Of a stretch of DNA of 64,000 bases, positions 1 through 64,000 are shown one piece after another. How positions within the stretch are numbered: position 1 is the first letter of the stretch; every line of letters starts with the position of its first letter. This stretch comes from Thermobaculum terrenum ATCC BAA-798. Its GTDB lineage: Bacteria > Chloroflexota > Chloroflexia > Thermobaculales > Thermobaculaceae. A program made the position numbers and the translations under genes. The notes under the pieces were generated by a model that saw nothing but the letters and a program-made list of their open reading frames with translations, ran no database searches and was not told the DNA's origin. The stretch spans positions 1,824,501 through 1,888,500 of the forward strand of contig NC_013525.1 in the NCBI RefSeq assembly GCF_000025005.1. Reading direction: 5' to 3'.

Positions 1-942
1 ACCACCAGAGGTAAATTTAGGGACATTCGGCAAAGAGGTAGTTACTCCCCAAGGATCCACATAAGAATTATGCTTAGAAAAATCGCTGGTGAGTTCGTAC
101 ATTGCATCCTGGTTATAGTGGGAATCAGCAGGCAGAGGCAGATTCCTCAGATCCCTCAACATCTCCCCAGCATCCCCATACCTCTCCAATGGATCCTTCG
201 CCATCGCCCTCTCCACCACCCTCACTAAACCCTCACTCACCCACGGCGCTACCTCCCTCAACCCCTCAGGCTCCTCAAAAACATGCGCATACGCTACCCT
301 CATCGGATTCTCCCCCTCAAAAGGTAGCCGCCCACTCAACATCTCATACATCATCACTCCCACCGCGTACACATCACTCCGCGGCGTCACCTCATCTCCC
401 CTGGCCTGCTCAGGAGACAAATAGTGTGGCGTCCCAAACGCCACCCCAGCCTCCGTCATCCCAGCATCCCCAACTGCCTTCGCTATCCCAAAATCCGTGA
501 TCTTGACTACACCACCCTCCGTCACCATCACGTTCTGCGGCTTCATGTCCCGATGCACCAAACCCGCCCTGTGCGCCGCACTCAATCCCTCCAATATCTG
601 CTCCGTGATCCTTATCGCCTCCCCCTCACTCAGCCTACCCCTCTCCCTGATGTACTCCTTGAGGTTCTTCCCATCCACGTACTCCATCGCTATGAAGTAC
701 GTCCCATCCACCTCATCATAGTCGTACACATCCACTATGTTGGGATGCGACAACCTCGCTGCTGCCCTGGCCTCGTTGATGAACCTGGCCCTGAACTTCT
801 CATCCTGGGCATGACCAGCCCTCAATACCTTCAGCGCCACCACCCTCCCAAGCCTCAGGTCCACAGCTCGGTATACCTCCGCTGCTCCACCCTGCCCTAC
901 CTTCCACTCTACCTCGTAACGGTTGTCTAACACCCTATACAT
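1..942 (-). CDS. Hanks-type serine/threonine protein kinase, 3' part missing
   Basis: The frame is open from the ATG at 942 to the left edge (314 codons, no stop), so the gene is cut by the window. The kinase domain covers about residues 9-265 and is complete. It has a glycine loop GQGGAAEV (16-23), ATP lysine K38, alphaC glutamate E57, catalytic HRD (130-132) inside HRDMKPQN, DFG (150-152) and the activation-segment GTPHYLSPEQ. All catalytic residues are present, so I infer an active Pkn/Stk-family kinase that phosphorylates proteins on Ser/Thr. A polar linker follows the domain; whether a membrane segment and PASTA or another sensor domain come next lies outside the window. It diverges from endonuclease IV across 83 bp. 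Several open frames on the opposite strand here are shadows of this gene. Confidence 0.95.
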   Translation of the reverse strand, partial: MYRVLDNRYEVEWKVGQGGAAEVYRAVDLRLGRVVALKVLRAGHAQDEKFRARFINEARAAARLSHPNIVDVYDYDEVDGTYFIAMEYVDGKNLKEYIRERGRLSEGEAIRITEQILEGLSAAHRAGLVHRDMKPQNVMVTEGGVVKITDFGIAKAVGDAGMTEAGVAFGTPHYLSPEQARGDEVTPRSDVYAVGVMMYEMLSGRLPFEGENPMRVAYAHVFEEPEGLREVAPWVSEGLVRVVERAMAKDPLERYGDAGEMLRDLRNLPLPADSHYNQDAMYELTSDFSKHNSYVDPWGVTTSLPNVPKFTSGG

Positions 943-1009
943 AGCTGATTTTCCAGGCTATCCAGGCCAGACTGCTTAGAGACAAAATCGCACTTGAGGT
1001 CGCATGATG

Positions 1010-1018
1010 TGATATATT
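1010..1018 (+). promoter_or_regulatory. Extended -10 promoter of nfo, predicted leaderless
   Basis: TGATATATT is a TGN extended -10 with hexamer TATATT at 1013-1018. The A of the nfo ATG lies 7 bases further on, where transcription would start, and no Shine-Dalgarno sequence precedes that ATG. I infer a leaderless mRNA. No good -35 hexamer is visible. Confidence 0.5.
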
Positions 1019-1025
1019 TCTCAGC

Positions 1026-1916
1026 ATGAATGAGAAAAATAAGACTATCCAGGAACCTCTAATAGGCGCACATGTTGGTATAGGGGGAGGACTAAGCAAG
1101 GCCATACCAAGGGCACTCGAAATCGGTGCCAACTGCATACAAATCTTCGTGAGTGCTCCCCAACAATGGAGAGAGCCCGCACATCCTGATGAAGAGGTGC
1201 AGTTATTCATTGATGCATACAATCAAAGCAATTTTCGCGCCATCTTCCTACATGCAATATATCTCTTAAATCCTGCCGCCCCAAATACCGAACTAAGAGA
1301 GAAGAGCATCAGTTCCATAATCTCCTATCTGCATTGGGGCAAGAGGTTAGGGGCACAAGGTGTGGTTATACACTTAGGGTCATCATCAGGTACCACAAGA
1401 GAAGAGGCGGAAAAAAACCTTGTGAATAGTGTTAAAACAGCACTTGATAATACGGATGAGGTACCCGTTCTTCTGGAGACTAGTGCCGGCACCAAGAACA
1501 GCTTGGGATCAACCTTCGATGACTTAGCACGGATACTCTATAAAATAGGTGATACAAAGAGAGCTGCTATATGCTTGGATACTGCTCATATATGGGCTGC
1601 TGGGTACGATCTATCCTCTGAGGATGCTGTCAACCAAACTTTTGAGGAGTTTGATCAAAAAATAGGGTTGGATAAGCTAAAATTAATACATGCCAACGAT
1701 ACTAATGTGCGTATTGGGGGCGGAAGGGATAGGCATGAGAACATAGGCGAGGGAATAATTGGGGAGAGAGGATGGAAGGCTTTACTCACCAATCCTGGCA
1801 TCCGATTCAAACCTTGGATACTCGAAACGCCTCAGATAGCAGATAAGAATTCAGGTGCAGAGCAAATAAAAAAGCTTAGGCAGTGGTGGGAAGGCAAAGA
1901 TGATATCGGCAATTAA
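1026..1916 (+). CDS. nfo: Endonuclease IV (AP endonuclease)
   Basis: A 296-residue TIM-barrel protein that cuts DNA 5' of abasic sites during base excision repair. All nine metal ligands of the family can be placed by motif: H76 (LHAIYLLN), H116, E151 (LLETSAGT), D185 and H188 (CLDTAHIW), H222, D235 and H237 (GGRDRHENIGEG), and E267 (WILETP). These match the E. coli trinuclear zinc set in order and spacing. Length is normal for the family. The ATG has no Shine-Dalgarno sequence but sits 7 bases after an extended -10, so translation is probably leaderless. The next gene starts inside its last codons, implying translational coupling. Confidence 0.97.
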   Translation: MNEKNKTIQEPLIGAHVGIGGGLSKAIPRALEIGANCIQIFVSAPQQWREPAHPDEEVQLFIDAYNQSNFRAIFLHAIYLLNPAAPNTELREKSISSIISYLHWGKRLGAQGVVIHLGSSSGTTREEAEKNLVNSVKTALDNTDEVPVLLETSAGTKNSLGSTFDDLARILYKIGDTKRAAICLDTAHIWAAGYDLSSEDAVNQTFEEFDQKIGLDKLKLIHANDTNVRIGGGRDRHENIGEGIIGERGWKALLTNPGIRFKPWILETPQIADKNSGAEQIKKLRQWWEGKDDIGN

Positions 1917-2628
1917 GGTATTCTTCAGATCTATAGGAGACACTTGGTTCAATCTAGTCGGATACAGTGTTTGTAACGTGGTGGTGGCCGTAGGAGCTAT
2001 TCTGCTGCCTTTCTTAATAGGTCTGGGGATGGATGCCATTGGTATACATCCTCTGGCTACGATCGTAGTGGGTATATTGCTATTCGTGATCGTAGGTGCT
2101 CCATTGTTGATTGGCCTGCTACATGTTACGGCTGAATCTCTAGTGTACAACGAAAGGCCAGAAGTTACTCTGATGCTAAGGCATGCTAGAAGCGATGCGA
2201 GCAGAGCTTGGATGCTCCTGGGGCTGGAGGTTCTTGGAATAGCCATCGTTTTGACTGTAGTGGGCTTTTATCTCTCGGTAAACGCTACCTGGGCTGTACC
2301 TTTGTCAATGGTAAGCATCGTCATAGGATGGATTTGGTTTGGCACTATATTTCTGGCCGGGCCCATGATGGTTAGGTCTGAGAAAGGTGCTCTTACGGCC
2401 CTTAGGAATGGATTTGTGGCATTCTCGAGGTATCCTTTCTTTACTACAACCCTGCTGATAATGGCGCTATTAGTTGGACTGATGAGCATATTGATATCCC
2501 CATTGATCGTGCTTATAACGTTATCTTTCCTGTCAGTGCTGCTCAATCGCGCCACTGTATGGATACTACAGAAAGAAGGCTTGATTCCTAAGCCGGAATA
2601 TCCAGAAGACGAGTCACCTGAACTATAA
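1900..2628 (+). CDS. Polytopic membrane protein of unknown function
   Basis: 242 residues with roughly five to six hydrophobic segments (about 20-45, 50-75, 108-130, 135-160, 180-205 and 205-220), ending in a short acidic tail (EYPEDESPEL). The ATG at 1900 overlaps the 3' end of nfo by 17 bases and has GGAAGG upstream. The shape, with a polar loop around residue 80-105 and a GxxxALRNGF-like loop near 170, resembles YesL/DUF624-type and other six-helix membrane proteins, but I do not recognise the family with confidence. It is cotranscribed with nfo and followed after 35 bp by a YtxH-like gene. No function is assigned. Confidence 0.8.
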   Translation: MISAIKVFFRSIGDTWFNLVGYSVCNVVVAVGAILLPFLIGLGMDAIGIHPLATIVVGILLFVIVGAPLLIGLLHVTAESLVYNERPEVTLMLRHARSDASRAWMLLGLEVLGIAIVLTVVGFYLSVNATWAVPLSMVSIVIGWIWFGTIFLAGPMMVRSEKGALTALRNGFVAFSRYPFFTTTLLIMALLVGLMSILISPLIVLITLSFLSVLLNRATVWILQKEGLIPKPEYPEDESPEL

Positions 2629-2663
2629 TGATTTGTGCTATCTAGCATTTGGAGGGAAGATAA

Positions 2664-2903
2664 GTGGGTAAACTCTTTAGGTTCATCTTGGGGGCAGGAG
2701 TTGGGCTAGCGGTCGGAGCTGCAATAGCTATGGTTGCTGCACCTCAATCTGGCGAAGAATTGAAAAGAAAGCTTGACGCTCGACGGCGAGAAGCTGCCGA
2801 GGCCGCAAGGAGCGCAATGGCTGCCAGGGAGCGAGAGCTCAGGGCTGAGTGGGAATCTAAGGTAGACGCGCTAGCTATCAAGAGAAGAGCTATGTCTCAG
2901 TAG
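2664..2903 (+). CDS. YtxH-like small membrane-anchored protein
   Basis: 79 residues starting at GTG 2664 behind GGAGGGAAG. An N-terminal glycine/alanine-rich helix (residues 5-27, FILGAGVGLAVGAAIAMVAAP) is followed by SGEELKRKL and a long basic/acidic helix rich in Arg, Glu and Ala. This is the layout of the YtxH family, known as general stress proteins with one membrane segment and a coiled coil. The biochemical role is unknown. Its 3' end overlaps the convergent cutA gene by 14 bases. Confidence 0.75.
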   Translation: MGKLFRFILGAGVGLAVGAAIAMVAAPQSGEELKRKLDARRREAAEAARSAMAARERELRAEWESKVDALAIKRRAMSQ

Positions 2904-3261
2904 CTAGCTCCCGGTTATTAGCTGAGGAGTCCTTACTAACACTCCCTTTGGTCTCAGCTATAATCCACGTCGCGTAAGATGGATCAACATAGGTTGGAGA
3001 AAGTGTCAGTATGCAGGGCAACTCGTAAGAGTGTAGCTCCTGTATTCTCCTGCAAGCCTCGGCCATCTTTTCATGTGTTGTCTTGACTATCATGCTTACT
3101 TCACTGTCGTGTACTAGGTCATCCTTCCACACATACATGCTGTGAATAGGCCAGTAATTAGTACAGGCAGCAAGCGATTCGCGGATTAACGTATGGCTTA
3201 TTTTCTCAGCCTCCTCAACTGATCCACAAACGGTATAAATCAGTACTATTTCGTTCGTCAT
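2890..3261 (-). CDS. cutA: CutA-type divalent-ion tolerance protein
   Basis: About 123 residues from ATG 3261, which has AGGGG 8 bases upstream; an in-frame GTG at 3270 would add three residues. Family features are the N-terminal beta strand (IVLIYTVCGSVEEAEKI), the SLAACTNYWPIHSMYVWKDDL block, EVSMIVKTT and the C-terminal HSYELPCILTLSP...YATWI. CutA forms ferredoxin-like trimers that bind divalent metals; its physiological role is still debated. It diverges from a SmtB-type repressor gene and could share the operator at 3303-3326, which would tie it to metal stress. That link is inferred. Confidence 0.92.
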   Translation of the reverse strand: MTNEIVLIYTVCGSVEEAEKISHTLIRESLAACTNYWPIHSMYVWKDDLVHDSEVSMIVKTTHEKMAEACRRIQELHSYELPCILTLSPTYVDPSYATWIIAETKGSVSKDSSANNRELATET

Positions 3262-3302
3262 GATGTTCACCCCTAGATGACAATCAAGAGTTTATGTAGA
3301 AT

Positions 3303-3326
3303 ATATATGAATAGTTGCTCATATAT
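3303..3326. promoter_or_regulatory. SmtB/ArsR-type operator palindrome
   Basis: ATATATGA (3303-3310) and TCATATAT (3319-3326) form perfect 8-base arms around an 8-base centre. The core TGAATAGTTGCTCA fits the 12-2-12 TGAA-N6-TTCA-like sites bound by zinc/cadmium-sensing ArsR proteins. It lies 19 bases before the preferred arsR start and in the cutA-arsR divergent region, as expected for autoregulation. Confidence 0.7.
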
Positions 3327-3345
3327 TGAATTCAGGAAGCGCGTG

Positions 3346-3771
3346 ATGAATAAGTTACAAGCCTTAGAACAACCGCAAGATATATGCGCCGAAGAGCATA
3401 GCCCTTCTTCTACTTATAAACATACTTTACCACTCAGTGATGATCTAGCTTTGGATCTAGCTGAGGTATTTGGAGTGTTGGCCGATTCGACACGCCTGAA
3501 AATAATAACTCTTTTGATTGGCGGCGAATCGTGCGTGTGTGAAATAGCAGGCAAACTTGGACTCAAGCAGAGTACTGTTTCACATCAACTAAGGTTGCTA
3601 AGGGCTATGCGGCTTGTCAAGTATCGTAAGACAGGTCGTACAGTTTACTATCAATTATGTGATGATCACGTGGTCAACCTCATTCAACAAACTCTAAATC
3701 ACTTACTTGAAAGTGAAGCAGATGATGAGGAAGAGCATGAATCAAGCAGAGAAGATCGTTATCAAAGTTGA
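3346..3771 (+). CDS. ArsR/SmtB-family metal-responsive repressor
   Basis: 141 residues from ATG 3346, preferred because AGGAAG lies 6 bases upstream and the operator at 3303-3326 lies before it; an upstream in-frame start at 3277 would place the operator inside the gene. The winged helix reads LADSTRLKIITLL...ESCVCEIAGKLGLKQSTVSHQLRLLR. The C-terminal helix DDHVVNLIQQTLNHLLE carries the D-x-H-x10-H-x2-E pattern of the alpha5 Zn/Co site in SmtB and CzrA. CVC at the start of the recognition region also recalls the alpha3 site of CadC. I expect derepression of the downstream ATPase by Zn, Cd or Co. The C-terminus is very acidic. It overlaps the ATPase gene by 35 bases. Confidence 0.92.
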   Translation: MNKLQALEQPQDICAEEHSPSSTYKHTLPLSDDLALDLAEVFGVLADSTRLKIITLLIGGESCVCEIAGKLGLKQSTVSHQLRLLRAMRLVKYRKTGRTVYYQLCDDHVVNLIQQTLNHLLESEADDEEEHESSREDRYQS

Positions 3772-6040
3772 GGGGATGGACTGTGCTAGCTGTGCAAGGG
3801 TTGTAGAGAGCGCAGTTCGATCCGTTGAGGGAGTTAGTGACTGCAACGTAAACTTTAGCACATCAAGTGTACAGGTTACTCTGCAAGACGAATCACACAA
3901 AGAGGATACTGCTGGCAAGTTAGTCAAGGCTATTCGATCAGCAGGTTACGGTGCAGAACCTGTAGGCCAAAACAATGTTGATACCGAATCGACCCCGGTA
4001 AGAAATAATGATTGGATTTCGCAGGTACTGCATATACAGCAGCTAAGAGCAGCTATCACCGCAGGATTCTTCTATCTACTAGGCGTTATCTTCGGTTTCC
4101 TCAACAGTAAAGGGATAATCCCCCAGTTCCCAGAGATACCATCAATACTAGCCGTATTTGGCCTTAGCTTAGAAAAAGTAAACCTGATTCAGCTGATATT
4201 TTACGGACTGGCCATAGTTTTTGGAGGATACAATATTGCTCGCTCCGGCGTAATAGCACTCCTAAGGACAAGGACCGCTAGTATAGACCTTCTGATGACG
4301 ATAGCCGTATTAGGAGCTGTAATAATCAATCAATGGGCTGAGGCTGCTACCGTAGTGATGCTATTCTCTCTTGGCGAGGGAATGGAATCGCTAACTATCA
4401 ATCGAGCTCGCAACGCAATACAGGAACTCCTCCAGATAGCCCCACAAGTAGCAAGAATCAGAAGGGGTAGCGAAACCATACAGCTGCCTGTAGAGGAAGT
4501 AGAGCTGCAGGATGTGATGCTCGTACGTCCCGGTGAGAGGATAGCCATGGACGGACGCGTAATTTCTGGCTATTCCACCGTTAATCAAGCCCCTATAACT
4601 GGCGAGAGTCTACCTGTGGAGAAATCACCTGGAGATGAAGTCTATGCTGGCACTCTGAACCAAAGAGGTTACCTGGAAGTAGAAGTAACAAAGCTAGCGG
4701 AGGATAGTACTCTTGCTCGAATTACAAGGCTGATAGAAACAGCTGGAGCCAATCGCGCCAAGACCGAGCGTTTTATGGAGCGTTTCGCCAAATACTACAC
4801 TCCAGCTGTAATAGCATTGGCCATACTATTGGCAGTGATACCACCATTAATGGGAGAGCCTTTTATACCCTGGTTCTATAGGGCGCTAACATTGCTAGTC
4901 ATAAGTTGTCCATGTGCTCTAGTAATATCCACTCCGGTAGCTATAGTTGCTGCGCTAGCTAATGCATCTCGGCATGGGATGCTGATAAAGGGTGGTGGTT
5001 ATATAGAGCTAGCTGGACAAATTGGTGCTATAGCCTTCGATAAAACTGGCACCCTGACCCATGGAAGACCTGAGGTAGTGGAGGTGTATGCTACCGATGG
5101 CTATGAGCCTGAAGAGGTTATATCCCTTGCAGCTACTATCGAAGAGAGATCTGAGCATCCCCTGGCAGCAGCTATATTAAGAAGGAGAGAGCTAGAGGTA
5201 ACTGCCAGTCCTCAGCATGTGCACGGGGATCAACATCAACATCTCTATCCTCACGACGAGAGTGAATTTGAGCTTATAGCAAAGGAAATATCGGACTTTG
5301 AAGCTATCACGGGGCGAGGAGCAAGGGCTACTATCGATGGTACCACTTACTACATAGGAACACCTAGATTGTTTGAAGAACTAGGAGTAGATATAAGCAA
5401 ACTGTCACACGTGATAAAGAAGTGGCAGGAGAATGGTAGAACAGTATTGATAGTGGGATCCGATAGAGAAGTTTTTGGGGCTATAGCGGTCGAAGATGAA
5501 CCTAGACCTGAGTCACGGGAAGTAATACAGAAACTGAAGGAAAACGGAATACAACACATAGTCATGCTCACCGGCGATAACTCTACTACAGCCCGATCGC
5601 TTGCTCAACGACTGGGTATAGATGAATATCGAGCAGAGCTTTTACCAGAGGACAAAGTTCAAGCCATTCGGGAGCTCAAAGACGAATATGGAAAGGTGGC
5701 AATGGTAGGCGACGGTATAAACGATGCTCCGGCAATGGCTGCAGCAGATTTAGGTATCGCCATGGGAGCAGCTGGTAGCGACACAGCTATCGAGACCTCT
5801 GATATAGCATTAATGTCGAGTGATCTGACCAAGCTACCTTTCGCAATTAAGCTGTCTAGAAGCACCTTGACCACTATCAAATCGAACATAGCTTTCTCCT
5901 TGTTCATCAAGGCAGCGATAATATTGCTGTCGGCTATAGGTATAACGAGTCTGTGGCTTGCCATATTGGCGGATACAGGGGCATCGATCATCGTTACGGC
6001 GAACGCTATGAGAATACTAAGACATAAACCCGCTGAATAG
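3737..6040 (+). CDS. Zn/Cd-type P1B ATPase (ZntA/CadA-like exporter)
   Basis: 767 residues from ATG 3737, which has GAGGAAG just upstream; a TTG at 3707 is less likely. Domain order: an N-terminal HMA with GMDCASC, membrane helices, actuator TGES, CPC in SCPCALVIS, phosphorylation DKTGT, the SEHPLA nucleotide-binding motif, and GDGINDAP. The last helix reads ADTGASIIVTANAMRILR, the DxG type of P1B-2 pumps for Zn, Cd and Pb, which agrees with the SmtB-like alpha5 site of the regulator. A His/Asp-rich insert (HVHGDQHQHLYPHD) sits in the nucleotide-binding domain and could bind metal. The enzyme would export the ion across the cytoplasmic membrane. The 3' end overlaps the convergent DUF554 gene by 24 bases. 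Confidence 0.95.
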   Translation: MNQAEKIVIKVEGMDCASCARVVESAVRSVEGVSDCNVNFSTSSVQVTLQDESHKEDTAGKLVKAIRSAGYGAEPVGQNNVDTESTPVRNNDWISQVLHIQQLRAAITAGFFYLLGVIFGFLNSKGIIPQFPEIPSILAVFGLSLEKVNLIQLIFYGLAIVFGGYNIARSGVIALLRTRTASIDLLMTIAVLGAVIINQWAEAATVVMLFSLGEGMESLTINRARNAIQELLQIAPQVARIRRGSETIQLPVEEVELQDVMLVRPGERIAMDGRVISGYSTVNQAPITGESLPVEKSPGDEVYAGTLNQRGYLEVEVTKLAEDSTLARITRLIETAGANRAKTERFMERFAKYYTPAVIALAILLAVIPPLMGEPFIPWFYRALTLLVISCPCALVISTPVAIVAALANASRHGMLIKGGGYIELAGQIGAIAFDKTGTLTHGRPEVVEVYATDGYEPEEVISLAATIEERSEHPLAAAILRRRELEVTASPQHVHGDQHQHLYPHDESEFELIAKEISDFEAITGRGARATIDGTTYYIGTPRLFEELGVDISKLSHVIKKWQENGRTVLIVGSDREVFGAIAVEDEPRPESREVIQKLKENGIQHIVMLTGDNSTTARSLAQRLGIDEYRAELLPEDKVQAIRELKDEYGKVAMVGDGINDAPAMAAADLGIAMGAAGSDTAIETSDIALMSSDLTKLPFAIKLSRSTLTTIKSNIAFSLFIKAAIILLSAIGITSLWLAILADTGASIIVTANAMRILRHKPAE

Positions 6041-6748
6041 ATTTCTAAATACAGGTTCTAGATTTCTAACTGCTGTAACTAATAATGGTGAGACTATCAG
6101 AGCAGGTAAGAAATTAGCCACAGGTATACGTTTTACATCTAGTAACCTGATGCCTATACCTATGATCAGTATTCCACCAACCGCGGTGAGTTCGCTGATT
6201 ATTTGTGCATCGTTTAGTATCCCCGAGAAGAGTCCTGCCCCGAGGGATAATCCTCCCTGAAAAATCAAAATTGTGAGTATCGAGAGAAATACTCCCCACC
6301 CCAAGGATGCGGCGAAGGCGAAAGAGCTAAATAGGTCCAGGAAAGACTTCAATGCAAGTAACCTATAATCACCCGTTAGCCCATTCTGCAGACTGCCCGT
6401 GATGGTCATTGGCCCAACACAGAATACAAGGCTCGAAGCCACAAAAGCTTCGCTAAAACGACCATCGTTACCCCTAGTGAGTTTGTGCTGAGCCCAGCTG
6501 CCAAACCTATCGAGGTTGCTCTCTATCTTCAGCAACTCACCTATTATTCCACCGATCAGGACAGCCCCAAGCAGGAGCAAAACATTCCTTGTCTCCAAAC
6601 CCATCTGGACACCAACAAGGAGGGTGAGCAATCCTAGCCCATCAAAAATAATCTTGTGGATTCTATCCGGCATCTTCTGGCCAACTATTAGCCCCAGAGT
6701 AGAACCCACAGAGACTGTTACTACATTGAGTAGGGTTCCTGATAGCAT
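6017..6748 (-). CDS. DUF554 (YqgA-like) membrane protein
   Basis: 243 residues with seven or so hydrophobic segments. Family marks are the start MLSGTLLNVVTVSVGSTLGL, the LGAVLIGGIIGE turn with LLKIE, FVASSLVFCVGPMTITGSLQNGL and the GGILIIGIGIRLL block near the C-terminus. The function of DUF554 is unknown. The ATG at 6748 has no nearby Shine-Dalgarno sequence, whereas a good GGAGGTG lies about 22 bases upstream with no ATG, GTG or TTG at the right distance, so the start is uncertain. It is convergent with the zinc ATPase. Confidence 0.88.
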   Translation of the reverse strand: MLSGTLLNVVTVSVGSTLGLIVGQKMPDRIHKIIFDGLGLLTLLVGVQMGLETRNVLLLLGAVLIGGIIGELLKIESNLDRFGSWAQHKLTRGNDGRFSEAFVASSLVFCVGPMTITGSLQNGLTGDYRLLALKSFLDLFSSFAFAASLGWGVFLSILTILIFQGGLSLGAGLFSGILNDAQIISELTAVGGILIIGIGIRLLDVKRIPVANFLPALIVSPLLVTAVRNLEPVFRNLFSGFMS

Positions 6749-6810
6749 CTGGAAGGCGTTTATATTTACACCTCCAACATGTAGCGATCGCCTAGATCGT
6801 CAATAAATAA

Positions 6811-7461
6811 CTATTGCATATCTATCTTGTTGTAGAAAGTTGTAAGCGCCTTCTCCAGCCTTTGCTGCCTGAGAGCGATGGTAAGATCACCCCTGGTTCT
6901 TTCCAATATACCTCTAACGTTATCGGTAGTGCGGCGCAGACCACCGGTGAGGGCATCTGGATAATCTACGGTCACTAGCAAGTTATAGATCTCGTCCATG
7001 ATCTCCAGAAAGCGCTCGGCTTGCTCAACATCCTGATGCCGAATGATATCTAATACTTTTCTGCGGAGCTCGCCTACCGCCTCTCCAAGAGCATTCAGAT
7101 AGGGCGACACATCCACCCCTATCTCATCCATATGCGGCACAGCATTGTGGCGTATCAGTGACAGGGTGATTCTAGCTTCCGCATACTCCTTCAGAGCATC
7201 TTGTACATAACCGGCCCAATATATATCTGGATGATCATGCAATTGCTGTTTGAGATCAGCTATCTGCTCTGCAACAGCATCAAGATCCTTTTGAGCTTCA
7301 TCAAATTCGTCTCTGTGGGTGGCACGAATGGCGTTTGCAGAAGCTCTAATTATAGCTCTGGATACGGTCAATGCTATCTCACGCACGTTGTGCTTGGCTT
7401 CAAGCTTGGAAAGCGCATCAGAACCTATTTTATCTAGGCCTATCTCAGTTGCTATCGACAT
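6811..7461 (-). CDS. Translin-family protein
   Basis: 216 residues, all helical in appearance, starting at ATG 7461 behind AAGGAGGA. The C-terminal block DYPDALTGGLRRTTDNVRG followed by ILERTRGDLT is typical of the translin family as found in archaea and some bacteria (COG2178, predicted nucleic-acid binding). The N-terminal half includes REIALTVSRAIIRASANAIRATHR, matching the helix with basic residues. Eukaryotic translin binds RNA and ssDNA and, with TRAX, acts as an RNase; which acidic residues are catalytic here is not clear, so activity is not assigned. It lies 24 bp downstream of a Trm112-like zinc ribbon on the same strand, probably cotranscribed. Confidence 0.8.
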   Translation of the reverse strand: MSIATEIGLDKIGSDALSKLEAKHNVREIALTVSRAIIRASANAIRATHRDEFDEAQKDLDAVAEQIADLKQQLHDHPDIYWAGYVQDALKEYAEARITLSLIRHNAVPHMDEIGVDVSPYLNALGEAVGELRRKVLDIIRHQDVEQAERFLEIMDEIYNLLVTVDYPDALTGGLRRTTDNVRGILERTRGDLTIALRQQRLEKALTTFYNKIDMQ

Positions 7462-7485
7462 TCATCCTCCTTATGGGACTGTCTT

Positions 7486-7719
7486 TTACTTATCAAGTCT
7501 GAAGGTTATCAACTCCCCTACTATATCCATAAGCCCCCTCTTATTTATATCCTCTGGGGGATACTGCAAGATCAAGACCCCCTCAACCTGCAAGTATGAC
7601 TGCCCGCAGCTTGTACAGAGCACGTGGCTATCAGCCAACTCAAGAGGTCCTCGACAACGCGGGCAGCAGATCATATCGGGAAGCCCTGCATCAGATCTTC
7701 GATCACCCACAGAATGCAC
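7486..7719 (-). CDS. Trm112-like zinc-ribbon protein
   Basis: 77 residues from GTG 7719, or about 62 from the internal ATG at 7674; both have weak ribosome sites. The domain is CCPRCRGPLEL...CTSCGQSYLQVEGVLIL, with two CxxC pairs and the closing hydrophobic strand typical of Trm112/UPF0434 proteins. Such proteins activate methyltransferases or serve as small zinc scaffolds. A longer C-terminal tail (PEDINKRGLMDIVGELITF) follows. It is followed 24 bp on by the translin-family gene. Confidence 0.8.
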   Translation of the reverse strand: MHSVGDRRSDAGLPDMICCPRCRGPLELADSHVLCTSCGQSYLQVEGVLILQYPPEDINKRGLMDIVGELITFRLDK

Positions 7720-7781
7720 AATTGTTTATTCGCCTTATACAACGGATTTTTGACGGATTATAACATTACCAGAAGATAAAA

Positions 7782-7811
7782 GTGCTCCTCTGTAGAGTTG
7801 CAGAGGAGCAC
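7782..7811 (-). terminator. Intrinsic terminator of the suf operon
   Basis: Perfect 11-base arms GTGCTCCTCTG and CAGAGGAGCAC around an 8-base loop. On the minus strand the stem is followed by TTTTATCTTC. It lies 7 bases beyond the Rieske gene stop, so it ends the suf transcript. Confidence 0.88.
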
Positions 7812-7817
7812 GGGTAA

Positions 7818-8135
7818 TTAGTCGAGGTATATTTCTAGATCATCTCCATTTACGCGGATTTGATAGACAGGAACCGGTCTCACCGCCGGTAAACTTCTTG
7901 GACGGCCAGTTCTTATGTCAAACTGAGAGCCGTGGAGAGGACACTCAACTAAGTATTCATCTGGATAAAATTCACCTTCAGATAAACGAGCATACTCATG
8001 CGAGCATATGTCGGAGATGGCATAATATTCGCCATCTACCTCATATATGCCTATCTCCTTTCCTTGCAGCTCTACATGCTTGACCTCGCCTGGCCTTATA
8101 TCCTTAGTTTTAGCAACAGCATACCACTGCCCCAT
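7818..8135 (-). CDS. Rieske-type [2Fe-2S] ferredoxin
   Basis: 105 residues. The cluster motifs are CSH in ISDICSHEYARLSEG and CPLHGSQF, giving the two-Cys/two-His ligation of a Rieske cluster. The overall form (WYAVAKTKDI...VKHVELQGKEIGIYEVDGEYYAI...VPVYQIRVNGDDLEIYL) matches the soluble small ferredoxin subunits of dioxygenase systems and SUF-linked Rieske proteins. No dioxygenase genes are nearby. As last gene of the suf operon it is probably an electron carrier or an accessory to cluster assembly; that role is inferred from position. Confidence 0.9.
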   Translation of the reverse strand: MGQWYAVAKTKDIRPGEVKHVELQGKEIGIYEVDGEYYAISDICSHEYARLSEGEFYPDEYLVECPLHGSQFDIRTGRPRSLPAVRPVPVYQIRVNGDDLEIYLD

Positions 8136-8186
8136 ACAGGAATAACTCTCCCATAGGTAATAAAGTCATAAAATAAGGACTAATGA

Positions 8187-8573
8187 CTAGAGGTCCTCAT
8201 CAGTGTGAGGAATACCGTAGACCGCACCTTTGAGCACTTTCAGACTAAGGAGAGCGCACTTGACTCTAACAGGACTCAGCTGTATCCCCAGCATGTCAAG
8301 CACATCCTCTTTAGATATCTGCTTGACTTCCTCCAGAGGTTTACCTTCTACCATCTCAGTTAGCATCGAGGCTGAGGCCTGAGATATCGCACATCCCCTG
8401 CCTGAGAATTTAACCTCTTCAACCACATCATCTCTGATGCGGAGATCTATCCTGATCTCATCGCCGCAGAGAGGATTAGAGTCTTCATACGATAGGTCAG
8501 GATTATCTATTGTCCCTTTATTGCGTGGATTCCTGTAATGATCCAGTATGTACTCTCTGTAGAAATCTTCCAT
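8187..8573 (-). CDS. sufU: SufU zinc-dependent sulfurtransferase
   Basis: 128 residues. It accepts persulfide sulfur from SufS for SufBCD. Conserved Zn-site elements are C36-G-D38 (PLCGDE), C61 (GRGCAISQASASM) and a third Cys in RVKCALLSLKVL near the C-terminus, the Cys/Asp/Cys/Cys set of SufU. The opening MEDFYREYILDHYRNPRNKG is typical. It lies 39 bp downstream of sufS. Confidence 0.95.
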   Translation of the reverse strand: MEDFYREYILDHYRNPRNKGTIDNPDLSYEDSNPLCGDEIRIDLRIRDDVVEEVKFSGRGCAISQASASMLTEMVEGKPLEEVKQISKEDVLDMLGIQLSPVRVKCALLSLKVLKGAVYGIPHTDEDL

Positions 8574-8612
8574 ACCAAACCTTAGTTCAAAGTAATCTAA
8601 CCAGTAATTCTA

Positions 8613-9866
8613 CTATAGTTTGAACACCTCTCGGGCCTTCCAAAGTCCTTCGACCAAGGCGTCGACATCCTCTTTGGTGTTGTAGATATAGAAGCTGGCT
8701 CTAGTGGTAGCTGCGCAACCCAATCTCTCCATAAGAGGTTGAGCACAGTGGTGACCAGCCCTGACAGCTATATTTTCCTGATCCAGAATATGTGCGAGAT
8801 CATGGGGATGTATATCCCCAAGATTGAAGCTAACGGCACTTCCATGGTCCTTGGCTGGCGGACCATACAGCACTAGATCTGGCACCTGTGATAGCTGCTC
8901 TAGTGCGTATTCTACCAATTCCCGCTCATGCTCTCGGACGTTCTCCATACCTATAGCCGAAAGATAATCTACTGCTACTCCCAGCCCAATTACTCCAGCT
9001 ATATGAGGAGTTCCAGCCTCAAACTTCCAGGGCAGATCGTTGTAGCGGGTCCACTCTAGATGGACCTCCCTTATCATGTCACCACCACCAAAGAATGGTG
9101 GCATCGACTCAAGCAGTTCCCTCTTACCATAAAGAACCCCTATGCCAGTTGGGCCTAACATCTTATGGCCGGTGAAGGCCACGAAGTCTGCATCCCATTT
9201 CTGAACATCGACTGGCATGTGAGGTGCAGCCTGTGCTGCGTCGACCAACACTAAGGTGCCCACGGAGTGCGCAGCTTTTACTATCTCCTCAATGGGATTT
9301 ATGGTACCTAGCACATTGGAAGCCGCAGTTACGGCCAAAATCTTTGGCCGTAACTGCAACACCCTATCTATATCCTCCCATCTGAGATAACCATCATCTG
9401 TGATGTGAACGAATTCCAGTCTAGCACCAGTCATCTGGGAAAGAATTTGCCAGGGAACTATGTTGGAGTGATGTTCCATTTCAGTGAAAACTATGATATC
9501 TCCCTGACGAACATTAGCTCTTCCCCAGCTATAAGCCACAAGGTTAATAGACCCAGTAGCGTTGGAGGTGAATATGACCTCTTTAGGACTGCGAGCGTTG
9601 ATAAACTTCTGGATCTTGACCCTGGCTTCTTCGTAGCGAGCAGTAGACTCCTCGCTCAGTTTATATACTCCACGGTGAACGTTAGCGTTGTACCGGCTGT
9701 AATACTCATTGAGCGCGTCTATGACGACCTTAGGTTTCTGGCTTGTAGCACCGCTATCTAGGTAGACAAGCCTTTTACCATTGTGGGATTGCTGGAGTAC
9801 TGGGAAATCATTGCGTATCGAATCCCAATCAACGGTTTGCGCTCTAGTAGTAGTCGAAACAGCCAT
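8613..9866 (-). CDS. sufS: SufS cysteine desulfurase
   Basis: About 417 residues from ATG 9866, with GGAG 8 bases upstream inside the end of sufD; an in-frame GTG at 9875 would overlap the sufD stop. This is a PLP enzyme converting cysteine to alanine and a persulfide. The PLP lysine is in FTGHKMLGPTGIGVLYG, the H in TEMEHHSNIVPW stacks on PLP, and the catalytic cysteine is in RAGHHCAQPLM. Group II length and motifs identify SufS rather than IscS. Translation is coupled to sufD. Confidence 0.97.
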   Translation of the reverse strand: MAVSTTTRAQTVDWDSIRNDFPVLQQSHNGKRLVYLDSGATSQKPKVVIDALNEYYSRYNANVHRGVYKLSEESTARYEEARVKIQKFINARSPKEVIFTSNATGSINLVAYSWGRANVRQGDIIVFTEMEHHSNIVPWQILSQMTGARLEFVHITDDGYLRWEDIDRVLQLRPKILAVTAASNVLGTINPIEEIVKAAHSVGTLVLVDAAQAAPHMPVDVQKWDADFVAFTGHKMLGPTGIGVLYGKRELLESMPPFFGGGDMIREVHLEWTRYNDLPWKFEAGTPHIAGVIGLGVAVDYLSAIGMENVREHERELVEYALEQLSQVPDLVLYGPPAKDHGSAVSFNLGDIHPHDLAHILDQENIAVRAGHHCAQPLMERLGCAATTRASFYIYNTKEDVDALVEGLWKAREVFKL

Positions 9867-9871
9867 AGTTA

Positions 9872-11176
9872 TCACTCCATTTTCTTATCTATAGCAGCCA
9901 GAAGTCTGTCTCTTACTCCCTCAAGCGGGATTCTATTCACTATTGGCTCAAAGAAGCCATCAACTATCATCCTCTCGGCAGCTTTCCTACTAAGCCCTCG
10001 AGCCATCAGGTAGAAGAGCTGTTCTTTATCTATGGGACCAACGCTCGCACCATGGCTACAGCGTACATCGTTGGCCTCTATTTCAAGATTAGGAATAGAG
10101 TCAGCGCGTGCGCTGTCGGATAGCAACAGGTTGCGATTTGTCTGGTAGGCATCCGTCTTCTGAGCTCCAGGTCTGACCTTAATAAGCCCACTAAAGACAG
10201 CTCTTGCTGTATCCTTCAGCACACCTTTGTATAGAAGGTCACTTGTACAGTTAGGTTGAGCATGATCCTGAAGAGTGTGGTAATCAAAGAACTGAGAATC
10301 ATCGCCGAAGTATATACCAAGCAGCTCAGAAACTCCGCCCTTCTCGGCCATGATAGTCTCTACGTTAGACTTAGAAAGTTTACCGCCGAGACCTATGTTT
10401 AGGCTGTTTTCCTGAGCATCTTTTAGTACTTTGTGTCTCTGTACGAGGAAGTGCCAGAAGTTTCTTCCCAGTTCCTGCACGCTTACATACCGTAGTTGCG
10501 ATCCTTCACCTGCCACTACTTCGGCTCCAGCAACACTCAGGGACTCCGGCTCATCCTTCCAGTCTTCGGTATAATAGCGCTCTATGATGGCCAGACTGGA
10601 GCCCCTCTCAGCCACCACTAAGGATCTGGGGAACACAGCTAGCCCCGGGCTACTGAGCGTGAAACTGATCTGCACTGGCAGGTCTACTTGGACATTATTA
10701 GGAACGTATACAAAGACTCCATTACCAAAAGCATTAGCCAAGGCAGCAAATTTACTGTAGGCATCAGGCACTACTGAGAAAAGATACTGCCTAAGCAAAT
10801 CAGGATACTCCCTGGCAGCTGTTGAGAGATCGGTCATTATTACCCCTTTAGCTGCCAGAGAATCATCTAGCCAAGATTGAACTAGCCTGCCATCCACAAA
10901 CTGAGCGAAGCCACTTCTATGGTCCTCAGAGCTCTCAGGTAGATAGCTAGAGGATGCTTCTAGTGGAACCTGGAAATTATCGAAGTTGAGAGCCCGAATA
11001 TCCGTTCTTCGCCACTCTTCATCCTGTAGCGTGGGCATTGGAGTATTTTCAAATGCCTCCCAAGCCCTAAGTCTGAGGTCTCTAAACCACTCGGGCTCAT
11101 TCAAGGATTCTGAAAGATTAATCACCGTCTCGCGTGAAATGCGACCTGTATTGATAGCTGTTCTCGTAACTTCCAT
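9872..11176 (-). CDS. sufD: SufD, Fe-S scaffold subunit
   Basis: About 434 residues from ATG 11176 (GAAGGGAG just upstream). A longer open frame to 11236 would run into the hairpin at 11219-11247 and lacks a ribosome site. The C-terminal beta-helix core includes FFDYHTLQDHAQPNCTSDLLYKG, GLIKVRPGAQKTDAYQTNRNLLLS and the end motif NDVRCSHGASVGPIDKEQLFYLMARGL, which carries the conserved Cys/His of the SufBCD complex. It pairs with SufB and SufC to assemble clusters de novo. Confidence 0.95.
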   Translation of the reverse strand: MEVTRTAINTGRISRETVINLSESLNEPEWFRDLRLRAWEAFENTPMPTLQDEEWRRTDIRALNFDNFQVPLEASSSYLPESSEDHRSGFAQFVDGRLVQSWLDDSLAAKGVIMTDLSTAAREYPDLLRQYLFSVVPDAYSKFAALANAFGNGVFVYVPNNVQVDLPVQISFTLSSPGLAVFPRSLVVAERGSSLAIIERYYTEDWKDEPESLSVAGAEVVAGEGSQLRYVSVQELGRNFWHFLVQRHKVLKDAQENSLNIGLGGKLSKSNVETIMAEKGGVSELLGIYFGDDSQFFDYHTLQDHAQPNCTSDLLYKGVLKDTARAVFSGLIKVRPGAQKTDAYQTNRNLLLSDSARADSIPNLEIEANDVRCSHGASVGPIDKEQLFYLMARGLSRKAAERMIVDGFFEPIVNRIPLEGVRDRLLAAIDKKME

Positions 11177-11218
11177 CCCTCTCCCTTCAACCAACTGAAT
11201 TGATAATATCTGGGGGCT

Positions 11219-11247
11219 CTGGGAAGAGGGGAACACCCTCTTCCCAG
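11219..11247 (-). other. Intercistronic hairpin between sufB and sufD
   Basis: A perfect 12-base inverted repeat, CTGGGAAGAGGG and CCCTCTTCCCAG, with a 5-base loop. It lies between the sufB stop (11258) and the sufD start (11176). No run of T follows on the minus strand, so it is not a classical terminator; an RNA-stability or partial-attenuation element is more likely. Confidence 0.75.
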
Positions 11248-11257
11248 CAAGGTTTCA

Positions 11258-12667
11258 CTATCCTACGGAGCCTTCCATCTCCAACTGGATAAGCCTATTG
11301 AGCTCAACAGCATACTCCATCGGGAGCTCCTTTGCGATGGGCTCGATAAAGCCCGTCACTATCATGCTGTAGGCTTCAGCTTCGGATATACCCCTACTCA
11401 TCAGGTAGAAGAGCTGCTCTTCGCCAACCTTACTAACGGTTGCTTCGTGACCTATCTCTACCTGGTCGTTCTCAATCTCAATGTATGGGTAGGTATCCGT
11501 TCGGCTTTCTTCATGGAGTAGCAGCGCATCGCAGCGCACGTTGCTCTTGCAGTGATGAGCATCCGGATACACCTTGAGAAGGCCGCGATAGCTAGCTCTA
11601 CCATCATTCTTGCTTATGGACTTCGAAGTAATGGTAGAAGTGGTATAAGGAGCCACATGTATGACCTTCCCACCTGCATCCTGATGCTGTCCATGACCCG
11701 CGAAGGCTACGGATAGGATCTCACCCTTAGCACCTGGCTCCATTAGATAGATCGATGGATACTTCATAGTCAGCTTAGAGCCAAGGTTACCATCAACCCA
11801 CTCCATAGTGGCATCCTTGTATGCCACAGCTCTCTTAGTAACCAGGTTGTACACATTCTTCGACCAGTTCTGTATAGTCGTGTAGCGAACCCTTGCCCCC
11901 TCTTTGACTATGATCTCGACCACAGCAGAGTGCAGGGAGTCAGTGCTGTAGACAGGTGCGGTACATCCTTCCACGTAGTGTACGTAGCTACCCTTGTCAG
12001 CTATGATCAAGGTGCGCTCGAACTGACCCATGTTCTCGGCATTTATACGGAAGTATGCCTGCAGGGGCAGCTCTACCTTGACGCCCTCAGGAACGTATAT
12101 AAATGAACCACCGCTCCATACGGCGCTGTTCAGAGCCGCGAATTTATTGTCGTTAGGCGGCACAACTGTACCAAAATACTCTTTGAACAGTTCAGGGTAT
12201 TCCTTCAATCCTGTATCTGTATCGAGGAATATAACTCCCTGAGACTCAAGCTCCTTCCTAAGGTTGTGATATACAACCTCGGACTCATACTGAGCACCAA
12301 CACCGGCTAGAAACTTCCGCTCAGCTTCAGGGATACCCAAGCGATCAAACGTCTGCTTGATATAGTCGGGCACTTCATCCCAGGACCTGCCCTGTCTTTC
12401 GACAGGCTTGACGTAGTAGTAGATATCATCGAAGTTGATCTCGCTCAGATCACCACCCCAGGTAGGCATTGGCCTCTTAAGGAAGTGATCTAGGGCCTTT
12501 AGCCGGAACTTAGTCATCCACTCCGGCTCACCTTTCATCCAGGAGATCTCTTTGACTACCTCGGGAGATAGCCCTTTGCGGCTCTTGAAAACATAGTTCT
12601 CAGGATCCTTAAAGCCGTACTCGTATCGATCTTCAGAATGCCTCAGCTCTTCTTCTGTTATAGCCAT
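11258..12667 (-). CDS. sufB: SufB, Fe-S scaffold subunit
   Basis: About 469 residues from ATG 12667, with GGAAGGAG 9 bases upstream; an extension to 12727 would overlap sufC and is unlikely. Characteristic blocks are [75 protein letters not shown] and [23 protein letters not shown]. SufB carries the nascent cluster and, with SufD, forms the beta-helix scaffold driven by SufC ATP hydrolysis. It lies 43 bp downstream of sufC. Confidence 0.97.
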
Positions 12668-12710
12668 TTTGCAAACTCCTTCCAAATTCCTAAACAGCCT
12701 AACAAGGTAG

Positions 12711-13484
12711 CTAGACTGCAGCCGCAAATTCCTGACGGACCCAATCGTAGCCCTTATCTTCTAGCTCCAGGGCTAGCTCGGGACCGCCAGAGGTAACGAT
12801 CCTGCCATCGACTAGTACGTGAACCACATCAGGCTTGATGTAATTGAGGATTCTTTGATAGTGCGTGATGAGCAGGACCGTCATATCTTTGGTCTTGAGG
12901 GTATTGACGCCATCAGCCACTATCCTAAGAGCGTCAATATCCAATCCAGAGTCGGTCTCATCCATAATGGCCAGTTTGGGTTCGAGCATAGCCATCTGCA
13001 AGATCTCAGCCCTCTTCTTCTCCCCTCCAGAGAAGCCGTCGTTTATGTATCTGCTGGCAAAGCTCCTATCCATCTTGAGCATGGCCATTTTCTCATTTAA
13101 CTTCTTGCGGAATTCGGGTACTGGCATGGGGGCCTCACCCCTGGCCTGACGTACAGCATTGACCGCACTACGCAGGAAGTTAGCCATGGTCACTCCTGGT
13201 ATAGCCATCGGGTACTGGAACGCTAGAAAGATGCCTCTTTGAGCCCTCTCATCCGGCTCAAGCTCGAGAATGCTTTCGCCCTCAAATAGTATGTCGCCTT
13301 CTGTAACTTCGTAGTTGGGGTGACCCGCAAGCGTATAGCTTAATGTACTCTTTCCAGAACCGTTGGGGCCCATGATAGCATGGACTTTACCTTTCTCAAG
13401 TTCGAGATCCAGCCCCCTGATGATTTCCTTGTCCTCTTCTGCTAACTTGACATGTAGATCCTTGATAACTAGCACCTTGTCCAT
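12711..13484 (-). CDS. sufC: SufC ATPase
   Basis: 257 residues, an ABC-type ATPase of the SUF complex. Walker [11 protein letters not shown]-loop in [11 protein letters not shown], signature [11 protein letters not shown], Walker [13 protein letters not shown] and the H-loop histidine in [10 protein letters not shown] are intact. There is no membrane segment, consistent with the soluble SufBCD machine. It is the first structural gene after the Rrf2 regulator, 29 bp downstream, with a purine-rich GGAGTGGAG ribosome site. Confidence 0.97.
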
Positions 13485-13513
13485 ATACCAACTCCACTCC
13501 GTAGTTATGATTT

Positions 13514-14050
13514 TTACTGACTAAGCCTATGATAAGATTCAGGTTTGTGCCCCAAGTGCAGTTGCAGCTTATGGGGTGTGATCTGGTTGCTGGAACAGCA
13601 CCCCTCTTCTCCCGCAGCTTCGCCTATATTGGCGATTTCAGAGAGTTTTGTAGAATCTAAAACCTGCCTGACCGCATCCCTAACTCTAGACCATAAAATC
13701 TGGGCCGAGCAATAATCACCTTTATAACAAGTAATCTCCGACTCGTCTTCAGTAGCGCACACCATGGGCACTATAGGACCTTCAAGAGACCTTATTATCT
13801 CACCCATGGTAATCTCTTCAGGTGGCTTTGCTAACTCATACCCACCCTTGGCGCCACGATGGCTCACAACCAACCCATCTCTGCGCAGGTTGGCTATAAG
13901 TTGTTCCAAGTAAGGCAAGGGCAAAAGTTCTTCTTCAGCTACACGTGCAAGTGATAGCGGTCCCTTACCATATTCCCGAGCCAGCATCATCATCAGTCTT
14001 ACGCCATACTCGGCCCTTATAGAAAAGAGTGCTCGTTCTCTAGCAACCAA
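13514..14050 (-). CDS. Rrf2-family Fe-S-sensing regulator of the suf operon
   Basis: 178 residues from TTG 14050, supported by AGGAGG with a 6-base spacer. The N-terminal winged helix reads [13 protein letters not shown]...[40 protein letters not shown]. Three cysteines C98, C108 and C114 sit where IscR-like proteins bind a [2Fe-2S] cluster (spacing C-x9-C-x5-C). A further CC pair lies near the C-terminus. Position at the head of sufCBDSU, and a palindrome over its own start, point to an autoregulated repressor tuned to Fe-S supply (IscR/SufR-like role, inferred). Confidence 0.93.
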
Positions 14051-14073
14051 TTCCGACCTCCTAAGTCGGAATT
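14049..14073. promoter_or_regulatory. Palindrome over the suf promoter and rrf2 start (operator and/or RNA hairpin)
   Basis: Arms AATTCCGAC (14049-14057) and GTCGGAATT (14065-14073) are perfect 9-base inverted repeats around a 7-base centre. The GAC-N7-GTC core has the spacing of IscR type-1 sites. It directly follows the -10 and includes the first two bases of the TTG start. In the transcript the loop holds UUAGGAG, most of the Shine-Dalgarno sequence. Confidence 0.75.
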
Positions 14074-14082
14074 AGTATAGCA
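14074..14082 (-). promoter_or_regulatory. Extended -10 of the suf operon promoter
   Basis: On the minus strand TGCTATACT gives a TGN extended -10 with hexamer TATACT at 14079-14074, immediately before the palindrome. Transcription would start inside the palindrome. No convincing -35 hexamer is seen. Confidence 0.5.
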
Positions 14083-14177
14083 GATTTTCATCAGCTTTGC
14101 TAAGTGTACCTGCCACTTAAAGAGCTTTATAATTGGTAGAATAACCGCCGAAGAAACAAAATTCTTTAGGGGAGAAG

Positions 14178-15614
14178 ATGCCCAGGACTATACGGCCAGC
14201 GACCAAAATTGTAGCTACCATAGGTCCAGCGACCAGCAGCGAGACCATGATTCGTGCGCTGATAGAGGCAGGCGTCGACGTCTTCCGACTCAACTTCTCG
14301 CATTCCGATCCAGAGATGCATGCCTCTGTCGCTAAGTCTATCAGAAAGATCTCTTCTCTTTTAGATATCCCTGTATCCATATTGCAAGATCTTCAAGGAC
14401 CCAAGATAAGAGTAGGAGAGTTCGAAGGTGGTGGACCTATAACGCTGAGTGCAGGCGACAGGATCACTCTAACCAGCAGACCGGTGTTGGGGAATGCCAA
14501 GCTAGTACCCACTACTTATGAGCATATAGCAGAGGATACCAAGCCGGGAGACATAATACTCCTTGATGACGGCAACCTCGAGTTAAGGGTTCTAGACTCG
14601 AAGGATACCGATGTGTTGTGTGAAGTAGTACGAGGGGGGTTCCTTTATGAGCACAAGGGAATAAACCTTCCGGGAGTACCCCTCAGCACTCCCGCACTGA
14701 CCGAAAAGGATATTCAGGACCTAAAGATAGGGCGTGAACTAGAAGTAGACTATGTGGCGCTAAGCTTCGTTAGGAAACCATCTGACGTAGAGCTAGCCAA
14801 GAAAGTGCTAAGAGACTTAGATTCAGATGCTCCAGTGATATCAAAGCTCGAGAAGCCTGAGGCCATAGCCAATCTAGACGACATCCTCTGTGTAAGTGAT
14901 GGAGTAATGGTAGCTCGCGGTGACCTTGGAGTTGAGATGCCGCCTGAAAGAGTACCCATAATTCAGAAGCAGGTAATAAGGAAATGTCAGGAAAGAGGAC
15001 TCCCAGCTATAACAGCCACCCAGATGTTGGAGAGCATGATCTCAAGTCCCAGACCCACTAGAGCAGAGGCAAGCGATGTCGCCAATGCGATTCTAGATGG
15101 GACGGATGCTGTAATGCTCTCTGGAGAGACAGCCGTAGGCAAATATCCAGTTGAAGCTGTACGCATGATGAGAAGAATAGCCATGGAGACCGAGAAGAGC
15201 ATACCAACGCGAAAGACGGAGTCCTTCACCAACATGAATCCAGTTCGTGCTCTCAGTGACGCAGCATGTTCCATGGCTGAGGATTTACCCGAAGTGTGTG
15301 CTGTAGTTCCCATGACCAGGAGCGGTTACACCGCCCAGATTATGAGTAGCACTAGAGTTAGTGTGCCTATTCTTGCCTATACATATTCAGAAAAAGTAAG
15401 GCGAAGACTGGCGCTCTGGTGGGGTGTAAGAGCACTGCTAATGCCTAAGCAAGACAGGATTGAAGACTCTGTAGCCTGGGTAGAACAAGACTTGCTGGAC
15501 CGTGGCTACGTAGAACCTGGATCTATGATATTGATAACTGGTGGCATGCCTATTCCAGGTCCAACAAAAACTAACTTCATCAAGTTGCACGTAGTCGCAG
15601 GGTCGGACACTTAG
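14178..15614 (+). CDS. pyk: Pyruvate kinase
   Basis: 478 residues; converts phosphoenolpyruvate and ADP to pyruvate and ATP at the end of glycolysis. Motifs: RPATKIVATIGPATSS, VFRLNFSHSDPEMH, LQDLQGPKIRVGEF, the catalytic lysine in ISKLEKPEAI, metal-binding VMVARGDLGVEM and TATQMLESMI with PTRAEASDVANAILDGTDAVMLSGETA. The C-terminal allosteric domain is present without an extra PEP-utiliser domain. It has GGGGAGAAG before ATG, diverges from the suf regulator, and is followed 38 bp on by gpmI, forming a lower-glycolysis pair. Confidence 0.98.
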   Translation: MPRTIRPATKIVATIGPATSSETMIRALIEAGVDVFRLNFSHSDPEMHASVAKSIRKISSLLDIPVSILQDLQGPKIRVGEFEGGGPITLSAGDRITLTSRPVLGNAKLVPTTYEHIAEDTKPGDIILLDDGNLELRVLDSKDTDVLCEVVRGGFLYEHKGINLPGVPLSTPALTEKDIQDLKIGRELEVDYVALSFVRKPSDVELAKKVLRDLDSDAPVISKLEKPEAIANLDDILCVSDGVMVARGDLGVEMPPERVPIIQKQVIRKCQERGLPAITATQMLESMISSPRPTRAEASDVANAILDGTDAVMLSGETAVGKYPVEAVRMMRRIAMETEKSIPTRKTESFTNMNPVRALSDAACSMAEDLPEVCAVVPMTRSGYTAQIMSSTRVSVPILAYTYSEKVRRRLALWWGVRALLMPKQDRIEDSVAWVEQDLLDRGYVEPGSMILITGGMPIPGPTKTNFIKLHVVAGSDT

Positions 15615-15652
15615 CCATTATGGAGAAAGAATAAACCATAGGGAGGAAGAGG

Positions 15653-17188
15653 TTGCCATACAGGCCAACAGTGCTAATCATCATGGATGGATGGGGTATA
15701 GCCCCAGAAGGCGAGGGTAACGCGGTCCATCTTGCACGTACTCCGAACTATGACCAGCTGTCTAGCTGCTGCCCATTCACTACTTTGCAAGCTTCTGGTG
15801 AGGCTGTGGGGTTGCCTAAAGGGCAGATGGGCAACTCTGAGGTAGGTCACCTCAATATCGGCGCTGGTTACGTCGTGCTACAGGACATGCCAAGGATAGA
15901 TAAGTCTATAAAAGATGGTAGTTTCTATCGGAATCCCGCACTACTTAGTGCCATTGATAGCGCCAAGGAGAACAATGCCACATTACACTTGATGGGACTA
16001 TTCAGCCCAGGGGGTGTGCATAGTCACTACAACCACTTGAAGGCCCTAATCGACATGGCCAAGCAAAATGGGCTCGATAGAGTTGCTGTACATGCCTTCC
16101 TGGACGGCAGAGATACACCACCCAAGAGCGCCCTGGATTACTTGCGCCATTGGATGCCCATATTCAAACAATCGGGTGTAAAACTAGCCAGCATAATTGG
16201 CCGTTATTACGCCATGGACAGGGATAAAAGATGGGACAGGACCAAGTTAGCCTATGACCTTTTGACCAAGGGGATAGGCGAGCAAACAAGTAATCCTATC
16301 GCCGCCCTCGAAAAATCTTACCAGGAAGGTATCACAGATGAATTCGTAAAGCCTATAGCCGTAGTGGATAATGGCTCTCCCGTAACTGTTAGACCGGGGG
16401 ATAGCATAATCTTCTACAACTTCAGAGCCGACAGAGCACGGCAGCTGACTCGAGCATTTGTAGATCCTAACTTCAAAGAGTTCGAGCGCGACGTATATAT
16501 TACACCTCTATACTACGTTACTATGACTGAATACGACCCTCAGATACCGGTAAGCGGTGTAGTTTTCAGAGCCTTCGATGTTGCTCATCCATTAGCCGAA
16601 GTTGTTTCCGAGGCTGGGCTCTCACAATTCCACGCTGCTGAAACCGAAAAATATGCTCATGTTACCTACTTTATCAATGGCGGGAGAGAGAAGCCCTTCG
16701 AAGGAGAGGAAAGGTTATTGGTGCCTTCCCCTAAGGTGCCTACTTACGACCTTCAACCCGAGATGAGCGCACCAGAGCTTGCGCAGAAAGTGGCAGAGCG
16801 CATAAGGCAGAAGAAAGATGGGTTGATTATAGTCAACTTTGCGAATCCTGACATGGTAGGTCACACGGGCGTTATATCCGCCGCAGTAAAAGCCTGCGAA
16901 ACCGTGGATCAGGGAGTTGGTGAGTTGGTGAAGGCAACTACGGAGGTCGGTGGAGCAGCACTCATCATAGCCGATCATGGTAACGCCGAGACCATGCTTA
17001 TGGAAGATGGCACCCCATGTACAACACATACTACTAATCCAGTTCCATGTATACTCGTAGGAGTCAGTAAAGTTAGGGGACTAAGAGCAGGGGGCAAGCT
17101 TGCCGACGTGGCGCCAACCCTACTCGACCTAATAGGAATACCCCCTCATCCAGATATGACTGGCTCCAGCTTAATTATCTGGGATTAG
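15653..17188 (+). CDS. gpmI: 2,3-bisphosphoglycerate-independent phosphoglycerate mutase
   Basis: 511 residues from TTG 15653 behind a strong GGGAGGAAGAGG. Interconverts 3- and 2-phosphoglycerate through a phosphoserine. The alkaline-phosphatase-like metal sites are visible at IIMDGWG, the catalytic serine in KGQMGNSEVGHLNIGAG, VHAFLDGRDTPP, NPDMVGHTG and IADHGNAETM. Length is typical of the Mn-dependent GpmI family. It probably shares the pyk transcript. Confidence 0.98.
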   Translation: MPYRPTVLIIMDGWGIAPEGEGNAVHLARTPNYDQLSSCCPFTTLQASGEAVGLPKGQMGNSEVGHLNIGAGYVVLQDMPRIDKSIKDGSFYRNPALLSAIDSAKENNATLHLMGLFSPGGVHSHYNHLKALIDMAKQNGLDRVAVHAFLDGRDTPPKSALDYLRHWMPIFKQSGVKLASIIGRYYAMDRDKRWDRTKLAYDLLTKGIGEQTSNPIAALEKSYQEGITDEFVKPIAVVDNGSPVTVRPGDSIIFYNFRADRARQLTRAFVDPNFKEFERDVYITPLYYVTMTEYDPQIPVSGVVFRAFDVAHPLAEVVSEAGLSQFHAAETEKYAHVTYFINGGREKPFEGEERLLVPSPKVPTYDLQPEMSAPELAQKVAERIRQKKDGLIIVNFANPDMVGHTGVISAAVKACETVDQGVGELVKATTEVGGAALIIADHGNAETMLMEDGTPCTTHTTNPVPCILVGVSKVRGLRAGGKLADVAPTLLDLIGIPPHPDMTGSSLIIWD

Positions 17189-17315
17189 TCTTACTAACCT
17201 CCTGCTTTTACGATGCTTTTAGCGCTCTGGCTGATCCTTTAATGCCCTCTTTTACTCTTGATGCTTATGATGAGTTCGTACTTAGAAAGGAATCGGAGAC
17301 ACAAGGAGAGGGCAA

Positions 17316-17792
17316 TTGGCAACAAGGAATGGGCACACCTATTCTTCTAAGGTAATAGAAAGCTTGGGGAGAGAATGTAATAACGATCTGGAATCCTTTA
17401 TAGAGGATTTTCAAAACAGGAGAAAGGCTTATATGAATGCCAAAGAGCGCAGAGCACGACTTCTAACAGAACTTGAAGATGACGAGCGTGAGCCCATGGA
17501 ATGGCATGAGCTCTTGTCATTACTAGAGGAAAGGGAATTGGCCATACAGGATCTTAGGGATGAGATAGCAGTGATAGAGAAAGAGCTCATGTTGCTCAAG
17601 CGAGAGATGCGGAGGACCAGAAGGAAGTTGCTTGAGAGCGGTGGCGTACCGACTCATGAATATGAAAAACTTGTTGCGTCCAAAACAGAGCCTACTAGAA
17701 GCCGAATAGAACCTCAAGATAGCGACGAGATGCCAAGTCCGTGGGCCCTTATTAAGCCTTGGTTGAGAAGCTTCCTGCCAAACTCAGCTTAG
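17316..17792 (+). CDS. Coiled-coil protein of unknown function
   Basis: 158 residues from TTG 17316 behind GGAGAGGG. Residues 20-115 are dominated by charged heptad-like sequence (RKAYMNAKERRARLLTELE...LAIQDLRDEIAVIEKELMLLKREMRRTRRKLLE), predicting a long coiled coil. The C-terminal segment PWALIKPWLRSFLP could be an amphipathic membrane-contacting helix. No signal peptide or catalytic motif is seen and I do not recognise a family. It lies between gpmI and dxr on the same strand. Confidence 0.7.
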   Translation: MATRNGHTYSSKVIESLGRECNNDLESFIEDFQNRRKAYMNAKERRARLLTELEDDEREPMEWHELLSLLEERELAIQDLRDEIAVIEKELMLLKREMRRTRRKLLESGGVPTHEYEKLVASKTEPTRSRIEPQDSDEMPSPWALIKPWLRSFLPNSA

Positions 17793-17819
17793 CTAATCAA
17801 GGCCATCAGTATTAGTTTG

Positions 17820-17852
17820 ACGCCCAATATACTCAAGGGTAGAATTGGGCGT
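17820..17852 (+). promoter_or_regulatory. Hairpin over the dxr ribosome-binding site and start
   Basis: ACGCCCAAT (17820-17828) and ATTGGGCGT (17844-17852) are perfect 9-base arms around 15 bases containing AAGGG, the best Shine-Dalgarno sequence. The presumed TTG start at 17845 lies within the right arm. It could mask translation initiation. The few T residues after it make a terminator less likely. Confidence 0.6.
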
Positions 17853-19065
17853 TATGTTTATGTACCCCAAAGGTGAAATTGCTCAGCCGATAAAGGTAGC
17901 TATACTCGGTAGTACAGGCTCGATAGGCACTCAGACTCTGGATGTTATAAGCTCACATCCAGATAAATTCAAGGTTGTAGCCTTAGCTGCAGGCAGCAAC
18001 CGTAAACTACTTGAAGAGCAGATAGAACGTTTCAAGCCACAAATGTACTGCCTTGTTAGCGATAAACTCCCGGGTGGGCTAAGCGGACCTGAGGGGATGT
18101 TAGAGATAGCGGCATCTCCTCAGGTCGACTTGTTAGTGGTGGCTACAACCGGTTCTGCCGGATGGGAACCTACCATAGAAGGTATAAGGAACGGCAAGAT
18201 AATTGCCCTGGCCAACAAAGAAGCCCTGGTCATGGCGGGCAGAATCATAGTATCTGAGGCGCATAAACACGATGCTATAGTTCGGCCTATAGACAGTGAG
18301 CATTCTGCAATATGGCAATGTCTGCAGGGGGAAGGCTTAGGAGATTCCAAATTACGAAGACCGGAAGGCGTAAAGAGGATTATACTAACCGCATCAGGCG
18401 GACCTTTCAGAGATACGCCTTTAGAGGAGATGAAACAAGTTACTCCATCTCAAGCGCTAGCCCACCCAAATTGGCGCATGGGGAACAAGGTAACTATAGA
18501 TAGTGCCACTCTAATGAACAAGGGACTAGAAGTAATCGAGGCTCACTGGCTGTTTGACATGCCGTTTGAACAGCTAGATGTGGTGATCCATCCCCAAAGC
18601 ATAGTGCACTCAATGGTTGAATTCAATGATGGCTCAATAAAAGCTCAACTTGGCATCCCAGACATGCGAGTGCCTATTCAATACGCCCTATGCTATCCGG
18701 AGCACTCCTACAATAGCAAACTAGGGTATCTGGATTTTACTAAGTCACTTGAGCTGCAATTCTACCCTCCAGACATGGCTAGGTTTCCATGCCTGAGTCT
18801 AGCTATAGAAGCTGGCAAGAAGGGCAGCACTTATCCCGCAGTATTGTCCGCTGCAGATGACGAAGCTGTAGCAGCATTCTTGGAAGGTCATATAGGATTC
18901 CTAGATATATCCTGTATAGTAGAGGAAGCTTTAGCTAAGCATGAAGCAATATGTAAAGATGAAGATATAGATCTAGAATCTATTAGACAGGCAGATAGGT
19001 GGGCCAGATTATTTGTAAAATCCTTCATCAAGTCCATGAAGGGCCGTAGCCGTATAGAAGTATAG
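17845..19065 (+). CDS. dxr: 1-deoxy-D-xylulose 5-phosphate reductoisomerase
   Basis: 406 residues from TTG 17845; ATGs at 17854 and 17860 are alternatives but have poor ribosome sites. This is the second step of the MEP isoprenoid pathway: DXP to MEP with NADPH and a divalent metal. Motifs: NADPH site ILGSTGSIGTQTLDV, LALANKEALVMAG, metal/substrate site VRPIDSEHSAIWQCL, ILTASGGPF, and WRMGNKVTIDSATLMNKGLEVIEAHWLF. It is followed after 10 bp by rseP, a neighbour pair common in bacteria. Confidence 0.97.
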   Translation: MGVMFMYPKGEIAQPIKVAILGSTGSIGTQTLDVISSHPDKFKVVALAAGSNRKLLEEQIERFKPQMYCLVSDKLPGGLSGPEGMLEIAASPQVDLLVVATTGSAGWEPTIEGIRNGKIIALANKEALVMAGRIIVSEAHKHDAIVRPIDSEHSAIWQCLQGEGLGDSKLRRPEGVKRIILTASGGPFRDTPLEEMKQVTPSQALAHPNWRMGNKVTIDSATLMNKGLEVIEAHWLFDMPFEQLDVVIHPQSIVHSMVEFNDGSIKAQLGIPDMRVPIQYALCYPEHSYNSKLGYLDFTKSLELQFYPPDMARFPCLSLAIEAGKKGSTYPAVLSAADDEAVAAFLEGHIGFLDISCIVEEALAKHEAICKDEDIDLESIRQADRWARLFVKSFIKSMKGRSRIEV

Positions 19066-19075
19066 GGGGTAGAAA

Positions 19076-20137
19076 TTGGATCTAGGTTGGTTAGTCTATC
19101 TATGGATAATACCAGTGCTCGGGCTGCTGGTGTTTGTGCACGAGCTGGGGCACTTTGTAACTGCGCGACTAAACGGTATCAGAGTAGAAGAGTTCGGGTT
19201 CGGGTTTCCACCACGACTAATAGGTATAAAGCGTGGGGAGGTTATCTATAGCATTAACCTCATACCTGTTGGGGGCTTCGTGCGCATCTATGGTGAGAAC
19301 GGAGAAGACCCCAACGACCCAAGGTCGTTTAGCTACAAGAAGCCTTGGCAAAGGGCGATAGTTCTAGCTGCTGGCTCTCTAATGAACCTTTTCTTAGCCA
19401 TAATCATATTCACCCTACTGGCAATGACTGGGTTACCAGTTTCTAAGGGGGCTGTCATCAGGCAGGTAGCTGATAACTCACCCGCGGCGTCAGCAGGACT
19501 GCAGCCGGGGGATAAGATTAGATCTATAGACGGGATAAGCATAGATTCCCCCGATGATATAGCCAGAGTAATAGCAGGCAAACAGGGCCAAACAGTGACC
19601 ATCGTCGTGGAGAGAGATGGAAGAACAATATCGAAGCAGGTAACACCAAGGGTAAATCCACCCAGAGGGCAGGGAGCAATCGGCATAGTTATATATCCAG
19701 AAACCGTAGTAACTCGTAAGTACAATCCTATCGCAGCTATCGGAGTGGGGATTAGTCATAGCTTTGAAGTAATAGCGACTATAGTGCAGGGCATAGGCGA
19801 CCTAATCACTGGGAAGGTCGGCATAGGAGGCGTAATGGGGCCCATAGGTATTGCTGACGCCACCGGACAGATAGCGCGACAGAGCGCACTCAGAGGAATA
19901 GCTGAGTGGACAGCTCTCCTCTCAATCAACTTGTTCCTGGTAAATCTTTTACCTCTGCCAGCATTGGATGGAGGGAGGCTTATTTTCGTGATAATCGAGG
20001 CTATCCGCGGCAAGAAAATCTCGCCCAACAAAGAGGCCCTAGTGCACGCCGTTGGGATGATGCTGTTACTAGCCCTGCTTGCAATAATCAGTATCTTCGA
20101 TGTGCTAAGGATAGCTGGAGGTACAGCTATACCATAA
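19076..20137 (+). CDS. rseP: RseP-type site-2 zinc metalloprotease
   Basis: 353 residues from TTG 19076 with AGGGGG upstream. An intramembrane protease that cuts within transmembrane helices, for example of anti-sigma factors. Zinc site H22-E23-L-G-H26 lies in the first membrane helix and the third ligand is in LPLPALDGGRL near residue 300. One PDZ domain (about 125-195, ADNSPAASAGLQPGDKIRSIDG) lies between helices. Length fits the single-PDZ form. It is cotranscribed with dxr. Confidence 0.96.
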   Translation: MDLGWLVYLWIIPVLGLLVFVHELGHFVTARLNGIRVEEFGFGFPPRLIGIKRGEVIYSINLIPVGGFVRIYGENGEDPNDPRSFSYKKPWQRAIVLAAGSLMNLFLAIIIFTLLAMTGLPVSKGAVIRQVADNSPAASAGLQPGDKIRSIDGISIDSPDDIARVIAGKQGQTVTIVVERDGRTISKQVTPRVNPPRGQGAIGIVIYPETVVTRKYNPIAAIGVGISHSFEVIATIVQGIGDLITGKVGIGGVMGPIGIADATGQIARQSALRGIAEWTALLSINLFLVNLLPLPALDGGRLIFVIIEAIRGKKISPNKEALVHAVGMMLLLALLAIISIFDVLRIAGGTAIP

Positions 20138-20186
20138 AGATAACCTCTTTCCACGATACTAACATTTATCTGGAGGAAAGAATTAT

Positions 20187-20654
20187 ATGTTGCCCTGGCG
20201 ACGAGAGGAACACCCAACAGGGATAGACAAATTCAGGGGAATACTTGTCGCAATTGGAGACAACCCGATGGATGAAGCCGTGGTAAAGTTTGCCTGCTGG
20301 TTGACCAAAGGGACTAAGACTCCCATATATGCCGTGCACGTTATAGAGATGCCCTGGACAGAGCCTGTAGATGCCTCTCCAGACGAGGACGTTAGTATAA
20401 GGGCAGATAAAGTCTTGGAAAGAGCCCAAGCTATTGCAGACTCCATAGGAGCTCGAATAGACCTGGACCTGTTACAAGCCAGAACGGCAGGTACGGCCAT
20501 AGTGGATGAGGCCACGGCTAGAGACTGCGACCTTATAGTTGTAGGATTACCATACAAGCGCAAGCATGGAGAGTACTACATGGGGACAACTATCCCCTAT
20601 ATACTTGAGCATGCCCCAATGAAAGTTATAGTGCTTAGAGGCACTCAAAGCTGA
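20187..20654 (+). CDS. Universal stress protein (UspA fold)
   Basis: 155 residues, one Usp domain starting after about 17 polar residues (GILVAIGDNPMDEAVVKFACWL). The C-terminal strand-loop region reads IVVGLPYKRKHGEYYMGTTIPYILEHAPMKVIVLRG. The usual G-x2-G-x9-G-S/T nucleotide loop is degenerate (P and K replace the expected pattern), so ATP binding is doubtful. The ribosome site is TGGAGGAAAG. It lies between rseP and parA. Confidence 0.88.
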   Translation: MLPWRREEHPTGIDKFRGILVAIGDNPMDEAVVKFACWLTKGTKTPIYAVHVIEMPWTEPVDASPDEDVSIRADKVLERAQAIADSIGARIDLDLLQARTAGTAIVDEATARDCDLIVVGLPYKRKHGEYYMGTTIPYILEHAPMKVIVLRGTQS

Positions 20655-20683
20655 AGAGGATCCTATCAAACCCTCCTGTCAAA

Positions 20684-21493
20684 ATGAACAAGAAGTCTAC
20701 ACCTATATTTGCTATAGCTAACCAGAAGGGTGGAGTCGGCAAGACCACCACAGCCGTCAATGTTAGCTCGTATCTTGCCGGGCGCGGTGTACGCACACTT
20801 CTAGTGGATCTCGACCCCCAAGGAAACGCCACAAGTAGCCTTGGAGTAGAGCCCCAAGGAGCGACTCTCTATGATCTGTTGTCCGGAGAAGAACTTGCTA
20901 AAGAAGTTATTCATCTAACCTCACAAACAGGGCTTGATCTATTGCCAGCAAGTAGGGACCTGGCAGCAGCCGAAGTAGAGTTTGCCTCGCTGCCTGATAG
21001 AGACAAGAGGCTAGAGATTGCACTTGAGCCAATACTCAACAACTACGACATAGTCATAATAGATTGTCCACCTTCGCTTGGATTGCTGACCATAAATGCG
21101 ATGAGTAGCTCTAGAGGACTTATAGTACCCATACAATGTGAGTACCTGGCATTGGAAGGGTTAGGACACCTAGTCAGTACAATCCAACTAGTGAAGAGTA
21201 GGATAAACCCAACATTGGAGCTCTTCGGTATAGTTATGACTATGTTTGATAGCAGAACTAGGTTGTCGAAGCAAGTTGTGGAAGAAGTACAAAAACACTA
21301 CCCAAACAAACTCTTCAGAACTCTTATACCGAGAAGCGTCTACCTTAGCGAGGCACCGAGCTATGGTCAAAGCATATTTGAGTATTATCCAAGCTCCAAA
21401 GCAGCGCTTGCATACAGCTCCCTGGGAGAAGAGTTTTTAGACAGAATAAAGCAGGTATACGGTCTTGCCTTTGACAGTAAGCCTGACCGTTAG
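20684..21493 (+). CDS. ParA/Soj-family ATPase
   Basis: 269 residues with deviant Walker A KGGVGKTTTAVN, DLDPQGNATSSLG (A'), Walker B IVIIDCPPSLGLLT and the C-terminal TLIPRSVYLSEAPSYGQSI block. Closest in form to chromosomal Soj/ParA. There is no parB, gidB or thdF neighbour here; it sits between a Usp and larE. It may be the chromosomal ParA with ParB elsewhere, or a ParA that positions another cargo. The ATG lacks an obvious Shine-Dalgarno sequence. Confidence 0.93.
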   Translation: MNKKSTPIFAIANQKGGVGKTTTAVNVSSYLAGRGVRTLLVDLDPQGNATSSLGVEPQGATLYDLLSGEELAKEVIHLTSQTGLDLLPASRDLAAAEVEFASLPDRDKRLEIALEPILNNYDIVIIDCPPSLGLLTINAMSSSRGLIVPIQCEYLALEGLGHLVSTIQLVKSRINPTLELFGIVMTMFDSRTRLSKQVVEEVQKHYPNKLFRTLIPRSVYLSEAPSYGQSIFEYYPSSKAALAYSSLGEEFLDRIKQVYGLAFDSKPDR

Positions 21494-21529
21494 TATAGAA
21501 TGCACTATAAGAAGCTAAGGAGCATTGAT

Positions 21530-22366
21530 ATGTCCCTTGAAGACAAGCTGGAAACTCTGAAATCTTTATTGAGAGATATGGACAGCGTGCTGGTCGCCTA
21601 TTCTGGGGGCGTTGACAGCACCCTGCTTGCAGCAGTAGCTTATGAAGTCTTGGGGGACAAGGCAGCAGCAGCCACAGCCATAAGTGAAAGCCTTCTAGAA
21701 GAAGAATTCAAAGAAGCCGAGGAAAACGCTAGAAAGATAGGTATAAGGTTCATACCTATTCACACTGAGGAGCTATCTGACCCCAGATACGTAGCTAACA
21801 ATCCTGACAGATGTTACTACTGTAAGAGTGAACTATTTACGAAGCTCTCAGCGCTCGCGAAACAGGAAGGTTATGCAGTTGTAGTGGATGGCTTCAACTT
21901 GGATGATAGCCATGACTACCGCCCTGGCCATCAGGCAGCTAAGGAGCTAGGTATACGCAGCCCATTAGCAGAAGCAGGACTAACCAAGGCAGAAATACGC
22001 CAAATATCAAAGCTAAAGGGTCTACCCACCTGGGATAAACCGAGCATGCCTTGCCTTTCTTCCCGTATTCCCTATGGCAGCAGTGTAACTATCAAGAAGC
22101 TTCGCCAAATTGGGCAGAGCGAGCTAGCCCTGAGATCATTAGGATTTAGAGAGCTAAGGGTCAGGCATCATGGCGATGTCGCTCGCATCGAGGTACCAAT
22201 CGAGGAGTTCCCAAAGGTACTTGAGAAGCGTGATGAGATAGTATCCGCCATCAAGGCTGCTGGTTTCCTCTATGTCTCCTTGGATCTTTCTGGATTACGT
22301 AGCGGTAGTTTGAACGACGTACTAAAGCTTACCCCAAATTACACTCACACTCATACAGCGAATTAA
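21530..22366 (+). CDS. larE: LarE-type ATP-dependent sacrificial sulfur transferase
   Basis: 278 residues from ATG 21530 (AAGGAG 7 bases upstream); an earlier ATG at 21500 has no ribosome site. PP-loop SGGVDS (25-30) identifies the adenylating ATPase. C175 in [14 protein letters not shown] matches the sacrificial Cys176 of Lactiplantibacillus LarE, which donates sulfur to nickel-pincer nucleotide. A second Cys pair lies in [11 protein letters not shown] (95, 98). LarB, LarC and lactate racemase are not in the window, so the cofactor's user enzyme is unknown. Confidence 0.93.
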
Positions 22367-22374
22367 GATATAGA

Positions 22375-22402
22375 GCACATTGGGAGCTAGCTCCCAATGT
22401 GC
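22375..22402. terminator. Bidirectional terminator, larE / S9 peptidase
   Basis: A 28-base perfect palindrome centred on AGCTAGCT, with arms beginning GCACATTGGG. It lies between two convergent genes and its stem includes the last codons and TAG stop (22387-22389) of the minus-strand peptidase. The minus-strand side is followed by TCTATATCTTAATT; the plus-strand side has few T residues. Confidence 0.72.
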
Positions 22403-24180
22403 TTGTCGAGAAACCTTACAACCTGCTCTGTGTAGTAGATCCTATTAGGCAGTTTCACTACACCGTGTCCCTCATCCTCAAATCGTATGTACTCTACATC
22501 CGTCCCTCTGGCGCGCAGGCTATCTACTATCTGCTCCGCCTCTCCCACAGGCACCCTTGGATCGTTAGTACCATGTACTACCAGCAACGGACAACTTATC
22601 CTGTCCACATGGTTGATAGGGGATATAGACTCCAGAAATTCTCGATCGTTCTCAAGGCTTCCGTATTCGGCTTCCCGAAGCTTCCTCCTCCATGGGCCAG
22701 TGTTCTCGAGGAAGGTCACGAAATTAGCTATACCGACTATATCTACCGCTGCTGCCCAAACATCCGGATAGGTGGTTATGGCCGATAGCACCATGAATCC
22801 ACCATACGAACCTCCCATTATCGCTATCTTATCCTCTTGAGCTATGCCCGATTCTACTAACCAGTCCGCTGCAGCCTTTAAATCCGCTACTGAGTTCATT
22901 CGGAGGTAAACATCGTCCAAATGTGTATAAGATTTGCCATAACCAGTGCTGCCACGTACATTCGGGGCCAGTACGGCAAAACCATGGTGAACCAGGTATT
23001 GGATGGACGCATTAAAAATTGGCCTTGCCTGCGACTCAGGACCACCGTGCACGTGGACAACGACCGGTAGAGGAGGCTCCCTATCAGGCGGGAGATAGAG
23101 AAAAGCAGGGATCTCCAGACCATCAAAGCTTCGATACCTGATCAGCCTAGGCTCGGCAAATACGTCGTCAGGTATACCAGCCCTGCCAGCATAAGTAACC
23201 TGCCAGCACCTGTCAGAGGATACATCTACTGCCCAAACGTTCAGATTAAGGGAGGGAGAATACATAGAGAGTATTAGAGTCGAGCCATCATCAGATAGCT
23301 CTAGCTGTTGCGCAAGCACGCCAGAAGGAATATACTCTAAGGCTCTAATGTGGCCATCCTGCCAGATATATAGCCTGCTATAGCCATCCTCGTTAAGTGC
23401 ATAGACGATCTTTGAGCCATCTTTGCTGACCGTAAGAGAATCTACATCCCAGTCGGTCTCGATCAAGTATCTGAAATCTCCATCGTTCAGATCTATCTCG
23501 GCAACTCCTACAAATTCTCTATCCTTATTAGAGGCAACTATCAGTCTGTCGGATCCAATGAAGTGAGGTGATACAAACAGCGCTTCCCCTTCATGCTGAG
23601 ATAAAAGCTTACGGTCGCCAGATTCCAAATCCAGCAGGTAGATATTATTGTCCAGGTTAGTCTCAGACCTGGAGACAATCAGGTGACGGGCATCTGGACT
23701 CCATGCAGGAACAGAGTTCGTCCCATCGTCCTGCAAGACCATAATGGGATCCCCACCATCTAAAGATTTGATATAGACATCAAAGAACCTGGGGTCTCTT
23801 TTGTTTGAGGTATAGGCTATCCGCCTACCGTCAGGGCTCCAATCTCCCCACAAGTGAATGACATTCGGCTCTGGCTGTATAGGTTCGTGTACATAACCAT
23901 CCAACAACACACCATGGATGCCATGTCGTTCATTGCCACCAGCATCCATGATGAACACCAGTCGGCTACCGTCTGGAGAAAACTTGACTCCTGATACTCT
24001 TTCTTCAAAGTAGGTAACCTGGTCTGGCCACTGTCCATCTATGGACGTGATCCAAACCTGGGGGACACCAGTCACATCATACAGAAACGCCACCTGTTTA
24101 CCGCTAGGGCTGATCGACCCTGCATAAGCGTTGCGAACATGTAGGAACCTACGAAAGTCATACTTATGCAACCTCTTCAC
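22387..24180 (-). CDS. S9-family prolyl oligopeptidase/acylaminoacyl peptidase
   Basis: 597 residues. The N-terminal half is a beta-propeller of PD40/TolB-like repeats (SPSGKQVAFLYD, SPDGSRLVFIMD, SPDGRRIAYTSN, SPDARHLIVSRS). The C-terminal alpha/beta hydrolase has the nucleophile in IMGGSYGGFMVL, Asp in HGTNDPRVPV and His in EDEGHGV. There is no signal peptide, so it acts in the cytoplasm on short or N-acylated peptides. The stop codon is embedded in the terminator palindrome. It is transcribed alone, divergent from rmd. Confidence 0.95.
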   Translation of the reverse strand: MKRLHKYDFRRFLHVRNAYAGSISPSGKQVAFLYDVTGVPQVWITSIDGQWPDQVTYFEERVSGVKFSPDGSRLVFIMDAGGNERHGIHGVLLDGYVHEPIQPEPNVIHLWGDWSPDGRRIAYTSNKRDPRFFDVYIKSLDGGDPIMVLQDDGTNSVPAWSPDARHLIVSRSETNLDNNIYLLDLESGDRKLLSQHEGEALFVSPHFIGSDRLIVASNKDREFVGVAEIDLNDGDFRYLIETDWDVDSLTVSKDGSKIVYALNEDGYSRLYIWQDGHIRALEYIPSGVLAQQLELSDDGSTLILSMYSPSLNLNVWAVDVSSDRCWQVTYAGRAGIPDDVFAEPRLIRYRSFDGLEIPAFLYLPPDREPPLPVVVHVHGGPESQARPIFNASIQYLVHHGFAVLAPNVRGSTGYGKSYTHLDDVYLRMNSVADLKAAADWLVESGIAQEDKIAIMGGSYGGFMVLSAITTYPDVWAAAVDIVGIANFVTFLENTGPWRRKLREAEYGSLENDREFLESISPINHVDRISCPLLVVHGTNDPRVPVGEAEQIVDSLRARGTDVEYIRFEDEGHGVVKLPNRIYYTEQVVRFLDKHIGS

Positions 24181-24328
24181 CTCTCACTCGATAATTAGGA
24201 GTAGCCTAAGTAATACGATAGCAGAAGTCGGAAATATATCTAAATTGGAGTAATATGGGTATTGCGTCTAGGCCGATAATATGGGCTTGAAGGTGAAGAG
24301 CAAATAGGAAAACTAAGGAAGAAGGTAC

Positions 24329-26298
<1,970 letters not shown>

Positions 26299-26330
26299 TT
26301 CGTTAAAGAGCTAGGGAGGTGTAACCTGAT

Positions 26331-27959
26331 ATGGGAAACCCGATATACGTTATTGGTCACCGCAATCCGGACACTGATACTATAGTGTCCGCCATAGGCT
26401 ATGCTGACCTGAAGCAACGCTCAGAAGAACTTGATACCAAGCCGGTACGTCTGGGCGATCTGTCAGCAGAAACAGCATTCGTTCTAGACAGGTTCGGAGT
26501 TGAGATCCCGGAGCTCATAAGTGACGTCTATACCAGGGTTTCCGATGTAATGAACAGAGCTCCGCAATACCTGAAAGCTTCTCACACGATAAGGGAGGCT
26601 GGCAGAGTAATACAGGACAAAAGGATCGTACCCGTAGTCGATGATCAACATAGATTGATCGGTGTATTGACCCTGGACGACGTAGCTGCTAGATACCTGC
26701 AGGAGTTGGACCTCTCGGGAGGAGCACAGCTAAAGCTTTCATACGATAGGATCGTACGCACGCTTGAAGCCGAGGTCCTCACTGGCACACCTGAGGGAGA
26801 CTGGCAAGGCAGAGTGTCCGTGGCCGCTATGGCTACCAGCACCATTCAGCAGAGATTGCAACCGGGCGACATGGTCGTCGTGGGCAACCGCAAAGATGTC
26901 CAGGAACTTGCTATTTCTCGTGGAGCGGCCTGCGTTATAGTCGTAGGTAACCTTCGGCCTGATAAGTCCGTCATCGACTTCGCGAGATCCAGAGGCACTT
27001 TGCTTCTGCTTACCCCTCATGACTCTTATAGAGTTACACGTCTGCTCAATCTAAGTGTGGCAGTGGAAGAGGTAATGCGCAGGGAGGCTCCAACTGCCGA
27101 TCCAGATGATCCGGCGTCAGAGGCTGCATCTCTGTTATCAACCACCGCTACCACAGCTCTACCAGTTGTCGACTCCGATAGGAAGCTCGTGGGCATAGTC
27201 ACGAGATCAGATCTGCTTAGGTTCAAAGGGAAACAAGTCATATTGGTAGATCACAACCATAGATCACAAGCTGTAGAAGGACTTGAACAAGCACAGATAC
27301 TAGAAATTATAGACCACCACAATCTGGGAGATCTTCATACTCCAGAGCCCATATTTATGAAGCTTGAACCTGTAGGCAGCACGAGCACTATAGTTGCGGA
27401 GATGTATCGAGATAGAGGTATTACGCCCTCACCGCAGATAGCAGGTATACTACTCTCCGGTATCATCTCGGACACATTACTCTTCAGATCTCCTACATCA
27501 ACCCCCAGGGACGAAACGGCCGGAAGGTGGTTGGCTGATGTAGCATCTGTGGAACCTCAGGAACTTGCCTACGCCATGTTCAAGGCCAACTCTAACTATG
27601 ACCAGAAGACTCCAATACAGATCTTGGAATCTAACTTAAAGATCTACGACTGGAATGGTAACAAGGTGGGAATAGGTCAAGCTGAGACCGTAGACATAGA
27701 TTTCTTCAAGCAGCACAAGCAGGATTTCCTGTCGCAGATGCAAAAGTTCAAGCATGAGAAGGGTTTGAACTACCTCCTGTTCCTGGCCACAGATATACTG
27801 GACCAATCAAGCATCCTGTTCGTCCCCGAAGAGGATGAGGAACAAATAGTAACCAAGGCCTTTGGTGCACATCCCCGGGAAGGGACAGCCTATTTGAAAG
27901 GGGTAGTCAGCAGAAAGAAGCAGGTAGTACCCCCACTTGCTAGAGTACTTGAGAAATAA
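26331..27959 (+). CDS. ppaC: CBS/DRTGG-domain manganese-dependent inorganic pyrophosphatase
   Basis: 542 residues, long for family II because of an insert. N-terminal DHH domain: GHRNPDTDT and the region to about 65. The insert holds a CBS pair (MNRAPQYLKASHTIREA...VVDDQHRLIGVLTLDD and LPVVDSDRKLVGIVTRSDLL) split by a DRTGG-type domain (about 120-230). The catalytic part resumes with DHNHRSQA and IIDHHNLGD, and the DHHA2 end carries SRKKQVVPPL. Hydrolyses PPi; CBS domains of this family respond to adenine nucleotides (inhibition by AMP/ADP is known). The ribosome site is GGGAGGTG. Confidence 0.95.
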   Translation: MGNPIYVIGHRNPDTDTIVSAIGYADLKQRSEELDTKPVRLGDLSAETAFVLDRFGVEIPELISDVYTRVSDVMNRAPQYLKASHTIREAGRVIQDKRIVPVVDDQHRLIGVLTLDDVAARYLQELDLSGGAQLKLSYDRIVRTLEAEVLTGTPEGDWQGRVSVAAMATSTIQQRLQPGDMVVVGNRKDVQELAISRGAACVIVVGNLRPDKSVIDFARSRGTLLLLTPHDSYRVTRLLNLSVAVEEVMRREAPTADPDDPASEAASLLSTTATTALPVVDSDRKLVGIVTRSDLLRFKGKQVILVDHNHRSQAVEGLEQAQILEIIDHHNLGDLHTPEPIFMKLEPVGSTSTIVAEMYRDRGITPSPQIAGILLSGIISDTLLFRSPTSTPRDETAGRWLADVASVEPQELAYAMFKANSNYDQKTPIQILESNLKIYDWNGNKVGIGQAETVDIDFFKQHKQDFLSQMQKFKHEKGLNYLLFLATDILDQSSILFVPEEDEEQIVTKAFGAHPREGTAYLKGVVSRKKQVVPPLARVLEK

Positions 27960-27981
27960 GCAGTTCTGGAGGCATTGATTG

Positions 27982-29025
27982 ATGGAAGCTACACTTACTG
28001 TTGACACTAAAGGGCTACAACAAGCTGCAGAGATAGCTGAAGAAGCCGTCAGGTCGGGGGACCATCCTACAGCTGTGATCGCTGTGGCCAATGCGGAAGA
28101 AACACTGTGGTCTCATGTAGTTCCCGGGCAAGATAACGCTAAGATCGAGAGCATATTCCTCTTAGCATCCATCACGAAGCCCATCACCGCTACAGCTGTA
28201 ATGCAGATGGTGGAGAGAGGAAGGTTACTGCTAAGTGATCCGGTGATAAAGTATGTACCTGAATTTGGAAAACATGGAAAGGAACACGTTACGGTATTTC
28301 ACTTACTGACCCACACGAGCGGCCTAGCTGAGGAGTGGGCATGGCAGCAGATGCAAACTGTATCTCAGCCAAGTCATCACGAATTAGTGAAAGCCGCGTG
28401 TGAGAGCTACCTACAGTTTGAGCCTGGTACCAACTACCAATACTGCTCTCTTAGCTTTTCCATACTCGCGGAAATAGTCTCTCGACTTACAGGGCTGCGA
28501 TTTGCTGAATACCTCTCAAAATACGTTTTTGAACCTCTCGGCATGCAACACACATCGTTTGCCCCTGCAGATAGAACTCTTGCTATGCCTGTTCATGATT
28601 TCGGGAGTGAAGAACAATTGGAAGGCTTCATTAGGATGGAAGTAGCAGGGGGAGGCTTATGGAGCACAGCTAGCGATATGGTCAAGTTTGGGCAAGCATT
28701 TCTTAGGGGTGGTCAGCTCAATGGATACAGGCTCCTAAGCCCGCCGGCAGTGAACACAATGACCAGGCTATATACTCATGGGATGAAGGAAGTCACACCC
28801 GAAGGCCAGCGTGATGCAGCCTACGCTCTGGGATGGGGAAAGAGGCGTAATGATGCTGATCTATTGGGATCGGAAGAGATGTTCATGCATGGAGGAGCTA
28901 CGGGGACACTGCTGGCAATAGACCCCAAGTGGCAATTGGTGTTTGTTTATCTGACTAACAGATGGGATGTAGAGCACGATACCGCTCGTAAAATCCTGAA
29001 CGCAGTGTATGGCTCTATAACCTAG
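27982..29025 (+). CDS. Beta-lactamase-fold serine hydrolase (class C-like/esterase)
   Basis: 347 residues from ATG 27982, with GGAGG about 9 bases upstream. Active-site elements: S-x-x-K in LLASITKPITATA, the tyrosine motif in NYQYCSLSFSILAE and HGG in MFMHGGATGT. It lacks a signal peptide, so it is likely a cytoplasmic esterase or peptidase of the penicillin-binding-protein-like family and not a resistance beta-lactamase. The substrate is unknown. It lies 22 bp after ppaC. Confidence 0.9.
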   Translation: MEATLTVDTKGLQQAAEIAEEAVRSGDHPTAVIAVANAEETLWSHVVPGQDNAKIESIFLLASITKPITATAVMQMVERGRLLLSDPVIKYVPEFGKHGKEHVTVFHLLTHTSGLAEEWAWQQMQTVSQPSHHELVKAACESYLQFEPGTNYQYCSLSFSILAEIVSRLTGLRFAEYLSKYVFEPLGMQHTSFAPADRTLAMPVHDFGSEEQLEGFIRMEVAGGGLWSTASDMVKFGQAFLRGGQLNGYRLLSPPAVNTMTRLYTHGMKEVTPEGQRDAAYALGWGKRRNDADLLGSEEMFMHGGATGTLLAIDPKWQLVFVYLTNRWDVEHDTARKILNAVYGSIT

Positions 29026-29101
29026 CTGAAAATATCGCTGCAAAAATCGGTATGATTTTATAAGAATTCATTACCATGAACATGTTAAAGGGGTTCAAAT
29101 A

Positions 29102-30370
29102 TTGAGCGGCAGTGACATTTGGCAAATGTCAGTAGACGAACAGATAAAGATAATCAAACGTGGTGCAGAGAAGATCCTTCCTGATGAGGAAGCTTTACGC
29201 TATAAGCTGACCACAGCTCAGAAGGAAGGCAGGCCCCTCCGTGTCAAGTTGGGTATAGACCCCACAGTAACCGATATACATCTAGGACATACCGTGCCTC
29301 TGCGTAACCTGAGGCGGTTTCAGGATCTTGGTCATACAGCCATACTCGTACTTGGGGACTTCACGGCTACTGTGGGGGACCCTTCAGGGCGCAGTAAGGC
29401 CAGACCTCCTCTGAGCCATGAGCAGGTGCTAGAGAACGCGGCCACCTATAAGGAGCAAGTATCCAAGATATTGGATCTTGAACGCGCTGAGGTTGTCTAC
29501 AATAGCACCTGGCTGGCGAAGTTGACTCTTAAGGACCTCATCTTTATAGGCTCCCACATCAGTGTCAAGAGGATGCTAGAGGGGGAGTACTTCGGGCGAA
29601 GATTTGAGGATCCAGATCAGACTGTGTTCCTGCATGAAATGTTCTATCCCATTATGCAGGGTATGGACTCCGTGTCGATTAATGCAGATATAGAGCTCGG
29701 AGGTACGGACCAGGAATTCAATTGCCTCATGGGGAGAGACTTACAAAGACTCTACGGTCAGGAACCACAAGTAGTAGTCACATTTCCTCTGCTACCTGGT
29801 CTGACGGGGACAGAGAAGATGAGCAAGAGCTTGGGCAACTACGTAGGCGTCTCCTGGGGAGCACAGGAGCAGTTTAACAAGCTAATGACGATGAGCGATG
29901 ATCATATAGGTATTTACTACAGGTTGCTCACAGACGTGCCCATCGAGGAGATAGAGGAGAAAATTCAGGCCATACAGAACGGACAGGCCGATCCTAGAGA
30001 GGTCAAGAAGCAGCTCGTAACAGAGATCGTATCACAGTTTCATGGGCCTGAAGCGGCCAGGAGAGCAGCAGAAGATTACGAGAGATACGCTGAGATCAGG
30101 CGTACCGGTGGCAAGACTGATCAACTACCAAGCAACATCCCTGTTGCCAAGATAAAGCTTAATCCGGAGGGAACTAGACTAACTCATATATTGGTAACAA
30201 CTGGTATGGCTTCCTCCAACAGTGAGGCAAAACGTCTTATCCGTCAGGGAGGAGTTAGGCTTCGGGGTGAGGTTGTCAAAGACGACACTCACGTGATAAC
30301 GCCAGGGCAGCTGCATGAAGCTCTGCTACAGGTTGGATCAAGGACTCCGGTTATCCTACAGGAGGAATAA
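29102..30370 (+). CDS. tyrS: Tyrosyl-tRNA synthetase
   Basis: 422 residues from TTG 29102 (AAAGGGG upstream). Class I signature DIHLGHTVPLR, the tyrosine pocket around GTDQEFNCLMGR, and KMSKS in GTEKMSKSLGNYVGV. A C-terminal S4 RNA-binding domain (about 355-415, SNSEAKRLIRQGGVRLRGEVV) is present. The sequence style fits the TyrZ branch. A small inverted repeat TGAAC/GTTCA (29077-29081 and 29093-29097) brackets the ribosome site. It is directly followed by a macrodomain gene. Confidence 0.97.
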   Translation: MSGSDIWQMSVDEQIKIIKRGAEKILPDEEALRYKLTTAQKEGRPLRVKLGIDPTVTDIHLGHTVPLRNLRRFQDLGHTAILVLGDFTATVGDPSGRSKARPPLSHEQVLENAATYKEQVSKILDLERAEVVYNSTWLAKLTLKDLIFIGSHISVKRMLEGEYFGRRFEDPDQTVFLHEMFYPIMQGMDSVSINADIELGGTDQEFNCLMGRDLQRLYGQEPQVVVTFPLLPGLTGTEKMSKSLGNYVGVSWGAQEQFNKLMTMSDDHIGIYYRLLTDVPIEEIEEKIQAIQNGQADPREVKKQLVTEIVSQFHGPEAARRAAEDYERYAEIRRTGGKTDQLPSNIPVAKIKLNPEGTRLTHILVTTGMASSNSEAKRLIRQGGVRLRGEVVKDDTHVITPGQLHEALLQVGSRTPVILQEE

Positions 30371-30372
30371 CC

Positions 30373-30927
30373 ATGCTTGAGATAAGGGTAGGCGAAGGTA
30401 CCCTCCGACTCATCCAGGGAGACATTACCACGGTCAAAGCGGATGCCATAGTAAATGCAGCTAATGCTAGCCTCAGTGGCGGTGGGGGAGTAGATGGAGC
30501 CATTCACCGAGCTGGGGGCCCCAGTATCATGGAGGAATGCCGCCGAATAGGTGGTTGCCCTACAGGAAGTGCAGTGATCACCGGAGCTGGTCGTCTATCA
30601 GCTAAGTATGTTATCCACGCTGTAGCCCCTATCTGGAGAGGAGGGAAAGCTGGCGAGGAACAGTTACTGGAAAGTGCCTACAGAAAAAGTCTGGAGCTAG
30701 CTAATCAACATTCTGTGCACAGCATAGCCTTCCCTTCTCTTGGTACCGGCGCATATGGATACCCTTTACATCTGGCTGCACCTGTTGCACTAAGAGTATC
30801 CATAGAACATCTACAATCAGGCAAGGAGCCGCAAGATATAACTTTTGTCCTCTGGGGAAACGATGCAATGGCAGCGTTCGAATCGGCGCTCGATGCACTC
30901 GCCAAGGAGAAGAATCTTGTTGCATGA
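30373..30927 (+). CDS. Macrodomain protein (ADP-ribose/O-acetyl-ADP-ribose deacetylase, YmdB-like)
   Basis: 184 residues, a single MacroD-type domain: LIQGDITTVKADAIVNAANASLSGGGGVDGAIHRAGG, TGSAVITGAGRL, VIHAVAPIW and AFPSLGTGAYGYPLH. The Asn and Asp/Gly-rich loops used for ADP-ribose hydrolysis are present. It would remove O-acetyl-ADP-ribose or mono-ADP-ribose from proteins or nucleic acids. It starts 2 bases after the tyrS stop, behind CAGGAGGAATAACC, so it is cotranscribed. Confidence 0.94.
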   Translation: MLEIRVGEGTLRLIQGDITTVKADAIVNAANASLSGGGGVDGAIHRAGGPSIMEECRRIGGCPTGSAVITGAGRLSAKYVIHAVAPIWRGGKAGEEQLLESAYRKSLELANQHSVHSIAFPSLGTGAYGYPLHLAAPVALRVSIEHLQSGKEPQDITFVLWGNDAMAAFESALDALAKEKNLVA

Positions 30928-30965
30928 TCCCATCCTGATCATGGGACAAACCTATTATCTATGAT

Positions 30966-31025
30966 GTGATCAGAAAGTTTTGCAAGTTTTGCAAGCAGGA
31001 GATACCTGACGGGAAAAATGGCTAG
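30966..31025 (+). pseudogene. Possible remnant of a zinc-ribbon gene
   Basis: From GTG 30966 the frame reads a 19-residue peptide containing KFCKFCKQEIPDGKNG before a TAG. This resembles the first half of double zinc ribbons (CxxCG-x-x-IPDGA-x-FCPxCG) without the second CxxC. Downstream codons stay open after the stop but lack the second pair. No ribosome site is seen. Treat as a suggestive fragment; the rest of the 30928-31104 gap shows nothing else I can name. Confidence 0.3.
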
Positions 31026-31104
31026 TTCACGGTTACATATAGTCGCTGGGAAACTCTAAAGATAAAGATTAGATTCTTAGCTACAGGTGTAAGCTTCAAA
31101 AGAA

Positions 31105-31138
31105 GCGAGCGTCTGCCAGAAGCATAGCAGACGCTCGC
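31105..31138 (-). terminator. Intrinsic terminator of the PrsA-like gene
   Basis: Perfect 12-base arms GCGAGCGTCTGC and GCAGACGCTCGC with a 10-base loop. On the minus strand the stem is followed by TTCTTTTGAAG. It lies 32 bases beyond the lipoprotein gene's stop. Confidence 0.88.
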
Positions 31139-31169
31139 ACATGACAAATGCAAAGTCCCTGGTATTATC

Positions 31170-32312
31170 CTAACCCTTAGGCTCTTCGCCTGATGGTGCC
31201 GGAGGTGACGGAGAAGGCTGAGATGGCTCGGCAGATGGTTGCTGAGTGTTAGGTGGTATGATCTTTATTCGTGACTGAATCTTTGCCTTACTATATAGCT
31301 CTTCAAGGAACTTAGGTATCATGCTGTTAATCTTGTCTTGTTTGGCCAGCTCCATAGCTCTGTCCTTGACCTGATCAAAGGGCATCTGTACTCCACCCTT
31401 GCGATCTATCATCTTGACGACCGCGTAGGAACCATCAGGCAGCCGTATAGGATCACTCACATCCCCTACGGCCATCTGCATCACAGTCATTCCTAGCTGC
31501 GGGTCTAGCTCGTTCAAGGACTTGTAGCCCAGGTCCCCGTTCTTCTTAGCCCTTTCTGGGCTCTTGCTGCCATATTTGGCTATCACTTCTTTTAGGTCTT
31601 TACCATCTCGCAGCGCCTGTGCAGCATCGGCAGCCTGCTGCTCATTATCCGTCACTACCTGGCCAAGCCTTAGCTGTTCCTGGGATTGAAAAACTTGTGG
31701 ATTTTGATTATAGAAGTTCCTGGCATCCTGCTCGGTTACCTTTACCTGAGGAGCCAGCATTTTATCGAGCAGCGCCATCACTCTGACTTGCTCACGCAGC
31801 TGGTCACCTGTCATGTTCTGACCCTGAGCTATCTCCTCTATGCTCTGGCCAGGAAAGGCTGTTTGCAGTTGCTGGAGAGCCTTCTGCATATCCTCATTGG
31901 ACAACGATACCCCCCGCTTACGGGCCTCCTGCTCTATCAGCTTGGTGATCACCATATCACTGATCAAATCCTGGCCATACCTCTTCTCAAGCTCCTGATA
32001 GAACTCCTTGTTGGTGATCTTCTCACCATTAACTACTGCTACGATACCATTAGGGTCAAAGTTCGCTGTAGATGCGGTGGGGACAGGAGTAACCTGAACA
32101 GTTGGGGCACTTGAGGTCTCAGGAGTACTAACAGTAGTAGGTGATGGCATCAGGGATATAGGCTCTGCTACTGTTGCTGCAGGTGTAGGAATCTGCTGAG
32201 ATCTCTGCTCTTGAGAGCTAGTGGGACCGCATCCAGTTATCAGGACTGAGAGAACCAGTGCAGTGGGGACAACACGTCCCATTACCTTACATACCTGCCT
32301 TCTTATACTCAA
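31170..32312 (-). CDS. PrsA/SurA-like peptidyl-prolyl isomerase lipoprotein
   Basis: 380 residues from TTG 32312 behind GGAGGTAGG. An N-terminal lipoprotein signal ends in LITGC with lipid-acceptor C28. A Ser/Thr/Pro-rich linker (30-85) leads to a SurA-type N-terminal chaperone domain (GEKITNKEFYQELEKRYG...) and a parvulin rotamase domain (about 205-310: LRLGQVVTDNEQQAADAAQALRDG...FGxxAKKNGDLGYKS-like). The C-terminal tail is Pro/Ser-rich. It would fold exported proteins on the outer face of the membrane and be lipidated by Lgt (46473-47285). It has its own promoter and terminator. Confidence 0.92.
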   Translation of the reverse strand: MSIRRQVCKVMGRVVPTALVLSVLITGCGPTSSQEQRSQQIPTPAATVAEPISLMPSPTTVSTPETSSAPTVQVTPVPTASTANFDPNGIVAVVNGEKITNKEFYQELEKRYGQDLISDMVITKLIEQEARKRGVSLSNEDMQKALQQLQTAFPGQSIEEIAQGQNMTGDQLREQVRVMALLDKMLAPQVKVTEQDARNFYNQNPQVFQSQEQLRLGQVVTDNEQQAADAAQALRDGKDLKEVIAKYGSKSPERAKKNGDLGYKSLNELDPQLGMTVMQMAVGDVSDPIRLPDGSYAVVKMIDRKGGVQMPFDQVKDRAMELAKQDKINSMIPKFLEELYSKAKIQSRIKIIPPNTQQPSAEPSQPSPSPPAPSGEEPKG

Positions 32313-32370
32313 TATGCCTACCTCCAGATGCTTAGCTCAACCTCACCATGTTACTTTTTATGGACTTGCA

Positions 32371-32400
32371 ATGATAACCAGTAAACCTGAGAGATGTCAA
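32371..32400 (-). promoter_or_regulatory. Sigma-70-type promoter of the PrsA-like gene
   Basis: On the minus strand TTGACA (32400-32395) and TATCAT (32376-32371) are separated by 18 bases, giving a consensus -35 and near-consensus -10 about 60 bases before the TTG start. Confidence 0.75.
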
Positions 32401-32425
32401 AACCCCTATGCTGGAGAAAAACATC

Positions 32426-32457
32426 ATCTAAGTATGCATGCAGAACACTACTTAGAT
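32426..32457 (-). terminator. Terminator overlapping the lysine aminotransferase stop codon
   Basis: ATCTAAGTA and TACTTAGAT, 9-base perfect arms with a 14-base loop; the minus strand continues GATGTTTTTC. The upstream arm contains the last codons and TAG stop of the aminotransferase gene (stop at 32448-32450). Confidence 0.82.
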
Positions 32458-33797
32458 CTAGGCAAAATAGTACGGAGTATATCTATGGCTTCCTGCAGGA
32501 CGTCACTGTTCACATCCATAAAGGGCCGTAATCGTATGCCCTTCTCACCGCACTTAAGCAATATCACTCCCGCCTTCAGTGCTTCATGATGGACCAGATC
32601 CCTAAGCTCATGGTCAGGTAGATCGAAAGCCACGAGTAGCCCTCTCCCTCGGATGTTGGAGATAGCAAAACCCTCTTCCCTAAGTCCTTCGAGCTGCTGT
32701 AAGAGGAACTTACCTTGGCGAGAAGCGTTCTCCAGGAGATTATCCTCAAGGATAACCTGTATGTAGCGCTGTCCTCTGACCATATCGACCAGATTACCGC
32801 CCCAGGTAGAGCTTATCCTACTGGGCTCTACAAACACGTTATCCTCGACCTCATCCACCCTGCGGCTTACTGCTATACCACACACCTGCAGCTTCTTCCC
32901 GAAGACTATGATATCTGGCATGACACCTAGCTGTTCAGCCATCCACCATGTACCTGTCATGCCCATACCTGTCTGGATCTCATCGTAGATAAGCATTACC
33001 TCACGCTCATCGGCAATCTTGCGTAGTTTCGCAAAGAACTCGGGTCTGAAGTGGTTATCACCACCTTCGCATTGCACAGGCTCGATAATGATCGCTGCGA
33101 TATCATCCTGATATCTATCAAGAGCTGCCTCTATCTGGGCGACACTCCTCTCCTCAGCTTCCTCAACCTCTGCAATAACCTCAGCGGTAATTGGGAAACG
33201 TAACTTGGGATTCTCGACTCTAGGCCAATCAAACTTTGGAAAGTACTTGTACTTACGAGGATCATAGGTGTTCGTCAGAGATAGAGTATATCCCAGCCTG
33301 CCGTGAAAGGCCTCCCTAAAGTGTATGACTTTAGTCCCCTTTTCTCCCTTGCCTCTTGCAAGGTTCTTCCGCACCTTCCAATCGAACGCTACCTTGAGAG
33401 CATTTTCCACAGCGGGCGCTCCACCAGCTACAAAGAACAGGTGCGGGAATTCTGGAGGAATAACGTATTTTGCCAAGGTCTCAACAAACTCAGCCATCTC
33501 AACAGTGTACACATCGGAGTTTGAAGGGTTGATCAATGCTATCTCCGCTATCTTGGCTGCAAATTCAGGATCGCGCATTTTGGGGTGATTGTGCCCCAGG
33601 GGAGCAGATGAATAAAAACTGAACAGGTCTATGTAGCGCCTGCCAGTCGTCTCATCCACGAGATATGAGCCCTGGCTTCTTCTGTAGTCATATACCAGTG
33701 GCAAGCCATCCACAAGGATGTGGCGAGCCAAGCACGTATGTACATCCGCAGGTGCGATCCTCACGGGTTCAAAGCCCGTCCTCACAACTGTATCCAT
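32448..33797 (-). CDS. lat: L-lysine 6-aminotransferase
   Basis: About 449 residues from ATG 33797, preferred because GGGGGTAAAGGG precedes it; an ATG at 33812 has no ribosome site. A class III PLP aminotransferase: IDLFSFYSSAPLGHNHP, FVAGGAPAVENALKVAFDW, HFREAFHGRLGYTLSLTNT, IIIEPVQCEGGDNHFRPEF, DEIQTGMGMTG and PLP lysine in VFGKKLQVCG. The whole pattern matches lysine epsilon-aminotransferases, which make aminoadipate semialdehyde from lysine and 2-oxoglutarate. No downstream aldehyde dehydrogenase is nearby. It diverges from treT. Confidence 0.92.
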   Translation of the reverse strand: MDTVVRTGFEPVRIAPADVHTCLARHILVDGLPLVYDYRRSQGSYLVDETTGRRYIDLFSFYSSAPLGHNHPKMRDPEFAAKIAEIALINPSNSDVYTVEMAEFVETLAKYVIPPEFPHLFFVAGGAPAVENALKVAFDWKVRKNLARGKGEKGTKVIHFREAFHGRLGYTLSLTNTYDPRKYKYFPKFDWPRVENPKLRFPITAEVIAEVEEAEERSVAQIEAALDRYQDDIAAIIIEPVQCEGGDNHFRPEFFAKLRKIADEREVMLIYDEIQTGMGMTGTWWMAEQLGVMPDIIVFGKKLQVCGIAVSRRVDEVEDNVFVEPSRISSTWGGNLVDMVRGQRYIQVILEDNLLENASRQGKFLLQQLEGLREEGFAISNIRGRGLLVAFDLPDHELRDLVHHEALKAGVILLKCGEKGIRLRPFMDVNSDVLQEAIDILRTILPRSK

Positions 33798-34024
33798 ACC
33801 CTTTACCCCCATAAAATTGATATGTTAACCACCCCTCGTGATCCCCTCAGTGTATTATATGCTTGCTCTGTTGGGTTTTATATAACCCTTGCGGGTAATA
33901 ATGGAGTCATAAACGCCCCATCCCCAAAGGTGTCAGACTTTCGTGCGCCTAGGGGTTGAATTTCTTCGGCATCCGGGTATACTTCTTGCCAACCCTTGGG
34001 AAAAGAGTATGAGGAGGGTCCAAG

Positions 34025-35326
34025 ATGTTCACTCGGGTGCCTGTCAAACCTGTTCGCCTGGATTCCTATGAAGGAGTTGCCCCTGACGAGCAATTAGCTG
34101 AGATTCAGAGGCTCAGCAACAAGTTCAAGGACGCCAGAGTGCTTCACGTAAACGCCACAGCTTTTGGTGGAGGGGTAGCTGAGATACTCAGCACGATGGT
34201 TCCTATGATGCAGGACCTTGGCATGCATGCAGAGTGGCAAGTCATTCGGGGTGCGACTGAGTTTTTCGAGGTAACCAAAGCCTTCCATAACGCCCTACAA
34301 GGCATGCCCATCCCAGTTACCCAGCATATGCTGGATATTTACCTGCGCTACAGCAATATGAACGCTGATCTGTTCGATGAAGATTACGACTTTGTAGTGA
34401 TGCACGATCCGCAGGTGGTAGCTATTAGGCGACTCCTGAAGGAAAGGGGTGCAGGCACGAAAGGTTTCTGGATATGGCGATGTCATATAGATCTTACGGA
34501 CGCTCAGCCCAAGGTATGGGAGTTTATAAAGCCCTATGTGGAATGCCACGATGCCGTTATCTTCACAATGGAGAAGTACGTCAAATCTGGGCTGTCTGTT
34601 CGGCACATAGCAATCATCCCCCCGGCTATTGATCCCCTAAGTCCCAAGAATGTTGAATTGCCCGAGTCGACAATCCATGACGTCCTATCAAGGTATGGCA
34701 TAGATCAGACTCGCCCACTTATATCGCAGATATCACGTTATGATCCGTGGAAGGACCCTCTTGGTGTGATAGATGTCTATAGACTGGTCAAGAAGGAAGT
34801 ACCAGAGTTACAGCTTGCCATGGTAGCTACGTTGGCAAGCGATGATCCCGAAGGCATAGACTGGTTCGGGAAGACCGCCAGGCATGCCGGTGAAGACCCT
34901 GACATCTACCTGCTGGCAAGCACTAAGGATAACAGTGTCGATGTCAATGTCTTTCAAAGATCCTCCCAGGTTGTCCTTCAACGCAGCAAACGTGAGGGAT
35001 TCGGTCTGGTAGTGACAGAGGCACTCTGGAAAGGTACTCCGGTTGTGGGCACAAGTGCGGGCGGCATTCCCATGCAGGTTTTAGATGGAGTCAACGGATT
35101 CATAGCCGATAACAACGAACTGGCTGCTGAGAAGGTAATCTGGTTACTGAGGAATCCTGATGACAGGATAAGAATGGGTGTTGCTGGCAGGGAGCATGTC
35201 CGTCAGCACTTCCTTATTACTAGGTATCTACTTGACTATCTACGACTATTCGACAAGCTGTATAGTGAGCGGTCAACAGAGATGGCTGCCACACAGGATG
35301 ATCATCAACAGGTGGTGGAAGGGTAA
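34025..35326 (+). CDS. treT: Trehalose glycosyltransferring synthase, GT4 (TreT-like)
   Basis: 433 residues, a GT-B fold enzyme. N-terminal HVNATAFGGGVAEILSTMVPMMQDLG, FWIWRCHIDLTDAQPKVW, IIPPAIDPLSPKN and C-terminal QISRYDPWKDPLGVIDVYR, KREGFGLVVTEALWKGTPVVGTSAGGIP are characteristic of TreT of thermophiles. It joins NDP-glucose and glucose to trehalose reversibly. Trehalose is a compatible solute, fitting a heat- or desiccation-exposed organism. Other GT4 activities such as sucrose-phosphate synthesis are less likely. The ribosome site is GAGGAGGG. Confidence 0.9.
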   Translation: MFTRVPVKPVRLDSYEGVAPDEQLAEIQRLSNKFKDARVLHVNATAFGGGVAEILSTMVPMMQDLGMHAEWQVIRGATEFFEVTKAFHNALQGMPIPVTQHMLDIYLRYSNMNADLFDEDYDFVVMHDPQVVAIRRLLKERGAGTKGFWIWRCHIDLTDAQPKVWEFIKPYVECHDAVIFTMEKYVKSGLSVRHIAIIPPAIDPLSPKNVELPESTIHDVLSRYGIDQTRPLISQISRYDPWKDPLGVIDVYRLVKKEVPELQLAMVATLASDDPEGIDWFGKTARHAGEDPDIYLLASTKDNSVDVNVFQRSSQVVLQRSKREGFGLVVTEALWKGTPVVGTSAGGIPMQVLDGVNGFIADNNELAAEKVIWLLRNPDDRIRMGVAGREHVRQHFLITRYLLDYLRLFDKLYSERSTEMAATQDDHQQVVEG

Positions 35327-35338
35327 TGATATGTTTTA

Positions 35339-37030
35339 TTGCTGCAACACCCCGCAGTTTTGTTGTATCATGTAGAGATCAAAGTGCATACAGGGCAAGA
35401 ACCAACTAACTACAGGAACGGCCTAGAGCGTAAGCTACGAGCGTTAGCAAGCTCTCTCTACGCTATAGCCGTAATTCTTGTTCTGTTCGTGATCAATTAC
35501 CCGCAATTGCATTTGGCATCTAGTCGCGTTGGCGCAAATCTAATCATCCTGGGAGCTGTAATCTCCATAGTTCTTATTTACTTGGTGCCTTGGGATAGCT
35601 TGCCACGAAGCTTGTTTCTCCTGATGCCTTTAAGCTCTATATCGCTACTAGCCGGACTAGTCTATCTTACCGGTGGGGAACATAGTCCCTTTCAGCCACT
35701 GTATATGTTACCGGTAGTATTTGCTGCCCTCTACTATGAGCTGACATCAGCCCTTCTTATTGGATTGATGGTAGTAATTGCTGCTTTCACCCCTATGATC
35801 TACTCAGATGTATCCAGTCGTGGTCTGGTCGAGCAGGCAGTCCTGTCGGTAGCGTCCCTTGGAGCAACAGCCATCGGAGCCCTAATGAAGGGAGAAATCA
35901 TTCGCCTGCGTCACAGAGAGCAGATTTTACGCAACAACCTAGAGGACGTATGGACTCGTAGTCGTCAGCTGCAGCGAGAGACTGAGTTAGAGCGCCGCCG
36001 CAGGATACAGCTGGAAGCTGTTCATGCCGTCGGACAGGACGTGCTGGCCGTGATATCTCCGGAGAATGTCCCAGATGTAGTAGTAGGTGCAATCCATAGA
36101 AATCTTGGATATGACGCCGTCATACTGGCACTTACTACTGAGGATTCCTCCGAGCTTAGCATCGTGGCTAGCTACAGAACAGATGGCAAAAAGACCGTCC
36201 ATGGCAATATCAACGCTCACCCACTTATTAACAGATCCATACAAGAACGTAAGAGCGTCTACTCAAATGACCTCTTACAGGAGAAGGGCGTAGGGGGAGT
36301 TGCATGTCTCAGGGCCAGGTCGATGGCAGTTATCCCTATCATAATAGATGATCGTCCCGGGGGAGTACTAATTATAGAGAGTCGCATGGAGAACGCATTT
36401 GATACTTCTGCTATAACCGCTCTGGAGTCGATCGCTGATTACGTATCCCTAGCCCTACGCAATGCTGAGTGGTACCGCCAACTTTCAGAGAAAGCCTCCA
36501 GGGATCCCCTAAGTGGCTTTCTCAACCATCGTGCATTCGTAGAAAGGGTTGCGGAGGAGATCGAGCGATCACGTCGGCTTTACACAGGTCTTTCTATATT
36601 ATTCTTCGATCTCGACCACTTCAAGCAGGTCAACGACACCTTTGGGCATGAAGTGGGTAATAAAGTTCTCAAGGAGATGTCGAGAGTAGCTCGTCAGACG
36701 CTAAGATCCATCGACGTACTGGGGAGGTTCGGGGGTGAGGAATTCGAAGCTATTCTCCCTGGAGCATCTATAGACGACAGCAAAGCTGCAGCAGAACGCC
36801 TGCGATCGGCTATATCTGGACACCAAGTGGTTCTTGAGGACGGGAGGACGATAACACTTCAGGTTTCTGTGGGCGCAGCCACCTATCCTTTTGATGGTGC
36901 CACCCCAGAAGAGCTCATCCGCAATGCCGATGCAGCTCTCTACGAAGCCAAACGTAGGGGGCGTAACAAAGTCGTGCACTATGCAGACATGAGACAAGAT
37001 CCACAGCTTGAACCTATGGGCGCATACTAG
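35339..37030 (+). CDS. Membrane GAF-GGDEF diguanylate cyclase
   Basis: Up to 563 residues; the start is unsure (TTG 35339 lacks a ribosome site; GTG 35384 is an alternative). About six membrane helices (around 35-190), a short coiled coil (RQLQRETELERRRRIQLE), a GAF domain (about 225-375) and a GGDEF domain (about 390-555). The catalytic motif is intact as GGEEF within RFGGEEFEAILPG. RSID placed five residues before it is a typical RxxD product-inhibition site. It would make c-di-GMP from two GTP in response to a membrane or small-molecule signal. No EAL or PilZ gene is in the window. Confidence 0.93.
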   Translation: MLQHPAVLLYHVEIKVHTGQEPTNYRNGLERKLRALASSLYAIAVILVLFVINYPQLHLASSRVGANLIILGAVISIVLIYLVPWDSLPRSLFLLMPLSSISLLAGLVYLTGGEHSPFQPLYMLPVVFAALYYELTSALLIGLMVVIAAFTPMIYSDVSSRGLVEQAVLSVASLGATAIGALMKGEIIRLRHREQILRNNLEDVWTRSRQLQRETELERRRRIQLEAVHAVGQDVLAVISPENVPDVVVGAIHRNLGYDAVILALTTEDSSELSIVASYRTDGKKTVHGNINAHPLINRSIQERKSVYSNDLLQEKGVGGVACLRARSMAVIPIIIDDRPGGVLIIESRMENAFDTSAITALESIADYVSLALRNAEWYRQLSEKASRDPLSGFLNHRAFVERVAEEIERSRRLYTGLSILFFDLDHFKQVNDTFGHEVGNKVLKEMSRVARQTLRSIDVLGRFGGEEFEAILPGASIDDSKAAAERLRSAISGHQVVLEDGRTITLQVSVGAATYPFDGATPEELIRNADAALYEAKRRGRNKVVHYADMRQDPQLEPMGAY

Positions 37031-37106
37031 AAAAATATATGCATCAAATATCCTCCTATCTGCTAGCATATCTTTGAGCTCTTTAAGTTGGAGTCCAGGA
37101 GGGAAT

Positions 37107-38057
37107 ATGTCGCAGCAAGAGAACCCCAAGTATCTTTGGTGGAACCACAGGATTATCCCTTGGGAGGAGGCCACAGTCCACCTGACCGACTACTGGTGGG
37201 CATCGGTTACAGCTGTATTCGAGGGGATAAGAGGCTATTGGAACAATGCCGAAGGTGAGATGTACATCTTTAGGCTCGAAGATCACGCTCGCAGACTTGA
37301 GCAGTCCATGCAGTTGATACGCATGCCAAAAGAGTTCACAGTGGACGAGATATGTCAAGCCACAATAGATCTGGTTAGGGCCAACGATTACAGGGGAGAC
37401 GTCTATATCATGCCCTTGGCATACGCGGTAGGCAATAAAGCCTTTAGCGTAGTTGGTGATAGAACCACAGAGATGTTCATCTATTCTAGACCTGCTGTGT
37501 CAAGATTAGAGGAAGATTTTTCCTTACATGCTTGCTACAGCTCATGGACGAGAATCAACGAGAGAGTACTTCCCCCCAGAATTAAGGCATTGGCCAACTA
37601 TCGTAATAGCCAGCTGGCATCCAGCGAGGCTGCTATGAACGGTTACGATACAGCCTTATTCCTCAATCCTGAAGGTAAAGTTGCCGAGGGTACGGGATCA
37701 TGTGTATTCTTCGTTCGTAAGGGCAAGCTCATCACACCTGATATCACCAGCGGAATACTTGAGAGCATTACCAGAGACACTGTTATTCACCTGGCAAGGG
37801 AGGTCCTGGGCCTTGAAGTAGAGGAAAGGGTAGTGGATCGTACGGAGACCTACCTAGCAGACGAGGCCTTCCTTTGTGGTACGCATGCCGAGATCACTCC
37901 CATAGCTTCGATTGATCGACACGAAATGAAGCACGGAGCCCCTGGTCCTATTACCCGTCAGCTACGTGACATCTACCGAGAAGTGGTTTATGGTAGAGAC
38001 TTCAGATATAGAAACTGGCTTACTCCAGTTGGCATGGGCGTCAGGGCAGAACAATAG
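37107..38057 (+). CDS. ilvE: Branched-chain amino acid aminotransferase
   Basis: 316 residues from ATG 37107, supported by CAGGAGGGAAT; an upstream ATG at 37008 overlaps the GGDEF gene. Class IV PLP fold: YLWWNHRIIPWEEATVHLTDYWW, SVTAVFEGIRGYWN, FRLEDHARRLEQSMQLIRM, PLP lysine in PPRIKALANYRNSQLA, EGTGSCVFFVRKGKLITP and ITRDTVIHLAREVLGLEVEER. Interconverts Leu/Ile/Val and their 2-oxoacids with glutamate. The close relative 4-amino-4-deoxychorismate lyase is less likely given length and motifs. Confidence 0.94.
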   Translation: MSQQENPKYLWWNHRIIPWEEATVHLTDYWWASVTAVFEGIRGYWNNAEGEMYIFRLEDHARRLEQSMQLIRMPKEFTVDEICQATIDLVRANDYRGDVYIMPLAYAVGNKAFSVVGDRTTEMFIYSRPAVSRLEEDFSLHACYSSWTRINERVLPPRIKALANYRNSQLASSEAAMNGYDTALFLNPEGKVAEGTGSCVFFVRKGKLITPDITSGILESITRDTVIHLAREVLGLEVEERVVDRTETYLADEAFLCGTHAEITPIASIDRHEMKHGAPGPITRQLRDIYREVVYGRDFRYRNWLTPVGMGVRAEQ

Positions 38058-38079
38058 TGAAGCAACAGGTATAGCGGGC

Positions 38080-38496
38080 ATGAACTTCCGTAGACAAACT
38101 ATTCTTGCCGGCATAGCGTTTGGGGCGATTACCTCGGTTGCTGACATAGCTGTAATGCTGCTGACCACGCCTTCACCTTCTTCAAATCAAACAGCGCCAG
38201 GGGACATAGGCACACAATGCGTAAACCTTATAGTTACCATGATCTTCTACACCGTTTGTGGTTACATGGCAGCAGGGCTGACCCGCGACGTATCACAGGG
38301 GCTTAGAGCAGGTGGGATTGCGGGCATAGTCACATCTATTATCGACAGCTTAGCTATTACAGCACTGGGTATTGTGCCTTTGAGCGTGGGGGATATTATA
38401 GCTCAACTAATCTTCATTGCCGTGCTTAATGTACCCATAGGACTGGCTCTAGGCTACGTAGGAGGAACATATAGTGCTCCCCGGAATGCTGCATGA
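38080..38496 (+). CDS. Small four-helix membrane protein, unknown
   Basis: About 138 residues from ATG 38080; a longer frame back to 37966 overlaps ilvE. Four hydrophobic stretches (about 8-28, 48-70, 80-105, 110-132) with glycine-rich turns (GLRAGGIAGIVTSIIDS, GLALGYVGGTY) are visible. The form recalls small DUF4199-like or holin-like integral proteins, but I recognise no family. It lies between ilvE and the tungstate-type permease, all in one direction. Confidence 0.65.
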   Translation: MNFRRQTILAGIAFGAITSVADIAVMLLTTPSPSSNQTAPGDIGTQCVNLIVTMIFYTVCGYMAAGLTRDVSQGLRAGGIAGIVTSIIDSLAITALGIVPLSVGDIIAQLIFIAVLNVPIGLALGYVGGTYSAPRNAA

Positions 38497-38517
38497 AGGC
38501 AGGAATTATCACCAGAT

Positions 38518-39237
38518 ATGCACCTGATTCTGGAGGGTTTCATCAATGCTCTACAACTTATATTTACCTTCGACAGGCTCACTTACGAGATAGCGCTACT
38601 CTCTCTCGTAGTCTCGGGCATAGCAACTCTCGCAGCAGCTATTACGGGTATACCTTTAGGAATAGCTCTTGCCTCCAGAGATCTCCCCTTCAAGAGGCTT
38701 CTGGAGGCAGCTATCAACACCAGTATGGGGCTACCGCCGATATTGGTAGGTCTGGTGATTGCGTTGCTGCTCTGGCGCTCTGGACCACTCGGAGACCTGG
38801 GATTGATCTACACCCCAGCAGCTATGATAGTAGCTCAATTCCTGGTAGTTGTCCCTATAACAACCAACCTCACACGCAGCGCCATACTCAGCTCTAATTA
38901 CGAGCTCATAGAAGCTATGCGTACCGATGGCGCTTCGGAGCTCCGCATCAGCTACGAACTGGTCAGGCTGCTTAGACAGCAGATAGTAGTAGCAGTAGCT
39001 GCAGGATTCGGGAGGGCGATAGCTGAAGTAGGAGCTTCACTTATAGTGGGCGGTAACATCCTGCATTACACCAGGGTATTGACCACAGCCATCGCCCTGG
39101 AGGTTAACAGGGGCAACTTCGATCGCGCGATTGCCCTCGGCATCATACTCCTGTTAATAAGTCTGTTGGTGAACTTGTTACTCCTGGCTTTGGGGAATAG
39201 ATCTATTCCTTTTCCATCTCGGCTCAGCGCCAGTTAG
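38518..39237 (+). CDS. Tungstate/molybdate-type ABC transporter permease (TupB-like), orphan
   Basis: 239 residues with five or six membrane helices. The cytoplasmic EAA-type loop reads EAMRTDGASELRISYELVRLLRQQI followed by GRAIAEVGASLIVGGNI, a pattern shared with TupB/WtpB permeases. N-terminal FINALQLIFTFDRLTYEIALLSL also fits. Such permeases import tungstate or molybdate with a binding protein and ATPase, but neither is adjacent. Partners may lie elsewhere, or the gene may be a leftover. Confidence 0.85.
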   Translation: MHLILEGFINALQLIFTFDRLTYEIALLSLVVSGIATLAAAITGIPLGIALASRDLPFKRLLEAAINTSMGLPPILVGLVIALLLWRSGPLGDLGLIYTPAAMIVAQFLVVVPITTNLTRSAILSSNYELIEAMRTDGASELRISYELVRLLRQQIVVAVAAGFGRAIAEVGASLIVGGNILHYTRVLTTAIALEVNRGNFDRAIALGIILLLISLLVNLLLLALGNRSIPFPSRLSAS

Positions 39238-39252
39238 AAATCCAAACGCAAG

Positions 39253-39282
39253 TGGAGATGGGCCACGTCATCCCCATCTCCA
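39253..39282 (+). terminator. Terminator after the TupB-like gene
   Basis: TGGAGATGGG and CCCATCTCCA are 10-base perfect arms with a 10-base loop, followed by GAATCTTTAC. The T tract is weak. It lies 15 bases after the permease stop. Confidence 0.65.
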
Positions 39283-39387
39283 GAATCTTTACTAAGCATA
39301 TACCCACTGCACGTTAGCACGCACACAATATGCAGGTGATCGAACTCGATACATGTCAGAATGGGTTAATCCCAAAAGAATCTAACC

Positions 39388-40515
39388 CTATTGTTGATGA
39401 GCTATTTCTCTTATCCGGTTGACTCGATCCTTGATCGAAGGATGAGAGTGCAGCAGCACTTTGGTTATCAGCGGTGGGTCTGGATCCACCAAGTTGGATT
39501 CTTGCAGTCTCTGCAGCGCTGATACTAGTGCTTCAGGCTTGCGGGTTACGCGCACAGCGTACTCATCCGCGGCATACTCCACTCTTCTAGAATAGGCATT
39601 GATCAGAGGCATCCCCACCAGAGTAATCAGCTGCAGAAGTAAACCTAGCAACGGCATGTTTGCAGGGGATGATAGCTCTTTATCTCGATATCTAGAGGGC
39701 AAAAGACGAGTGGCCACAGGGAAGATACGAGACAATAAGAACATCGATAAAGTTGTGGCGAGGCTGCTTATACCGACCATCTTCCATGTGTCACGCCTAA
39801 CTTGGTGACCTAGTTCGTGAGCTACGACGGCCTCTATTTCGTCCTTTGGAAACTGGTCCAGCAAGGTATCAGCCAGTACTATGCGACGACTCCTGCCCAG
39901 ACCTGTGAAGAAAGCGTTCGACTTCTTGGTACGTCGACTCATATCCATGCGCATGACACGAGAGATCTCAACCCCTTCTCTGGAAGCCAGCTGTCGTAGC
40001 TCACTCTCGAAGTCGGGGTCTTTTATGGGCTCGTATTTATTGAACAGAGGGGCTATAAGCACCGGAAACAGTTCTGAAAGCAATGCTGTGAAAGGTAGCA
40101 TAGCTGCCGAAACTATCAGCCACCAGCGGCGCGGCCATCTCCTCACGACCTGATAGAAGGAGGTTACCAGAGGTACGCCAAAAGCTACGGAGAGGGTATG
40201 AACTTTTAGCTGGTCCAGCAGCCAGTGGCGCAAGCGTTGTGTACTGAGATTATAACGCCATTCCAGGATATACCCTGAGTAGAAGGCTATTGGTAAAGAG
40301 ATCAACCAATCCAGCGTTGACAAAATGGTTACAAAAGCCGGCAAGCGCAACCTAGCAGGAACCCTCCCATCAAGGAACCTCCACAGCAGCATTGGCAGAC
40401 CAAGCAGTATAGCCAGGACATTTATACAGATCCCAACTAGAGTGGAGAGTACCCATAAGAGCTCTTTCTGACGGCTGTACTTTATCGCCTGCTGGAGCTT
40501 ATCTGATTCTCCCAT
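39388..40515 (-). CDS. M48 family CAAX-protease-like membrane metallopeptidase
   Basis: About 375 residues from ATG 40515 (GGAGG 4 bases upstream); a longer frame to 40689 crosses the divergent promoter region. The N-terminal half has four helices and the SLPIAFYSGYILEWRYNLSTQ segment typical of Ste24/CAAX protease N-domains. The zinc site is HELGH in AVVAHELGHQVRRDT, with the third ligand in EYAADEYAV. C-terminal HPSIKDRVNRI is conserved. It likely degrades or processes membrane proteins (HtpX/Ste24-like quality control). It diverges from a small HTH gene and the Hsp20 cluster. Confidence 0.92.
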   Translation of the reverse strand: MGESDKLQQAIKYSRQKELLWVLSTLVGICINVLAILLGLPMLLWRFLDGRVPARLRLPAFVTILSTLDWLISLPIAFYSGYILEWRYNLSTQRLRHWLLDQLKVHTLSVAFGVPLVTSFYQVVRRWPRRWWLIVSAAMLPFTALLSELFPVLIAPLFNKYEPIKDPDFESELRQLASREGVEISRVMRMDMSRRTKKSNAFFTGLGRSRRIVLADTLLDQFPKDEIEAVVAHELGHQVRRDTWKMVGISSLATTLSMFLLSRIFPVATRLLPSRYRDKELSSPANMPLLGLLLQLITLVGMPLINAYSRRVEYAADEYAVRVTRKPEALVSALQRLQESNLVDPDPPLITKVLLHSHPSIKDRVNRIREIAHQQ

Positions 40516-40551
40516 ACATCCTCCACGGTCTTCGCTACATACTTCTGTGAT

Positions 40552-40580
40552 GTTATATAGCGAGCACCAGGATATAGCAA
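40552..40580 (-). promoter_or_regulatory. Promoter of the M48 protease gene
   Basis: Minus strand TTGCTA (40580-40575), a 17-base spacer and TATAAC (40557-40552), about 37 bases before the ATG. Confidence 0.6.
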
Positions 40581-40635
40581 ACAGATACCTCCGAGAGGCA
40601 CAGTTCCTGCGAAGTATGCCCCGGAGGTGATGAAG

Positions 40636-40929
40636 ATGCCACAAAACTATGAGCAGGACTACAGAGTCATAAGTTCTCAACTCTCCCAAGCTCCTAATGA
40701 GGTACTACAGGAGCTAGGAGGAGAAGAGGCTGAGATTGCATCTATGGCAGCTGCTGGCATTAGCCTTGAGGATGTATGTAAGCAGAAGGGGATGCAGCCT
40801 GATCAGGTATGGGCGATACTTCACAGGGCTTTGGATCGTCTACAAGGTACCAGGTGGGCAGTTGGTCCAAGCGGAGATATTCGTCCCCTTGATGCCGACG
40901 AGCTAGGGCATCCCAAGGAAGGCATCTAG
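40636..40929 (+). CDS. Small helix-turn-helix protein, unknown
   Basis: 97 residues from ATG 40636, the codon best spaced from the near-perfect GGAGGTGAT; GTG 40627 and ATG 40630 overlap that site. The segment IASMAAAGISLEDVCKQKGMQPDQVWAILHRALDRL resembles a sigma-region-4 or LuxR-like helix-turn-helix. The rest is acidic. No ligand or metal motif is seen. It may regulate the divergent M48 protease or the hsp20 cassette beside it; that is inferred only from position. Confidence 0.65.
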   Translation: MPQNYEQDYRVISSQLSQAPNEVLQELGGEEAEIASMAAAGISLEDVCKQKGMQPDQVWAILHRALDRLQGTRWAVGPSGDIRPLDADELGHPKEGI

Positions 40930-40994
40930 GTCGTGTCAGTCTTTGGTATACTCCTTGCTCGTAAAAATACTTGTCGGTGAGGGGGTATCAAGCA

Positions 40995-41423
40995 ATGAGT
41001 TTCTATCGTGACTTTGGAGACCTGATAAGTCTGCGCGAAGCGCTCAATAGACTTATAGAAGAGCAAAGAACTCCTGGTAACCAGAGAGGAGACAGGCCAC
41101 AGCTTGTGCCATTGAATATCTATGAGACCGATAACTCCATAGTCATCGAAGCACCAATACCAGGAGTAAAGCCGGAGGATATAGAGCTAAGCTTCGCAAA
41201 TAGTGTGCTCACAATCAAGGCCAGCCCAAAGAACGTAAATGCCGGTCGCAATTATCTGGTTCAAGAGTGGCAGAGCAGCCCTTATTTTCGTAGCCTGCAG
41301 CTACCAGAAACTATAGATGTGGACTCGGCGAGCGCTTCCATAGAGGACGGCATACTAAGGATCACCTTCGATAAGAGAAGAAGATCAGAACCCAGGAAGA
41401 TTCAGGTCAAGATAGGAGGCTAA
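40995..41423 (+). CDS. Hsp20/alpha-crystallin small heat-shock protein
   Basis: About 142 residues from ATG 40995 (GAGGGGG 9 bases upstream); TTG 40971 is an alternative. The alpha-crystallin domain covers about 40-142: NIYETDNSIVIEAPIPGVKPEDIELSFANSVLTIKA and the IEDGILRITF strand. The canonical I-x-I tail motif may be IQVKI near the C-terminus. It binds unfolding proteins without ATP. It heads a run of four closely spaced genes; no CIRCE element was seen upstream. Confidence 0.94.
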   Translation: MSFYRDFGDLISLREALNRLIEEQRTPGNQRGDRPQLVPLNIYETDNSIVIEAPIPGVKPEDIELSFANSVLTIKASPKNVNAGRNYLVQEWQSSPYFRSLQLPETIDVDSASASIEDGILRITFDKRRRSEPRKIQVKIGG

Positions 41424-41684
41424 ATGGCACCTAAAGATAGAGAAGAAGCAACTGATCAACACGATCGCCCACGCCCCAAGGACAGGTTGGATGGTGGGGA
41501 ATCTCCTCATGAGGACATGATAAGCTCAAGGCACAGGGCCAGGGACAGCGAACCACCGGATGCGCCCGTGGGCGATATCACTAATATGGATGTGTTCAGT
41601 AAAGAAAGCTACACTGAGCATCCCGAGACAGACCCCTTCTTGGATGAGGATAAAGAGGAGAATCACGATGACTCAAAATCCTAA
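41424..41684 (+). CDS. Highly charged, probably disordered small protein
   Basis: 86 residues starting directly after the hsp20 stop, with AGGAGG inside the hsp20 end. About half the residues are Asp, Glu, Lys, Arg or His and there is no hydrophobic core, so it should be disordered, reminiscent of hydrophilin-type stress proteins. No family is recognised. Its end overlaps the next gene by 17 bases. Confidence 0.6.
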   Translation: MAPKDREEATDQHDRPRPKDRLDGGESPHEDMISSRHRARDSEPPDAPVGDITNMDVFSKESYTEHPETDPFLDEDKEENHDDSKS

Positions 41685-42030
41685 ACCTGAAGACAGCTTC
41701 ACACATGATCTTAACCCTCAGCCTGAGGCAGGATTCAATTATGGGGACCTAGGGCCGGACACTACCCAGGGAAGACCTGCAGCAGATTATAAAGATCTGG
41801 TTGAGCATCTCAACTGGCTCAGGAAGGATGAGCTGGAGCAGTTGCCAATTGTGCCTGAGGGAACTCGCTTAGAACAGGGCAAGACCTACATCGATCTTAT
41901 GGACTTGGAGAAAGGTGAATTCACGGGAATGGCGAATCAGATTGCGCCACACGGTTCAAAGCTAGTGGCCAAAGACGCCGCACCCTATGAGCTATGGAAC
42001 AAGTTGCTTGAAGCTGGAAGAAAAAAGTAA
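41668..42030 (+). CDS. Small hydrophilic protein of the hsp20 cluster, unknown
   Basis: 120 residues from ATG 41668 (GAGGAG 7 bases upstream); a longer frame from 41560 mainly overlaps the previous gene. The N-terminus is polar (NPKPEDSFTHDLNPQPEAGFNYGDLGPD). The C-terminal half (YKDLVEHLNWLRKDELEQLPIVPEGTRLEQGKTYIDLMDLEKGEFTGMANQ) looks folded. It resembles conserved stress-linked hypothetical proteins, with no known activity. It is followed 27 bp on by another small gene. Confidence 0.72.
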   Translation: MTQNPKPEDSFTHDLNPQPEAGFNYGDLGPDTTQGRPAADYKDLVEHLNWLRKDELEQLPIVPEGTRLEQGKTYIDLMDLEKGEFTGMANQIAPHGSKLVAKDAAPYELWNKLLEAGRKK

Positions 42031-42057
42031 GGGACCAGGAAACTAGGGAGGTTAAAA

Positions 42058-42336
42058 ATGGCAGGAGAAAGTAAAACGACTACTGATCACGAAACCATAC
42101 GCCGCTGGGTGGAAGAGCGGGGAGGCAGACCAGCTACCGTTAAGGGTACCGAGGAAGGGGATGAGGCTGGTGTGCTTAGAATAGACTTTCCAGGCTACGG
42201 CGATGACGAGAAGCTCCAACCCATATCTTGGGAAGAGTTCTTCCAGAAGTTTGAAGAGAAGCAATTGGCCTTCCTTTATCAGGAGGAAACGAGCGAAGGC
42301 AAGGAGAGCCGATTCTTCAAGTTCGTCCGACGGTAG
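42058..42336 (+). CDS. Conserved small hypothetical protein (WVEERGG...RIDFPGYG family)
   Basis: 92 residues with the pattern TTDHETIRRWVEERGGRPATVKGT, LRIDFPGYGDDEKLQPISWEEFFQKFEEKQLAFLYQ and a basic end KFVRR. I recall homologues as widespread short stress-associated proteins sometimes misnamed 1,4-alpha-glucan branching enzyme; it is far too short for that enzyme. Function unknown. It is the last gene of the hsp20 run, before the terminator at 42375. Confidence 0.78.
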   Translation: MAGESKTTTDHETIRRWVEERGGRPATVKGTEEGDEAGVLRIDFPGYGDDEKLQPISWEEFFQKFEEKQLAFLYQEETSEGKESRFFKFVRR

Positions 42337-42374
42337 CTAGTTCTTCTTCCCAATGCATACTTACTCAGCTATCA

Positions 42375-42404
42375 TGATCCTGGGAAGATACCTCCCCAGG
42401 ATCA
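42375..42404 (+). terminator. Terminator of the hsp20 cluster
   Basis: TGATCCTGGG and CCCAGGATCA are 10-base perfect arms with a 10-base loop, followed by GTTTAACC. It lies 39 bases after the last small gene. Confidence 0.68.
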
Positions 42405-42438
42405 GTTTAACCCGAAATTCACACAGTCAGGAGGATGC

Positions 42439-43311
42439 ATGGCCGAGGCATTTACCTTTCAAGCAAATACATTTCAGCAAGACCCCGGCAAAAGTCCCAC
42501 TAGGAGGAAGGTGCTTGTAACCGGAGCTGCAGGCACCATCGGGCGTTATTTTGCAGAGCACTCCAGCGACATTTACGATCTAAGATTGATGGTAAGGAAG
42601 GAAGAAGATGTCGAGCAGCTTAGCGCCTTTGGAGAGGTCGTAGTAGCTCAGCTAACCGACCTTCAGCAGCTCAAGGAGGTGTGTCAGGGAATAGACACAG
42701 TCGTGCACCTGGCAGCTAACCCTGATTCCGAGGCTACATGGAGCCAGCTCCTGGAACCTAATATTATCGGTACTTACAACATCTATGTGGCAGCAAAGAG
42801 CGCCGGGTGCCGGAGGGTCATCTTTGCTTCTTCGATCCACGCGGTCTCAGGCTATCCCAAGGGAGTACAAGTCAAGATCAACGACCCTGTCAACCCTGGC
42901 GACCTGTATGGCGTCACCAAATGCTTTGGAGAGGCTCTGGGGAGGTACATGGCAGAGCAGGAGGGGCTATCCGTTATAGCTATCCGCATTGGTGCTTTCC
43001 AGCCAGTCGAGAGGATGCGTGCTGAGTGGAGCACGAGAGTAATGGATGCCTTCGTATCACAGCGAGATCTCCTGCAGCTTATCCACAAAGCTATAGAGGC
43101 TGAGCATCTCAAGTTCGCTATCCTCCATGGCTTGAGCGCCAGCCTCTACAATAAGATGGATATCTCGGAAACATGTGAGCTAGTAGGGTATGAACCTCAA
43201 GATGATATAACCACTCTAAATCCCAAGCTAGCCCCGTTAGATCTTGTCAAATCGCTTAGTACTCACAGCAGAGCATCAGGCATAGCCTCAGGTCTTAGAG
43301 AGGACTTATAG
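42439..43311 (+). CDS. NAD-dependent epimerase/dehydratase, uronate dehydrogenase-like
   Basis: 290 residues, an atypical SDR. NAD site [41 protein letters not shown], the catalytic Ser in [12 protein letters not shown] and Y-x3-K in [12 protein letters not shown]. The pattern matches uronate (hexuronate) dehydrogenases, which oxidise glucuronate or galacturonate to lactones, but substrate cannot be fixed. The ribosome site is CAGGAGG. The last 49 bases overlap the 3' end of the convergent copA. Confidence 0.85.
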
Positions 43312-45782
43312 TCCTTAGGACGCCATCCCCTTAATCTCAGGGAGTTACTTACCACGCTTACCGAGCTCAACCCCATAGCTGCTGCAGCTATCATGGGGTT
43401 GAGCAACCCATTCCATCCACCAGAGCCCGCAAAGAATGGATAGAGCACTCCCGCTGCCAAAGGAATGAGCACAACATTATAGATAAACGCCCAGAAGAGG
43501 TTTTGCTTTATAACCCTCACAGTCGCGCGGGAAAGCTCCAACGCATCTACTATCAGCTTAAGGTTAGGGGACATCAGAGTTATGTCAGCCGATTCCATTG
43601 CTATGTCCGTGCCACTGCTCATAGATATCCCTACATCAGCTAACGTCAAAGCTGGGGCATCGTTGATGCCATCCCCAACCATCGCAACCTTCTTACCTTT
43701 GTCTCTTAGGGACTTTATCACTTCGGCTTTCTGATCAGGCTTCACCTCGGAAATAACCTGATCCACTCCCAACCTACGCGCTATTGCCTCGGCTACTAGC
43801 CTGTTATCACCAGTAAGGATCACGACTTCCCTTCCGATATCCTTCAGGCTCTTAACAAGGGAGAAACTCTCAGCTCGTAGTTCATCCTCCACAGCTACAA
43901 CTCCCACCAGTTGACCATCAACAGCAACCATTATGGGAGTAGCACCCCTTGCAGCCACATCCTCCACCACTGTGCTGTAGGAGTCTACAGTTCTATCTCC
44001 TAGCATCTCGGCCATCATGCGGGGGTTACCTGCGAGCACCTGTTTACCATCAATCTCGGCTCTTACTCCACCACCAACTATGGCCTCGAATTTGTCTGGC
44101 TTAGTTATGTTAATATTGTTGCTCTGAGCATGCTCTACAATCGCACGCCCCAGCGGGTGTTCGCTCAGTGCCTCTGCGGAGGCAACCACCTGCAGCAGCG
44201 AGGCTGCATCAAAGCCGTTCACCGGTATTACATCGGCCACCACAGGCTTACCCTTCGTCAGCGTGCCAGTCTTATCCAGCACGAAGGTATCGACCCTTGA
44301 GAGCGCCTCCAGAGCAACAGCATCCCTAACTAAGATGCCCATCTGAGCTGCCCTACCGGTTGCAACTATAATCGCAGTAGGAGTAGCTAGTCCAAGAGCG
44401 CATGGACAGGCTATGATGAGGACAGCTATGAAGTTGAGCAGAGCCATGGTAAGCCTGGGTTCAGGACCAAACACCAGCCAGATAACGAATGTTACTAGGG
44501 CTATACCTATCACAGCAGGCACAAAGTATCCCGCTATAACATCTGCCAGCCTCTGTATGGGAGGCTTTGACCCTTGGGCTTGCTCGACCAGTCTTACTAT
44601 CTGGGCAAGTAGAGTCTCACTCCCCACACGAGTAGCCCTGAAAGCAAATGAACCGCTTTGGTTTATGGTTCCGGCAAACACCTGAGAGCCAACAGCTTTG
44701 TCGACTGGGATTGACTCTCCGGTTATCATCGACTCGTCAACCACGGATCTGCCACCAGTGACGATTCCATCTACCGGGATCCTTTCACCAGGTCGTACTA
44801 TTACTACATCCCCCGGCACCAGCTCGCTTACAGGTACCTCAACCTCCTGCCCTTCCCTCATGACCCTGGCAACCGGAGGCTGAAGATCCAGTAGCTTCCT
44901 GATCGCATCCGAAGCTTTACCCCTGGCTCTCGACTCCAGAGCCCTGCCAAGAAGCACCAAACCTATGATTATCAAGCCCGTATCGTAGTACACGTGGGGA
45001 GTCTCGCCCATCATGGCAAAGACTCCTGGGAACAGTGTGACTAGTGCGCTATAGATAAAAGCCGCGGCAGTACCAACAGCGATAAGGGTGTTCATATTCG
45101 CACTTCTGTGAAGCGCCGATCGCCATGCCGCTTTGTAGAAGGTCCAACCTGTCCAAGCTTGTACTGGTAGCGTTATCAGCAGGCCGATCCAGTTGATCGC
45201 TTTGGGATCGATGGCCTGAAGCACGGAGAAGTAGTCTCTCATTGAGAGGAACATCAGAAACAGGCCAGACACAAGGCTAACAACAGCCTTCGTGATCGTA
45301 TTTTTGTACTCCCGTTGGTGGTCAGTCTGAACGACTTGCGTTTGGGTCGCGTCTGCGAGCCTGGCCTCATAGCCTGCATCCTCCACAGCCCTGATCATCT
45401 CCTGCGGGCCTATTGCCCCAGGCACATACCTCACCAAAGCCTTGGATGTAGCAAAGTTCACATCTGCAGACAGCACCCCAGTGAGGTTAGCAAGGGACTT
45501 CTCCACAGCCCTGACGCAGGAGGCACAAGTCATGCCCTCGATCTGCAGCTCAACAGTGGCTTCCGGTACCTCATAACCTGCGTCTCTGACGGCTTCGGCT
45601 ATCTGCAATGCAGATACTGGTGCTCCCAGCCTTATAAAGGCTTTACTGGTTGCCAGGTTGACATCTACGGCCTCTACACCAGGCAACTTACTTATCGCTT
45701 GTTCTACATGGCGCACACAAGAGGCGCAGGTCATACCTTCAACTGGTATAGTTAGGCTCTTTTCCTCAGAAGTAGTGGCCAT
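43263..45782 (-). CDS. copA: Copper-exporting P1B-type ATPase CopA
   Basis: About 839 residues from ATG 45782 (AGGAGG 10 bases upstream); the longer frame to 45947 overlaps the CGNR gene and lacks support. Two N-terminal HMA domains each carry GMTCASC. Then TGES in [14 protein letters not shown] in [30 protein letters not shown] and [10 protein letters not shown]. The final helices with [11 protein letters not shown] and [16 protein letters not shown] are the Cu(I) P1B-1 signature. It exports Cu(I). It starts 4 bases after the stop of the CGNR gene, so the two are cotranscribed. Confidence 0.96.
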
Positions 45783-45786
45783 GAAT

Positions 45787-46344
45787 TCATTTCCTCCTTC
45801 CACATGTACATACATCACCACATGTGCATACAGCGCCATGCTTCCTTCGCCATCTGCCAACCTTGGCCCTGTTGCCACAGATTTCCATCGAGCACCACAC
45901 TCTCTTGCCGTTGCGTGAGGCATCATAGAAGATGCAGTCGCATCCAAGGCACTTGCGTACTCTGTGCCAGATCCCCGAAGCTATCATGTCAGCCACGAGC
46001 AGATAGAGTTGGATAATGGGGCTTCCGTTACTGCTTATAGCCAAGCGCCCATCAATGATCTCCAATGTAGCTTGATGGCTCCGTAGATACTCGTTGATCT
46101 CTTGCAGCAGGTCGCCAGTTTCAAGCTCTCCACTCAGGTTAGCCCTTAGCAGCCTCCCGATATCGCCAGCCTCGACAAGATCCTGCCGAGTGCCGATAAA
46201 GCCAGTGGCCCTCTCAAGCTCATCAGCAGAAGGATCCTGTCCATGCCGTACAGAAGGAGTATTCAAGAGATCCACCAAGCTCTGGGGATCTAGAGTGCTG
46301 ATCGTTATTGCGTAGCCGGAATTTACACTTTCTATTATTTTCAT
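45787..46344 (-). CDS. CGNR zinc-finger (ABATE) protein with a tandem CTCG tail; candidate copper regulator
   Basis: 185 residues. The C-terminal CGNR finger reads [38 protein letters not shown], with two Cys pairs and a basic helix; the N-terminal domain (about 15-125) is the helical ABATE stress-sensor type. CGNR proteins are predicted DNA-binding regulators. Unusual here is the end [14 protein letters not shown], two copies of V-C-T-C-G made by a tandem repeat, which supplies four more thiols. Translation appears leaderless (promoter at 46351-46379). It lies 4 bases from copA, so I infer a Cu-responsive regulator of that operon; direct evidence is lacking. Confidence 0.85.
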
Positions 46345-46350
46345 GTAACT

Positions 46351-46379
46351 ATCATAATATTATTTAGTGGTTACATCAA
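46351..46379 (-). promoter_or_regulatory. Promoter of the CGNR-copA operon
   Basis: Minus strand TTGATG (46379-46374), a 17-base spacer, then TATGAT (46356-46351). The A of the ATG (46344) is 7 bases past the -10, implying a leaderless transcript. Arms TGTAAC (46344-46349) and GTTACA (46370-46375) bracket the -10 and reach the -35, a possible operator. Confidence 0.7.
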
Positions 46380-46410
46380 GGGTGGCAATTATGCTTATTG
46401 AGGGTCAAAC

Positions 46411-46419
46411 TGTTATACT
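46411..46419 (+). promoter_or_regulatory. Extended -10 upstream of lgt
   Basis: TGTTATACT is a TGN extended -10 with hexamer TATACT (46414-46419), about 54 bases before the lgt ATG. A clear -35 is not seen. Confidence 0.45.
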
Positions 46420-46472
46420 CGAGCAAGCAAGTATTACTAATTGGTACGACTTGAGATTACAGAGGGTAGGAT

Positions 46473-47285
46473 ATGATCCGTATCAACATCGACCCTATAA
46501 TGTTTCAGCTAGGCCCATTGGCATTTAGCTGGCATGGTTTGTTTACCGCAATCGCGGTGGTAGTGGCGGTTTGGCTAGGGCTAAGCCTTGCACAAAGATA
46601 TAACGTCGACCAGGAGAAGCTCAGCAACCTGATCATATGGATCATAGTAGGCGGAGTTGTTGGCGCTCGCCTGATGCACGTGCTAGACCATTTATCTTAT
46701 TACAGTCAGAACCCTGTCGAGATAATCGCTGTTTGGAAAGGTGGTATTGCCGTCTATGGTTCTTTCATTGGGGGCATAGTAGCAGGACTTATAGCAGCCA
46801 GGTTATATCGACTGCCCGTATGGCCTTTGTTGGATGCTGCGGCTCCTGCAATGCTCGTTGGTCAGATGATAGGTCGTATCGGTTGCCTAATTAACGGCGA
46901 TGCATGGGGAGAGCCCACTAACGCAGGGTGGGGACTCGTATATGTTAACCCTGGGGCGCAGCTCCCTTCCTCCCTTATCGGTGTGCCAACACATCCTTAT
47001 CCTGTCTATGAGATAGTGGCTTGTGGCCTCCTGCTTGTCATAGTGTTCTACCTATGGCGCAGGGTACAGGTCCCTGGTGTGACTTTCCTAGTGGCTGCGA
47101 TAGGCTATGGCGTAATCAGGTTCGGGCTGACTTACTTCCGGCAGGAAACGATCGTTGCCTTTGGGCTTCAGGAAGCGCAAGTCATCGCGCTCATTACGAT
47201 CGTGCTTTCTCTCATACTTCTGGTGGTTAGGTTAGGGATCAACAGATCAAGCTATACACTCACTACTTCAGAACAGAGCAGATAA
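46473..47285 (+). CDS. lgt: Prolipoprotein diacylglyceryl transferase
   Basis: 270 residues with seven membrane helices. Transfers diacylglycerol from phosphatidylglycerol to the lipobox cysteine of prolipoproteins. The signature GRIGCLINGDAWGEPT, the early HGLF segment (SWHGLFTAIA), VVGARLMHVLDH and KGGIAVYGSFIGG are present; HPYPVYEI also fits. It would modify the PrsA-like lipoprotein at 31170-32312. It starts an operon with DsbA-like and VKOR genes (gaps of 9 bases each). Confidence 0.96.
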   Translation: MIRINIDPIMFQLGPLAFSWHGLFTAIAVVVAVWLGLSLAQRYNVDQEKLSNLIIWIIVGGVVGARLMHVLDHLSYYSQNPVEIIAVWKGGIAVYGSFIGGIVAGLIAARLYRLPVWPLLDAAAPAMLVGQMIGRIGCLINGDAWGEPTNAGWGLVYVNPGAQLPSSLIGVPTHPYPVYEIVACGLLLVIVFYLWRRVQVPGVTFLVAAIGYGVIRFGLTYFRQETIVAFGLQEAQVIALITIVLSLILLVVRLGINRSSYTLTTSEQSR

Positions 47286-47294
47286 GAGGAGAAG

Positions 47295-47990
47295 ATGAGT
47301 CAGAGCAGAAGAGCAACTCAAACCAACAGGGCAGCCCTGGTACTATCACTAGTCGTTGTAGTGATAGCCGTTGTCATAGTGGCGCTACTAATAGTTCTCA
47401 ACAGGCCAGCATCTACGACACCTGAGTCGGCCTCAAATAGAAATCAGGTAGCCGTACCCACAGGTGTCCCGGCCGAAGGCAACGTGATGGGTGATCCCAA
47501 CGCCCCGGTCACAGTGGAAGTCTGGGCCGACTACCAATGTCCGTATTGCCGCGAGTTCGTCATGGGGCCCGAGGCACAGCTCAAAAAGACCCTGATTCCT
47601 GAGGGTAAGGTAAAGCTGGTGTACAGAAACTTCGCCTTTATAGGGCAGGAATCCGTAGATGCTGCGGCCGCAGCCTATTGCGCCCAGGATCAAGGTAGGT
47701 TCTGGGATTACAACTACAAGCTGTTCTCTGAGCAGGGAGCGGAGAATTCCGGAACCTTTAGCAAAGCTAACCTGATAAGGTTTGCCAGTGACCTGGGATT
47801 GAACGTTGCCCAGTTCAGGTCCTGCCTGGATAGTGGGAAGTACCTGTCCAAGGTGCAGGCCGACACCCAGGATGGACGGGCTAAGGGTGTTCGAGCTACA
47901 CCAACGATCTTTGTGAACGGCGAGAAGATAGAGGGGCTACCTAGCTACGAGCAGCTGGTGCAGGTCATCAATTCGGTGCAGAGCAAGTAG
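47295..47990 (+). CDS. Membrane-anchored DsbA-family thiol oxidoreductase
   Basis: 231 residues: an N-terminal anchor helix (about 13-36), a short linker, then a DSBA/thioredoxin-4 domain. Redox motif C-P-Y-C in WADYQCPYCREFV; cis-proline in RATPTIFVNG. It introduces or shuffles disulfides outside the membrane and is reoxidised by the VKOR-type protein that follows, 9 bases downstream. A second Cys pair (AYCAQDQ and SCLDSGK) could form a structural disulfide. Confidence 0.93.
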   Translation: MSQSRRATQTNRAALVLSLVVVVIAVVIVALLIVLNRPASTTPESASNRNQVAVPTGVPAEGNVMGDPNAPVTVEVWADYQCPYCREFVMGPEAQLKKTLIPEGKVKLVYRNFAFIGQESVDAAAAAYCAQDQGRFWDYNYKLFSEQGAENSGTFSKANLIRFASDLGLNVAQFRSCLDSGKYLSKVQADTQDGRAKGVRATPTIFVNGEKIEGLPSYEQLVQVINSVQSK

Positions 47991-47999
47991 GGTAGGACT

Positions 48000-48437
48000 A
48001 TGTGGCGCAACATAGTTATGTTGGCCCTGTCGATAGCGGGCACAGCCGTGGCAGCTTACCTCACTTGGGTCCATTATAGTGGTAACCTTGCGCTATGCCT
48101 GGGAACAGGGGGATGCGAGAAAGTGCAGACAAGTGCCTACTCGGTAGTTATGGGCGTGCCGGTGGCGCTGTTGGGGCTTCTGATGTACCTGGCCCTGGAC
48201 GTACTATTGGTGTGGTTGTTCTTGACTAAGGATAATGTTCTGCCAGCAGTTGCCATATTTGGTATCTCGCTGGCAGGTACGCTTTATTCTGCATATTTGA
48301 CCTATCTGGAGCTTTACGTGATTCATGCTATATGCCCCTGGTGTGTCACGTCTGCGGTCATAATAACGCTGCTATTCCTGCTCTCGATAGCCGAGATGTC
48401 CAGGTTTTACAGAGGCGAGGCGGTCACCGAAAGCTAG
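48000..48437 (+). CDS. VKOR-family quinone-linked disulfide generator
   Basis: 145 residues with four to five helices. A loop cysteine pair is formed by C in LALCLG and GCEKVQTSAYSVVMGVP, and the active C-x-x-C is ICPWCV in the last helix. This is the bacterial VKOR layout without a fused thioredoxin domain. It passes electrons from DsbA to quinone. The DsbA partner is adjacent. Its 3' end overlaps the convergent VWA operon by 4 bases. Confidence 0.94.
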   Translation: MWRNIVMLALSIAGTAVAAYLTWVHYSGNLALCLGTGGCEKVQTSAYSVVMGVPVALLGLLMYLALDVLLVWLFLTKDNVLPAVAIFGISLAGTLYSAYLTYLELYVIHAICPWCVTSAVIITLLFLLSIAEMSRFYRGEAVTES

Positions 48438-51190
48438 CGCTTCCTCGCACGATCGCGAGCCGCACGTAATCTTGATAACCTTTCATCCCTAATAGCTCGC
48501 TCCTCTTTATCCTCTGTCAAGCCCTCCAAGCCACCTGAGGTGTTGCTAAGTCTATCAACAGGAGCACCAGATCTGCCAGCACTCCGGATAGTCCCTAGCC
48601 TGCGGACGTCTAACACCTTTAGGAGTTCAGAGCTCAGCCTCAGCCTTCTGAAGGCTACCTCCAGCAGCAAGCACAGCAGGGAAGCTAGCAGCAGTGGCCA
48701 CCAGAGATCTAGTCTGGAATATGACTTTGCATCAGACCTGAATATCTCCTGGGGCACGTTCAGCTTACTGCCCCCGGTTGCTGAGGATAAAGCTTCCAGG
48801 ATAGCTGTATTCAATCCAAAGCTCTTGTATTCAGGGGAGTAAGGTACGATGAAGCCTGAGGTGGGGGCGTTCAAAGTGCCGCTGGGAGTGCTTAGGGTCA
48901 CAGATGTTATGTACGAGCCTGGAACAGTCGTCTGTAGCTTGCCTTCATAACGTCCTGGTGCTGTTTGCTCGAGGTTTACCTCATGGGTCTGCCCACTTGG
49001 GGCAGCTATCACTGCCCTGGCCTGAGCGCCATTAATAAAGCTACCACTGGGATTGACAGCATCTACAGCCACAGAGGTATAACCATCCTCATAGGTTGTC
49101 GACACCTGAACGTTCTCGGAAGATCTTGGCATTACCCAATCCACAGCCTGCTGCCACAGTCGAGCATACTGCTGTGTACCTAGCCAGCTTTTACTCCATC
49201 GCCCACCCGCATCTGAAGTCCATGCTATCGCCCTGCCCAAACCGTATTGCCATTGAGCCAGGACTGGATCCTTCTGGGGCGACACCAGCGCTACTGTCGA
49301 CCCAGGCTTTGGGAAAGTAGCCACGTAGCCCAGCAGGGGAGGTGTGCTATCGATACCGCGCAGGATGGGGCTAGGGGCATAGCTAGAGGGGTAGAACTGC
49401 CTCTCCTGGATGTACGCCCTCATGTGCTTTTGAGTTTCCTTCAGCACTATCTGCGGTATATCTGCACTATCTCGAGTGTTGTAGAAGGTGCCGCCACCCT
49501 TCTCAGCTATGGACCTGAGTAGTTGGGCTGAGCCCCCAGCTGCAGATACGGTGCTTATGGTAATACCATGTCTTCTCGCTTTGGATATGAGCTCATCATA
49601 GTTCCCCACATTGCTCCAGCCATCTGTGAGCAGGATTACGTGCTTATTCTTGGCTTTGACCTTGATCAGGGAATCAATGGCTTCAGCTAACCCTCCGTAG
49701 ATATTGGTTCCACCACTGCCCTGGATACCAGCCACCTTCTCAGCTATAGAGCTCTTATCAGTTACAGGCTCAGGGCGCACCACCCAACGAGGGGCAGTGT
49801 CGAAAGCTACTACGCCGAAGATATCATTAGGGCCTAAGGTCTCAGAGCTAAGGATCGCTGATTCCTTAGCTATATCTACCTTGGGAATGCCTCCTGGATA
49901 TTGCTCGAGGAGTTTTGAGCCTTCGCAGTGGCACGCAGCCATACTGCCGGACTTATCTATAGCCATTACTACCGCCACCTGAGGCTCTTCATCTGGATTT
50001 CTAATCTGGGAATCTACAGGTAGCGTCTGCTCCAGAGGAGTGTTGAAGTACCCACCGAGGGCAAAAGCTCTGTCGCCACCGATGGCCACTAGCCCTTTAC
50101 CGAGGTCATGCACGTACACCTGAAGGGTCTTGCCGGCATCCTGAAGAGAGTTAGCCGGTACGTTTACCAGAACCACAGCATCATATTTAGCCAGCGTAGA
50201 TATATCTTTCGGTATATCATTGCTATCAACGGTATCCACTACGAGCTTTCCTGCCTTCAGAGCTGCCACAAGCCCACTGGCCTCTCCAGGAGTCCCTTCT
50301 GCTACCAGCACCCTCGACGGGGACTCAACATACGTGAAGCTGGCTGCTCTATCGTTCTGGGGGATCTCATCTTGCGCTGCTTCTATCCGAGCCTCCCACT
50401 TATGCACGCCTTGTCCCTGCCCTGGAAGGGGTACCACAAAAGTATTCTTCCCAGCCTTGAGGCTTACATCAGTGCTAACGACGCTCTTGTCACCATCCAG
50501 CACCGTCAGTTTAGCCCGCTGTTGAACGGTACTGCTTACTACTATCTGCAAGCTGAAGCTCTGCCCTGGTTTGATCCTTGCGGGAGCTTTGACCGAATCA
50601 ACCAAAGCATCAGCTTTGGGAAGTTGAGATACCGGGTAGTAGTCCACCGTCACCCCAAACATCCGAGCAAGGCGAGACACCTCCTGCATATCGCCCACAT
50701 TGTTATTGCCATCACTGAGCAGGACTATCTTCTTGGAGGAGTCCGCAGGGAACATGGAGAAGGCGAGTCGCATAGCTGAAGGGATGTCCGTTGCGGTCGA
50801 ATCAGGTCGAGACAGAAAATCGGGCAGCTTGCCATCAGAAGAAGTGAGCGAATCTATCAAAGGTTCCTTCCCGAATACCACCACTCCCAGATCCACATCC
50901 CGACCAGCTAATTGATAAGCCTTGCGCACGAACTCTTTAGCCTGTGCTATACCTTCTGGCCCAACGCTATCGGAGGCATCAACCAGGAACACTACGCCCA
51001 ATTTGTGACTTGGCAAGCGCAGGTACAATCCAGATAGAGCAAGGACGAGGCAGGTCAGAACTGCTAACCTCGCAGTCGCAACGAGGATTTTCCGCATCCT
51101 GCTAAGCCTTAGAGCCCTGGCAGACAGCGGTACAAGCGGCAGCAATAATAGCAGGAAAAGGAACAGGGGGCTATCAAATCCTAGCCTCAT
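48434..51190 (-). CDS. Large membrane protein with two VWA domains and a GATase-like domain
   Basis: 918 residues. Two N-terminal helices (about 8-25 and 38-60), VWA 1 with MIDAS VDASDSVG (D-x-S-x-S, near 72), a GATase1/flavodoxin-like middle (LVAEGTPGEASGLV...ALGGYFNTPLE), and VWA 2 with IDKSGSM (near 412) and TDGWSN. A membrane helix near 825 (LWWPLLLASLLCLLLEV) precedes a basic coiled tail. Both MIDAS sites look metal-competent. It is the last gene of the eight-gene operon and overlaps the preceding VWA gene by 4 bases. Role unknown; likely a surface or membrane assembly component. Confidence 0.9.
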   Translation of the reverse strand: MRLGFDSPLFLFLLLLLPLVPLSARALRLSRMRKILVATARLAVLTCLVLALSGLYLRLPSHKLGVVFLVDASDSVGPEGIAQAKEFVRKAYQLAGRDVDLGVVVFGKEPLIDSLTSSDGKLPDFLSRPDSTATDIPSAMRLAFSMFPADSSKKIVLLSDGNNNVGDMQEVSRLARMFGVTVDYYPVSQLPKADALVDSVKAPARIKPGQSFSLQIVVSSTVQQRAKLTVLDGDKSVVSTDVSLKAGKNTFVVPLPGQGQGVHKWEARIEAAQDEIPQNDRAASFTYVESPSRVLVAEGTPGEASGLVAALKAGKLVVDTVDSNDIPKDISTLAKYDAVVLVNVPANSLQDAGKTLQVYVHDLGKGLVAIGGDRAFALGGYFNTPLEQTLPVDSQIRNPDEEPQVAVVMAIDKSGSMAACHCEGSKLLEQYPGGIPKVDIAKESAILSSETLGPNDIFGVVAFDTAPRWVVRPEPVTDKSSIAEKVAGIQGSGGTNIYGGLAEAIDSLIKVKAKNKHVILLTDGWSNVGNYDELISKARRHGITISTVSAAGGSAQLLRSIAEKGGGTFYNTRDSADIPQIVLKETQKHMRAYIQERQFYPSSYAPSPILRGIDSTPPLLGYVATFPKPGSTVALVSPQKDPVLAQWQYGLGRAIAWTSDAGGRWSKSWLGTQQYARLWQQAVDWVMPRSSENVQVSTTYEDGYTSVAVDAVNPSGSFINGAQARAVIAAPSGQTHEVNLEQTAPGRYEGKLQTTVPGSYITSVTLSTPSGTLNAPTSGFIVPYSPEYKSFGLNTAILEALSSATGGSKLNVPQEIFRSDAKSYSRLDLWWPLLLASLLCLLLEVAFRRLRLSSELLKVLDVRRLGTIRSAGRSGAPVDRLSNTSGGLEGLTEDKEERAIRDERLSRLRAARDRARKR

Positions 51191-53001
51191 GCGATCCTCC
51201 TCCTGCGAGGCATATGCCTGCTAACGTACAGGGCCCACTCCAAGAAAAGCACGGCGAGCGCGATGAATGCCAGAGGGCGCCAACGCACTCTTGTGTTCGC
51301 AGATACTCTTTGCTCAGAGGTAGCAGCTGAATCCCCAATAGGCTCCAAGCTGGCATTAGCCCCTATGTTGGACTCTACTCGGCTGCCGGCGTTGACCACG
51401 AAGCGCCTCAGCACATTGCCTTCCTTATCCAGGACCTCGTACACCCCAGGCTGGTACGTATCAGCAAAGACTCCTGTCGAGACGGGGTACAGCTCACCAT
51501 CAGGAGCCCTGACCGATCTCTCGTCCTGTCCCAAAGGCACCACTGCTCCCTGGGGTAACGATTGATTCAAGTTGCTCAGGTTGGCGGGTCTCATGTAGTC
51601 CAGGATGTTACTTACAAGTATAGGGAAGGAAACCTGCAACGGCATGTCGGAATCCTCAGGGGAGAACGCCAAGGCAAGCACTCTTCTGCCCGCATTATCA
51701 CCCACAGCCATGACCGGCACATCTCCGGAATAAGCCAGGGGCGTCATCCAATCCGGCAACAACATCCTGCGTGCGCTGGCAATAGATACGGTAGTCAAAT
51801 CCACGTAGCGCAGCAGGGGATGATCTTCCTGAGCCGTGATCTGGAGAGAATCCAGTTGACCAGCAACGCCGAAAAGCTCTTTGCCAGGAGTCCCCATGAG
51901 CACTAGATTGCCTGTAAGTGGAAGCTTATCCGGCAAGCTGCCATTGAACACGTACAGGTCGTAGCCGGCAGGAACCTCTTTTGAGGAAGACTTGTACAGA
52001 TCAACATTCGGATAAAGGCTTAGAGCTCTCTGCAAGAACGGACTCTCCCTGCCGTAGAGCAATACCTTCATGGGAGGGAGGGGATCTCGAAGAGTCCAGG
52101 CCCGATCGTCCTCGGGCAGATCATCTCCCGGTGACAACCTGGCTTCTATCACTTTGCCCACCGGCACATCATTAATCTCAATACCCATGGATCTATCTGA
52201 AGGCAAGGCGATCTTTCTAGAATCGTACAAGTCACCGTCGACGAGTATACTTACGTCGACGGTTCTCTGTGGCCCATAGTTAGCGATCGAGATCCATAAC
52301 TGTACTCCGCTACTGCTATGTCTTGTGGCCATAGCTACTATGCCAGAGTTGCTACCATCACCGGCCACACGTTCTATGCGCACGGGGTAGGGCATATCGG
52401 GAAGCGATTGCGCATTATAGGCACCATCGGTAAAAAGAACTATAGTGGGATTCCTCATCCTGCTGGCGATGGACTTGGCCAGCAGGAAAGCATCACCGAG
52501 GTTGTTCTCACCATAAGCCAGGCTGGTATTTCGAGCTGCACGAATTATCTCCCCTGTATCAGTCGTAGGCCCTACAACCACTGAAGGTTGGGGGCCAGCG
52601 GTGACAAGGGCAGCGGAACTACCCTCTGGCAAGCTTTTGGCCAGAGCCTCTATCCTGCTGATTGCAGCCTGTAGTCGATGGGGATTTACGTCTCTGGCAG
52701 CCATGCTGGTCGAGGTATCCAGGATCAACACGACATCACCATTGATATAGGCGTTGGTCTTCCACATAGGCCTGGCCATGGCTAACACCAACAATGTCAG
52801 GATCAACAGCTGGAGAAGCAGAAAGATATTGCGCCTCAACTTCTGCCAGGGGGCATTGGCCTCTAGATCCTGAGATATGTTCCTCCACAGGAAGTTACTC
52901 GAGACCACGACCCTATCAGGACGCGGTCGTAGCAAGTACATGACCGCCAGAGGCAGGGACAGCAGCAGTAGCGCCAGAGCCAAAGGAGTAGCAAAAGCCA
53001 T
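51187..53001 (-). CDS. BatA-like VWA membrane protein
   Basis: 604 residues. The BatA N-terminal helix pair (FATPLALALLLLSLPLAVMYLLRPRP and IFLLLQLLILTLLVLAMARPMW) is followed by a VWA domain with MIDAS LDTSTSMA (near 93) and FTDGAYN. A large beta-rich outer part (220-560) and a C-terminal helix (RPLAFIALAVLFLEWALYV) end it. BatA-type proteins occur with MoxR and DUF58 in aerotolerance or surface-assembly operons. Spacing to the DUF58 gene upstream is 5 bases and it overlaps the next gene by 4. Confidence 0.92.
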   Translation of the reverse strand: MAFATPLALALLLLSLPLAVMYLLRPRPDRVVVSSNFLWRNISQDLEANAPWQKLRRNIFLLLQLLILTLLVLAMARPMWKTNAYINGDVVLILDTSTSMAARDVNPHRLQAAISRIEALAKSLPEGSSAALVTAGPQPSVVVGPTTDTGEIIRAARNTSLAYGENNLGDAFLLAKSIASRMRNPTIVLFTDGAYNAQSLPDMPYPVRIERVAGDGSNSGIVAMATRHSSSGVQLWISIANYGPQRTVDVSILVDGDLYDSRKIALPSDRSMGIEINDVPVGKVIEARLSPGDDLPEDDRAWTLRDPLPPMKVLLYGRESPFLQRALSLYPNVDLYKSSSKEVPAGYDLYVFNGSLPDKLPLTGNLVLMGTPGKELFGVAGQLDSLQITAQEDHPLLRYVDLTTVSIASARRMLLPDWMTPLAYSGDVPVMAVGDNAGRRVLALAFSPEDSDMPLQVSFPILVSNILDYMRPANLSNLNQSLPQGAVVPLGQDERSVRAPDGELYPVSTGVFADTYQPGVYEVLDKEGNVLRRFVVNAGSRVESNIGANASLEPIGDSAATSEQRVSANTRVRWRPLAFIALAVLFLEWALYVSRHMPRRRRIA

Positions 53002-53006
53002 GAGCC

Positions 53007-53918
53007 TTACTCCAGAACCTTCAGCCTGCGCAGATCGTCAAAGAGTATCTGCTCGATATCCTGATCGCTAATCACTTGAAGATATGTTATCCCAACTGCC
53101 TTGCAGGTATCCCTGATACCGTTCAGCCAGGATTGCAGTTCCAGTGCATAGCGCTCCAAGGCATCGTTATCCGCTCGTATCGAGATCGCCTCTCCGGTCT
53201 CGGAATCTATGAGTTCGAATTGCCCATCAGCTATCTGTGGCTCAATCTCATCCCGTGAAAGGACATGCAGAAGGACGACTTCAGAGCCTCTGCCACGGAG
53301 CCTGCGCAGGCCCCTGTGTACGTCCCCAGCCTCCATGAGATCACTAATCACTACCAGCAGCTCGGTCCTCCTTAAGCCAGAGGCCAACCTCGTCAACAAT
53401 CTTTCGAGGTTCACCTTGCCTGAAGGCCGGCAGCTAGCGATCATACTTAGCAGCTCCCTGAATCCTGCCCTCCCCCGAAGCCTGCGGGATGAGGTATAAC
53501 CTTGAGGGCTAGGCTCTACCACTACCAGGTTGTCCAGGTCGTTGAGGGCTAAGTATCCAATTGCGGCGGCGAGACCAGCAGCCATAGAGATCTTTGATGG
53601 TGTACCAAAGCCCATGGAGTTGCTTGTATCCAGCACCAACCGGACGGTCCTGTCTTCCTCCTCTTCCATCAGCTTGACATACAGGCGATCGCTACGGGCG
53701 TACAGATTCCAGTCCACCCTCCTGAGGTCATCCCCGGGCGAATAATCTCTGTAATCGGCAAACTCTATGCTCTGTCCCCATTTGGTGCTGCGACGCTCAC
53801 CTCTCATCCTCCCGGAATACCTGCCCCGATGCATCAGGGAGACGGAGTCGAGCTTTCGCACCAGATCGGGGGTCATAACCGACGTTATGTCTGTCAGGTC
53901 GAAGGATACGTTAGCCAT
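53007..53918 (-). CDS. DUF58 protein
   Basis: 303 residues. The family core is GQSIEFADYRDYSPGDDLRRVDWNLYARSDRLYVKLMEEEEDRTVRLVLDTSNSMGFG, and the D-x-S-x-S motif in LDTSNSM (near 96) gives it a VWA-like metal site. There is no membrane segment, unlike some DUF58 proteins. MoxR ATPases and DUF58 proteins almost always adjoin each other and are thought to act together in protein-complex maturation. It lies 4 bases after moxR. Confidence 0.95.
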   Translation of the reverse strand: MANVSFDLTDITSVMTPDLVRKLDSVSLMHRGRYSGRMRGERRSTKWGQSIEFADYRDYSPGDDLRRVDWNLYARSDRLYVKLMEEEEDRTVRLVLDTSNSMGFGTPSKISMAAGLAAAIGYLALNDLDNLVVVEPSPQGYTSSRRLRGRAGFRELLSMIASCRPSGKVNLERLLTRLASGLRRTELLVVISDLMEAGDVHRGLRRLRGRGSEVVLLHVLSRDEIEPQIADGQFELIDSETGEAISIRADNDALERYALELQSWLNGIRDTCKAVGITYLQVISDQDIEQILFDDLRRLKVLE

Positions 53919-53922
53919 GCTG

Positions 53923-54924
53923 TTAGATCCTGGTAAGCGAAGCCACTAGCGACTCTACTATGTCGCGAACGATACTCTCCGTAGAAATGTTCTCAGACTC
54001 GCCTTCATAGTTGAGTATTATCCTGTGGCGCAGGGCCCAGGCAGCGATCTCGTTTATATCCTCTACCGCCACGTTGTAACGCCCTTCAAGCAGAGCTTTC
54101 ACCTTCGCACCCAGTACCAGTGCCTGGGCCCCCCTGGGACTCGACCCAAACCTGACGTATCTCTTCACACTCGCGGGCGCTGCAGGGTTATCGGGATGAG
54201 TCCTAAGGACAAGCTCAGAAACGTAAGACAAAACATGAGGCGCAACTGGTACATCCAGAGAAAGCATCCTCATCTGATTGATAGTATCGGCATCTGCTAC
54301 TTTCTCTACCAAAATAGTGGCTGGTGTGGTGGTCGTCTCCAGGATGCGCACCAACTCTTCAGGAGATGGGCTGGGGACAAGCAGCTTGAACATGAAGCGA
54401 TCTAGCTGCGCCTCAGGGAGTGGGTAAGTACCCTCAAGATCGATAGGGTTTTGAGTAGCCAACACAAAGAAGGGCTTCGGCAGAGCGTGAGTATCGTTGC
54501 CCACGGTAACTGCGTGCTCCTGCATAGCCTCCAGCAGGGCGGACTGCGTCTTTGGGGTAGCTCGGTTGATCTCGTCTGCGAGCACCAGGTTAGCGAAGAT
54601 GGGGCCCTCCTGAAACCTGAAGCGACGGGCTCCGGAAGCATCCTCTTCCAACACATTGGTACCGGTGATATCGGAGGGCATCAGGTCGGGTGTGAACTGG
54701 ATGCGGCTGAAGTGCAGATCAAGCACCTCGGCGAAGGTGCGCACAGTCATAGTTTTCCCCAACCCGGGTAGTCCTTCCAGGAGGGCATGACCTCCAGACA
54801 GGATACATATCAAGGTCCCTTCTACAAGCTCCCTCTGGCCGACTATCCTCTTGGAGACCTCACTAAGTATGCGTTGAGCTATATCTGTGAACTCATCTGG
54901 TGAAATGGAAAGTCTATTCGTCAT
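53923..54924 (-). CDS. MoxR-family AAA ATPase
   Basis: 333 residues. Walker A EGLPGLGKT, Walker B VLADEINRATPKTQSALLEAMQE, sensor 1 ATQNPIDLEGTYPLPEAQLDRFMFKL and an arginine-rich C-lid (FGSSPRGAQALVLGAKVKALL) are intact. MoxR ATPases act with VWA proteins as chaperones that insert cofactors or activate complexes. The ATG overlaps the preceding membrane gene's stop by 4 bases. Confidence 0.96.
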   Translation of the reverse strand: MTNRLSISPDEFTDIAQRILSEVSKRIVGQRELVEGTLICILSGGHALLEGLPGLGKTMTVRTFAEVLDLHFSRIQFTPDLMPSDITGTNVLEEDASGARRFRFQEGPIFANLVLADEINRATPKTQSALLEAMQEHAVTVGNDTHALPKPFFVLATQNPIDLEGTYPLPEAQLDRFMFKLLVPSPSPEELVRILETTTTPATILVEKVADADTINQMRMLSLDVPVAPHVLSYVSELVLRTHPDNPAAPASVKRYVRFGSSPRGAQALVLGAKVKALLEGRYNVAVEDINEIAAWALRHRIILNYEGESENISTESIVRDIVESLVASLTRI

Positions 54925-56594
54925 TTATTCCCCTGCCCCTGAGATTTACTGTCCTCCCCCGATGGCGCTATCTGATCGAAGTACTCCCTCACGTAGTCCT
55001 TTAGCGAGACCGGTATATACTTTTCCTCCAGGTAGGAATAGGCTGCCTGACTATAGTCAGCGTAAGCCTCGGAGTAACTCCTGCTTGCCTGGTTTCTGGC
55101 TCCCTGTCCCACGCTTGTGCCCTCCTGGTTTCCAGAGGAGCTCGACCCCACCCTCACAAGTTTCTTCCCCTTGCTATCTATTCTGGATGGGGCATAAACG
55201 GGCATGTCCTTAGGCAAGGGGGTAGTGCCCCTATTGGCTCCGCCAGCTATTCCACCCTGACCGCTCTTATTACCCTGACCGACACCAGTCCTGGCTCCCC
55301 CTCCGGTCCCACCAGTGGTGCTCGAGCCAGATAATCCTTGTCCAGACCCCTGATTGCTGTTTGCTTTGGCTCCCTGACCGCCCCCAGAAGATGCGTTACC
55401 CTGCTGAGCGTTGCTATCAGAAGTGCTACCTCCCGATGACTGATTGCCCGAGCTGGAAGCTGCCGTGTTCCGGTCCCCTGACTGTGCCAGGGACTGCCTG
55501 CTATCCTGGAGCTGCGACAGCGTTCGCTCGACGGCATCAGCTGTCGAGGCTCTGGACATCCCTGCATCGATCTGCTGCTCCAGCGAACCCGACAGCTTGC
55601 CATCCATAGCCGATTGCCTGAGGGCATTAGACAGGTCGGATGACAAGCCAGAGGTCTCAGAAGCAGCTTTCTGCAGTGCCTGCTTGATCTGCTGTTTCTC
55701 CTGAGGGGTACCACTCCGTAGCTTCTGGTCGAGAGATTTCAGCTCTGCTTTCACCCTGGACGCGTCACGATCCCTGATAGCCTGTGCCAGATCGCTGGTG
55801 AGGGCAGAAGCTCCAAGAGCCGAGGCTGCCCTATCCAAAGCAGCTCTGCTACGAGCCGGCCCCTCGATATTCAGCTGCTGGATCTTTGCTTCCGACTCAG
55901 CCACCCTCGACACGGCCTCTTCTCTGGTGAGGTTGCCTTTCTCAAGGGACTGCTGCAAGGCATCCAGCTCCTGCAGGATCTTCCTGACCTCAGGGTCAGT
56001 GGAGCCCAGCTTATTGAGATGCTGTACAGACTCCCTTATGCGCTGTGCCTGCTCGCGCTGTTCCATGGCAAGCTGTCTCTTGTCGCGCAGTACATCAAAC
56101 TGAGGATTAGGGACGACACCGTTCAATATCAGGAGGAGGACAGCTACAGCGCATATTCCAGCGGCTATCCTTGAAAACTTGAACCTGACTGCAGCAGACC
56201 AGGCGATATCCCGGCTGATACGTGCAGCATCCAACCACAGCCTGTCGATCATGCCCCCCTGCGAGCCCTCAAAAGCTAGTGCAGAGCTCAACCTGGATCT
56301 CAGGCCAAGCTTCATCTCTGCTGCAGTGAGGACCCTTATCCTGTCGACCGGCCAGATGAAAGCTCCCACAAACGCCAGGATGCCTGCTGCCAGGGGAAGA
56401 GATACGGCTGCAAGCCATAATTGGCCACGGTCCAGCAGCGGCCACAATCTACCTGCCAGCCCGATCATGCCAGCCAGTGCGAATCCGCAGGCCAGCCCCC
56501 AGACGGCTGCATACACTGCACGAGCAGCTCTTACGCGGAGCACCAGCCTGTTGGTCGCTCTCTTGATTATCCAAAGTTGATCAGCTGGCATCAA
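54921..56594 (-). CDS. Membrane protein with coiled coil and Gly/Ser-rich linker, unknown
   Basis: 557 residues. Helices at about 28-50, 55-80 and 143-165, then a long Gln/Ala/Leu/Glu helical region (180-360). A low-complexity stretch (about 370-460) rich in Gly, Ser, Asn and Gln follows (SSGGGQGAKANSNQGSGQG). The end contains YSEAYADYSQAAYSYLEEKYIPVSLKDYVREYFDQI, a conserved-looking cap. The layout recalls DUF4175-type proteins that sit beside MoxR/DUF58/VWA genes, but that identity is unproven. It may be the substrate or scaffold for the MoxR-VWA machine. Confidence 0.8.
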   Translation of the reverse strand: MMPADQLWIIKRATNRLVLRVRAARAVYAAVWGLACGFALAGMIGLAGRLWPLLDRGQLWLAAVSLPLAAGILAFVGAFIWPVDRIRVLTAAEMKLGLRSRLSSALAFEGSQGGMIDRLWLDAARISRDIAWSAAVRFKFSRIAAGICAVAVLLLILNGVVPNPQFDVLRDKRQLAMEQREQAQRIRESVQHLNKLGSTDPEVRKILQELDALQQSLEKGNLTREEAVSRVAESEAKIQQLNIEGPARSRAALDRAASALGASALTSDLAQAIRDRDASRVKAELKSLDQKLRSGTPQEKQQIKQALQKAASETSGLSSDLSNALRQSAMDGKLSGSLEQQIDAGMSRASTADAVERTLSQLQDSRQSLAQSGDRNTAASSSGNQSSGGSTSDSNAQQGNASSGGGQGAKANSNQGSGQGLSGSSTTGGTGGGARTGVGQGNKSGQGGIAGGANRGTTPLPKDMPVYAPSRIDSKGKKLVRVGSSSSGNQEGTSVGQGARNQASRSYSEAYADYSQAAYSYLEEKYIPVSLKDYVREYFDQIAPSGEDSKSQGQGNK

Positions 56595-57595
56595 ACTTCC
56601 CCTTCCGCAGCACCCCTCTGATCACCCTGAGTCAATGGTACATCTTCCATGGTCTCCGTAAGAGTATACCCCTCGGGGCGAGAAGGGTTTCTTGGGTTCC
56701 TGGCGACCACGGGTCTCACATTTCTGATGCTTAGCCATACGCACACCACGGACAGGACTATATATATGACGCTGTATATTATCCAGGGGCTTGGTAGAGA
56801 CATTGTAAATCTTCCCTGGGTATTCGGGTTAGCCAGATCCAGATGTATCAGGAACAGATCGCCGTTGGCAACCAGAGCGGTCTCCGAGACTATCGCGGTT
56901 AGCACGGGGCTAAAAGCTATGAGCAGATCCGACACATACAACAAAAACTTCGATGGGGCCTCGGAAGTAGGGCCAAGCATTGCCGCGAGGGTGTTATCAG
57001 AGCCTAGAATTCCCAGGATGAGCACGATAAATATGGCTCCTATGAGGTTGAGCGCTACTACAAGGTAGCTGAAGACGCTGGCCAGCGTGGTGCTGCGCAG
57101 GAAAGATGAGAAGAAGACGCTGACACAGCCATAAAATACCGCCGCAAGGAGTAGTATCCACAGGCCAACCATGACCTCTGTGAGAGTCAGCCCACCAAGC
57201 GTTATCGACAGGACCTGTATGGGAAGAGCCACAACTATGAGCAACGCTATATATGCCAGGTTAGCCAGCACCTTCCCCAGCACGATGCTGGTCGGAGTTA
57301 CCGGAGTTATCACCATCAGGTCGAATGTCTGGCGTTCCTTCTCGCCGGCAATGGTCCCGGCGCTGAAGGCAGGCGCCAAGGGAGCTATCAGCAGGAGCTC
57401 TATGCCGGTCAGCGTATAGAACATTATCCGGCCCAGAGGGGGCGGAGGACCTCCTATGCTACCGGTGGTTATCTTGGTAAAGCCGTATAGAGCGACCACA
57501 AAGCAGGACAGAAGGGCCAGGAATATCGTTATAACAACAAAAGCTCTGGCTCCCCTCATCCTGCTGCGGAGCTCCTTAGTCACTATAGCTTCCAC
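56591..57595 (-). CDS. ABC-2 type transporter permease
   Basis: 334 residues from GTG 57595. Opening KELRSRMRGARAFVVITIFLALLS is typical of NosY-like ABC-2 permeases. Six helices, with AGTIAGEKERQTFDLMVITPVTPTSIVLGK as the cytoplasmic coupling region. The last helix is followed by a charged tail. It pairs with the ATPase gene 2 bases upstream and is fused by a 4-base overlap to the coiled-coil membrane gene. Probably an exporter or membrane-protein assembly module. Confidence 0.93.
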   Translation of the reverse strand: MEAIVTKELRSRMRGARAFVVITIFLALLSCFVVALYGFTKITTGSIGGPPPPLGRIMFYTLTGIELLLIAPLAPAFSAGTIAGEKERQTFDLMVITPVTPTSIVLGKVLANLAYIALLIVVALPIQVLSITLGGLTLTEVMVGLWILLLAAVFYGCVSVFFSSFLRSTTLASVFSYLVVALNLIGAIFIVLILGILGSDNTLAAMLGPTSEAPSKFLLYVSDLLIAFSPVLTAIVSETALVANGDLFLIHLDLANPNTQGRFTMSLPSPWIIYSVIYIVLSVVCVWLSIRNVRPVVARNPRNPSRPEGYTLTETMEDVPLTQGDQRGAAEGEV

Positions 57596-57597
57596 CT

Positions 57598-58563
57598 CTA
57601 CTGCACCTCCCCCTTGGTAACCTGCATGAAGACATCCTCCAGGTCACCTCGTTCTTCCACAAACTCCCTTATCTGGGCACCCGCCTCGATAAGCCTCGCT
57701 ATGAGAGGCGAGTAGTTATTAGAAGGTGATGTCAAACCAAAAGATATGGTGGCCGGATCCTCATCGGTCTGTGGGGCTGGCTCCATGATCTGGACATCGT
57801 TTACATCGTTTGTCGAGCTCAACACCTCGAGGGCTCCGGAGGCTCCACCGGTCAAAACTAGCCTGATACGCCTCTGCAGCTGCAGCCTGTAGATCATCTC
57901 GTCGACCTGCCCGGAGGCGAGCAGCCTGCCCTTCTCTATGATGCCGATATGGGTGCATACATCGGCCAACTCCGTCAGGATATGCGAGGATAGCATGATG
58001 GTTTTACCCATGGAGCGCAGCTCCTTCAGCAGCTCTCGCATCTCGATGCGTGCCCTTGGGTCCAGCCCGGAAGCGGGTTCATCCAGCACCAGCAGGTCCG
58101 GGTCATGGATGAGGGTGCGAGCCAGGCAGAGCCGCTGCTTCATCCCTCGAGACAGGGATTCAACGTAGTCGTCCTTCTTATCCTGCAGGTTGACCAGCTC
58201 CAGCAGCTCGTCAGTGAGAGTGCCTATGCGATCCTGAGGGATCTTGTAGCACCGCGCGAAGAAGTCCATGTACTCCCAGACCTTCATGTCCCCATAGACA
58301 CCGAAGAAGTCTGGCATGTAGCCTATATGCATCCTTATCTTCTCGGGCTCATCGCGCACTGAGAGGCCATTGATCCAGGCCTCGCCGGAGGTAGGCTCAA
58401 GGAGAGTGCAGAGTATACGCATGCAAGTGGTCTTGCCTGCTCCGTTGGGGCCTATGAACCCGTATATGCTGCCCTGCTCGATCTCGAGATCCAGGTTATC
58501 AAGCGCTCTCAGCTGCCCATAGATCTTGGTCAATCCTCGGGTCTGCACGATAGCTTCAGGCAT
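57598..58563 (-). CDS. ABC transporter ATP-binding protein
   Basis: 321 residues. Walker A GPNGAGKTT, signature SRGMKQRLCLARTLIHDP (LSRGM replaces the usual LSGGQ), Walker B LLVLDEPASGLDP and H-loop SSHILTELADVC. A C-terminal ACT-like extension (about 220-320) as in NatA/CcmA-type exporter ATPases. The start ATGCCTGA overlaps the stop of the upstream gene by 8 bases. It drives the permease that follows. Confidence 0.95.
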   Translation of the reverse strand: MPEAIVQTRGLTKIYGQLRALDNLDLEIEQGSIYGFIGPNGAGKTTCMRILCTLLEPTSGEAWINGLSVRDEPEKIRMHIGYMPDFFGVYGDMKVWEYMDFFARCYKIPQDRIGTLTDELLELVNLQDKKDDYVESLSRGMKQRLCLARTLIHDPDLLVLDEPASGLDPRARIEMRELLKELRSMGKTIMLSSHILTELADVCTHIGIIEKGRLLASGQVDEMIYRLQLQRRIRLVLTGGASGALEVLSSTNDVNDVQIMEPAPQTDEDPATISFGLTSPSNNYSPLIARLIEAGAQIREFVEERGDLEDVFMQVTKGEVQ

Positions 58564-60553
58564 TGGTCCGCCCTCCCAAGTAGCTGCTCAGGAGATTATC
58601 ATCGCCCCGACTGGAGGTACCAGGGGTAGATTGGGAAGATTGGTCAGAGGGTATCCTGATCACCACCAGCCTGTCTGTGTAGATTCTAGCTCCCTGATTT
58701 CTCAGGCCGACCATCGCTGGCACGTTCTTTTGCCAACCAATGAGCACAGTGTCCGTGCCTGGAACCAGCGGCCGCACCGAGCTGTCAGGTGGTGCCGGAG
58801 TGGTCGGGGAAACAACAGACTCGGTGATCGCCGTTCTTCTAAAGTCATTGGTAGCGTCGGGGGAAGTGTTTTCCCATATAACTGTGGAGGAGTCAACATT
58901 GCTTACGCGCCTGACAGACTGTTTATCTATAGTTCCTACTCTGAACCACCGGCCGTTGTGGAACACGAAAGCTTCCTCTATGGAGTACTGGCTGTGATTG
59001 GAGATCTCGCCGCTCATGGTGCCGCCATTGAAACGCAGATCTGCCTCGACCATGGGTCTGTCGGCCACGCGGGCGCCTACTGCAGCCCATGACTTGAAGC
59101 TATAGACATCCACAAAGGCATCGCTCACGACATAGGATCCCTGGTCAAACTCCACGGTATATCCGCGTGTGGATATGGCATTATCCGAGGTGCCCAGACT
59201 GCTTGCGCCCGCAACTTGCCACATGGGCAGCAGGCTCGAGTCCAGGGCTATGTCGTAATTCTTCCTGACGGGACTGAATATGCCAAAATTGAGCATTACC
59301 TGCTCGTACCTGGAACCAGCATCTGCCTGCACGACCTCCAGGGACTTTATCGTGGTCGCGCGACCTCGGGTGGCCGATCCACCTGCGTAGGCCACCACGG
59401 AGAAGACGAGGGAGATCGCGGGGATGAGTACCCAGGCGAGTTCCCTCCTGTCGGTGCGTTTGAGCAGGAAGTAAAGCACGGGGCCTATCAACACCACGTA
59501 GACTCCCAGGAAGCCTATCAGGGCCCAGGTAGATGGCAATCCTAAGCCGGGGATATTCTGTACGAACTGATTGATCTCCCAGGATGAGAGAAACAGTGCG
59601 TCGTTAGCCTTGTGGGGGGATGAAGCCAGCAGCCTGGCAAGTATCCTGGGTGTCCCTTGCCACGTGTTGAAGGGTTCCTCTGTGGGGTTCCAGGCTAGCC
59701 ATATAGCCCTGCCTTCGCCAAAGGACCTCTCGGCCACGAGAGGGGTGGACGCAGAGCCAGCGATCACCTGTGCCCCGCTCACGAGGTCAGCGGCCAGCAC
59801 CTGTGCTCTGCCCGGGGAGGTGCTGGTGCGCGACAAGCTTGCGAGATCCTCAACGTCAGCGCTAGTTGATCCCCCCTTCAGCCTGACGGGCATAACATCG
59901 CCCAGCGCACTCAGCTCCCCTACCAGCAGCAGGGTGCCGCCGGAGTTGACCCAGGACCTGAGAGCTTCAACCTGCTGTGGGGAGAGATCAGTAGCCACGC
60001 TTCCATCCAGCACGAGGGCATCCAGGCTCCCCAGAACCAGCGATCTGTCGGGGAGGTCTCTGGGTTCTATCTGCACGACGTTGATATCGCCAAGCTGCCT
60101 GTTTTCAAGCCGGAGATAGGAATCGGCAGAAGGGACGATGACCCCTACCAGATACTGAGAAGAGCCTATAGCGCTGGCTTGAGCAGAGGCTTCTGCCAGA
60201 GTTTGAGTGCCGTTGAGCACCCTGGCCCTCAGGGTCACGGAGGTCCCTATCATCGAGGGATAAAACACCACCTCCTTGGAGCTGCCCTGAGGTAGATCCA
60301 TCTCGGTAGTGTAGACGAGGTTGCCAGCGGACTGGGAGACGATCAGCTCCACCCTGCCGACAAAGCTCTGTCCTTGATTCGATACTCTTACACGAACCGG
60401 TGCAACACCCCAGAGGCTGGAATAAGAGCCATCGAAGGCAGAATCTACTTCTACCGATACGTTACTCTGTGCGGAAGCAGAGCCCACATAATGGAGTGCT
60501 AGAGAAAAAATGAAAGCTAGTGCAAGGACAAACCTGACCGATAGATGCTTCAA
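58556..60553 (-). CDS. Exported membrane protein with GATase-like domain, first gene of the operon
   Basis: 665 residues from TTG 60553 behind AGAGGTGA. Signal peptide (about 1-28) with likely cut after GSASA. A beta-rich domain resembling CARDB/NEW-type (SVEVDSAFDGSYSSLWGVAPVRVRVSNQGQ), then a flavodoxin/GATase-like part (VNSGGTLLLVGELS) and two helices at about 335-390 (ALIGFLGVYVVLIGPVLYFLL). The C-terminal third lies outside the membrane again. Similar proteins head ABC-MoxR-VWA operons in several phyla (from memory). Substrate unknown. Confidence 0.85.
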   Translation of the reverse strand: MKHLSVRFVLALAFIFSLALHYVGSASAQSNVSVEVDSAFDGSYSSLWGVAPVRVRVSNQGQSFVGRVELIVSQSAGNLVYTTEMDLPQGSSKEVVFYPSMIGTSVTLRARVLNGTQTLAEASAQASAIGSSQYLVGVIVPSADSYLRLENRQLGDINVVQIEPRDLPDRSLVLGSLDALVLDGSVATDLSPQQVEALRSWVNSGGTLLLVGELSALGDVMPVRLKGGSTSADVEDLASLSRTSTSPGRAQVLAADLVSGAQVIAGSASTPLVAERSFGEGRAIWLAWNPTEEPFNTWQGTPRILARLLASSPHKANDALFLSSWEINQFVQNIPGLGLPSTWALIGFLGVYVVLIGPVLYFLLKRTDRRELAWVLIPAISLVFSVVAYAGGSATRGRATTIKSLEVVQADAGSRYEQVMLNFGIFSPVRKNYDIALDSSLLPMWQVAGASSLGTSDNAISTRGYTVEFDQGSYVVSDAFVDVYSFKSWAAVGARVADRPMVEADLRFNGGTMSGEISNHSQYSIEEAFVFHNGRWFRVGTIDKQSVRRVSNVDSSTVIWENTSPDATNDFRRTAITESVVSPTTPAPPDSSVRPLVPGTDTVLIGWQKNVPAMVGLRNQGARIYTDRLVVIRIPSDQSSQSTPGTSSRGDDNLLSSYLGGRTNA

Positions 60554-60633
60554 GTTTCACCTCTTTTGGTATCTAGATAAAATAACTCTCAAAGGACGTA
60601 AAAGTTTCTTCCAGCCCGGTAATCACACAGCCT

Positions 60634-60933
60634 CTAGAAAGCATGAATCAGCTCTGTTTCCGCATCGAGCAGCTCGACGGGGAGGTGATAGCTCTCAACA
60701 AATGCTATTACCTTGGCCAGCACCTCATCTGCGTGGCGCGAGTCGCTGGAGGCGTAAGCTACCAGCAGTTCAGCGGACTGCCACTTGTCCTGCGAGCCAG
60801 TCTCGGCAACGGATACGCTGTATGCATCGGTGAGCCGGCTCTGCAGAGACCTCAAAACCTGGCGCTTATCTTTTAGGGACTGGCTTTCAGGCAGATGAAG
60901 CACCAGCCTGCAAGCAGCAATCACAGCCGCCAT
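60634..60933 (-). CDS. DUF503 (YlxP-like) protein
   Basis: 99 residues. Core: ACRLVLHLPESQSLKDKRQVLRSLQSRLTDAYSVSVAETGSQDKWQSAELLVAYASSD. YlxP/DUF503 genes often lie near rbfA or infB and are thought to aid ribosome or RNA metabolism, but here none of those genes is adjacent. AGAAGGAG precedes ATG. It has its own promoter (60977-61005). Confidence 0.93.
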   Translation of the reverse strand: MAAVIAACRLVLHLPESQSLKDKRQVLRSLQSRLTDAYSVSVAETGSQDKWQSAELLVAYASSDSRHADEVLAKVIAFVESYHLPVELLDAETELIHAF

Positions 60934-60976
60934 CTTTTGAACTCCTTCTGATACAGGTGAGTTCTGTTATTGTTTG

Positions 60977-61005
60977 ATTATAAAGTCAAATGAGATCATT
61001 ACCAA
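60977..61005 (-). promoter_or_regulatory. Promoter of the DUF503 gene
   Basis: Minus strand TTGGTA (61005-61000), a 17-base spacer, TATAAT (60982-60977), about 44 bases before the ATG. Confidence 0.72.
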
Positions 61006-61066
61006 AGCCAGGAGATACGGAGATACTACAGACAGTGTTCGCCCTTCCTGGCTATCGGTCAGTAGG

Positions 61067-61957
61067 CTATCTGGGGCGTGGGCACACCAGCACAGGATTC
61101 CGCGAGGTCCTGAGGATCTTTGTAGATACGCTCCCGAGCAGCATGCGCTGCACAGCTCCCAGTCCACGCGCTCCTACCACCACCAGAGTCGGCTCTCCAT
61201 CTCGGTCTGAGTGGCGGAGCAGGACCTCTGCAGGATCTCCAGCCTCTACTACGGGCTTGACCTCGACCTGAAACTTGCCCCTCAGGTTCTCGGATCGCTG
61301 GGAGGAGCTTTCCTGCAGGGACTGCAGCAGCTCCGAAAGCACCTCAGGATGTCTTCTTGGGTGCACAGGTGTAGGATAGGCGGTGATCAGTTCCAGACCG
61401 CAACCCAGTAGCTTGGCGATGGCTGCGGCGATCTCTGCAGCTCGCTCAGCTTCTTCCGAGAAATCGTCGCCCACGACCACCTTGTGAGGTGGCCAGACAT
61501 CCGCCCCACCTCTCAGCACGAGCACCGGTACGTGGGCATGGTGTACCACCTCTTCAGAGGTGCTACCCATCATGAGTCGCTCAAGGCCGGATTTACCCCT
61601 GCTGCCGATGATTATCAGGTCGGCCTCTATCTGCCTGGCAACCGACAGTATCTCTTCAGCGGGACGCCCTGACAGCAGGTGGGGGTGGACACTTGTGACA
61701 CCCCTGGATCGGACCTTCTCTACCTCTTTCTCCAGCAGGTTTCTGGCGGCACTCTCAACCTCTGAGGATTGGTCTTCCACCACCACGGGCACCATACCGA
61801 CTGGGGCAAAAGGTGGCGGTGCCTGCCACACATGCACCACGTGCAGATCGGCACCGGCCCTGGACGCCAGATCCAAGGCAGCATCGAGGGCCAGGGCGGA
61901 GTCCTGTAGCCCGTCGGTAGCCAAAAGCAGGGTTCTGGGGAACTGAGCCTCAGCCAT
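61067..61957 (-). CDS. Tandem universal stress protein
   Basis: 296 residues containing two Usp domains (about 8-148 and 155-296). Both nucleotide loops are intact: GSRGKSGLERLMMGSTS and GARGLGAVQRMLLGSVS (G-x2-G-x9-G-S). Each strand pattern (TLLLATDGLQDSALALDAAL; VVVGDDFSEEAERAAEIAA) starts a domain. ATP binding is expected, in contrast to the single-domain Usp at 20187. It follows the aminotransferase by 42 bases with SD AGGAGGTG, so they are likely one operon. Confidence 0.95.
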   Translation of the reverse strand: MAEAQFPRTLLLATDGLQDSALALDAALDLASRAGADLHVVHVWQAPPPFAPVGMVPVVVEDQSSEVESAARNLLEKEVEKVRSRGVTSVHPHLLSGRPAEEILSVARQIEADLIIIGSRGKSGLERLMMGSTSEEVVHHAHVPVLVLRGGADVWPPHKVVVGDDFSEEAERAAEIAAAIAKLLGCGLELITAYPTPVHPRRHPEVLSELLQSLQESSSQRSENLRGKFQVEVKPVVEAGDPAEVLLRHSDRDGEPTLVVVGARGLGAVQRMLLGSVSTKILRTSRNPVLVCPRPR

Positions 61958-61999
61958 AAAGAAACACCTCCTGATAAATCTTTGGGAGAGGAGGAAAGG

Positions 62000-63181
62000 C
62001 TATAGCCTGTGCACGAATCTGTTGATCCTCTCCAGAGCCTCTTCTATCTGCTCCATGGATGTGGCGTAGCACATGCGCACGTGCCCCTCCCCCGAGGGGC
62101 CAAAGACATCCCCTGGCACAGCAACTACCTTCTGCTGTAGCAGGAGTTGCTCCACGAACTCTATGGAGGACAGGCCTGTGGGGGTGATATCCGGGAACAC
62201 ATAGAAGGCTCCCTTAGGCTCAAAGGTGGGCAGCCCTATCTCGTTGAGGGAGGAGACCATCACCTTCCGCCTGCGATCGTACTCGGCCCTCATCTGCTGT
62301 ACGTAGGGTTCACCAGACTTCAGAGCCTCTATCGCTGCGTACTGGGCGGCGGTAGGGGCGCTCATGATGGTGTACTGGTGGATCTTCATCATGGCCTCTA
62401 TCAGGTCAGCCGGTGCGCAGACGTACCCCACCCGCCATCCGGTCATGGCGTACGACTTGGAGAAGCCGCCCAGGAGTATGGTTCTCTCCCTCATACCGGG
62501 CATGGATGGGAAGCAGGTGTGCTCGACTCCGTAGGTGAGCCTGTCGTAGATCTCGTCGGAGATGACGAGGAGATCGTGCTCCTCGGCAAAGGCTGCCAGC
62601 TTCTCCAGCTCGTGCCTCGGCATAACCGCACCGGTGGGGTTGTTGGGATAGGCAAGCAGCAAGGCCTTCACCTCTGGGGACAGGAGCGGCTCGAGGAACT
62701 CCACGCGCATCTCGAACTCGTAGCGCTGGGAAAGAGGGACCATGACAGGCTCGGCATCGGCCATGACGACCGCGGGCACATAGGCCACATAGGAGGGATC
62801 GGGCACGAGTATCCTGTCGCCCCGCCCGAGGACCGCTCGGCAGGCAATATCGAGCGCCTCAGACACTCCAACTGTTATGAGGATCTCCGAGTGGGGGTCG
62901 TACCTCACGCCATATCTGGCTGCCAGATGTTCCGAGAGGAGCTCCCGAAGCTCGAGAAGGCCGTAATTAGAAGTATAAGAGGTGTGTCCCTCTCTTATGC
63001 TTCTGATTCCAGCCTCGCGTATGGGGTCTGGGGTGACGAAGTCGGGCTCTCCTACGCCCAGGGATATGACTCCTTCGACTCCAGATATCAGGTCGAAGAA
63101 CCTCCTGATGCCGGAAGGGGGGATCCTTCTGGCCCTCTCCGAAAGGAACCTGCTTACACTACGATGATCCACAGTAGCCAT
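62000..63181 (-). CDS. Class I/II PLP aminotransferase (aspartate/PatA type)
   Basis: 393 residues. PLP-binding motifs: TVGVSEALDIACRAVL, NNPTGAVMPRHELEKLA, DEIYDRLTYG and the Schiff-base lysine in GGFSKSYAMTGWRVGYV; the carboxylate-binding Arg is in HVRMCYATS. It belongs to the aminotransferase I-gamma/PatA group that accepts aspartate, aromatic or other amino acids; substrate is open. It has an excellent promoter (63211-63239) and is cotranscribed with the tandem Usp. Confidence 0.94.
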   Translation of the reverse strand: MATVDHRSVSRFLSERARRIPPSGIRRFFDLISGVEGVISLGVGEPDFVTPDPIREAGIRSIREGHTSYTSNYGLLELRELLSEHLAARYGVRYDPHSEILITVGVSEALDIACRAVLGRGDRILVPDPSYVAYVPAVVMADAEPVMVPLSQRYEFEMRVEFLEPLLSPEVKALLLAYPNNPTGAVMPRHELEKLAAFAEEHDLLVISDEIYDRLTYGVEHTCFPSMPGMRERTILLGGFSKSYAMTGWRVGYVCAPADLIEAMMKIHQYTIMSAPTAAQYAAIEALKSGEPYVQQMRAEYDRRRKVMVSSLNEIGLPTFEPKGAFYVFPDITPTGLSSIEFVEQLLLQQKVVAVPGDVFGPSGEGHVRMCYATSMEQIEEALERINRFVHRL

Positions 63182-63210
63182 TGAAAACTCTCCCAGTTGT
63201 AGACACGGTA

Positions 63211-63239
63211 AATATAGAACTGCAATCCCGCAGTGTCAA
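63211..63239 (-). promoter_or_regulatory. Promoter of the aminotransferase-Usp operon
   Basis: Minus strand TTGACA (63239-63234), 17-base spacer, TATATT (63216-63211). It lies immediately after the stop of the small RiPP-like gene and about 30 bases before the aminotransferase ATG. Confidence 0.82.
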
Positions 63240-63244
63240 TCGAA

Positions 63245-63478
63245 TCAACCGCCACCGCCTCTGGAAATATGGAAAATATTTACATACTTTCTGACAAGTT
63301 GGGGATCCACCCCAAGCGCCAGCAGGTCAGGTTCGCTGGCGGCTATCAGGGCTCCTACCTCGCGGGGGTCGAGATCATAGGAGGCCAGCGCGTCGTAAGG
63401 GGAATCCACCAGCAGCTGCAGGAAATCCTCTTTTGATATGGCCTCAACGATGACTCTTTCCAGCTCAGGTCTCGACAT
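63245..63478 (-). CDS. Small Nif11/Os1348-like protein, possible RiPP precursor
   Basis: 77 residues from ATG 63478 behind GAGGGGCGAAG. N-terminal SRPELERVIVEAISKEDFLQLLVDSPYDALASYDLDPREVGALIAASEPDLLALG resembles the leader-like helical domain of Nif11, Os1348 and Franean1_4349-type RiPP precursors (...F...L..dP..AL..y.L...E...L). The remaining end, VDPQLVRKYVNIFHISRGGGG, would be a core with a Gly-rich terminus. No modifying enzyme, peptidase or exporter of a RiPP cluster is in the window, so the product role is speculative; it may instead be a stand-alone small protein. Confidence 0.6.
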   Translation of the reverse strand: MSRPELERVIVEAISKEDFLQLLVDSPYDALASYDLDPREVGALIAASEPDLLALGVDPQLVRKYVNIFHISRGGGG

Positions 63479-63552
63479 CTTCGCCCCTCATGCAGAAAGC
63501 TTAGCATATTACCTGCCAGCGGCGCTGCTGGTATTTTCATGCATCTGCACAG

Positions 63553-63581
63553 TTGACTCTTGTCCAAACCAGGAATATAAT
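63553..63581 (+). promoter_or_regulatory. Strong sigma-70-type promoter before the SWIM gene leader
   Basis: TTGACT (63553-63558), exactly 17 bases, then TATAAT (63576-63581). Transcription would start near 63588, about 130 bases before the SWIM gene. Confidence 0.85.
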
Positions 63582-63650
63582 CCATCCAAACCAAAGGGTG
63601 GTATCGGCAATGTCAAACCAATGGAAAGTCTCTTACACGGAGGCGATAGA

Positions 63651-63685
63651 ACACATCCGGTAGCGATGAGGGCTGCCGGATGTGT
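63651..63685 (+). terminator. Terminator-like hairpin in the SWIM gene leader (attenuator candidate)
   Basis: Perfect 10-base arms ACACATCCGG and CCGGATGTGT separated by 15 bases, followed by GCTTTTAG. It lies between the promoter and the SWIM gene start, so some transcripts should stop here unless it is antagonised. An inner alternative pairing is CCGGTAG with CTGCCGG. Confidence 0.78.
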
Positions 63686-63718
63686 GCTTTTAGCGGTAGT
63701 TAAAGCAGGAGGTGGCCA

Positions 63719-63988
63719 ATGAACTCAGGACTTATAGGCAAGATAGAGAAGGCACACAGGTATGCGCAGGAGCCGGAGAGGGTACGCATCCACCATCTCG
63801 AGGCTACATTTAATGGGGATAACAACTCGTACGAGGTTAGTTTCAGGGACAACAAGTGGAACTGTGGATGCCATACATTCTCGACCTTCGGGGACTGCCA
63901 GCACGTGATGGCTATCCAGAAGATCCTCGAGCCGATGCTGCCCGAGGATACGACAAGCGAGCAGCAATCTCAACAACCTACTGCCTAA
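63719..63988 (+). CDS. Small SWIM zinc-finger protein
   Basis: 89 residues with GCAGGAGGTGGCC before ATG 63719. The SWIM motif C-x-C-x-n-C-x-H is seen in WNCGCHTFSTFGDCQHVMAIQKIL. The preceding strand segment (HHLEATFNGDNNSYEVSFRDNKW) is the usual lead-in. SWIM fingers bind nucleic acids or proteins; alone in so small a protein the role is unknown. The 3' end is inside the window, 12 bases before its right edge. Confidence 0.85.
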   Translation: MNSGLIGKIEKAHRYAQEPERVRIHHLEATFNGDNNSYEVSFRDNKWNCGCHTFSTFGDCQHVMAIQKILEPMLPEDTTSEQQSQQPTA

Positions 63989-64000
63989 ACTGAATAACCG

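Follow-up and report, generated by a model that had tools for sequence, protein, structure and literature searches.

The window analyzed here is a 64,000-nucleotide stretch of chromosome 1 of Thermobaculum terrenum (C1:1824501-1888500). The genome of strain YNP1 consists of two chromosomes of 2,026,947 and 1,074,634 bases (PMC3035366). The minus strand of the window carries a gene for a CGNR zinc-finger protein followed by copA, which encodes a Cu(I) P-type ATPase scoring 620.6 bits on TIGR01511 (cut-off 397); the features of the locus are collected in Table 1. With the last base of the CGNR stop codon at 45787 and the first base of copA at 45782, 4 bases separate the two genes, as the original prediction had described. 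The likely ribosome-binding site of copA lies inside the end of the CGNR gene, and the two genes are probably translationally coupled. They form one operon, as was proposed, and they are two separate genes, so the earlier wording of a CGNR gene 'fused' to copA was loose. Beside the pair and divergent from it lies a disulfide-bond gene set (46473-48437) comprising lgt, a DsbA-like thioredoxin of the Rcas_1661-type family, and VKOR.

Table 1. Features of the CGNR-copA locus, with positions counted from the first base of the window.
Feature	Position	Strand	Basis
copA, Cu(I) P-type ATPase, two HMA domains, 839 aa	43263..45782	-	Pfam and profile matches; CPC motif
AGGAGG, likely copA ribosome-binding site, within the end of the CGNR gene	45793..45798	-	sequence; inference
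CGNR zinc-finger protein, putative regulator, 185 aa; likely ABATE-like N-terminal domain, CGNR treble-clef finger and Cys tail	45787..46344	-	ORF; PF11706; model; 3h0n match
Tail with CxCx3CxC thiolate motif, residues 172-182	45799..45831	-	sequence; CACGRVCHCG in orthologue; absent from other CGNR relatives
CGNR finger, residues 128-169; predicted zinc ligands C132, C137, C151, C156, plus extra C135	45838..45963	-	Pfam; ligands by analogy with 3h0n
Conserved inverted repeat TGTAAC-N20-GTTACA over the CGNR-copA promoter, candidate operator	46344..46375	.	sole match in genome; alignment
Sigma-70-like promoter TTGATG-17-TATGAT, 6 nt before ATG	46351..46379	-	promoter sequence comparison with orthologue

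Membership of the CGNR family is clear from the sequence of this open reading frame. A Pfam scan placed the zf-CGNR profile on the finger well above its cut-off (E 1.5e-13; 50.7 bits against 24), and the CGNR motif and all four predicted ligand cysteines are present. In Jann_2411, whose structure founded the ABATE/CGNR family, zinc is held by a C-x4-C pair and by two cysteines with which the last helix begins; the protein is dimeric, its treble clef is likely to contact DNA, and members of its family have been proposed to be dimeric stress regulators (PMC2954205). An AlphaFold model of the T. terrenum protein (pLDDT 81.8, pTM 0.76; tail poorly defined at pLDDT 50-58) matched Jann_2411 (3h0n) with Z 10.3 over 153 residues spanning residues 1-168, the next row lying at Z 4.4. 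The Pfam scan returned zf-CGNR only and left the ABATE profile PF07336 unmatched, so the likeness to 3h0n is a fold match and not a profile match; given the Z score, the N-terminal domain of the modeled protein is nonetheless likely to be ABATE-like. The protein shares with the ABATE/CGNR proteins (PF07336/PF11706) the modeled fold and a treble clef with four zinc cysteines, and differs from them by its CxCx3CxC tail, a fifth cysteine in the finger and its linkage to copA. It is a CGNR family member with an added feature and, lacking their folds, not a member of the CopY or CsoR families. T. terrenum encodes another CGNR protein on chromosome 2 (G000:C2:42124-42588; L001), which has no cysteine tail.

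The tail begins after the basic helix of the CGNR finger and consists, as originally described, of V-C-T-C-G repeated in tandem beyond the finger (residues 172-176, 45817-45831, and residues 178-182, 45799-45813), so that the paired CxCx3CxC motif occupies residues 173-181. It is encoded by two near-identical direct DNA copies 18 nt apart with ACATGT cores, which differ at synonymous sites only. Four added thiols had been counted, and all four are present in the tail; the count missed the fifth added cysteine, C135, which lies within the finger (CxGCDC). Among 113 distinct CGNR proteins, C135 is confined to the three that are linked to copA. The four-cysteine tail is likewise found in only these three, while 108 have no cysteine at all in a total of 1650 post-finger residues and the remaining two carry isolated cysteines in long extensions that are probably read-through. 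The expectation that the tail would follow copA linkage was borne out in every case found, with three of three linked proteins carrying it and none of the unlinked ones. No CopA-like neighbor was seen at the other CGNR loci within the stretches examined around each.

A single orthologue was found, with 44% protein identity, in MAG YX1bin4 (genome G452; L046), which belongs to the GTDB family of Thermobaculum. Its gene also directly precedes copA, and its product ends in CACGRVCHCG, which keeps the pattern CxCGxVCxCG at the same end of the protein. Since the orthologue uses different codons and its linker has six residues more, the tail appears from this comparison to be conserved as protein and not as an accident of a DNA repeat; the tandem DNA repeat, considered as the conserved unit, was rejected, as the orthologue retains the amino acids and not the repeat. 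Upstream of the orthologous pair (L046:3612-5760) lie genes for a TlpA-like thioredoxin, CcdA and an SCO1-like protein, a copper/cytochrome assembly neighborhood, with a BlaI-type gene further upstream. A near-identical CGNR-copA copy, with the CGNR gene again directly before copA, is present in bin YX3bin7 (L045/L047; G097). That bin is assigned to a different class, which probably reflects mis-binning or a very recent transfer. We took the two copies as one lineage because the 9.9-kb contig of G097 differs little from the G452 stretch. The three copA-linked proteins thus amount to a single orthologous lineage of two diverged members in one family, and this narrow known distribution is the main weakness of the case.

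Beyond the known members, no tail-bearing homologue was found in 158 genomes of the class or in 29 genomes of the class of G097, nor in viral contigs, nor among the plasmid matches listed, which were partly inspected. A scan of about 85,000 species genomes used two peptide patterns, with which diverged relatives could be missed. A codon-pattern scan of 400 Chloroflexota genomes returned the T. terrenum window only and is weak evidence, since the gap limit it allowed would have missed even the known orthologue.

The position immediately before copA is held by a different regulator in close relatives. In G449, a member of the same family, csoR (7677-7910) lies directly upstream of copA (5083-7620), both on the minus strand, and csoR is found just upstream of copA in G450 as well; it also adjoins other copA copies in G450 and G452. 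The slot that csoR occupies in the relatives' closest copA homologues is filled by the CGNR gene in T. terrenum and on contig 65 of G452, and this gene order suggests that the CGNR gene has replaced csoR before copA. The original prediction held that none of the usual regulators, CopY, CueR or CsoR, was to be seen, which is true of the locus and nearly true of the genome. The CopY/BlaI family (PF03965) has no match in the T. terrenum genome, and no protein reaches the CueR cut-off, the best MerR protein scoring 93.4 bits against 147.4 and adjoining another P-type ATPase. The sole CsoR match (PF02583) lies on chromosome 2 (G000:C2:752311-752496; L157), with a CopZ-like gene and a CPH-type ATPase next to it in divergent orientation. 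It has the Cys-His-Cys set, and its frame breaks close to where the conserved region begins, leaving no intact reading frame in the assembly. This gene may be decayed, or the break may be an assembly error; the finished genome is claimed to contain fewer than 1 error per 100,000 bases (PMC3035366), so the break may be real. The genome of the orthologue carries csoR and BlaI/CopY-family genes elsewhere.

A candidate operator was found in the CGNR-copA promoter. The orthologue has a promoter of the same form (TTGACT-17-TATACT), with the same 17-bp spacing and a -10 box that likewise ends 6 nt before the start codon, and owing to this short distance the CGNR-copA mRNA is probably leaderless. In both lineages the arms of the palindrome surround the -10 box, with a spacer of N20 in T. 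terrenum and N19 in the orthologue, and the flanking DNA is otherwise diverged in the alignment. With spacers of 17-22 allowed, each of the two genomes contains TGTAAC/GTTACA exactly once, at the CGNR promoter, and the pattern is absent from the five other genomes of the family; in shuffled promoters the palindrome appeared 3-4 times in 200,000. The csoR-copA promoter of G449 instead bears CATACCCCCTCCCGGGGGGTGTGG, a G-tract palindrome that we take to be of the CsoR-operator type. The cop box TACAnnTGTA is absent from the CGNR-copA promoter as read by eye. The distance between the half-site centers, 25-26 bp or roughly 2.5 helical turns, differs by one base between the lineages and would be awkward for a rigid dimer.

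Taken at the level of sequence, the CGNR protein is probably a copper-responsive, autoregulated repressor of the operon that it forms with copA. Dimerization would be through the ABATE-like domain, with the basic helix of the finger contacting the TGTAAC/GTTACA arms on either side of the -10 box and thereby blocking RNA polymerase. When cytosolic copper rises, the tail, which starts a few residues past the basic helix, would form a Cu(I)-thiolate cluster, with Cu(I) probably displacing Zn(II) as in CopY, and this cluster would loosen DNA binding so that CopA is made. In T. terrenum, the CGNR protein would have taken the position of CsoR before the pump gene. DNA binding by the protein, the identity of the metal, the allosteric step and a repressing rather than an activating role are our inferences; a repressor is favored over a MerR-type activator by the promoter spacing of 17 bp. 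The direction of control, the metal and the arm spacing are the uncertain points, and the motif could also suit Zn(II), Cd(II) or thiol oxidation. The reading of the protein as a copA-linked regulator with a Cu(I)-sensing tail is nevertheless supported by gene order, by conservation of the tail and its restriction to copA-linked members, by the csoR slot, and by a palindrome that is conserved and unique. Support for the tail and the operator consists of two diverged sequences from one family, those of Thermobaculum and the MAG.

The same tail could serve other functions. Many thiophilic metals are bound by CxC motifs, and thiol-redox genes neighbor the operon in both lineages (lgt, DsbA-like and VKOR in T. 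terrenum; SCO1, CcdA and TlpA-like in the orthologue), which would fit a sensor of thiol/disulfide state or of metals in general (Zn, Cd) and not of copper. We consider this unlikely, as the thiol genes differ between the loci, SCO1 is itself a copper protein, and the one constant neighbor, in the same operon, is a Cu(I) pump. It is quite unlikely that the protein, instead of being the copper-responsive switch itself, uses its tail as a Cu(I) chaperone or buffer to pass copper on to the HMA domains of CopA. Such a role would be in keeping with Cu(I) binding by CxC motifs, with the probable translational coupling and with the fact that no separate copZ was seen beside the CGNR-linked copA. However, CopA already has two HMA domains, the motif sits on a scaffold of DNA-binding type, and the conserved palindrome and the replacement of csoR point to regulation.

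Control of copA in trans by the chromosome 2 CsoR or a MerR protein, with the CGNR protein as a passenger bearing a structural zinc tail, draws on the CsoR-family sequence with its Cys-His-Cys set next to a CopZ-like gene and a CPH-type ATPase. It is very unlikely, given that this csoR has no intact frame in the assembly, that the MerR candidate falls below the cut-off and adjoins another ATPase, and that the copA promoter bears its own conserved palindrome and not a G-tract. That the cysteines are a by-product of a cis element before copA, as the near-identity of the two copies and their ACATGT cores, 18 nt apart, might imply, is extremely improbable: the copies differ at synonymous sites only, and preservation of the amino acids and not the DNA repeat in the orthologue largely refutes it.

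The reading of the CGNR protein as a copper-responsive repressor invites comparison with known copper regulators. In CopY, a DNA-binding domain is followed by C-terminal CxC motifs, which hold Zn(II) while the protein represses and Cu(I) once it is released (PMC5772342). CopY/CopR proteins of the BlaI/MecI fold thus share with the CGNR protein the order of DNA-binding domain and C-terminal paired CxC and a copper-pump operon that includes its regulator, but the likeness is one of function only: their fold, a winged helix, is unrelated, the Pfam scan detected no BlaI-type winged-helix domain in the T. terrenum protein, and their operator is TACAnnTGTA where the candidate here is TGTAAC-N20-GTTACA. 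The motif spacing also differs, being CxCx4CxC in CopY and CxCx3CxC in the CGNR tail. CsoR (DUF156, PF02583) stands at the corresponding position in front of copA in close relatives, but is an all-helical tetramer with a Cys-His-Cys site, is not homologous and uses a different type of operator. We lean, with some reserve, towards regarding the T. terrenum protein as the first representative of a new copper-sensor family, in which a CGNR/ABATE regulator became a Cu(I) repressor through a CxCx3CxC tail and displaced CsoR together with its operator.

Our literature search found no CGNR protein shown to bind DNA, or to bind a metal as a sensor, and no member with a known effector, proven ligand or operator; nor did it find a report joining the family and copper, the matches appearing by title to use the letters otherwise. 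ABATE/CGNR proteins are common in bacteria, and this locus offers a candidate effector, copper acting through the tail, along with a candidate operator. If the proposal is true, this protein would become the first of the CGNR family to have both an effector and an operator defined. It would show that a new metal sensor can arise through a short cysteine tail on an unrelated DNA-binding scaffold, in parallel to CopY, and that regulator and operator can be swapped before an unchanged pump gene. Deinococcus aetherius (L171:3794-4888) offers a further case of a CGNR gene linked to a possible target; there, a redoxin gene directly follows it.
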